Of a stretch of DNA of 32,850 nt, positions 1 through 32,850 are shown piece after piece. A program made the position numbers and the translations under genes. Under the pieces are notes generated by a model. The model worked only from the letters and a program-made list of their open reading frames with translations. It did no database searches and had not been told where the DNA came from. Source of the DNA: an uncultured Clostridia bacterium (GTDB lineage Bacteria; Bacillota; Clostridia; TANB77; CAG-508); contig CANRBK010000007.1 of assembly GCA_947628845.1 (NCBI GenBank), positions 1 to 32,850 on the forward strand. Direction: 5' to 3'. Numbering within the stretch: the first letter of the stretch is position 1; the number at the start of each line of letters is the position of its first letter.

Positions 1-29
1 CTTCCTCCCTTTTTTTCTAAACTATCCTT

Positions 30-58
30 ATTATAACATTAGGTATTTTTTTATGCAA
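30..58 (-). promoter_or_regulatory. Sigma-A promoter for a gene starting left of the window
   Basis: On the minus strand TTGCAT (53-58) is followed after 17 bases by TATAAT (30-35), with TG at the extended -10 position (TGTTATAAT). A ribosome binding site, AGGGAGG, lies at about 4-10 of the window, so a minus-strand gene must start just beyond the left edge. The promoter sits between the flippase stop at 143 and that gene, which suggests the polysaccharide operon ends with the flippase. Confidence 0.7.
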
Positions 59-142
59 TAGTTTTTTTAAAATTTTTATAAAAATTTTTATTTTTTCATT
101 AATAAAAGAAAGTTCATCAATTTACGCATATTAAAAAATCAT

Positions 143-1702
143 CTATAGAATGCTTTTATTTTTGTAAAATTTTTTGTTTTTTAATCTACTAATAAATTCT
201 ATTATTAAATTTTCTTTTAAAATAATTAAAACTATTATATATGTAAAGATTGATAAAATGCCATAAATAATGCATTTTAAGATTTCTATTTTAATAAAAT
301 CAAAGAAATTGCAAAACCAAATAACTATTCCCATACATATTATTGCTATTATAATCTTAAATAGTTCAGAAAGTATATTTTTTATTGAAATTTTATTTAA
401 CTTTTTTCTCATTTGTAAAAACAATATTATAGTACCAATTGTTACAGAAATAGATGTAGCAAAAGCTAGTCCTAAATATTTAAATTTATTTATTAACAAT
501 AAATTTAAAATAATATTTAATAATACAGTAATAATTCCATTAATCATTGGTAACATAGTATTTTTCATTGAATAAAAAACTTTATTTATAACATCTCTAA
601 AAGATGATCCTATAATTCCCAAAGCGTATATTTTTAAAGATCTAGCAACAAATATTACTGTATCTTTATTAAATGCCCCCCTACCAAATAATATATCAAC
701 AATTTCGTTTGCAAATAAAAATAATAATAAAGCTAATGGAAAAACAATTAACGATACAATGTTTATATATCTTTCAACGAATTCGCATTTTTCATTTTCC
801 GAATTATCTTTTGAGAATAATGTTGCCATTGATGGATATATAATAGTAATTAAACTTGATATAATTACTTGACTACCAATACTTACTATTTCATTAGAAT
901 AATTTAAAGCCGAAATACTACCTTCTGTCAAACTTGAAGCAAGAGATCTGTCAACTATAGCATTAATTTGACTAACACCAGTACTAATAAACATAGGTCC
1001 TACTAGTATAATCATTCTAATAATCAATTTATCGTTTATTTTTAAATACTTAGTATGTTTAAACTCCGTATTTTTTATCATTAATATTTTTAAATATACT
1101 AATTGACTAAATGATGCTATTAATAATCCAAAAGCTAAAAAATAATAATTTTTTGCATAAAATCCTAAAATTATACTTATAATTAGTACAATATTATATG
1201 GTATATTCATTAAAGAATTCTGATTAAAAAAACCATTTATTTGTAAATATGCATTATATACATATACTAAAATAATGGCTATACATGTTGGAAATACAAT
1301 TTTAGTAAATTTATTACATAAATTAAATGTATCCTTAGGAAATCCACCTGCAAAAATATATACAAATTGTTTAGAAAAAATAATTCCTAATATTGATAAT
1401 ATAATAGATATTATTAAAAATATGTTAAAAATATTATTAGTAAAATTTTCAGCTTCGTTTATATTTTTTTTTGTCCTAATCTCTGTATATAATGGAATAA
1501 AACCAGTAGTTACAGCTATTCCAAAAACAGAAAAAATTACAGCTGGAATATTTTGAACAGCAACAAATACATCAGAAACTGCTGATGCTCCAAAATAATT
1601 TGCTAACACTATTTCTCTAATAAAACCTAATCCTTTAGCAAGAAAAGCAAATATTGTCAATTGTATTGTGCTTTTTAAAATACTATTTTTCTTTTTTTTC
1701 AA
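143..1702 (-). CDS. MurJ/MviN-family flippase of the polysaccharide operon
   Basis: A 519-residue, almost entirely hydrophobic protein with about 13-14 predicted membrane helices. The N-terminus (FLAKGLGFIREIVLANYFGA, residues 20-39) is typical of the MurJ/MviN branch of the MOP exporter superfamily, which flips lipid-linked saccharides across the cytoplasmic membrane. As the last gene of a polysaccharide operon with no other flippase, it most likely acts as the Wzx-type exporter for this repeat unit; a role in lipid II export cannot be excluded. The start is TTG: a GGAG lies 8 bases upstream, and the nearby ATG runs straight into a stop. The start overlaps the preceding gene by 20 bases, so the two are probably translationally coupled. 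Confidence 0.88.
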   Translation of the reverse strand: MKKKKNSILKSTIQLTIFAFLAKGLGFIREIVLANYFGASAVSDVFVAVQNIPAVIFSVFGIAVTTGFIPLYTEIRTKKNINEAENFTNNIFNIFLIISIILSILGIIFSKQFVYIFAGGFPKDTFNLCNKFTKIVFPTCIAIILVYVYNAYLQINGFFNQNSLMNIPYNIVLIISIILGFYAKNYYFLAFGLLIASFSQLVYLKILMIKNTEFKHTKYLKINDKLIIRMIILVGPMFISTGVSQINAIVDRSLASSLTEGSISALNYSNEIVSIGSQVIISSLITIIYPSMATLFSKDNSENEKCEFVERYINIVSLIVFPLALLLFLFANEIVDILFGRGAFNKDTVIFVARSLKIYALGIIGSSFRDVINKVFYSMKNTMLPMINGIITVLLNIILNLLLINKFKYLGLAFATSISVTIGTIILFLQMRKKLNKISIKNILSELFKIIIAIICMGIVIWFCNFFDFIKIEILKCIIYGILSIFTYIIVLIILKENLIIEFISRLKNKKFYKNKSIL

Positions 1703-2690
1703 ACCATATACTCCTTATTTTTCTCGTTTTATATATACACATCCATCTTATATTGTTTATTATTCTTTTTAATGTAATTTTTTTTCTATTAAACCAAAAA
1801 CTTTTTAAATAATACCTTATTAATGATCTTTTTGACTTTTTCAATATATATTTCAATGTTATATCTTCTGATAATTCTTCTGCAACATCTGGATAAAAAA
1901 CATATTTAATTTTTTCATCATATTTTTTTATTTTAAATGTCATTGGTCTACAAAAAAAGTGTATATACATAAATTCATCAATTTTTATTTCATTGTTAAC
2001 TATATAATATCTATAAATATTTCCATCTTCCCACGTTAAAATTTGATTTTTATTTTTGTAATCATCTTCCTTAGGAAAATGCTCTAAAAAAAATCCATAA
2101 TCATATTTGCATAAATGTGCAAAATTAGTTTTTTTATAATAATCTATATTTAATGCATCATAAATTTTTGATATTGGGCCTTCATCAAAGCAATACCCTC
2201 TTTGATGAGTAAAAGCTTCTTTATATGATAATAATCCATCTTTTTGGAATCTATATCTTACATTTACATTATCGTCATTTCTATATATAGTTGAATGTCC
2301 TTGAAATCCAATTTTATCATATTTATCTAACATTTCATCTGTAATAAATTTCCTAATATTACCCCATATTAAATCTATATCGCAATATCCCCAAAAATCA
2401 TATTGTTTTATCTCATTTTTAAAAATTTCTCCATAAGCAGGTTTATATTCACAAAGTTTCCAAGGTCTGTCAAGAGTTATCTCAAAATCAAAATTTTCCT
2501 GAATTCTTTTTTTTATATTTTCAAATGAATCATAAATAACATGAACATTATTAGGATAATTATATGTTGTCTTATCATCAGTAATTAATAACCAATCGAT
2601 TGTTGGATTACATTTACAACTTAATAGCCACAGATTAAAATTTACTGGTAATGTTCCAAAATAAGGTACAATATATACTATACTTTTCAT
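1683..2690 (-). CDS. DUF6625-like putative glycosyltransferase
   Basis: A soluble protein of 335 residues. It opens with a beta strand (IVYIVPYFG) and carries a DxD-type motif (D104 and D106 in YCDIDLIWG), the usual nucleotide-sugar/metal site of GT-A fold transferases. The overall pattern (LITDD near residue 38, RPWKLCEYKPAYG near 75-87, then DFWGYCDIDLIWG) resembles the DUF6625 family found in capsule clusters. It probably adds a sugar to the lipid-linked repeat unit on the cytoplasmic face; donor and acceptor cannot be told. AGGAG precedes the ATG. The 3' end overlaps the flippase gene. The family name is from memory of its pattern, so the exact family is less sure than the glycosyltransferase class. 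Confidence 0.7.
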   Translation of the reverse strand: MKSIVYIVPYFGTLPVNFNLWLLSCKCNPTIDWLLITDDKTTYNYPNNVHVIYDSFENIKKRIQENFDFEITLDRPWKLCEYKPAYGEIFKNEIKQYDFWGYCDIDLIWGNIRKFITDEMLDKYDKIGFQGHSTIYRNDDNVNVRYRFQKDGLLSYKEAFTHQRGYCFDEGPISKIYDALNIDYYKKTNFAHLCKYDYGFFLEHFPKEDDYKNKNQILTWEDGNIYRYYIVNNEIKIDEFMYIHFFCRPMTFKIKKYDEKIKYVFYPDVAEELSEDITLKYILKKSKRSLIRYYLKSFWFNRKKITLKRIINNIRWMCIYKTRKIRSIWFEKKEK

Positions 2691-2701
2691 AATTTAACTC
2701 C

Positions 2702-3835
2702 TTAATTTACTTTTTTCCAAAGTTTTTCTTTAAACAATTCACTTATAAATAATATTGGAAAACCTATAAATGGATATAAACAAATTGTTTCAGAAATCGC
2801 ATATAAAATCCAAATAAATATAAATACTTCTTCTTTTTCTTTATCTTTTTTTATTAATATTTTTATCGTTAAATATATTAATAATATCATTACAATAAAA
2901 ATTACAATACCATAATTTAATAAAAGGCTATAATAAACACTATCAATATTACTAATACTCGTATAATAAGAACCATTTAAAAATATTGTCGGCGTTCCTA
3001 TTAACCTATAACCAAATAATTTAATGCCATAATTAATATAGATTATATATCCAATGTAAATCCTAGTACTTAATAAATTATTTAGTACTATAACTGGTTT
3101 AGAATGAACATTAAAAATAATAAAAATTAGGACAAATACTGAAATAATAAAAAAATAATTTAATTTTTTAAATTTTAAAATGTTCTTTTTTCTCAAAAGA
3201 ATAGTAATTTCTAATATTAAAATTGATAAGAAACTAGTTTTAGAATTTGGAAAAACATATACAAATATAGCAACTAAAAATATAACAAAATAATTTGCTT
3301 TACTTAGTTTATTATAACTCAAATAGCAATACATAGCTATACTCCAAAAAACATACATTCCAAATACATTAGGATGATTAAAACCAAATGTATATCTATG
3401 TATAACATCACCATCAACTAAATTTCTATTAACAATGTTTAAATTAGTTTTATCAAAAAAAAGTAAAATTACATAATATAAAACATGTATTATAATAAAA
3501 ATAGAAATATTTATAAATAATATTTTTATTACTTTATCTATATTAATGCCTTTCATAGAAATAATTATTATAATAGTAGTCAAAAAAACAGTGTTACTTG
3601 TATTTATATATGATGTTAAGCCCAATACAAATAAAAAGCTATATATAATAATTTCTTTTAAAGAATAGTATCTATCAAAAAAAATTTTTATAACAAAACA
3701 AACATATCCCCAAAAAAGCATTATAAACTTCAATATTTCATATTTACTAAATATAATTGATGAACCAAATATGCTACTATAAAATGTTAAAATTATACCT
3801 AATATAAATAAATTTTCGCTCTTTTTTGTTTCCAT
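2702..3835 (-). CDS. Wzy-like polysaccharide polymerase (integral membrane)
   Basis: A 377-residue hydrophobic protein with about 10-11 predicted membrane segments and a longer polar stretch in the second half (around residues 255-300), the layout of O-antigen or capsule polymerases. A motif-like segment RYTFGFNHPNVFGMYVFW (around residues 147-164) resembles the HPN-type patterns of the Wzy/EpsG group. These proteins join repeat units on the outer face of the membrane, and one polymerase beside a flippase is what a Wzx/Wzy operon needs. Primary sequence is poorly conserved in this family, so the call rests on topology and position. AGGGG lies 6 bases before the ATG. Confidence 0.75.
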   Translation of the reverse strand: METKKSENLFILGIILTFYSSIFGSSIIFSKYEILKFIMLFWGYVCFVIKIFFDRYYSLKEIIIYSFLFVLGLTSYINTSNTVFLTTIIIIISMKGINIDKVIKILFINISIFIIIHVLYYVILLFFDKTNLNIVNRNLVDGDVIHRYTFGFNHPNVFGMYVFWSIAMYCYLSYNKLSKANYFVIFLVAIFVYVFPNSKTSFLSILILEITILLRKKNILKFKKLNYFFIISVFVLIFIIFNVHSKPVIVLNNLLSTRIYIGYIIYINYGIKLFGYRLIGTPTIFLNGSYYTSISNIDSVYYSLLLNYGIVIFIVMILLIYLTIKILIKKDKEKEEVFIFIWILYAISETICLYPFIGFPILFISELFKEKLWKKVN

Positions 3836-3850
3836 TTATTACCCCTATAT

Positions 3851-4987
3851 TCATTTTATATTTTTCTTTTGATTTATTATTAATTTATCATAATTTATTT
3901 TTAAATTTTCAATTGTGTTATTTATAATAAATTTTTTGCTTCTTTCAATTGCATTTTGTGATATTTTTTGCTTTTCTAAATAATCTTTTTTTATAACTTC
4001 CATTATTTTATTGGCTAAATTATTACTATTAATTTCATCTACTAAAAATCCATTTATATTATCTTCTATTATTTCAGGTAATCCACCCTTTTTAAATGTA
4101 ATAGGTATACACCCTCTAGACATTGATTCCACTACTGATATCCCAAATGCTTCCTCCCAAGTAGATGGATATACAAAAATATCGGATTTATCTAGCCAAT
4201 CAATAACATTTCTTTTTTTTCCAACAAAAAAAACTATGTTTTCTATATTTAGTTGCATTGCTAATTTTTTTAAATTATTTATTTCAGATCCATCACCTAT
4301 AATAGTCAAATATATATCATATTTATTTTCTTTTAATATTTTAATTGATTTAATTAATAAATCTACACCCTTTACTTTTTCTAGTCTGCCTATATAAATT
4401 ATATTACATTTTTTATCTTTGAATTTGTCAGTTTTTATAGGTTTTTTATTTATAAAAATATCACTAATTCCATTATAAATTACTACTTTGTTTTTATCAT
4501 TTATATCAAATTTGTTTTCGTGTGATTTTTGTACAGCATTTGATACAGAAATTATTAAATCCGAAATCTGTAAAGCCTTATTAAAATAATATAAAAATAA
4601 TTTATTTAAAATAATATTTTTATTTAAAGATAACTTATTTTCATAGCATGAATGTAAAAATCTTACAAATTTTACATTTGAATTTTTCTTTTTTAAATAA
4701 TAGAAAAGCATATTACAATATAAACCATTATTGTGCATTACTATAATATCAATTTTTTCTTTTTTACATATATTACTAATTTCTAATATACTTTTTTTTA
4801 TACCAAATTTTTTTCTATTAAATATATATGTTCTTTGTGGATTTCTTAACATTATTTCTTCAGCGATTTCTCCACCTCTATTAAAAAAACACCAATAATT
4901 ATCAATCTTGCTTAATTTATCAATGTTATTGCATAATACTTCTATTCCACCAGTTCCACCTTCAGCTAATAAATTTAAAATCCTCAT
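3851..4987 (-). CDS. GT4-family glycosyltransferase
   Basis: A 378-residue GT-B fold enzyme. The N-terminal glycine-rich loop is AEGGTGGIEVL (residues 8-18), the second domain begins at IYIGRLEKVKG (197-207), and the E(x7)E retaining signature is EEAFGISVVE (278-287). GT4 enzymes transfer a sugar from a nucleotide-sugar donor with retention of configuration. The first-domain pattern is that of the common capsule/EPS GT4 group. It lies 15 bases from the polymerase gene in the operon. GGGAG precedes the ATG. The sugar specificity cannot be read from sequence. Confidence 0.9.
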   Translation of the reverse strand: MRILNLLAEGGTGGIEVLCNNIDKLSKIDNYWCFFNRGGEIAEEIMLRNPQRTYIFNRKKFGIKKSILEISNICKKEKIDIIVMHNNGLYCNMLFYYLKKKNSNVKFVRFLHSCYENKLSLNKNIILNKLFLYYFNKALQISDLIISVSNAVQKSHENKFDINDKNKVVIYNGISDIFINKKPIKTDKFKDKKCNIIYIGRLEKVKGVDLLIKSIKILKENKYDIYLTIIGDGSEINNLKKLAMQLNIENIVFFVGKKRNVIDWLDKSDIFVYPSTWEEAFGISVVESMSRGCIPITFKKGGLPEIIEDNINGFLVDEINSNNLANKIMEVIKKDYLEKQKISQNAIERSKKFIINNTIENLKINYDKLIINQKKNIK

Positions 4988-5020
4988 TTTAATAATCTCC
5001 CTTATAAAAATTAATAATTA

Positions 5021-5947
5021 TTATTCTTTATTTTTTTGATATAATATAAAACCTAAAGGAATAAATAATATTATTGCTAATTTTTTAAAAAAATTATTTC
5101 CAACTTTAATAATTTCTTTTAATGTCATATTATTCGCAAATCCACACATTGATATTCCTACAAAAGATTTCAGAAAATTCGGTATATCATAGAAAAAATA
5201 ATCCATATTATTATTTATATTATTACTCCATAAATAAATATTTTCTTTTTTTATTTTCTTTTTAGTAATACTATTATTGGTATCTTTATAATATCCTCTT
5301 AATGGAATATCTATATATCTTTCAATATATTCTCTTGCACACTTATCTTGCATTATTGTTTCTGGATAAAAATGGCCTTTCGTTATTGGATTGTTAAATT
5401 TTTTTATAACTTCTGTTCTAGATAATCCCCATCTTTCATATTTCATCTTATATTTATATCTAGCATCTAAAGATGAACAATCCAATACTTTTTGAGGTAA
5501 ATCCTTTCCTATTTTTTTACCAGTTTCAGGATCATAGCACCTAGCAGTAACATTTTTATATTTTTTTCTATCTTCATAAGGAATGTTATTCCATTCATTA
5601 AGTAATATTTCAAAACTATTAGATTTTATTTCATCGTCTGAATCAATACCTGTAACATATTCCCCACTTACATATTCCATAGCTTTATTAACTGCTATAT
5701 GCTTTCCTTGATTTGATTGATAATAATATATAATAGGAAAGTTAGACTCTTTTCTCCATTGTTCAACTAGTTCTCCTGTATTATCAGTTGAGCCATCATC
5801 TATTATAATCCATTCAAAATTTTTATAAGTTTGATTTTTTAAACTATTATATACTCTTGACAAAGTATTTTTTCTATTATATGTTGCAGTTATTACACTT
5901 ATTTTTGAATTAATCATATTATTATTTTTGTCTATATTATTAATCAT
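5021..5947 (-). CDS. GT2-family glycosyltransferase
   Basis: A 308-residue GT-A enzyme. The nucleotide-binding start is ISVITATYNRK (16-26), followed by IIIDDGSTDNT (47-57), and the metal-binding DxD region is GIDSDDE (100-106). After the catalytic domain, residues about 140-230 carry conserved aromatic and charged positions, and the C-terminus (about 285-303) has one hydrophobic segment that may tether it to the membrane. Residues 1-15 are Asn/Lys rich and precede the domain. A second in-frame ATG exists at residue 11, but only the first has a GGAGA upstream, so the longer form is kept. The acceptor and donor are unknown. Confidence 0.9.
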   Translation of the reverse strand: MINNIDKNNNMINSKISVITATYNRKNTLSRVYNSLKNQTYKNFEWIIIDDGSTDNTGELVEQWRKESNFPIIYYYQSNQGKHIAVNKAMEYVSGEYVTGIDSDDEIKSNSFEILLNEWNNIPYEDRKKYKNVTARCYDPETGKKIGKDLPQKVLDCSSLDARYKYKMKYERWGLSRTEVIKKFNNPITKGHFYPETIMQDKCAREYIERYIDIPLRGYYKDTNNSITKKKIKKENIYLWSNNINNNMDYFFYDIPNFLKSFVGISMCGFANNMTLKEIIKVGNNFFKKLAIILFIPLGFILYQKNKE

Positions 5948-5971
5948 AATTTTATTTCTCCATATATTTTA

Positions 5972-6964
5972 TTATTCCATATTGTCCTTCTGTAATCTTC
6001 TTTTTGTTACTTTAATCACTAATTTTGTATAAAATTCAGGACAAATTCCACAAGCTAAAATTTTAATTTTTTCTTTCAAATTTACTTTGCTTTTTATTAA
6101 AATATTTATAAAATTTTTTCGTATGTATTTTATACATTCTTTATATTCTTTTATATATTTATCTTTTGAATTAGTTCCAATAATTTGTACAAGTAAGAAA
6201 CTATGATTTTTCCATATATGCCAGTTCAAAGCATTTTCAACTCTAGCATCATTTATTTTCAATTCTTCTTTTGTTATTTTTATATGTTCTAGTGCATCAA
6301 GACCATGTTGTACTTTATAATTAGTCAGACCACTACCATAATTATTTAATCTATAATTATAAACTTTTCTATATCCAACACCAACTTTACCAGCATATTT
6401 TGCTGCTTTTGTTGCAAAATTGATTCCCTCTCCAAACCAAGTCATTGAAAAATTCAAATTATTTTCCTTTAACAGCTTCATATTATATATTTTATTCCAA
6501 GGGCCCATCTTCATATATGGATATATAATGGCTGCAATAGCATCTTCTGAACACCATGTTTCTATTCTATCTTTTTTTACCTGTACATTATCACGTGTTG
6601 TAAAAATATTATATGAAAATGCCATTTTTGTATTAGTACTTTTTACAATTGACATCATATATTCTGTAAAATCTTCTGCTAGCCAATCATCTCCATCTAT
6701 AAAAAATACCCATTCTCCTGTAGCAATCTTTAAACCTTCATTTCTAGCATCAGACACTCCTCCATTTTCTTTATGTATTACTTTTATTCTATAATCTTTT
6801 TTCGCATATTCATCACATATTTTTCCACTATTATCTGGTGAACCATCATCTACTAAAATTATTTCTATATTTTTATAAGTTTGATTTATAGTTGAATTAA
6901 TTAACTTATCTAAAAATTTTTCAGAATTGTAAATAGCTACAATCATTGAAACTTTATCTTCCAT
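5972..6964 (-). CDS. GT2-family glycosyltransferase (EpsJ-like)
   Basis: A 330-residue GT-A enzyme. VSMIVAIYNSEKFLDKLI (5-22) is followed by ILVDDGSPDNSG (36-47), NGGVSDARNEGL (67-78) and the metal-binding FIDGDDW (88-94), the classical layout of EPS GT2 enzymes such as EpsJ. The C-terminal third is Lys-rich, has an RRLQK end and contains one weakly hydrophobic stretch. It probably extends the repeat unit on the cytoplasmic side. AGAGG precedes the ATG, and it lies 22 bases from the pyruvyl transferase-like gene, well within the operon. Confidence 0.9.
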   Translation of the reverse strand: MEDKVSMIVAIYNSEKFLDKLINSTINQTYKNIEIILVDDGSPDNSGKICDEYAKKDYRIKVIHKENGGVSDARNEGLKIATGEWVFFIDGDDWLAEDFTEYMMSIVKSTNTKMAFSYNIFTTRDNVQVKKDRIETWCSEDAIAAIIYPYMKMGPWNKIYNMKLLKENNLNFSMTWFGEGINFATKAAKYAGKVGVGYRKVYNYRLNNYGSGLTNYKVQHGLDALEHIKITKEELKINDARVENALNWHIWKNHSFLLVQIIGTNSKDKYIKEYKECIKYIRKNFINILIKSKVNLKEKIKILACGICPEFYTKLVIKVTKRRLQKDNME

Positions 6965-6986
6965 AAAAATTTATCCTCTCTTATAT

Positions 6987-8099
6987 TTAACTTTTTATAG
7001 CATTATTTAATAAATCAATTGATTTTTTTCTTTCTCCTTCTAATTTTTTGTTAACAATATCATAATTTATAATTTTATCAATTGTTTCAAAATCTTCATA
7101 ATTTTTTAATATTCTATCTTCGATTCCAAATAAGTTTAATATACTCTCTATCCTTGTTCCAGTTTTATTACTAGGTAATACATCTATAAACTTTTTATTA
7201 AATATTATAGAAAAAGCAGTTGCATGAAACGAATCAGTCAATACATATTCAGCATTTTTAAAATACCATAAAAATTCATTCGGCGTAGGCAAATAAAGCA
7301 TTTTTCCACTTCTAATTATGTAATATAATGAATAACTTAACCTTATAAGTTTTATTTTTTTACGTTTAGCAAATTGCTTTGCATATTTATCAAATTCTTT
7401 ATTTGAATGTAATTGGTAAACTAAAATGTATTTTCTTTTTTCTTTTTTTCTTGCTTTATCAGCTAGTTCATCCCATTCTTGTTTTTTTAATAAAAACGTT
7501 GGATCTAAAACCTGTTTAACATTTTGTATTCCCCTTTTTTGTAAAATATCTTTTGCTGATTTTTCTCTAACTAAAATATGTATATATTTTTTTAATAAAT
7601 TAGGAAGATTATTTTCCAAATCTTTACTCAACTCTGTTTTTCCAAAACTAGAAGCATAAGCAATACATTTTTTATTTTCTACAAAATCCAAAAAATACGC
7701 TTCATCATAATTAACAGTTCCTATTCTTCCCCAAATTTGGTCACTCCCAGAACAATATATATCTGCTTTTGGAATATTATTTTTTAATTCTTCAATATTT
7801 CCATATTCTTGTTTTGTTTCCTTAAGAAAGCCTTTTCTATATTTTTTAAATTTTTTACACATTTTAGCATAATCAGGAATTCGAAGTATTTTATAAATTA
7901 ATCTTAAAATAATATTCTTATCCCACTTCTTACCCTTTAGCAAAGTTTTAGCTAAATTATTATATCTTTCTTCATATCTAGTATAATTTATAATTTCAGA
8001 TTCACATCCTAATTTTTCTATTATTTTTTGTGTTGCATAAGATTGTAATAATGAACCATAATTTGGAACAGAATGTCTAGTTATGATATTAATTTTCAT
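6987..8099 (-). CDS. Polysaccharide pyruvyl transferase-family protein
   Basis: A 370-residue protein with the marks of the polysaccharide pyruvyl transferase family (CsaB/WcaK-like, PF04230): an N-terminal NYGSLLQSYA (13-22), SGSDQIWG (117-124), and a C-terminal DSFHATAFSIIF (about residues 280-300) holding the family His. Proven members add a ketal-linked pyruvate from phosphoenolpyruvate to a sugar, giving the polymer negative charge. Many cluster members of this family are untested, so pyruvylation is inferred, not shown. AGGAGG precedes the ATG. Upstream lies a 535-base stretch with a decayed gene. Confidence 0.85.
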   Translation of the reverse strand: MKINIITRHSVPNYGSLLQSYATQKIIEKLGCESEIINYTRYEERYNNLAKTLLKGKKWDKNIILRLIYKILRIPDYAKMCKKFKKYRKGFLKETKQEYGNIEELKNNIPKADIYCSGSDQIWGRIGTVNYDEAYFLDFVENKKCIAYASSFGKTELSKDLENNLPNLLKKYIHILVREKSAKDILQKRGIQNVKQVLDPTFLLKKQEWDELADKARKKEKRKYILVYQLHSNKEFDKYAKQFAKRKKIKLIRLSYSLYYIIRSGKMLYLPTPNEFLWYFKNAEYVLTDSFHATAFSIIFNKKFIDVLPSNKTGTRIESILNLFGIEDRILKNYEDFETIDKIINYDIVNKKLEGERKKSIDLLNNAIKS

Positions 8100-8174
8100 C
8101 TATTTCTCCTCCTGCCTTTCTATATTTTCATCAACATTTTTTCTTTAATTTAACATTAAATTGTATCATTCATG

Positions 8175-8540
8175 TTTTTGAAAGACCATTATTATTTCTA
8201 CATTTATTTAACAATTCGAATACTTATTAATTTCTCCCTTAATTACTTTTCTATTTTTATAATTCCTAATAATTTTATTTTTAAAAATATTAAAAATTTA
8301 TGTTTTATAACAAATAAAGTTAATTTTTAAATATTTATACACTGCAAGGCTAATAATACCTACCATCTAATAATTCCTATAACTTTATCTAACTTTAATT
8401 CTTTGTTTATCTGCTTTTTCAATTTCAAAGCTCGTCCCAAATTTGATTATTTAAATTTTTTATCACTTTTTATCTTTAATTTCTTTAGATTTCCATAAAA
8501 ATTTACTTTGCTTCTATAAAATAAAAACTATTATATTTTG
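8175..8540 (-). pseudogene. Decayed copy of the radical SAM/SPASM gene
   Basis: The 535 bases between 8100 and 8634 hold no open gene, but about 8175-8540 aligns collinearly with about 12226-12800, the C-terminal half of the intact SPASM gene. Shared blocks include TAAAAATTTATGT (8290/12367), TATTTATNCANTGCANGGCT (8332/12410), TCTAACTTTA, GCTTTTTCA, TTTAAATT, and near the end GCTTCTAYAAAATAAAAACT (8510/12779). By eye about 70% of bases match over the best 130 bases. Stops in every frame, several short indels and a missing block of roughly 200 bases show that it is dead. It covers residues about 175-365 of the parent. Both ends are uncertain; I see nothing else in 8541-8634. Confidence 0.72.
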
Positions 8541-8634
8541 ATTTAATTTTTTCTTCTTCATTATAATTTATTTATATTACCTATTATTAAAAATAATCAT
8601 ATAATTAATTTTATCCAATTTTTCTGATATTTTT

Positions 8635-9795
8635 TTATAATTTTTCAAAATATTTTAAATATTCATTTGCTATAATATTCCAATTATAAAAATCCTCTAC
8701 TATTTTCCTTTCTTTATTAGATAACTCCTTTCTTACTTGATCATCTAAAATCTTTTCTTTAATAATTTTACTAAAAGTTTCTTCATTATAATAAAATAAA
8801 ATTATATCATTTAACTTATTATCAACTTCTAATATTGCTTTTTTATTCATTATTACAGGTAATCCCGAAGCCATAGCTTCTAGTATTGATAAACTAAAAG
8901 CTTCTACTTTTGAAGGAAATATAAAAGCTTTAGAATTACTATAATACTTACTTAGTTCTTTACCAGGAGTAATTTCTCCTAAATATTCAACTTGACTTTC
9001 TATATTTTCTTCTTTAATATAATTATCAATTTTCTGTTTATATTTTTGATCTATTATTCCACCTACATATACATATTTAAAGTTTCTATTCTCTTGCAAA
9101 TATGGAGTTAACATTTTTATAGCTTCTAATTGATTTTTATTGTCACATACTGAACCACATTGAAAAAATACTATATCATCATTTTCATTTGGTTTATAAA
9201 TATCTGTATTTACACCATTAGCAATATGAATTATTTTTTTAGAATCAATATTAAATTGTTTTATAAAATGATCTTTTGTCACTTCATTTAGTACAAATAT
9301 TTTATCTGCATTTTTTATGCAATATATTTCTTGAAAATATTTTCTTTTAATCTTATTTTTTATACTATCCCATTTTCCATTCCAAGTACCATTATGTACT
9401 GTATAAGCAGTTATTACCTTTTTCTTTAGTTTCTTTGGTACTAATTTTAAGTAAAAAAACATATTATATTGATTATGAAAATGAATTACTAATTTATCTT
9501 TAGAACTTTTAATTTCTTTTTTTAATGCTTTTGATAAATTTATAGAGTATACTACTCTTTTCAATTTATGAACTATGCCCAAACTAACATCCTTTTTTCT
9601 AAAGCATTTAGGGACATTAATTTCTTTTATTTTTAAATCTGTATTTTGTCTTTTTTCATCTTTTATATCAAATATATAATAATTAATATTTTCTTTTTGA
9701 AATACTTTACTTAATTCTTCTACTACAATTTCTGTAGCTGCTCCCATATTAGCTGGTATAGATGTATACCCAGTTCCAACTTCAATAATTTTCAT
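8635..9795 (-). CDS. GT4-family glycosyltransferase
   Basis: A 386-residue GT-B enzyme. The N-terminus is GTGYTSIPANMGAATEIVV (8-26), a variant glycine-rich loop, and the retaining signature is KVEAFSLSILEAMASGLPVI near residues 296-315. FVLNEVTKDHFI and HIANGVNTDIYKPNEND (about 175-215) mark the start of the second domain. It is 5 bases from the next gene upstream, so the two are surely co-transcribed. AAAGGA lies about 10 bases before the ATG. The decayed SPASM copy begins 95 bases beyond its 3' end. Donor and acceptor are unknown. Confidence 0.9.
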   Translation of the reverse strand: MKIIEVGTGYTSIPANMGAATEIVVEELSKVFQKENINYYIFDIKDEKRQNTDLKIKEINVPKCFRKKDVSLGIVHKLKRVVYSINLSKALKKEIKSSKDKLVIHFHNQYNMFFYLKLVPKKLKKKVITAYTVHNGTWNGKWDSIKNKIKRKYFQEIYCIKNADKIFVLNEVTKDHFIKQFNIDSKKIIHIANGVNTDIYKPNENDDIVFFQCGSVCDNKNQLEAIKMLTPYLQENRNFKYVYVGGIIDQKYKQKIDNYIKEENIESQVEYLGEITPGKELSKYYSNSKAFIFPSKVEAFSLSILEAMASGLPVIMNKKAILEVDNKLNDIILFYYNEETFSKIIKEKILDDQVRKELSNKERKIVEDFYNWNIIANEYLKYFEKL

Positions 9796-9800
9796 TATTA

Positions 9801-10997
9801 TTAATTCCTTTCATATAAATTAAACATTTTTTCCCAGTAGCTATCTAATGTTTCAAATTTTATTGAAGCACAATTTTTAGAATACTTATCTAATAATTCT
9901 TTATTATTCCACAATTTTAATATTACTTCTTTTAACTCATCAACATTTTTTGCCTTGAAAATTTCTCCTGTTTTACCTATATTAATTAGTTCAGGAATTC
10001 CTCCCATATTAGAACCAATTATTGGTGTTCCATACATTTGTGATTCTATTACTGAAAAAGGACAATTTTCATACCATTCTGATGGATATATACTAAGTTT
10101 AGCTTTAGAAACTATTTCTATTAATTCTTCTCCGCTCTTAAATCCAACAAATTTAATATTTTTGTATTTTTTAAATTCATATTCAATTGGACCATATCCT
10201 GCAAAAACAAATTGAATATCTGGCAATTGTTTTATTACTTTCAGCAAAGTTTCAGTTCCTTTGTCTTTACAAAAATATCCAAAATTAATAATATAATCTT
10301 CTTTTTTATATTTTTTAGTTTTTATATTATCAGTAAAGTTATGAATTGTAATTGTTTTATTTCTAAATTCTTCTTGTGTATTAAGTTTTTTCTTTAAAAA
10401 TTCACTAGGACAAATTATTTTATCTACATATTTGTAAACATTTCTCTTATGCCAATATATTGAATCAATTGTTCCTATTAAGCTTTTTAATCTTGACCCC
10501 TTTAAACATTTTGTTCTATAACAATTCCAATAATCACCATTTAAACATTTTTCACATATATTTACTTCACTATCAAATAATCCATGACTAGGACATATTA
10601 GCTGATAATCATGAGCTACATAAAATAGTTTTGCTTTTTTATTTTTTTCTTTATATTTACCAATAGCTAATATAATAGATGGTGTTAGATGATATTCTAT
10701 GTTGTTTAGTATAATTAAATCCGGATTAAATAATTTTAAAAGCTTACTAATCTTTTTTTTAGCTTCTCTTGAATAAATTAACTTTAATACATTGAATATA
10801 CTTTTTATATTATTTTTACTCAAATCATATTCTTTTGCATATAAATTCCAATCATTTTTTAATGTATTTTTTTCATTTTCTAATCCGAAATATTGAACTT
10901 CATTTCCTTTTTTTTGTAAATATTGTCCAAGTTTTATTACATAGGTTTCAGCTCCGCCTTTAGGATATAAAAACTTATTAACTAATAGGACTTTCAA
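9801..10997 (-). CDS. GT4-family glycosyltransferase with Cys-rich insertion
   Basis: A 398-residue GT-B enzyme. The N-terminus KVLLVNKFLYPKGGAETYV (2-20) and the signature around SEWYENCPFSVIESQMYG (about 308-325) are typical of GT4. Residues about 133-170 hold a cluster of five cysteines (CPSHG...CEKC...NCYRTKC), a pattern seen in a subgroup of capsule GT4 enzymes and possibly a small metal-binding hairpin. The start is TTG: AAAGGAG lies 9 bases upstream and no ATG near it is in frame. It sits 14 bases from the preceding gene in the operon. Confidence 0.88.
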   Translation of the reverse strand: MKVLLVNKFLYPKGGAETYVIKLGQYLQKKGNEVQYFGLENEKNTLKNDWNLYAKEYDLSKNNIKSIFNVLKLIYSREAKKKISKLLKLFNPDLIILNNIEYHLTPSIILAIGKYKEKNKKAKLFYVAHDYQLICPSHGLFDSEVNICEKCLNGDYWNCYRTKCLKGSRLKSLIGTIDSIYWHKRNVYKYVDKIICPSEFLKKKLNTQEEFRNKTITIHNFTDNIKTKKYKKEDYIINFGYFCKDKGTETLLKVIKQLPDIQFVFAGYGPIEYEFKKYKNIKFVGFKSGEELIEIVSKAKLSIYPSEWYENCPFSVIESQMYGTPIIGSNMGGIPELINIGKTGEIFKAKNVDELKEVILKLWNNKELLDKYSKNCASIKFETLDSYWEKMFNLYERN

Positions 10998-11011
10998 CTT
11001 TATTAACTCCT

Positions 11012-12127
11012 TTATATTGTATAAATTTTTTGAGTTTTATCTACAACTTTATCCCAATTATATTTTTTTAATATAAAATTTGATATTTCTTCTTTATTTT
11101 TTTTATTTTTTGTATTTAAGCATATATTTAATTTTTTTATTAAATCTTCTATATTTGATTTTTTAAATGTCTTACCATATTCTTCTATTACCTGTTTATT
11201 TTCTTCAATATTACTTACTAAACAATTACATCCATAACTCATAGCCTCTAAAAGAGAAAGAGGCATCCCTTCAATATCACTAGGTAAACAATATAAATAA
11301 CAATTACTATATAATTCTTCAAGTTCTTGTTCTTGAACAAAGCCGGTCATTATAACTCTATCATCTTGATTAGCCTTGCATTTCATTTTTTTTAAATAAT
11401 CATTTGTATGACTTGACCCACCAGCTATTACTAATTTTTTGTCTGTATGTATTTGTTTAAAGGCATCTAGCAAATAATGTAACCCTTTTTCTGGAACTAT
11501 TCTTGCTAAAAATAATATGTAATCATTTTTATTTAAATTGTATTTTTCTTTTATTATATGTGGTTCTCTTTTAATAGGTTGATTTACTCCATTTGGAATA
11601 AAGTGTGTATCTCGATTATATGTATTTTTAAAATATTTTTGTACTCCTTCTGAAAGTACTATTATTTCGTCCGCATATTTTACTGCTAATTTTTCCCCAA
11701 ATTTTATGTATTTACTTGCAAATCCTCCCCATTTAGAACGTTGCCAATCTAATCCATGTATTGTTACTATTATTCTTTTTTTAAATAAATGTGGTATCCA
11801 AAGCATTGCACATGACCCTTCTGCATGATAATGTATTACATCATAATTTCCAAATAATGCTCTTATGCTAGAAAAAAAAGAATATAAAAAAGCGTCTATT
11901 CCCTTTTTGTTTATTGTAGGTATTGTAATAATATTTACACCCTTGTAATTTTTTATATTTTCTTTATTATTATCTACTTTTCTGTTTTGTACGTTTTTTC
12001 CCATTCTGTTATATACATCTACCTTATGTCCTTGTTTCACAAGTCTAGTTGATAATTCTTCTACTACTATTTCTACTCCTCCCTCTCTTGAAGGGATTCT
12101 CTTATGTCCTATCATTGCTATTTTCAT
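11012..12127 (-). CDS. GT4-family glycosyltransferase
   Basis: A 371-residue GT-B enzyme. The N-terminus is IGHKRIPSREGGVEIVVEEL (6-25), and HYHAEGSCAMLWIPHLFKK (about 99-117) and VTIHGLDWQRSKWGG (about 121-135) are strongly patterned. The second domain starts at LFLARIVPEKGLHYLL (about 209-224), and the signature is SDIEGMPLSLLEAMSYG (about 289-305). The N-terminal pattern is reminiscent of the DUF1972-linked rhamnosyltransferase group (Cps2T/WchF), which often makes the second sugar of a capsule unit. That role would suit its place near the priming transferase, but it is inference. AGAGG precedes the ATG. Confidence 0.9.
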   Translation of the reverse strand: MKIAMIGHKRIPSREGGVEIVVEELSTRLVKQGHKVDVYNRMGKNVQNRKVDNNKENIKNYKGVNIITIPTINKKGIDAFLYSFFSSIRALFGNYDVIHYHAEGSCAMLWIPHLFKKRIIVTIHGLDWQRSKWGGFASKYIKFGEKLAVKYADEIIVLSEGVQKYFKNTYNRDTHFIPNGVNQPIKREPHIIKEKYNLNKNDYILFLARIVPEKGLHYLLDAFKQIHTDKKLVIAGGSSHTNDYLKKMKCKANQDDRVIMTGFVQEQELEELYSNCYLYCLPSDIEGMPLSLLEAMSYGCNCLVSNIEENKQVIEEYGKTFKKSNIEDLIKKLNICLNTKNKKNKEEISNFILKKYNWDKVVDKTQKIYTI

Positions 12128-12141
12128 AATATACCTCTTAC

Positions 12142-13323
12142 TTATTCTATTTTTCCCATTTGTTTTCTAATATCTGCATCTACTATTTCTTCTCCTGTTT
12201 TATTCTTTAGTTGTTCTTTAGAAGCTTCTGATAGGCCATCATGTACGATACTTTTTAAATCGCAAGTAGAACATTTATCTAATTGTTCTTTGCTAATCTT
12301 TCCATCTCTAAAATCTCTAACAATTTTATTTTCAAATATAGAATATTTTTGTTTTTTGTAAAATTTTAAAAATTTATGTCTAATTACCCACCAAGCTGGT
12401 TTCCATATATATTTATGCATTGCAGGGCTTACAGACCCTATCATCCAACATTGTCTATCACAATGTCTAACTTTATTTCTAACTTTTTCAGCTTTTTCAG
12501 AATTCCATAATTCTTCCCATGTTTGGTCATTTAAATTACCCATTACTTCTTTTTCTTTTGTTCCATTACATGGCATTACATCACCATAAGGATCTATAAA
12601 AAATGTATCAAAAGCCATATTGCATGGAAGTAGCCTTTTTTGACCAAATATATAATTAATTAATCCATGATTAAAATATGCTCTAAACCACTTTTTAGGT
12701 GAATTTGATTGTAATAATTTATTTATTAATCTTTCAAATTCTTTTGCTACCATCATTCTGTCTTTTATTATATTTTTTGCTTCTACAAAATAAAAACTAT
12801 TATGTAGCGATGCTGTTGCAAACTCCATATTTAATTCATTTGATAAATCATATAATGATACTAAATCCTTTGCATTTGTATCTTGTACTGTCATTCCAAA
12901 CCCTACATCTGGATGTTTCATTTCCACTAATTTTTTTAATGTTGTATATCCTTTATTAAATCCATCTTCTAATCCTCTTATTTTATTGTTTGTTTCTTCT
13001 AATCCTTCTATTGATATCCTAATTCCTACATTTGGAAATTCTTCACAAAGTTTTATTATTCTATCTGTAAAAGATCCATTTGTTGAAATTACTATTCTAT
13101 CTGATTTTTTATATAATTCTCTTACTATATCTGCTAAATCTTCTCTTATAAATGGTTCTCCACCTGTTATATTTGTAAAATACATTTTTGGTAATTTTTT
13201 TATAGTTTCTATACCTATTTCTTCATCTGGTTTTGAAGGGCATTTATATCTATTGCACATCGTACATCTTGCATTACATCTATATGTAACTATTATAGTA
13301 CCATTGAGTTTTTTATTTTGCAT
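12142..13323 (-). CDS. Radical SAM/SPASM protein in the polysaccharide operon
   Basis: A 393-residue radical SAM enzyme. The CX3CX2C motif that binds the SAM-cleaving 4Fe-4S cluster is C16, C20, C23, and GGEP follows at 54-57. The C-terminal half has a SPASM-type auxiliary cluster region: LPCN, then DPYGDVMPCNG, then CDRQC, with a further CSTC pair near residue 350. SPASM enzymes modify peptides or proteins, or act on sugars or alcohols; the substrate here is unknown. I chose the ATG at 13323, which has AGGAAAGG 8 bases upstream, over an in-frame GTG 9 bases earlier that overlaps that site. The gene lies second in the operon, directly after the priming transferase. A decayed copy lies at about 8175-8540. 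Confidence 0.88.
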   Translation of the reverse strand: MQNKKLNGTIIVTYRCNARCTMCNRYKCPSKPDEEIGIETIKKLPKMYFTNITGGEPFIREDLADIVRELYKKSDRIVISTNGSFTDRIIKLCEEFPNVGIRISIEGLEETNNKIRGLEDGFNKGYTTLKKLVEMKHPDVGFGMTVQDTNAKDLVSLYDLSNELNMEFATASLHNSFYFVEAKNIIKDRMMVAKEFERLINKLLQSNSPKKWFRAYFNHGLINYIFGQKRLLPCNMAFDTFFIDPYGDVMPCNGTKEKEVMGNLNDQTWEELWNSEKAEKVRNKVRHCDRQCWMIGSVSPAMHKYIWKPAWWVIRHKFLKFYKKQKYSIFENKIVRDFRDGKISKEQLDKCSTCDLKSIVHDGLSEASKEQLKNKTGEEIVDADIRKQMGKIE

Positions 13324-13351
13324 AATATTCACCTTTCCTTTTTTTGTTTTA

Positions 13352-14065
13352 TTACATTGCTCCTTCTTTTTTCACAACCTTTAAAATTGTTCTTACTAAC
13401 AACTTAATATCTACTTTCAAATTCTGTTCTCGGCTATATTCATAATCCATTTTTAATCTATCATTAAAAGTCACATCACTTCTTCCTGCTATTTGCCAAA
13501 AGCCTGTTATGCCTGGTTTGCATTTTATTATTGAATTATAATATGTACCCATTTCTTCACTTTCTCTTGGTAAATATGGTCTTGGTCCAACTAAACTCAT
13601 TTCTCCTTTTAACACATTTATAAATTGAGGAAACTCATCTAAACTAGTTTTTCTTATAAAATTTCCTATTTTTGTTACTCTTGGATCATTCTTTAATTTT
13701 TTATATTTGCTATATTCTTGATTTGCTTCTTGATTATCTTCTAAATATTGTTGTAGTTTTTCATCAGCACCTACTACCATTGACCTATACTTATACATCT
13801 TAAATAATTTTCCATCTTTTCCTATCCTCTCTTGTGTATAAAATAATGGCCCTTTATCTTTAGATATTATATTTGCTATGTATATTACTATTGATAATGG
13901 TATCAAAGCAATTGTGCCTATTAAACCACCTATAATATCAATAGTTCTTTTTAAAAATCTTTCTATCTTAATTTTAATTGATATTTTATTTATAGTTTTA
14001 TTTTCAGATATTGTTTTATTTATAATATTAGCTTCAGTAAAATTATATCTATCTACTACATTCAT
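13352..14065 (-). CDS. Priming sugar-phosphate transferase (bacterial sugar transferase family)
   Basis: A 237-residue short-form polyisoprenyl-phosphate hexose-1-phosphate transferase. After a polar N-terminal stretch come KRTIDIIGG, one membrane re-entrant helix (about residues 44-63), GPLFYTQERIGKDGKLFKMYK, the KTSLDEFPQFINVLKGEMSL segment and VGPRP, GITGFWQIAGRS and a C-terminal catalytic tail. This family transfers a sugar phosphate to undecaprenyl phosphate and starts the repeat unit, which fits its first place after the operon promoter. A GTG at 14080 would also open the frame; I prefer the ATG at 14065 because GGGGTGAT lies 10 bases before it. The sugar is unknown. Confidence 0.92.
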   Translation of the reverse strand: MNVVDRYNFTEANIINKTISENKTINKISIKIKIERFLKRTIDIIGGLIGTIALIPLSIVIYIANIISKDKGPLFYTQERIGKDGKLFKMYKYRSMVVGADEKLQQYLEDNQEANQEYSKYKKLKNDPRVTKIGNFIRKTSLDEFPQFINVLKGEMSLVGPRPYLPRESEEMGTYYNSIIKCKPGITGFWQIAGRSDVTFNDRLKMDYEYSREQNLKVDIKLLVRTILKVVKKEGAM

Positions 14066-14112
14066 CCCCAATTTAATCACCCCAAACTTAAATTAGATTT
14101 TATCTGCATTAT

Positions 14113-14141
14113 ATTATACAATATCTAATATATCATTTCAA
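14113..14141 (-). promoter_or_regulatory. Sigma-A promoter of the polysaccharide operon
   Basis: TTGAAA (14136-14141) and TATAAT (14113-14118) are separated by exactly 17 bases. Transcription would start near 14106, about 40 bases before the priming transferase ATG. It is the only strong promoter seen ahead of the run of minus-strand polysaccharide genes. Confidence 0.75.
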
Positions 14142-14204
14142 GTTTTTTTGCAGAAAAAAAATGGTAATATTTATCATTTTAAGTATAATTGTTCATAATA
14201 TTGT

Positions 14205-14702
14205 TTAATTATTACCAATTTTTTCATTTTTTTTTGTTATTTTTCTTATAATCATATTAAATATTAAAAATATACCTATGCCATATAAAACTCCTGCTGA
14301 ATCAATTAATACATCTAATACTTTAGGAGTTCTAGTTCCTGTAAATATTTGATGAATTTCATCTGTTATCGCATAAATTACAGCTATTATAAAAGCAATT
14401 AATATTTTATTTTTAAACTTTATATTATAAGTATTTATAAATATCATTATATTTAAACTTGCTATAGTATAAATAGTAAAATGTGCTGTTTTTCTTACTA
14501 TATATTGTGAATCTTCTATCAATTTTTCTTTTTGACTTTCACTTAAGTTTTTGTCTATTTGCAAAATTTCTATTACTTTTCTAGTAAAATTTTTACTTGT
14601 AGATTTTGATTTATATCCATTTTGATTTGAAAATATAAAAATTATTATAAATGTAAGTATAGTCAATATTGCAAATATTATTCTTTGTATTTTTAAACCC
14701 AT
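14205..14702 (-). CDS. VanZ-like membrane protein
   Basis: A 165-residue protein with about four membrane helices. It shows the VanZ family pattern: FSNQNG after the first helix (25-30), RKTAHFTIYTIA (about 70-81), then TDEIHQIFTGTRTPKVLDVLIDSAG (about 113-137 in pieces TDEIHQ and DVLIDSAG). VanZ of enterococci gives low teicoplanin resistance; the wider family has no settled function, though a link to cell envelope polymers is often proposed. It has its own promoter and AGGAGA before the ATG, and it lies directly upstream of the polysaccharide promoter on the same strand, so read-through is possible. Confidence 0.87.
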   Translation of the reverse strand: MGLKIQRIIFAILTILTFIIIFIFSNQNGYKSKSTSKNFTRKVIEILQIDKNLSESQKEKLIEDSQYIVRKTAHFTIYTIASLNIMIFINTYNIKFKNKILIAFIIAVIYAITDEIHQIFTGTRTPKVLDVLIDSAGVLYGIGIFLIFNMIIRKITKKNEKIGNN

Positions 14703-14731
14703 TTTTGTAATCTCCTATTTTTATGTTTTAT

Positions 14732-14760
14732 ATTATAACATATATATTTATGTTTTTCAA
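14732..14760 (-). promoter_or_regulatory. Sigma-A promoter of the vanZ-like gene
   Basis: TTGAAA (14755-14760), 17 bases, TATAAT (14732-14737), with TGT directly before the -10 (extended -10). It lies 30 bases upstream of the vanZ-like ATG and just after the terminator of the gmk operon. Confidence 0.75.
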
Positions 14761-14778
14761 TTAAAATGCACTAAAAAT

Positions 14779-14803
14779 CACCTAATTTTAATTCAATTAG
14801 GTG
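14779..14803 (-). terminator. Terminator ending the rsmE-gmk operon
   Basis: A perfect 8-base stem (CACCTAAT with ATTAGGTG) and 9-base loop is followed on the minus strand by ATTTTTAG. It starts 10 bases after the stop codon of the small membrane protein gene. A T-rich stretch on the other strand could make it work both ways, but no plus-strand gene ends here. Confidence 0.8.
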
Positions 14804-14812
14804 TAGCTTTTT

Positions 14813-15145
14813 CTAATTTGAAACCCATCTTAACATCTTAATATCATTATATTTTTTCAAAACTTGTTTATATTTTTCGTATTCTTCATCCCATAATTCT
14901 TTTGGTACTTTATCAAAAGCTGTAAATATTTTCTCCGCTTCTGATAAATATATTACTTGTTCCTGAGGAGACATTTTTTGATATTGTATAGCAAATTTAT
15001 ATAATTTGTCTAGCATTTCGTTTGCTTCTATAAATCCCCAGAAATCTCTAATTTTTATTCCTAATAATTTAATTTGTATTATTGCATATAATATTAAAGC
15101 AAATAGTATAAATACTAATATATATATTATTAATAATATTTCCAT
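14813..15145 (-). CDS. Small membrane-anchored protein of unknown function
   Basis: A 110-residue protein I do not recognise. It starts with one strong membrane helix (MEILLIIYILVFILFALIL, 1-19) and continues as a soluble, charged and probably helical domain with FWGFIEANEMLDKLYKFA and QEQVIYLSEAEKIFTAF, ending in DIKMLRWVSN. The ATG at 15145 has AAGGTGG 5 bases upstream; a TTG 33 bases earlier is in frame but has no such site. It lies last in the operon, 60 bases after gmk, and ends at a terminator. Its topology (N-in helix, cytosolic or external domain) cannot be fixed by eye. Confidence 0.75.
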   Translation of the reverse strand: MEILLIIYILVFILFALILYAIIQIKLLGIKIRDFWGFIEANEMLDKLYKFAIQYQKMSPQEQVIYLSEAEKIFTAFDKVPKELWDEEYEKYKQVLKKYNDIKMLRWVSN

Positions 15146-15205
15146 TTTTACCACCTTTTGGCTTTTTCTATTGTACAACTTAATTATACCATATATATTA
15201 TTTTT

Positions 15206-15790
15206 TTAACTTTTTATATTATTTATTTCTTCTATTCTTCTTTCATTTTCTATTATAGTCTTAACAATTTGTATCGTTTTTTCTAAATCATCGTTTTTTA
15301 TTACATAGTCATACAATCCAATTTTTGATTCTTCATACTCTAATCTATCTAATCTTAATTGCATTTCAGCCTCGCTTAAGTTATCTCCTCTATTTACAAG
15401 TCTGCGTTTTAATTCTTCTTTGTCAACTTTTAAAAATATAGTTACTAGCTTTGTCTCATTCTTTAAAATTTTCATTAAATTTTCTGTGCCATTTACTTCA
15501 ATATCTTTTACTATTATTTTGCCACTTTTGATTTTCTCGTTCATTAATTTTCTTGATGTTCCATAGTAATTTTCATGATGTATATCATATTCATAAAATT
15601 CACCATTTTTTATTTTTTCTTTAAATTGTTCTTTTGTTATAAAATGATATTGAACTCCTTCTTCTTCATCATTTCTTGGCTTCCTTGAACTAAAAGATGG
15701 AAGTGATATTACATTTTCCATCCTATTTATTAATTCTTTTTTTATTGTATCTTTTCCAGCTCCAGAAACTCCTGATAATATTACTAACAT
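15206..15790 (-). CDS. gmk: Guanylate kinase
   Basis: A 194-residue enzyme, the usual length, that phosphorylates GMP to GDP in purine nucleotide synthesis. The P-loop is GVSGAGKDT (7-15), the GMP-binding segment is SFSSRKPRNDEEEG with YHF (about 32-49), and the YYGTSR motif is at about 74-79. The P-loop has Val and Asp where GPSGxGKGT is common. It stands in the yicC-remA-rpoZ-gmk block, 24 bases after rpoZ. AGGGG lies before the ATG. Confidence 0.93.
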   Translation of the reverse strand: MLVILSGVSGAGKDTIKKELINRMENVISLPSFSSRKPRNDEEEGVQYHFITKEQFKEKIKNGEFYEYDIHHENYYGTSRKLMNEKIKSGKIIVKDIEVNGTENLMKILKNETKLVTIFLKVDKEELKRRLVNRGDNLSEAEMQLRLDRLEYEESKIGLYDYVIKNDDLEKTIQIVKTIIENERRIEEINNIKS

Positions 15791-15814
15791 CTTATATCCC
15801 CTTTATTTTTATAT

Positions 15815-16120
15815 TTATTTGTCCTTATTTTTTTCTATTTCTTCATTTTCTATATTTTCATTTTCTATATATTCATTTTTTTCAATTTCTTTATTTTCCT
15901 CATTTACTTCATTTTCTTCATTTTCTTCATTTGTTACAATTCTTACTTTTCCTTCTGCGATTTCATTAGCAGCAAGTGTTACTGGAGATTCTTCTTTAAC
16001 TTTTGTTAATGGTTCATCTCCCATAGCAATTTGTCTTGCTCTTTTTGATGTAGCTATTACTAGCTCATATCTATTTTTTGATTTTTTTAATAATTCTGTA
16101 ACAGTTGGTTTTACTATCAT
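15815..16120 (-). CDS. rpoZ: RNA polymerase omega subunit with repetitive acidic tail
   Basis: The first ~64 residues are a normal omega subunit: MIVKPTVTELLKK, NRYELVIATSKRARQIA and the PVTLAANEIAEGKV segment that packs on the beta-prime C-terminus and aids polymerase assembly. Residues 65-101 are an added tail of almost only Glu, Asn, Lys and Ile in imperfect repeats such as NEENEENEVNEEN and IENENIENEE. The tail is encoded by a purine-rich microsatellite-like tract, and the opposite strand shows the matching TTCATTTTC repeats. The tail is probably disordered. GGAGG precedes the ATG; remA lies 25 bases upstream. Confidence 0.92.
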   Translation of the reverse strand: MIVKPTVTELLKKSKNRYELVIATSKRARQIAMGDEPLTKVKEESPVTLAANEIAEGKVRIVTNEENEENEVNEENKEIEKNEYIENENIENEEIEKNKDK

Positions 16121-16145
16121 TTTTATTTACCTCCATAAATTTAAT

Positions 16146-16418
16146 TTATTCTTCATCTTGTATTTGTGAAACAGCTGATGTTATATCTTTATCTACTCTA
16201 CCTACAATCGTCTCTGGCTGAACTGCTGACAATATTATATGACCTGAGTCAGTAATTATTACAGCTCTTGTTCTTCTCCCACATGTTGCATCTACTGCAA
16301 TTTTATTATCTTTAGCTTCTTGTACCATTCTTTTTATTGGTGCTGATTCTGGACTTACTATTGCAACTATTCTTTCAGCTGAAACAATATTTCCAAATCC
16401 TATATTTACTAATTGCAT
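16146..16418 (-). CDS. remA: RemA/DUF370-family DNA-binding regulator
   Basis: A protein of about 90 residues with the RemA family sequence: [47 protein letters not shown] and SAVQPET. In Bacillus subtilis RemA is a ring-forming DNA-binding protein that activates matrix (eps) and osmoprotection genes. The ATG at 16418 has AAAGGA 9 bases upstream, while the ATG at 16427 abuts that site, so the shorter form is preferred. It follows yicC by 6-16 bases. The nearby polysaccharide operon, about 2 kb downstream, makes a regulatory link tempting but it is not shown. Confidence 0.92.
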
Positions 16419-16433
16419 AAAATTCATTCCTTT

Positions 16434-17315
16434 CTATTCTATATTTTGTATTTGTTCTCTAATGTCTTCCAATTCTGTCTTTATTTCTATAACTTCATTT
16501 ATTATTTCTAAATCATTTGCTTTAGAACCTATTGTGTTCGTTTCTCTATTCATTTCTTGAATTATAAAATCTAATTTTTTTCCTATTGCTTCATTTTTGT
16601 TATTAGCTATTAAATTTTCAAATTGAGATATATGACTTTTTAATCTTGTTATTTCTTCTTCTACTGAACATTTATCAGCATATATTACCACTTCTTGTGC
16701 TAGTCTTGCTTTATCTATTTCTTCTGTTTTTAATATTTCATTTATTCTTTTTTCTAATTTTACTACATAAGCGTCAATTAGTCCAGTAGATTTTTCAGAT
16801 ATTTTCTCTATTTGATTTTTTATTTTATCTATTCTTTCTAATAAATCTTTTGATATTTTTTCTCCTTCTATTTGTTTCATTTTTACTATTTTATCTGTTG
16901 CTTGTTGTGTTGTTTGTATCAGTTCACATTTTATTTTTTCATCATTTTCGTCTGCTATTATTGTTAAAACATCAGGCATTTTTGATATATCTACAACTTC
17001 TATATTGGCAGAAATTTTTTCTTCTGCTGCTAATTCTTTTAATTGATTTATATATATTTTGGCTAATTCTTTATTTATTTTTATATCTTTTCTTTCTTCA
17101 CTATTATTTTGAAAGTTTATAAATACATCTATTTTCCCTCTTTTTATTTTTTCGGATATTTGTTTTTTTATATCTTCTTCTAAATAGCTTAATATTCTTG
17201 GCATTTTTATACTTATATCCAAATATCTATGATTTACACTTTTTATCTCTACTTGATATTCTCTCTTTTCTATATCTAACAATCCTTTACCATATCCAGT
17301 CATGCTTCTAATCAT
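16434..17315 (-). CDS. yicC: YicC-family endoribonuclease
   Basis: A 293-residue protein with both YicC domains: the N-terminus IRSMTGYGKG (2-11) followed by EIKSVNHRYLDISIKMP (23-39), and the C-terminal DUF1732 block ending in KLDFIIQEMNRETNTIGSKA (about 247-266). YicC proteins are endoribonucleases linked to small RNA turnover and stationary-phase fitness. AGAGG precedes the ATG and it overlaps no neighbour, lying 13 bases from the membrane protein gene upstream and very close to remA, the standard Firmicutes order. Confidence 0.93.
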   Translation of the reverse strand: MIRSMTGYGKGLLDIEKREYQVEIKSVNHRYLDISIKMPRILSYLEEDIKKQISEKIKRGKIDVFINFQNNSEERKDIKINKELAKIYINQLKELAAEEKISANIEVVDISKMPDVLTIIADENDEKIKCELIQTTQQATDKIVKMKQIEGEKISKDLLERIDKIKNQIEKISEKSTGLIDAYVVKLEKRINEILKTEEIDKARLAQEVVIYADKCSVEEEITRLKSHISQFENLIANNKNEAIGKKLDFIIQEMNRETNTIGSKANDLEIINEVIEIKTELEDIREQIQNIE

Positions 17316-17328
17316 TCTTTTTACCTCT

Positions 17329-17799
17329 TTATCGTTTTCTTCTTTTTACAGCTTCTCTTTTTACTGGCTGTTCTTTTTTTACTATCTCTCTTATGTCACT
17401 AAACTTTTTTGCTTCCTCTTTTTTTCCTTTTGTATATGCTATTATACCTTTTAAAACATAATATATTGCATATGTATATGCTCCTACTAACAAATATGAA
17501 TTAAAATTAAAATTATATCTATTTGTTATATGTTTTGCTGTCAATGTAAATATAGATAAGATCAATATTTCTATTCCTTTTATAACTAAAAAGCCATCAT
17601 CTTTTTTATATGCTACTTCAAAAATACAAATTGATATAAATAGTGTTATCATAGTAAAATATTGTATTACTTTTTCCATAACTTCTTCACTTATATTTTG
17701 ATATACTATATTTAGTATAAGGAAATATGCTACAAATATTATTGCTTTTAATATATTAAAATATATTTGCTTTAGATATTTTTCATCCATATCTTTCAC
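17329..17799 (-). CDS. Four-helix membrane protein of unknown function
   Basis: A 156-residue protein I do not recognise. It has about four hydrophobic helices (around residues 18-35, 47-63, 74-88 and 99-115) and a Lys/Arg-rich C-terminal tail from about 122 to the end (KGKKEEAKKF, then KREAVKRRKR), expected in the cytoplasm. The start is GTG with AGGAGG 7 bases upstream. It sits between rsmE and yicC with 11 and 13 bases of spacing, so it is co-transcribed with RNA-related genes; that neighbourhood does not define its job. Confidence 0.82.
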   Translation of the reverse strand: MKDMDEKYLKQIYFNILKAIIFVAYFLILNIVYQNISEEVMEKVIQYFTMITLFISICIFEVAYKKDDGFLVIKGIEILILSIFTLTAKHITNRYNFNFNSYLLVGAYTYAIYYVLKGIIAYTKGKKEEAKKFSDIREIVKKEQPVKREAVKRRKR

Positions 17800-17810
17800 T
17801 TGTTTTCCTC

Positions 17811-18569
17811 CTAGTTTTCTAATTCGTACATCATAATACTTAAAACATTTAATGCTACAGTTTCTGTTCTTAGTATTCTTTTCCCTAGTGTTATTATTTT
17901 TGCTTGATTTTGTTTTAATAATTCTACATCTTGTGGTTCTAATCCACCTTCTGGTCCGATTACTATTCCTATTTTTATTTTTTTATTTTCTAATATTATG
18001 TTACTTTTTATCTTTTCTATTTGTTCTTTTAAAGTATTTTGTTTTTCATTTTCATATGCTACTAATACTATATCATACTTTTCAATTATTTCACATATTT
18101 TTTTTATATTTATTATATTATTTATTTGAGGTATTATGTCTCTACCGCATTGTTTTGCCGCTACTTCTGATATTTTTTGCCATCTTGCAATTTTTTTATT
18201 TTTATCTTTTTCTTCTAATTTTACAACACATCTTTTCATTTCTACAGGTGTTATGTCATATACTCCTAATTCAACTGATTTTTGTATTATATATTCCATT
18301 TTATCTGCTTTTGGTAATCCTTGAAATATGGTTATTTCTATATTAGATTCCACTTTTTCTTGTATTTTTTGTTTTATTTCACATATTATATTTTCATTGT
18401 TTATATTTTCTATATTGCATAAATAGTTTTCTCCATTTTCACTATTGCATATTTGTAATTCATCACCTATTTTTCCTCTTAATACTTTTTTAATATGTTT
18501 TGTGTCTTGTCCCATTATTATTATTTTATTTTCTTTTATTTGTTCCTCTTTTACAAAAAATTTTGGCAT
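17811..18569 (-). CDS. rsmE: 16S rRNA m3U1498 methyltransferase
   Basis: A 252-residue SPOUT-class enzyme that methylates N3 of U1498 in 16S rRNA. It begins MPKFFV, has the RNA-binding PUA-like domain with HIKKVLRGKIGD (25-36), and the knotted SAM site at VIGPEGGLEP (about 208-217) and LGKRILRTETVALNVLSIM (about 228-246). QGLPKADKMEYIIQKSVELG (about 84-103) is also typical. prmA, the usual upstream partner in Firmicutes, is absent; it is first in its operon with a strong promoter. GGGAG precedes the ATG. Confidence 0.93.
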   Translation of the reverse strand: MPKFFVKEEQIKENKIIIMGQDTKHIKKVLRGKIGDELQICNSENGENYLCNIENINNENIICEIKQKIQEKVESNIEITIFQGLPKADKMEYIIQKSVELGVYDITPVEMKRCVVKLEEKDKNKKIARWQKISEVAAKQCGRDIIPQINNIINIKKICEIIEKYDIVLVAYENEKQNTLKEQIEKIKSNIILENKKIKIGIVIGPEGGLEPQDVELLKQNQAKIITLGKRILRTETVALNVLSIMMYELEN

Positions 18570-18599
18570 TCTTTTGCTCCCTTATCTAATATGTTTTTG

Positions 18600-18628
18600 A
18601 TTATAACATATTTTTGATTTAAATGCAA
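18600..18628 (-). promoter_or_regulatory. Sigma-A promoter of the rsmE-yicC-remA-rpoZ-gmk operon
   Basis: TTGCAT (18623-18628), 17 bases, TATAAT (18600-18605), with TGT before the -10. The -35 box lies in the T-run of the preceding rubrerythrin terminator, so terminator and promoter are packed without a gap. It is 31 bases upstream of the rsmE ATG. Confidence 0.75.
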
Positions 18629-18630
18629 AA

Positions 18631-18673
18631 AGAACCTTAATTCTTTCACAAAAGTGAATAGCTATTAGGTTCT
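18631..18673 (-). terminator. Terminator after rubrerythrin gene
   Basis: On the minus strand AGAACCT pairs with AGGTTCT, with an inner hairpin TTCAC-TTTT-GTGAA inside it, then TTTTTGC. It starts 9 bases after the rubrerythrin stop. The inner and outer stems make a stacked rather than a simple terminator. Confidence 0.72.
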
Positions 18674-18681
18674 CTTATATA

Positions 18682-19221
18682 TTAATAATTTTCAGCTTTT
18701 ACTTCGAAATATGCTTTTGGATGAGCACATACTGGGCAAATTTCTGGAGCATTTTTTCCTATTACAATATGTCCACAATTTCTGCATTTCCAAATTGTAT
18801 CTCCATCTTTGCTAAATACTAGTCCATTTTTTACATTTTCTAATAATTTTAAAAATCTTTGTTCATGTTCTTTTTCTATTTTTCCAACTGCTGAGAATAA
18901 GTATGCGATATGGTCAAATCCTTCCTCTTTTGCTTCTTTTGCCATTCTGTCATACATATCTGTCCATTCATAATTTTCTCCTTCTGCTGCTGCTTTTAAA
19001 TTTTCTTCTGTTGGCTTAATTTCTCCACCTTGTAATAATTTAAACCACATTTTTGCATGTTCTTTTTCATTATCAGCTGTTTCTTGGAATATTGCTGCTA
19101 TTTGCTCATATCCATCTTTTTTTGCTTTACTTGCAAAATATGTATATTTATTTCTTGCTTGTGATTCACCTGCAAATGCTTCCATTAAATTTTTTTCTGT
19201 TTTTGAACCTTTTAATTCCAT
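18682..19221 (-). CDS. Rubrerythrin
   Basis: A 179-residue non-haem di-iron protein that reduces hydrogen peroxide in anaerobes. The four-helix domain carries the iron ligands in AGESQARNKY (16-25), ETADNEKEHAKMW (47-59) and IEKEHEQRF (about 114-122). The C-terminal rubredoxin-like domain has CRNCGH and CPVCAHP (about 145-168), with the usual CxxC pairs. The length is close to the standard form. AGGAGG precedes the ATG. It has its own promoter and terminator, so it is a monocistronic stress gene between gltX and the rsmE operon. Confidence 0.95.
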   Translation of the reverse strand: MELKGSKTEKNLMEAFAGESQARNKYTYFASKAKKDGYEQIAAIFQETADNEKEHAKMWFKLLQGGEIKPTEENLKAAAEGENYEWTDMYDRMAKEAKEEGFDHIAYLFSAVGKIEKEHEQRFLKLLENVKNGLVFSKDGDTIWKCRNCGHIVIGKNAPEICPVCAHPKAYFEVKAENY

Positions 19222-19259
19222 AATAATACCTCCTAATATTTAATTTTTTAATCTTCAAT

Positions 19260-19288
19260 AGTTTATATTTTTAATATTTATTTGTCAA
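19260..19288 (-). promoter_or_regulatory. Promoter of the rubrerythrin gene
   Basis: TTGACA (19283-19288) lies inside the last codons of gltX, and TAAACT (19260-19265) follows after 17 bases. The -35 is perfect and the -10 matches four of six consensus bases. No PerR-box could be identified with confidence. Confidence 0.5.
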
Positions 19289-20939
19289 GATTTTTTATTG
19301 CATTTTTAAATCTTTTTTCCATTTTATCTTTTCCTAAAACTCGCATTATCTCATACATATCTGGTGTGTTAGTTCTCTTTGTTAATGCGACTCTTAATAC
19401 TGTACTTACATCTCCAACATGTGCTTTATACATATCTGGATTTGCTTTAAATTCTTTTACTTCTTTAGCATATCCTAATTCTCCGGCTAATTCTTTTATT
19501 TTATCGAACCATGTTTGTTTATCATCATTTGCATTATAATATTTTTCAATATACAATTCTAATATTTTCTTAATATCTTCTTTTTGGTTTATTACTTGAT
19601 AAGGATATTCACTTGTGTCTTTTTCAAATATTTCATCATACATATATGAAATATTATCTTTTACATCTGACCATTTTGAAATATCTTTTCTTGGTTTAGA
19701 ATTTCCTCTTTCTATCCCAAATACTTTTAATGCATAATCTTTATCTTCTAATATTAAAGCTAGTTTTTCATCATATTTTTTAGCCCATGACATAGCATTT
19801 TCATAAACTTCTTCAGCTGTCATTTTTGATATAACTATTTTTGCTACATCTAATAGTTTTATCATATCAAATAATGCACCACTTACACTCATTTTATTTA
19901 ATTGTAGTTCAAATTCATCCATAGATTTGTCTGGATTTGCTCTCCTCCAATTTTCAAATGTTGAATTTGCTATATTTAGTAAATATTCTTTCACCGCTTC
20001 TGATGGTATTCCTTCTTCTGCATAATAACTTACTGCTGCTTCTGGGTCTTTTCTTTTGCTTAATTTTCTTTTATTTCCTTCATCATTTTTCATTATTGGT
20101 GCTATATGTGCATATTTTGGTGCTTTGAAGCCTAATTCTTGAAATAATTGTAAATGTAATGGTACAGATGATAGCCATTCGTCTCCTCTTATTACATGCG
20201 TTGTTCTCATTAAGTGATCATCAATAGCATGTGCAAAGTGATATGTTGGAAGTCCATCTGCTTTTATTATTACTATATCTTGGTCATTTTCTGGGAAATC
20301 TACATTTCCTTTTATTACATCATGATGTTTTATTTTTCTGTCTTCTCTACCTGGTGATTTAAATCTTATTATATATTTTTCTCCATTTTTAATTCTTTCA
20401 ATGGCTTCTTCTATTGTTACATTTCTACATTTAGCCCATACCCCATAATAACCTGGTCTTATTTTGGCATTTTCTTGCTTTGTTCTTATTTCTTCGACTT
20501 CTTCTGGTGAACAAAAACATGGATAGGCTTTTCCTTGTTCTATTAAATATTTTGCATATGCTTGATATATTTCTTTTCTTTGGCTTTGTTTATATGGTGC
20601 ATAGTTTCCTTTTCCTTCATTTTCAGAAATCATACCTTCATCTGGTTCAAATCCAAATTCTTTTAGAGATTCTACTATTCCTACTATTCCATTTTCAACT
20701 TCTCTTTTTTGGTCTGTATCCTCAATTCTTAGAAAAAATACTCCTCCTGTTTGAGTTGCTAATTTTCTTGCTATTAACCCTTGATACAAGCCTCCTATAT
20801 GTACAAATCCAGTTGGGCTAGGTGCAAATCTTGTTACAATAGCTCCTTCTGGTAAATTTCTTTCTGGATATTTTTCTTCGTAATATGATATTTCCTTTGC
20901 ATCTGGAAATATTAAATCCGCTAAATCTTTTCTCTCCAT
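19278..20939 (-). CDS. gltX: Glutamyl-tRNA synthetase
   Basis: A 553-residue class I synthetase that charges tRNA-Glu. The HIGH-type motif is in APSPTGFVHIGG (residues about 39-50), the zinc or acceptor region contains CFCSPEE (about 141-147), HVIRGDEW and IDDHL precede the KMSKS-type KLSKRKD (about 291-297). The C-terminal anticodon-binding part is the longer clostridial type, rather than the shorter 480-residue type. A leader of about 125 bases with a large inverted repeat precedes AGGAGG and the ATG. No GatCAB gene is in the window, so discriminating or not cannot be said. Confidence 0.94.
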   Translation of the reverse strand: MERKDLADLIFPDAKEISYYEEKYPERNLPEGAIVTRFAPSPTGFVHIGGLYQGLIARKLATQTGGVFFLRIEDTDQKREVENGIVGIVESLKEFGFEPDEGMISENEGKGNYAPYKQSQRKEIYQAYAKYLIEQGKAYPCFCSPEEVEEIRTKQENAKIRPGYYGVWAKCRNVTIEEAIERIKNGEKYIIRFKSPGREDRKIKHHDVIKGNVDFPENDQDIVIIKADGLPTYHFAHAIDDHLMRTTHVIRGDEWLSSVPLHLQLFQELGFKAPKYAHIAPIMKNDEGNKRKLSKRKDPEAAVSYYAEEGIPSEAVKEYLLNIANSTFENWRRANPDKSMDEFELQLNKMSVSGALFDMIKLLDVAKIVISKMTAEEVYENAMSWAKKYDEKLALILEDKDYALKVFGIERGNSKPRKDISKWSDVKDNISYMYDEIFEKDTSEYPYQVINQKEDIKKILELYIEKYYNANDDKQTWFDKIKELAGELGYAKEVKEFKANPDMYKAHVGDVSTVLRVALTKRTNTPDMYEIMRVLGKDKMEKRFKNAIKNLDK

Positions 20940-20966
20940 TACTTTCCTCCTAATATTTTTTATTAT

Positions 20967-21050
20967 AATGTTAATATATAAATATTTTAAAGAAAGACCT
21001 AATGGTAGACCACAGATATGTTTTTCTGAAAATATTTATATATTAACATT
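20967..21050. repeat. 84-bp inverted repeat in the gltX leader
   Basis: Two perfectly complementary 22-base arms (20967-20988 and 21029-21050, each beginning or ending AATGTTAATATATAAA) flank a 40-base centre containing TGGTAGACCA. Inside the arms AGAAA/TTTCT pairing can extend the stem. TAT stands just outside both arms. It lies downstream of the minus-strand gltX promoter, so it would form a long hairpin in the gltX leader RNA. It could be a regulatory leader or a relic miniature inverted-repeat element. No T-box consensus was found in it. Confidence 0.8.
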
Positions 21051-21070
21051 TATGATTATTAAGCAATATT

Positions 21071-21099
21071 ATTGTACACTAAATTTGTCAAAAGTGCAA
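21071..21099 (-). promoter_or_regulatory. gltX: Promoter of gltX
   Basis: On the minus strand TTGCAC (21094-21099), 17 bases, TACAAT (21071-21076). Transcription would start near 21064 and give a leader of about 125 bases holding the inverted repeat. It overlaps the plus-strand promoter of the U32 gene. Confidence 0.55.
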
Positions 21100-21113
21100 T
21101 AAAATGTTATAAT
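21085..21113 (+). promoter_or_regulatory. Promoter of the U32-family gene
   Basis: TTGTCA (21085-21090), 17 bases, TATAAT (21108-21113), with TGT before the -10. The likely start near 21120 leaves a very short leader: the CGGAGG ribosome site begins at once and the ATG is at 21133. Confidence 0.7.
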
Positions 21114-21132
21114 TTGCTCGGAGGATTTTACA

Positions 21133-23537
21133 ATGATAGATTTACTATCTCCCGTTGGAGATTTTGAATGTTTAAAAGCAGCTGTTCAAAATGGAGCTAA
21201 TAGTGTGTATTTTGGTGCAGACTTATTTAGTGCTAGAGCATTTGCTTCTAATTTTGATTTAGAAAATCTAGAAAAAGCAATAATATATGCAAAAACTCAT
21301 GGTGTAAAAACTAATTTAACTTTAAATACTCTAATAAAAGATAATGAATTTAATGATGCTTTTGAACTTGCTAAAAAGGCTTATGAATTTGGAATTGATG
21401 CAATTATTGTTCAAGATTTAGGTTTAGCTAAACAACTTATAAAGTATTTTCCTGACTTACCTATTCATGCAAGTACACAAATGTCTATACACAATCTTCA
21501 AGGTGTTTTAAAAATGCAAGAATTAGGCTTCAAAAGAGTTGTTTTAGCTCGTGAACTTTCAATTCAAGAAATTGAATATATATGTCAAAATTCTGATATA
21601 GAAATTGAATGTTTTATACATGGTGCATTATGTATTTCTTATTCAGGTCAATGTCTATTTTCTAGTATGATTGGAGGTCGTTCTGGTAATCGTGGAAAAT
21701 GTGCTCAAGCTTGTAGGCTTCCTTATGAATTATTAGAAAATGATAAAAAAATTGATAGTGGGCATCTTTTAAGTCCTCGTGATTTATGTGGACTTGATTT
21801 TATCCCGAATTTAATAAATGCTGGTGTTACATGTTTAAAAATTGAAGGAAGAATGAAAAATCCTGAATATGTTGCAATTGTTACTAATATTTATAGAAAA
21901 TATATTGATTTGGCTGAATCAAGTCAAAAATATGTAGTCGATGAAACTGATAGAAAAACTTTGTTACAAGCATTTAATAGAGGTATGTCATCAACTGGCC
22001 ATCTATCTAATGAGCCTAATAAAAACTTAATTTTCAAAGATAAGCCTAATAATATGGGATTACTTTTAGGTAAAGTTGAAAAATATAATAAAACTAAAGG
22101 TTATATTACAATAAAACTTAAAGAACCTATCGAGATTGGAGATACTATTTCTTTAGAAAAAGAAGATGGTACTTATAATGTTTCTGAATTGATGTTTAAA
22201 GGTAAAAATATTAAAGTAACTCAAATAGGTCAAACGATTACTATTGGTAGGATGAAAGGAAATATCAATTTAGGAGATAAAATATTTAAAATATCTTCTA
22301 AAAAATTAAATTCCATTGCTCAAGAAAGTATAAAGAATGAACATAGAAAGATTACATTAAATTGTAAAATTACTATTAAAAACAAGAAAACTATAAAATT
22401 AAATGTGACTTCAGCAAACGATATTGATATTTATGATGGTCTGAATATAAATTGTGAATCTGATATTATTCCTGATATTGCTAAAAATAAACCATTGGAA
22501 AAAGAAAGAGTTTTAACTCAATTAAATAAAACTCATGATTCAATGTATGAATTTAAAAATATCAATATTGAATTAGATGATGGTCTTTTTTTACCAAAAA
22601 TAAGTGTTCTAAATGAACTTAGAAGAACAGCTTTAGATTTAGTTTACAATTTTGCTGTAAATAATATCAAAAGAAGTTGTAAAGTAACTAACCATGATAA
22701 ATTAAAAAATGAATCTCCATCATGTAAAAGACAATTGTCTGTTTTGCTAAATATTTTGAATATTAATTTTGATTATTCAAAATTAGAAAATATAGATAAT
22801 ATTTATATTCCTTTAAATTATTTTTTTAGTAAAAAATACTCTAATATTATTTATACTTTAAGTCAAAAATTTAATTTATATATTTACATGCCTACAATAC
22901 TAAAAGCTAATTATAGTAATTTGTTTTATAATAATATTGAAAAAAACATTCAAAAATATAATATTAAAGGATTTGTAATTTCTAATATTTCTAATTTAAA
23001 ATTGTTAGAAGATTTAGGTAATAATTTTAATTTAATTGCTAATTATACTTTTAATATTTTTAATAAATACTCTGTTAATGAATTAAAACAATTAGGTATT
23101 ACAAGATTTACAATTTCACCAGAATCTGATAAAAACATCTTAGAAAATCTTTGTCGGTCGGAAATTGTTCTTTACCTAGTGAATTAATTATTTATGGAAA
23201 TACTCCTTTAATGAATATTAATTATTGTTTAACTGGAAAATCTAATAAATGTTACCCAACTTGTACTTCTAAATGTAACTCTAATAATAAGTACTATTTA
23301 AAAGATAGATTGAATTTAAATTTTAGAATTTTATTTGATAACTTTCAAACTATTTCTACTATATATAATAGCAAAATTACTTCTATGAAAACAGACGAAT
23401 TTAAGCCTAACATTTTAAGATTGGATTTTATAGATGAAGATATAGATAAAATCAATTATATTATTAAACAAGTTATATCTGGTAATAGATTGGAAGGAAA
23501 AGAATATACAAATGGCAATTTAAATAGAGAAATATAA
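21133..23537 (+). pseudogene. Peptidase U32-family protein, frameshifted
   Basis: The first frame runs 21133-23187 (684 residues) and carries the U32 domain: LLSPVGDFECLKAAVQNGAN (4-23), FIHGALCISYSGQCLFSS (about 161-178), NRGKCAQACRLPYEL and LKIEGRMKNPEYV. The rest of the family's C-terminal region (SLPSELIIYGNTPLMNINYC, then CYPTCTSKCN and YYLKDR) continues in another frame up to 23537. One base lost near 23160, probably in an A-run, restores NLCRSENCSLPSE. So the intact protein would be about 800 residues. U32 proteins of this kind are linked to RNA hydroxylation (RlhA/TrhP) or to collagenase activity; the substrate is unclear. It may be a sequencing error or a real break. Confidence 0.85.
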
Positions 23538-23540
23538 ACA

Positions 23541-23577
23541 AAAAATTACTCATGAAATTATAATATGAGTAATTTTT
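23541..23577. terminator. Bidirectional terminator between U32 gene and RNHCP gene
   Basis: A perfect 13-base stem (AAAAATTACTCAT with ATGAGTAATTTTT) and 11-base loop lies between the convergent genes. The stem has a T-run at its 3' end on both strands, so it can stop transcription from both sides. Confidence 0.8.
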
Positions 23578-23587
23578 CTATTATTAC

Positions 23588-23905
23588 TTAAACTTGTCTA
23601 CTACTTAAATCAATTAATAAATCCATATTATCATCTTTTGCAGCTTTATTTTTTCTAATTGCTCCACATTTTTTACACTTAAAAACAATTATATATCCTT
23701 TTTTTCCATTTATTTCCATACTTACTGGTTCTAAATCCCCATGGCATTGTTCTGCTCTATCTCCTGGATTTTTATCTACATGTTTTGAGTGTAAACAATA
23801 TAGGCAATGGTTTCTGCATGAATATCCAAGTTTTGGGACTTTTTTTCCACAATTATCACATATAAATTCTTCATCAATTTCCGTAAATTTACTATTATTT
23901 AACAT
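23588..23905 (-). CDS. RNHCP-domain zinc-ribbon protein
   Basis: A 105-residue protein named by its motif: SCRNHCLYCLHSKHVD (29-44) carries the RNHCP-type signature, with CDNCGKKVP (16-24) before it and FKCKKCGAIRKNK (about 75-87) after it. Six to eight cysteines in CxxC pairs suggest two zinc sites. The family has no proven function. The 17 bases between its ATG and the palindromic element leave no room for an ordinary promoter, so it is read through from the nucleoside kinase gene or from a promoter in the element. AAAGGA precedes the ATG. Confidence 0.88.
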   Translation of the reverse strand: MLNNSKFTEIDEEFICDNCGKKVPKLGYSCRNHCLYCLHSKHVDKNPGDRAEQCHGDLEPVSMEINGKKGYIIVFKCKKCGAIRKNKAAKDDNMDLLIDLSSRQV

Positions 23906-23922
23906 ATTATTTCCTTTCTATC

Positions 23923-24045
23923 AAAGTGACCCAAAAGGGACGTTGACCCAAAAGGGACGTTTACTTGTGGGTCACTTTTTTTTATATAAAGAATGACCCA
24001 CAAGTAAACGTCCCTTTTGGGTCAACGTCCCTTTTGGGTCACTTT
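23923..24045. repeat. Palindromic element, copy A (123 bp)
   Basis: Two perfect 52-base complementary arms (23923-23974 and 23994-24045) flank a 19-base AT loop. Each arm holds a 17-base unit (GACCCAAAAGGGACGTT) twice in tandem, the second followed by TACTTGTGGGTCA. The element starts 17 bases before the RNHCP ATG and ends 3 bases from the kinase stop codon. A second copy lies at 32687-32775. It resembles REP-like or miniature mobile palindromes that are moved in trans by Y1 (TnpA/RAYT) transposases, but no transposase is in the window. Confidence 0.9.
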
Positions 24046-24048
24046 TCT

Positions 24049-25692
24049 TTAATGCAAATCAAATGTCCCTCCTCCCAAAAATTCTTTTAATAATGAATTA
24101 TTTGGTACATATTCATTAGGTATTGGTTTAAAATATTTTAACATATTTATTAATCTTTGTGCTTCTGCATATTCTTTATAATCTCTACTTATTTCTTGTA
24201 ATAATCGCATTGCTATTTCTTTTAATGCACTTAATTCATATATTAATGATGTGTTGAATATTTTATCTGCATCTTCTTGAAATGGAAATATATTTTTTTC
24301 TTCTCCTCCAGTCACTTTATGCCATGTATTTAATGTATGTATTGCTGAATATCCTCTAAATTGATAGTCTCTTACTATTCTTCTTATTAGTCTTGTATCT
24401 GTAGTTGAAATTCTATTATATCTATCCATATTTAGTACTGTTAATGCACTTATATATATTTTATATTTTTGTTCTTTAGCAATTTGGCTTGTTAATTTAT
24501 CATTTAGGCAATGTATTCCTTCTATTACTAATATTTCATCTGATGCTAATTTTAATTTTTTACCATTATATCTTTTGGTTCCTACATGAAAATCAAATTC
24601 TGGCATTTCTATTTCTTCGCCATTTAGTAACTTTACGAGATGTTCATTAAATAATTTTAAATCTATTGCCTCTATACATTCAAAATTATATTCTCCATTT
24701 TCATCTCTAGGTGTATCTTGTCTTTCTACAAAATAATTATCTACTGATATTGTTACTGGTTTTAAGCCATTTAGCCTTAATTGAATTCCCAATCTTTGTG
24801 CAAATGTTGTTTTTCCAGATGATGATGGTCCTGCTATTAATACCATTTTTACATTTTTCCTATTGGCTATATCATCTGCTATATTTGCTATCTTTTTTTC
24901 ATGCAATGCTTCTGCTAACATTATTACATCTTTTATTCTATCTTCTGCTATTGCTTTATTTAATTTGTATACTGTATTTACATCTAATACTGAATGTATT
25001 TTTTCAAATTCTTCTAATGCCCATGCTAATTTTTTAGTTTCTTTAAATTCTGGCAATTCTGTTGGTTTTTTTGAGCTTGGATATCTAATTAAAAAGCCTT
25101 CTTCATATGGTACTACATCAAATTTTTGTATTACTCCTGTTCTGTTTGCTAATACCCCATAACAATAATTGTAATATTCTTGACAATAATACATATATAT
25201 TATATCGTTTTCTTTAAAATCATATTGTAACCTTCCCTTTGATGTATTTGTTTCTTCATAAAATTTTTGTGCCTCAGCTTTTGTCATTTCAACTTTTTTT
25301 ATTTCTAAATCAGCATCTATTATTTCTTTCATTTTTTCTTTTAAATTTTTTATGAATTCTTTTGTTATTGGTAGGTTATCACATTTACAAAACATTGCAT
25401 TTCCTAATTGATATTCTACAGTTATTTTTTCTTTTGGATATAAAGTTTCTAGTGCTTTTCCCATTATATACACAAGTGTTCTTCTGTAAATTTTCATTCC
25501 TTCTTTTGAAGATGTATCTATTAATTGTATCTTTGCATCTTCTTTTATTTTTGTATCTAAATTTTTATATTCATTATTATATATGCATCCTATAACTTCA
25601 TATTTATTTTTTTCTATTTCTTTTTTTAATACTTCTGATACTTTTTGTTCATAATCAACTTTTATTTTCTTTCTGTTATATTGTACTTCCAT
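24049..25692 (-). CDS. Nucleoside kinase with TGS and tRNA-synthetase-like SAD domains
   Basis: A 547-residue protein related to uridine kinase. Residues 1-60 are TGS-like, and about 60-220 resemble the second additional domain of threonyl-tRNA synthetase. A kinase domain follows: Walker A AGPSSSGKTTFAQRLG (about 284-299), SVDNYFV, then FDFHVGTKRYNGKKL and VIEGIHCLND (about 388-397). This arrangement is conserved in Clostridia and annotated as nucleoside kinase; whether the substrate is uridine is unproven. AGGAGG precedes the ATG. Its promoter is at 25722-25750, and the palindromic element begins just after the stop. Confidence 0.9.
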   Translation of the reverse strand: MEVQYNRKKIKVDYEQKVSEVLKKEIEKNKYEVIGCIYNNEYKNLDTKIKEDAKIQLIDTSSKEGMKIYRRTLVYIMGKALETLYPKEKITVEYQLGNAMFCKCDNLPITKEFIKNLKEKMKEIIDADLEIKKVEMTKAEAQKFYEETNTSKGRLQYDFKENDIIYMYYCQEYYNYCYGVLANRTGVIQKFDVVPYEEGFLIRYPSSKKPTELPEFKETKKLAWALEEFEKIHSVLDVNTVYKLNKAIAEDRIKDVIMLAEALHEKKIANIADDIANRKNVKMVLIAGPSSSGKTTFAQRLGIQLRLNGLKPVTISVDNYFVERQDTPRDENGEYNFECIEAIDLKLFNEHLVKLLNGEEIEMPEFDFHVGTKRYNGKKLKLASDEILVIEGIHCLNDKLTSQIAKEQKYKIYISALTVLNMDRYNRISTTDTRLIRRIVRDYQFRGYSAIHTLNTWHKVTGGEEKNIFPFQEDADKIFNTSLIYELSALKEIAMRLLQEISRDYKEYAEAQRLINMLKYFKPIPNEYVPNNSLLKEFLGGGTFDLH

Positions 25693-25721
25693 ACTAATTT
25701 CCTCCTTTGTTTATCTTTTTT

Positions 25722-25750
25722 ATTTTATATTAATTTTTGCTTTTAGTCAA
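25722..25750 (-). promoter_or_regulatory. Promoter of the nucleoside kinase gene
   Basis: TTGACT (25745-25750), 17 bases, TAAAAT (25722-25727), 30 bases upstream of the kinase ATG. Confidence 0.6.
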
Positions 25751-25818
25751 ATTTTTGAGTTATATTTAATTTTATTCTGGATATAATTTTATTAAATATA
25801 TTTATAGGAGTTGATATT

Positions 25819-26007
25819 ATGGATTTACAAAGAGTTCATTCTATTTTAAATAATAAAGAAAAATGTGATATTTTCTATAACGATAGACCTGTTTGGATTC
25901 AAGGTATTGATGATACTAATGATATAGCTAAAGTTGGCTTTGTTGATAATTTTGAAGAAAAAGATGTTTATGTACAAGATTTATATGAAAAAGATTTATA
26001 TAATTAA
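25819..26007 (+). CDS. sspH: H-type small acid-soluble spore protein
   Basis: A 62-residue protein with the SspH pattern: MDLQRVHSIL (1-10), DIFYNDRPVWIQGIDD (17-32), a TARV/AKVG-like strand (AKVGFVD, 37-43) and an acidic tail. H-type SASPs are small proteins packed in the spore core late in sporulation. This supports a spore-forming host. AGGAG lies 8 bases before the ATG. A sporulation sigma (SigG-type) promoter is expected; GATATAAT at about 25778-25785 could serve as a -10, but I could not place a matching -35. It stands alone on the plus strand and ends in its own terminator. Confidence 0.88.
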   Translation: MDLQRVHSILNNKEKCDIFYNDRPVWIQGIDDTNDIAKVGFVDNFEEKDVYVQDLYEKDLYN

Positions 26008-26010
26008 ATT

Positions 26011-26041
26011 AGGACCATCCATATTGGATGATCCTTTCTTT
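26011..26041 (+). terminator. Terminator after sspH
   Basis: AGGACCATCC pairs with GGATGATCCT with one C-A mismatch over a 5-base loop, then TTCTTT. It starts 3 bases after the sspH stop. Confidence 0.8.
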
Positions 26042-26045
26042 AGAT

Positions 26046-26546
26046 TTACATTATTGCTAGCAAATCTAAATAATGTACTGCGTTGCATTGTTTAGTACAT
26101 GTTAAGTTGAAAGCTGAGTTATTAGAAAGTATGCTAATTATGCTTTCATACTTTTCTTTGGACACACCATGAAAAACTGATTCAGCTGTGCGATATCCAC
26201 TTTTGATAAAACATATTTTTATATTACGAGTTTTATCTTCATTCTCTCCAAGTAGCTCAATTTTATACATATTGACTACTCCGAGAGTTCTTGTCGTTAC
26301 TGACATCTGTTTTGCTTTTGTCCAGCTATCCTCAATATTCAAGTTCATGATAATCGAGTCTAATAATTGTTTTTGTAATCTTTCCAGTTCTTTAATAGTA
26401 ATATTGTCATAACTTTCAGTTGCTAATACCTCTCCTTTTCTTAAAAAATCAATTTTTAACCTTTTTAAAATTTGCTTATCCCGTATTTTTAAGAAATATG
26501 GATGCAATTCAAAACCATCAATAAGTGTGTCTATTATAGTATACAT
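26046..26546 (-). CDS. Protein of unknown function
   Basis: A 166-residue soluble protein I do not recognise. It starts MYTIIDTLIDGFELHPYFLK, has a helical middle (NITIKELERLQKQLLDSI, about 48-65), a beta-rich part (VTTRTLGVVNMYKIELLG, about 83-100) and a C-terminus with two cysteines (CTKQC, about 150-154). Base use is less AT-rich and less biased than its neighbours, with codons such as CTG, CGG or CGA present, which may point to acquisition. AGGAGG lies before the ATG, and TGATATAAT at about 26591-26599 is an extended -10 without a clear -35. No partner gene is near; it is alone between sspH and glyS. Confidence 0.75.
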   Translation of the reverse strand: MYTIIDTLIDGFELHPYFLKIRDKQILKRLKIDFLRKGEVLATESYDNITIKELERLQKQLLDSIIMNLNIEDSWTKAKQMSVTTRTLGVVNMYKIELLGENEDKTRNIKICFIKSGYRTAESVFHGVSKEKYESIISILSNNSAFNLTCTKQCNAVHYLDLLAIM

Positions 26547-26619
26547 ATACTAAAACCTCCTCTAATGATATAAATATTTTTATAATTATAATTATATCAT
26601 ATTTTTGTTAAAAAATCCA

Positions 26620-28002
26620 CTAAAATTCTATCTTTTGAGCTATCCAAGCTTCTAATTCTTCAATTTTAATTCTTTCTTGTTCCATTGTATCTCTATCTCT
26701 TATAGTAACTGATTCGTCTTCTAAAGTATCAAAATCAATAGTTACACAATATGGTGTTCCTATTTCGTCTTCCCTTCTATATCTTTTTCCTATGCTTCCT
26801 GCTTCATCATAATCACACATAAATTTTTTAGAAAGTTTGTTATATACTTCTTGTGATTTTTCAGAAAGTTTTTTAGATAATGGTAAAACTGCAACTTTAT
26901 ATGGTGCTAATGCTGGATGTAAATGCAAAACAACTCTTGTATCACCTTCTGCTATTTCTTCTTCATCATAACTATTACATAAAAATGCTAATACAACTCT
27001 ATCTGCACCTAAAGATGGCTCTATAACATATGGTATATATTTTTCGTTTGTTTCTAAGTCTTGGTATGTTAAATCTTGTTTTGAGTGTTCCATATGTTGT
27101 TTTAAATCATAATCTGTTCTATCTGCAATTCCCCATAATTCTCCCCATCCAAATGGGAAAGCAAATTCTATGTCTGTTGTTGCTTTACTATAAAATACTA
27201 ATTCTTCTGCTGAATGGTCTCTTAACCTTATATTTTCTTTTTTCATTCCTAAGCTTAATAACCAATTTTCACAATAATCTTTCCAATATTTATGCCATTC
27301 TAAGTCTGTTCCTGGCTTACAGAAAAATTCAAGTTCCATTTGTTCAAATTCTCTTGTTCTAAAAGTAAAGTTTCCTGGTGTTATTTCATTTCTAAAAGCT
27401 TTTCCTATTTGAGCTATACCCATTGGCATTTTTTTTCTTGATGTACGTATAACATTTTTAAAGTCCACAAATATTCCTTGTGCTGTTTCTGGTCTTAAAT
27501 ATACTGTTGATGTTGTGTCTTCAGTAACACCTTGAAATGTTTTGAACATTAAATTGAATTTTCTAATATCTGTAAAGTTTGTTTTTCCACAGGTTGGACA
27601 TGCAATTTTATTTTCATTGATAAAATCTATAAGTTCTTTATCTGACATTCCATCTGCTATCATATCTTTACCATTTTTATGTGCCCATTCTTCTATTAAT
27701 TTATCAGCTCTGTGTCTTGTTTTACATTCTTTACAATCTATTAGTGGATCTGAAAATCCTCCTACATGCCCAGATGCTACCCATGTTTCAGGATTCATCA
27801 ATATTGCTGCATCCAATCCTACTATGTTTGGTTGTTCTTGTATAAATTTTTTTCTCCAAGCTGCCTTAACATTATTTTTTAATTCATTTCCTAATGGTCC
27901 ATAATCCCAAGTATTTGCTAGCCCTCCATAAATTTCTGATCCTGGATATATAAATCCTCTGTTTTTACATAATGATACTAGTGTATCCATTGATTTTAAC
28001 AT
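26620..28002 (-). CDS. glyS: Glycyl-tRNA synthetase, homodimeric type
   Basis: A 460-residue class II synthetase that charges tRNA-Gly. Motif-bearing parts include [20 protein letters not shown] (16-35), [20 protein letters not shown] (81-100) with a zinc-type CxxC and a CPTCGK later, [12 protein letters not shown] (about 171-182), and [14 protein letters not shown] with [14 protein letters not shown] (about 332-345). It is the single-chain, alpha2 form, not the GlyQ/GlyS pair, and its anticodon-binding domain is at the C-terminus. A T-box leader lies upstream and AGGAGG precedes the ATG. The upstream gene on the strand is tRNA-Trp. Confidence 0.96.
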
Positions 28003-28052
28003 AAAAATTCCTCCTTTTATATTTTATAATTTGCTAAAGTGGAATGCTTTAT

Positions 28053-28084
28053 ATTATAGGAAATTCAGAGAGTTTTCCTATAAT
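28053..28084 (-). other. Second hairpin in the glyS leader
   Basis: A perfect 11-base stem (ATTATAGGAAA with TTTCCTATAAT) and 10-base loop lies between the T-box terminator and the glyS ribosome site. It has no T-run, so it is not an intrinsic terminator. It may be an RNA-stability or processing hairpin. Confidence 0.65.
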
Positions 28085-28133
28085 ACAAAAAAACTTTCTT
28101 CTCTAGCTATTTAATAGCTAGGGACGAAAGTTT
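28084..28133 (-). terminator. T-box attenuator terminator of glyS
   Basis: On the minus strand AAACTTTC and CTAGCTATT pair with AATAGCTAG and GAAAGTTT across small internal loops, followed by TTTTTTTG. It competes with the antiterminator formed by the T-box motif just upstream (28138-28152). Confidence 0.88.
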
Positions 28134-28300
28134 AGTTCCGCGTTTCCACCCTAATTCCTAAAACTTTATTAGTTTTAGGCACCTTAATTTTATTTGTATT
28201 ACTCCAAAGCTCCCCATGCTTTTTTTATTACAAACTTTACACCATGTAGTTTGCTCTCTTTAAATAAAATTCCAGCATTTTTTCTTTTTCATAGTAATCT
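28134..28300 (-). promoter_or_regulatory. T-box riboswitch controlling glyS
   Basis: The T-box core reads AGGGTGGAAACGCGG (28138-28152 on the minus strand), one base from the classical AGGGTGGNACCGCG. Upstream lies stem III (CCTAAAACT with AGTTTTAGG, 28157-28179) and an AGAGAGC purine bulge at about 28253-28259 for stem I. Uncharged tRNA-Gly should pair with the specifier and stabilise the antiterminator. A candidate specifier is GGA (Gly) at 28203-28205, but stem I was folded by eye and this is uncertain. Confidence 0.88.
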
Positions 28301-28307
28301 ATTAAAA

Positions 28308-28382
28308 TGGCAGGGGTAGAAGGACTCGAACCCTCACAGGCGGTTTTGGAGACCGATGTGCTACCATTAACACTATACCCCT
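28308..28382 (-). tRNA. tRNA-Trp (CCA anticodon)
   Basis: A complete cloverleaf: acceptor AGGGGTA with TACCCCT, D-arm GTGT/GCAC, anticodon loop CTCCAAA (anticodon CCA), T-arm GAGGG/CCTTC with loop TTCGAGT, discriminator G and an encoded CCA at 28308-28310. The five-base anticodon stem has a U-C mismatch at 27-43. It precedes the T-box leader of glyS on the same strand, with only a few bases between. Confidence 0.94.
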
Positions 28383-28416
28383 AAATTGCGTAATAATTCT
28401 TTTAAAGTCATTTATT

Positions 28417-28445
28417 ATATTAGCATAGTTTTTTATTTTTGACAA
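28417..28445 (-). promoter_or_regulatory. Promoter of tRNA-Trp (and possibly glyS)
   Basis: TTGTCA (28440-28445), 17 bases, TAATAT (28417-28422), with TGC before the -10. No separate strong promoter was seen between the tRNA and the T-box, so glyS may be co-transcribed with tRNA-Trp. Confidence 0.55.
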
Positions 28446-28475
28446 GTATTATATTAAAATTTTTATTTTTTTCAC

Positions 28476-28504
28476 TTGTATTTTTTTTAATTATGTGTTA
28501 TAAA
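28476..28504 (+). promoter_or_regulatory. Possible promoter of the M23 gene
   Basis: TTGTAT (28476-28481), 17 bases, TATAAA (28499-28504). An alternative -10, TATAAT, lies at 28511-28516. A ribosome-site-like AAGGAAGTGAT follows at about 28527-28537. Confidence 0.45.
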
Positions 28505-29127
28505 ATTTACTATAATATTTTATTCAAGGAAGTGATATTTATTTCAGATTTTTTTCAAAAATTTTTATTTATTATTATTTTATTTTCTATTTTTATTTCA
28601 ATCTTTTTTATTCCAATAATTCAAAGTAGTAATTTTAATTATGATAATTCCTCAGAAAAAGAAATAATTGATTTTAATCCTAATGGTTTTGTTTGGCCTA
28701 TTCCTGGATATACTAATATAAGCTCTCGTTTTGGTAAAAGAAATGCTCCTACTGGTGGAGCTTCAAGTTATCACTATGGTGTTGATATTCCTGCACCTGA
28801 AGGTACTAAATTTATTGCAATAGCTGATGGTGAAATTACTTTTTGCTCTTTTTTAGGTGCTGGTGGTTATACTATCACTCTCTCTTTTGATAATTATAAA
28901 GTTACTTATTGCCATGTTTCTCCTAATTATATAGTTAAAGTTGGTGATTTAGTTAAACAGGGACAAGTTATTCGGTTTTGTTGGTCCTAAAAATGTGTAT
29001 GGAGTTCCTGGAAATCAATATCATGATTCTAGTGGTAAGCCTACTAATGGTGCTACTACTGGTTGTCATCTGCATTTGCGGTTTTAGAATTGATGATAAA
29101 TATGTTAATCCTTTAAGTTTTTTTTAA
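28493..29127 (+). pseudogene. M23 (LytM-type) endopeptidase gene with frame lesions
   Basis: An N-terminal membrane helix (FLFIIILFSIFISIFFIPII) is followed by an M23 domain: SSRFGKRNAP, YHYGVDIPAPEGTKFIAIAD, TYCHVSPNYIVKVGDLVKQG. M23 enzymes cut peptidoglycan peptide cross-links; the zinc ligands would be the His and Asp of HYGVD and a later HLH. An extra C at 28973 breaks the frame. The reading continues as GPKNVYGVPGNQYHD and TTGCHLH in a second frame, and a T-run change at about 29075-29086 moves it to a third (RIDDKYVNPLSFF, stop 29125-29127). No good start codon is visible behind the AAGGAAGTGAT site, where ATT stands in place of an expected ATG. It is probably broken or badly sequenced. 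Confidence 0.8.
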
Positions 29128-29137
29128 AAAAGGAAAA

Positions 29138-29167
29138 CTCCTTATGAGTCTATAAGCTCATAAAGAG
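29138..29167. terminator. Bidirectional terminator between M23 gene and CD1247-like gene
   Basis: CTC-C-TTATGAG pairs with CTCATAA-A-GAG (10 bases, one mismatch) over an 8-base loop. On the minus strand it is followed by TTTTCCTTTTTT, and on the plus strand by a weaker CTTCTTTT. It ends the efp operon. Confidence 0.72.
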
Positions 29168-29221
29168 TGTACGCTTCTTTTAATCTAGAGGAAATTTTAA
29201 AAATCCCCTTCTTTTCCTTTC

Positions 29222-29572
29222 TTACATATCATCATCTTCGTCAGTATTTCCACAATCTGAACATCCATGACAATGTCCTCCTGAACATTGGTCATCTTCG
29301 CTAAAGTCTCCTGACCAATCTAATTCTATTAAATTTTTACATTCTGGGCATTCAATCTCTTGATTTTCCTCATTTGCATCAATAACAAATTCATATTCAC
29401 AATAAGGACAAACAATTTCAAAATCAAAACCTTCGTCAGAATATATATCATTTTCTATGTGGTCAATTACTTGTTGCATTTTTTCCATTTTCTCTGTCAA
29501 TATTTTTTGATTTTCCTTTATTTCTTTCATTTCATTTAATAATTTTTCTATTTGTTGATTTAAATCACCCAT
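29222..29572 (-). CDS. CD1247-like zinc protein
   Basis: A 116-residue protein. The first 45 residues are a coiled coil (QQIEKLLNEMKEIKENQKIL and onward), followed by a zinc-ribbon pair CPYCEYEF (56-63) and CPECKNLIEL (about 75-84), and an acidic tail ending in a Cys/His cluster (CSGGHCHGCSDCG, about 96-108) and EDDDM. It matches the small CD1247 N-terminal family found next to efp in Clostridia, whose role is unknown. AAAGGA precedes the ATG. It is last in the yqeG-efp operon, 14 bases after efp. Confidence 0.82.
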   Translation of the reverse strand: MGDLNQQIEKLLNEMKEIKENQKILTEKMEKMQQVIDHIENDIYSDEGFDFEIVCPYCEYEFVIDANEENQEIECPECKNLIELDWSGDFSEDDQCSGGHCHGCSDCGNTDEDDDM

Positions 29573-29586
29573 AATAAAAATCCTTT

Positions 29587-30153
29587 CTATACTCTTTCCA
29601 TATATTCACAAGTTCTTGTGTCTATTCTTAATATGTCACCGATATTAACAAACATTGGAACTTGTAGTTCTAAACCTGTTTCTAAAGTTGCTGGTTTTCC
29701 TGAAGTTGTTGTTGTATTTCCAGCAAATCCTGGTTCTGTATATGTAACTTCTAATTCAACAAATATTGGTGGTTCTACTGCAAATACTTTTCCTTTATAA
29801 GATAATATTGAAACCTCCATATTTTCTTTTAAATATTTTAAACAATCTCCTAATGTTTCTTTGTTTAGAGGCATTTGATCATATGTCTCATTATCCATAA
29901 AATAATATAATTCTCCATCTTCATATAGATATTGCATTGTTTTTTTCTCTATTTCTGCTCCTGGAAATTTATCTGATGGATTAAATGTTTTTTCTAATGT
30001 TGCTCCTGTTATTACATTTTTTAATTTTGTTCTTACGAATGCTGATCCTTTTCCTGGTTTTACATGTTGAAATTCTACTACTCTAAATACATTTCCTTCC
30101 ATTTCGAATGTTGTTCCGTTTCTAAAATCTCCTGCTGAGTATACTCCTGCCAT
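29587..30153 (-). CDS. efp: Elongation factor P
   Basis: A 188-residue factor that relieves ribosome stalling at polyproline. The [15 protein letters not shown] loop (32-46) carries Lys at the usual modification site; no modification enzyme is in the window. The C-terminal OB domain ends [17 protein letters not shown], and the length is standard. GGGGAG lies before the ATG. It has its own promoter (30243-30271), which overlaps the end of the pepP gene region, and read-through from pepP is likely as well. Confidence 0.96.
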
Positions 30154-30242
30154 TTTTATTTCTCCCCTTTCGCTTCGTTCATCATAAAATAAAAATTTTT
30201 AATGTTTTATTTTACAAACATTTATTATTTTACACTTTTTAT

Positions 30243-30271
30243 ATTTTACTATATATTACTGGAAAAATCAA
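30243..30271 (-). promoter_or_regulatory. Possible internal promoter of efp
   Basis: TTGATT (30266-30271), 17 bases, TAAAAT (30243-30248), in the 125-base gap between pepP and efp. The leader would be about 83 bases. Confidence 0.45.
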
Positions 30272-30278
30272 CCTTTAT

Positions 30279-31337
30279 TTATATTATAATATAATTTTTC
30301 TCAGAATTTGTCAGACTTATACAACCAAATTTTGTAATTTGTACTGTATCTTCTATTCTAATTCCGAATTTTCCTGGTATATATATCCCTGGCTCATCTG
30401 TAACTACCATATTTTCTCTTAAAGATGTATCACTTCTATAACTAATATATGGTGGTTCATGAATTTCTAGACCAACTCCATGTCCTAAACTATGAATTAA
30501 ATCATAACCATTTAATTTAAAATTATTTTCTACCATTTTTGTAACTTGTCTAGTGCTTGCTCCATCTTTATATTGTGTAAGTACAAATTTTTGATTTTCT
30601 AATACTAAATCATATACTTTTTTCATTTCTTCTGTTGGTTCTCCAACAAAAAATGTTCTTGTCATATCTGAACAATATCCGTTAACTTTGCATCCCATAT
30701 CTATAGTAATTATGTCTTTTTCTTGTATTTTTCTATCTGTAGGAACTGCATGTGGCTTTGAAGAATTTTCTCCTGATGCCACTATTGTTTCGAATGATAC
30801 TCCTTCTGCGTTTTTTGCATAATAATCTTCTACTTCTTTTGCTATTTGTTTTTCTGTCATTCCTGGTTTTATATAGTTTAAGATATATTTAAAACATTCA
30901 TCAGTTATGTTGCAAGCTTTAATTAAATTTTCTAGTTCTTCTTCATCTTTTATCATTCTTTGTTTTTCTATTATATATTCAGTTTCTACAAAATTATTAA
31001 TTTTATACTTCCTTATGTATTCTTTATACTTTGCATAAGATATATAATTTTCTTCAAAGCCTACATTTTCGCAAAACATAAAAAAGTTTTCGTAGTCGTC
31101 TTTTGATACATCATTTATATCATATACTATTATTTCATCAAATAGTGTAAGAATACTATGTACATGTTCAATATATCTTCCATCTGTTATATAAATATTT
31201 TCTTTTGGTGTTATTACTAAGGTTCCTTCTGCATCAATATTAGTTAAATATTTTATATTTATTGGATTTGATATTATCATTCCTTGTAAATCTAAACTAC
31301 ACATTTTATTTCTTAGCCATTGCAGCTTTGAATTCAT
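30279..31337 (-). CDS. pepP: Xaa-Pro aminopeptidase (M24 family)
   Basis: A 352-residue metallopeptidase that removes N-terminal residues preceding proline. The creatinase-like N-terminal domain is followed by the M24 domain: TIDMGCKVNGYCSDMTRTF (about 211-229, two metal Asp), SLGHGVGLEIHEPP (about 281-294, metal His), VTDEPGIY (about 308-315, metal Glu) and FGIRIEDTV (about 320-328, metal Glu). The length is typical for the YqhT/PepQ type. AGGAGG precedes the ATG. It lies in the yqeG - peptidase - pepP - efp order common in Firmicutes. Confidence 0.93.
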   Translation of the reverse strand: MNSKLQWLRNKMCSLDLQGMIISNPINIKYLTNIDAEGTLVITPKENIYITDGRYIEHVHSILTLFDEIIVYDINDVSKDDYENFFMFCENVGFEENYISYAKYKEYIRKYKINNFVETEYIIEKQRMIKDEEELENLIKACNITDECFKYILNYIKPGMTEKQIAKEVEDYYAKNAEGVSFETIVASGENSSKPHAVPTDRKIQEKDIITIDMGCKVNGYCSDMTRTFFVGEPTEEMKKVYDLVLENQKFVLTQYKDGASTRQVTKMVENNFKLNGYDLIHSLGHGVGLEIHEPPYISYRSDTSLRENMVVTDEPGIYIPGKFGIRIEDTVQITKFGCISLTNSEKNYIII

Positions 31338-31366
31338 TATAATTCCTCCTTAAATTATGTATTTTA

Positions 31367-32113
31367 CTAATACATTCCTAGTGTAAATATTTCAAATAAT
31401 ATATTTTTTATTGTTTCAAATGGTACAAATATACTTATAAATGTTCCTAATACAATAAATGGTCCAAATGGTATGTATTCGTCCATTTTTTTTATTTTTG
31501 TCAATAATAATATTATACTTAATATTGCCCCAATTAAGAAAGATAACAATGTTATAGCTATTATGTTTGATAGTCCAAAATATATTCCTAATGCTCCCAT
31601 TAGTTTTACATCTCCAAATCCCATTGCTTCTTTCCCATATACTAAGCCACCTACTAAAGTAATTATTAAGAATATTCCTGCTCCTGCCAACATACCAAGT
31701 ATCATGTTTATTGTAATTGCTACATCTGATAGTCCATACAAAAACGCTGTTACTAATCCTACTTCAAATATAGTTAGATTTAGTCTATTGGGAATTATTT
31801 GTAGTTTGTAATCTATAACAAATGTTGATAATAGCATTGGTGTTAATATAATATATTTTATCAAGTCTAAGTTACCGATAAATGTGTTTTTTATTCCATA
31901 AGTATATAATAGTGCTATGTAAATTATTGGTGTTATTATGACTAATATATAGTTTGGTCTGAATTCATTAAAGTATTTTGTAAATATTTCCTTTGAAAAT
32001 ACTTTTTTATATTCTGGCAATCTTTTATTCATCCAATCTATTAACATGCCAACAAAGAGACCTAATATTGCTACAAATGCATAGTACCATATATTTGTTT
32101 CTTTAATATACAT
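31367..32113 (-). CDS. A24 prepilin peptidase, short form
   Basis: A 248-residue membrane protein with about seven helices. The catalytic Asp pair of type IV prepilin peptidases is visible in FVIDYKLQIIPN (about 97-108) and YGKEAMGFGDVKLMG (about 159-173, GFGDVKL motif). It lacks the N-terminal CxxC zinc/methylase domain of bifunctional PilD, but a first helix with FVGMLIDWMNKRLP takes its place. It could process pilin or pseudopilin-like proteins; none is in the window. The start overlaps yqeG by 11 bases, so translation is coupled. Confidence 0.88.
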   Translation of the reverse strand: MYIKETNIWYYAFVAILGLFVGMLIDWMNKRLPEYKKVFSKEIFTKYFNEFRPNYILVIITPIIYIALLYTYGIKNTFIGNLDLIKYIILTPMLLSTFVIDYKLQIIPNRLNLTIFEVGLVTAFLYGLSDVAITINMILGMLAGAGIFLIITLVGGLVYGKEAMGFGDVKLMGALGIYFGLSNIIAITLLSFLIGAILSIILLLTKIKKMDEYIPFGPFIVLGTFISIFVPFETIKNILFEIFTLGMY

Positions 32114-32621
32114 TTTTATTTTTCCCTTCTTTTGTTTTATAATTGTTCTTTATTCTTTTTTCTATTGGTCTTTTCCAAGCCGTATACCAATATTCTTTTT
32201 GTTCATTTATTGGGTCTACTAATATAGTAAACATTTTACATCTATTTCCTCCAAGTACATCTGTAAATATTTGATCTCCTACAACTCCTATATTTTCTGG
32301 TTGTACTTTTATTTGTTTTTGCACATATTTAAATCCTCTTTTTAGTGGTTTAGTTGCAAAATGTTTATATTGTATGTCTAGCTTGTCTGCTACTGATTTT
32401 ACTTTCTTTCTATCATATGTATTTGATAATATATATAATTTTATTCCCTGTCCTTTCATTTCTTTAGCCCATTGTATTATTTTTTCTGACAAGTTTTTAT
32501 AATAATCTATCAAAGTATTGTCTACATCTAATATTAATACTTTTATTTTATTTTTTATTAATGTTTCTATTGTTATATCTTCTATTTTTTTTAAATATAA
32601 ATTGGGATATAAATTTTTCAT
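32103..32621 (-). CDS. yqeG: YqeG-family HAD phosphatase
   Basis: A 172-residue HAD-superfamily phosphatase (IIIA type). The nucleophile motif is LILDVDNTLIDY (29-40), motif II is LYILSNTYDRKKV (about 62-74), KPLKRGF (about 92-98) gives the Lys, and VVGDQIFTDVLGGNR (about 113-127) supplies the metal Asp residues. Members of this family are phosphatidylglycerophosphate phosphatase-like (Gep4) or of unknown substrate. AAGGA precedes the ATG. It is the first gene of the operon. Confidence 0.93.
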   Translation of the reverse strand: MKNLYPNLYLKKIEDITIETLIKNKIKVLILDVDNTLIDYYKNLSEKIIQWAKEMKGQGIKLYILSNTYDRKKVKSVADKLDIQYKHFATKPLKRGFKYVQKQIKVQPENIGVVGDQIFTDVLGGNRCKMFTILVDPINEQKEYWYTAWKRPIEKRIKNNYKTKEGKNKNVY

Positions 32622-32657
32622 TTTTTCCTTCTCTTTCTTTAGTTTTCTGCTTAAATA

Positions 32658-32686
32658 ATATTATCAATATGTTTTAGTTTTGTCAA
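32658..32686 (-). promoter_or_regulatory. Promoter of the yqeG-efp operon
   Basis: TTGACA (32681-32686), 17 bases, TAATAT (32658-32663), with TGA before the -10. The -35 box ends exactly where palindromic element B begins. Confidence 0.72.
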
Positions 32687-32775
32687 GACCCATTAGGGAC
32701 GTTGACCCATTAGGGACGTTTACTTGTGGGACATTTTATAAAAAATTTCCCACAAGTAAACGTCCCTAATGGGTC
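32687..32775. repeat. Palindromic element, copy B
   Basis: Complementary 28-base arms (32704-32731 and 32748-32775) flank a 16-base AT loop. The left side carries one more 17-base unit (GACCCATTAGGGACGTT, 32687-32703) that has no partner on the right. The unit is the same as in copy A except that AAAA in CCCAAAAGGG is ATTA here, in all copies on both arms. It is immediately upstream of the yqeG promoter. Confidence 0.88.
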
Positions 32776-32784
32776 ATTTAAGTT

Positions 32785-32809
32785 TCGGTATTTTTTGAAA
32801 AAATCCCGA
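32785..32809. other. AT-rich hairpin near the right edge
   Basis: TCGG-T-ATTTTTT pairs with AAAAAAT-C-CCGA around a central G. The T-run needed for a terminator is weak on both strands. Nothing else is seen in 32776-32850. Confidence 0.35.
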
Positions 32810-32850
32810 TATGTTTTCCACAAAATGAAAAATTTTATATAAAAATAAGG

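Follow-up and report, generated by a model that had tools for sequence, protein, structure and literature searches.

The window analysed here, a stretch of 32,850 nucleotides from an uncultured Clostridia bacterium, carries two palindromic elements, A and B, both of them intergenic (Table 1). Element A lies between an RNHCP-domain gene and a uridine-kinase-like gene, while element B, which spans 91 nt (32686-32776), is placed upstream of a yqeG-type phosphatase gene, 74 nt short of the contig end at position 32850. The sequence-only reading had counted four matching units in A and three in B. This count was borne out, as the window contained seven copies of the motif CCCANNAGGG, four of them CCCAAAAGGG in A (23930 and 23947 on the plus strand, 24012 and 24029 on the minus strand) and three CCCATTAGGG in B (32689 and 32706 on the plus strand, 32764 on the minus strand), when dinucleotide shuffles averaged 0.13 copies and never exceeded 3. 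The 35-nt arms of B were 97% complementary and both elements were predicted to fold stably as DNA (-40.8 kcal/mol, z -13.8 for B; -66.2 kcal/mol, z -19.1 for A); the additional head unit that had been described as unpaired in B indeed stayed outside its long stem. The further claim that each change is matched on the opposite arm held for the triplets of A and B and failed elsewhere: the right arm of B reads GGGAAA against GGGACA in the left one, and its outer unit starts with AGACCC instead of TGACCC, so the mirror rule is strong and imperfect. Among known RNA families, only a tRNA was matched in the window. A separate AT-rich inverted repeat was located upstream of a U32 peptidase gene.

Table 1. 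Features of the window, with positions counted from its first nucleotide.
Feature	Position	Strand	Remark
AT-rich inverted repeat	20967-21050		29-nt arms, 90%
U32 peptidase gene	21133-23187		
RNHCP-domain gene	23588-23905		neighbour of A
A, extra left 17-nt head unit	23927-23943	+	triplet AAA
A, left 35-nt unit	23944-23978	+	triplet AAA
A, 11-nt spacer	23979-23989		
A, right 35-nt unit	23990-24024	-	triplet AAA
A, extra right 17-nt head unit	24025-24041	-	triplet AAA; pairs with 23927-23943 in the fold
Uridine-kinase-like gene	24049-25692		neighbour of A
yqeG-type phosphatase gene	32103-32621		
B, extra 17-nt head unit (AGACCCATTAGGGACGT)	32686-32702	+	without partner on the opposite arm; outside the long stem in the fold
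B, left 35-nt unit (TGACCCA-TTA-GGGACGTTTACTTGTGGGACATTTT)	32703-32737	+	
B, 4-nt spacer	32738-32741		
B, right 35-nt unit	32742-32776	-	triplet TTA; single unmatched change GGGAAA

The two elements belong to a dispersed family. Reading the stretches around unit copies throughout the draft assembly (1.31 Mb, 87 contigs), we listed 49 units of 35 nt, including those of A and B, and 15 inverted pairs. The family consensus was TG[AT]CCCA-NNN-GGGACGTTTAC[CT]TG-TGGG[AT]CATTTT, in which variation is highest at the central triplet NNN and subfamilies are told apart by the inner C/T site. Both arms carried the same triplet in 10 out of 15 inverted pairs (2.1 on average in shuffles, P=3e-5) and the same inner C/T base in all 15 (7.5 on average, P=1e-4). 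Variation within a copy was thus lower than between copies genome-wide, as the sequence-only reading had anticipated, with five pairs of discordant triplet as exceptions. Extra head units were found on one arm in B, L011 (3281-) and L024 (1194-), and on both arms in A and also in L164, an element of the related genome G007. In the latter (G007:C82:1359-1541), each arm carries a nested double unit; the match is exact in the inner pair but not in the outer one, which would fit a homogenisation that is stronger toward the centre. At L006 (G000:C8:1-80), contig C8 opens inside a unit, after which come three degenerate head units (GGGCGT), forming an extended one-arm array whose opposite arm is lost at the contig end.

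A single gene of the genome matched Y1_Tnp above the cut-off (PF01797, 63 bits against a cut-off of 23). It is located directly upstream of radA and encodes a transposase of 257 aa whose translation contains NHVH and YIHQNP, the latter corresponding to the catalytic tyrosine motif Y-x-x-x-NP of the Y1 HUH domain. The best NCBIfam match was REP_Tyr_transpos (68.6 bits, below the curated cut-off of 80), far stronger than that of the IS200 profile (22.1 bits against a cut-off of 55). Since the gene was single-copy and the IS200 score fell far below the cut-off, an IS200/IS605 insertion sequence was discarded. A second Y1 match (C38, E=0.008) was below the cut-off, overlapped a long ORF read as an M16-type peptidase and is probably false. 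None of the solved structures matched the transposase by sequence. Family units bracket the gene in inverted orientation (L011, 815-849 on the plus strand and 1815-1849 on the minus strand), both with triplet TTG and T at the inner site. The occurrence of inverted dimers genome-wide, together with a RAYT bracketed by units, led us to reject a CRISPR-like array or a protein operator.

Relatives of the transposase were present in 35 of the 39 genomes sampled from the genus, and in 14 species, the source species included, the gene lay beside radA and had comparable units on its two sides. The sequence of these units was species-specific: left and right units shared an identity of 0.947 within species, the identity between left units of different species was 0.733, and the own right unit was the best match for 13 out of 14 left units. 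The flanking stems varied by species yet remained complementary (GTCC/GGAC, GTGA/TCAC, GTCG/CGAC), and the core amid them was conserved (GGGACGTTTC-type). A RAYT flanked by family units, together with such pairs at the radA locus across species, indicates that the elements are REPIN/TIR-type non-autonomous dimers of this RAYT, which most likely recognises and spreads the 35-nt units.

Most features of these elements are those of a known kind of mobile palindrome. As in TIRYT/TIRtron systems (Di Nocera 2013, PMC3733652) and in TnpA-Y1 subclass 2.1 (Quentin 2018, PMC6006769), which Quentin equates with TIRYT proteins, the Y1 transposase is long (257 aa), presents NHVH, FQ replacing the W motif and Y-x-x-x-NP, and lies between inverted repeats whose core is of the GGGGAC type and which are also dispersed as dimers. 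The placement in subclass 2.1, based on the length, the FQ motif and a weak HTH_7 match in one relative (L059, E=1.1e-4, just under the cut-off), is tentative, because YIHQNP also fits subclass 2.6; a profile search detected no C-terminal HTH extension in the transposase of the source genome itself. The flanking motif was GGGGACGT in the source genome, in contrast to GGGGWSAS, and some relatives (L041/L073 and L074) presented GGGGACAC. Moreover, subclass 2.1 genes had no REP-like sequences nearby in the survey of Quentin (PMC6006769), whereas here the gene is accompanied by the 49 units, and a search for the related core in twelve relatives returned 29 to 103 copies in ten of them and 7 and 1 in the other two. 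With REPINs and RAYTs (Bertels and Rainey 2011, PMC3116915) the elements share inverted doublets dispersed as such in many copies, a transposase gene present once with the unit on either side, and hairpins with compensatory arm changes. They differ in the hairpin foot, which lacks GTAG/GTGG (the consensus TGWCCCANNNGGGACGTTTACYTGTGGGWCATTTT has GTGG only inside TGTGGG), in the type of RAYT, in belonging to a Clostridia-related genus, and in that orthologues show inverted spacers and growth of the palindrome. The unit also resembles CGTC-tagged REPs (PMC3733652) in having, on the opposite strand, CGTC before a short inverted repeat; however, CGTC is followed here by CC..GG rather than by an 8-9 bp stem starting with AT, and the unit flanks a transposase gene, while CGTC-tagged REPs are said to have no associated transposase (PMC3733652). 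Finally, arm homogenisation and spacer inversion are also features of template-switch homogenisation and quasipalindrome correction (PMC8604942, PMC8794818), described in yeast genes and RNA hairpins, whereas here they concern bacterial mobile palindromes and are deduced from sequence.

The agreement between arms was not restricted to the source genome. In G025, the three-site haplotype was the same in both arms of 25 out of 31 dimers, when 2.6 were expected, and differed between arms in the other six. The interiors of L113, L098 and L120 were homologous, yet L113 departed from the other two at three sites, on each of its arms. Copies whose interiors are homologous showed 332 mirrored arm differences and 80 that affected one arm, in pairs that are not independent of each other. 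Concordance depended on the distance between arms: when the dimers of G025, G007 and G020 were pooled, loop-site mismatches were found in 0 out of 57 dimers with a gap shorter than 200 nt and in 6 out of 22 with longer gaps (Fisher P=2.7e-4), and any arm mismatch in 11 out of 57 and 11 out of 22, respectively (P=0.011), long-gap dimers often holding a second inserted element, so that gap and age are confounded.

A search of 54 other genomes from the genus and the order did not return the exact unit of the source genome. Orthologues of A and B could therefore not be compared directly, and two pairs of related species were used instead. The draft genomes of the sister species G020 and G007 (94% identity at the RAYT locus) provided ten orthologous or half-orthologous dimers. 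Mirrored changes in both arms were found in five (L173, L177, L182, L185 and L186), three of them at a single variable site (position 19), which makes a mutational hotspot a real caveat, and changes in one arm were as frequent (about six). In addition, the spacer was clearly inverted between the two species in L180/L144 (inverted score 51, direct score 9.9), L184/L160 (76 and 21.2) and L186/L158 (44 and 11.9), and the comparison suggested that those of L185 and L187 were also inverted. At L184/L160 the interior was the same but inverted and the arms unchanged, whereas at L177/L153 both arms had changed around a homologous interior retained in place. The spacer of L182 was a nearly full palindrome (0.95 self-complementarity) and that of its counterpart L151 was not. 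Spacer inversion was observed in this species pair only. In the second pair, G056 and G058, four comparable loci presented no mirrored arm differences, no inversions and one direct spacer, a result that was uninformative, speaking neither for nor against inversion. G007 lacked the L181 element of G020 at the orthologous site, where flanks 89-90% identical were directly adjacent, which could reflect an insertion in one species or a loss in the other. The interior or the whole element had been replaced at the orthologous sites L173/L133, L206/L218 and L183/L196, and the replaced interiors of the first two indicate that exchange among dispersed copies also occurs. At the third one, the outer ends of L196 (G007:C24) enclosed a palindrome unrelated to L183 (G020:C71), made up of GGGGACGGAGATAAAATCATC... 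with its complement, which is perhaps the unit of another RAYT.

The explanation that we favour, with a probability of roughly two in three, is that A and B are RAYT-linked mobile palindromes whose arms are homogenised by arm-to-arm copying. Inverted pairs of the 35-nt unit would be spread non-autonomously by the HUH Y1 RAYT encoded once beside radA and, after insertion, the evolution of the two arms of a dimer would be linked. They would pair in the course of replication or repair, and one would be copied onto the other, by template switching or by inter-arm recombination, homogenising them and at times inverting the spacer. Copying of more sequence across the arms would at times make the palindrome grow, a 17-nt head unit being duplicated in tandem on one arm (the state of B) and afterwards copied to the other (the state of A). 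The extra unit of B had already been read as a possible growth step; head units occurring on one arm or on both agree with such steps, and we infer that B is a precursor of A-like elements. In yeast, template switching between inverted repeats is reported to yield both arm homogenisation and spacer inversion (PMC8604942), and the homogenised arms, inverted spacers and extended arms described here fit either template switching or inter-arm recombination. The sequence-only reading had left the choice between arm copying and selection for pairing; mirrored changes, inverted or palindromic spacers and the distance effect favour copying as the probable main cause over pairing selection alone, and the discordant dimers of the source genome and G025 count against copying. 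Under selection, the RAYT or a cellular function would need a perfect hairpin, and a mutation in one arm would be followed by an independent compensating one. Compensatory changes in REPIN hairpins were read in this way by Bertels and Rainey (PMC3116915), and the very stable folds of A and B and the complementarity kept by the species-variable flanking stems agree with it; nevertheless, we consider it unlikely, since inverted spacers and a palindromic spacer are not predicted, discordant dimers persist and closely related genomes already show mirrored pairs of changes.

The arms might also be equal by inheritance, palindromic master dimers having each spread whole. The homologous interiors of many dispersed dimers imply that whole dimers move, and the C/T subfamilies are consistent with such masters, but both arms differ among copies with homologous interiors (L098 and L120 compared with L113) and between orthologues (L186/L158 and L177/L153, the latter contradicting this reading in part), and the symmetry of the masters would still need a cause, all of which renders common descent alone improbable. 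Similarly improbable is that the RAYT itself, rather than general replication slippage, drives the symmetry by repeatedly cutting and rejoining dimer units, flipping the spacer, copying the ends and adding head units; if true, this would constitute a dedicated palindrome-maintaining enzyme and would explain how REPIN symmetry is re-established after transposition. Even less weight was given to the overwriting of arms and spacer together by ectopic recombination or re-insertion. It would account for the unrelated interiors at the single site L173/L133, for the unrelated palindrome of G007 at the site of L183 and for the orthologous elements L174/L141 and L176/L165, which have only one flank in common and may mark chromosome rearrangement breakpoints. 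However, it conflicts with the homologous interior that stays at L177/L153 while both arms change and with the inverted interior between unchanged arms at L184/L160. That short-read assemblers made the arms alike or flipped the spacers is hardly credible: all genomes are drafts, contig C7 ending 74 nt after B and C8 beginning inside a unit, but an element of the size of B should fit within one ordinary short read, and several independent genomes and unique-flank loci agree.

Compensatory arm changes in REPINs have already been reported, and how a symmetric element re-forms once it has transposed was singled out as a key open issue (PMC3116915). What appears to be new is this family and its link to a subclass 2.1-like RAYT, which ties such a RAYT to abundant dispersed repeats that were unseen in an earlier survey (PMC6006769). 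Within the open literature, the evidence suggesting that symmetry is renewed by copying (inversion, distance and growth) also seems new. The symmetry of REPIN-type palindromes has so far been ascribed to hairpin selection (PMC3116915). Arm copying is a plausible and testable cause; were it the cause, 'compensatory' changes in a hairpin would by themselves be no evidence of selection. The genus is useful in this respect, as it offers many species that keep the same RAYT locus, each with units of its own and dozens of dimers, so that orthologous sites lend themselves to counts of mirrored changes, spacer inversions and arm growth. About half of the G025 dimers (L093-L096, L101, L103, L104, L106, L110, L117, L121 and L123) harboured an element of about 200 bp in either orientation, with AT-rich inverted ends of its own (ATTTATTACATTCCTCGGCTAACATTACATC...), which looks like a second miniature element inserting within dimers. 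A similar insertion distinguishes the orthologues L187/L149, being missing in G020 and present in G007.
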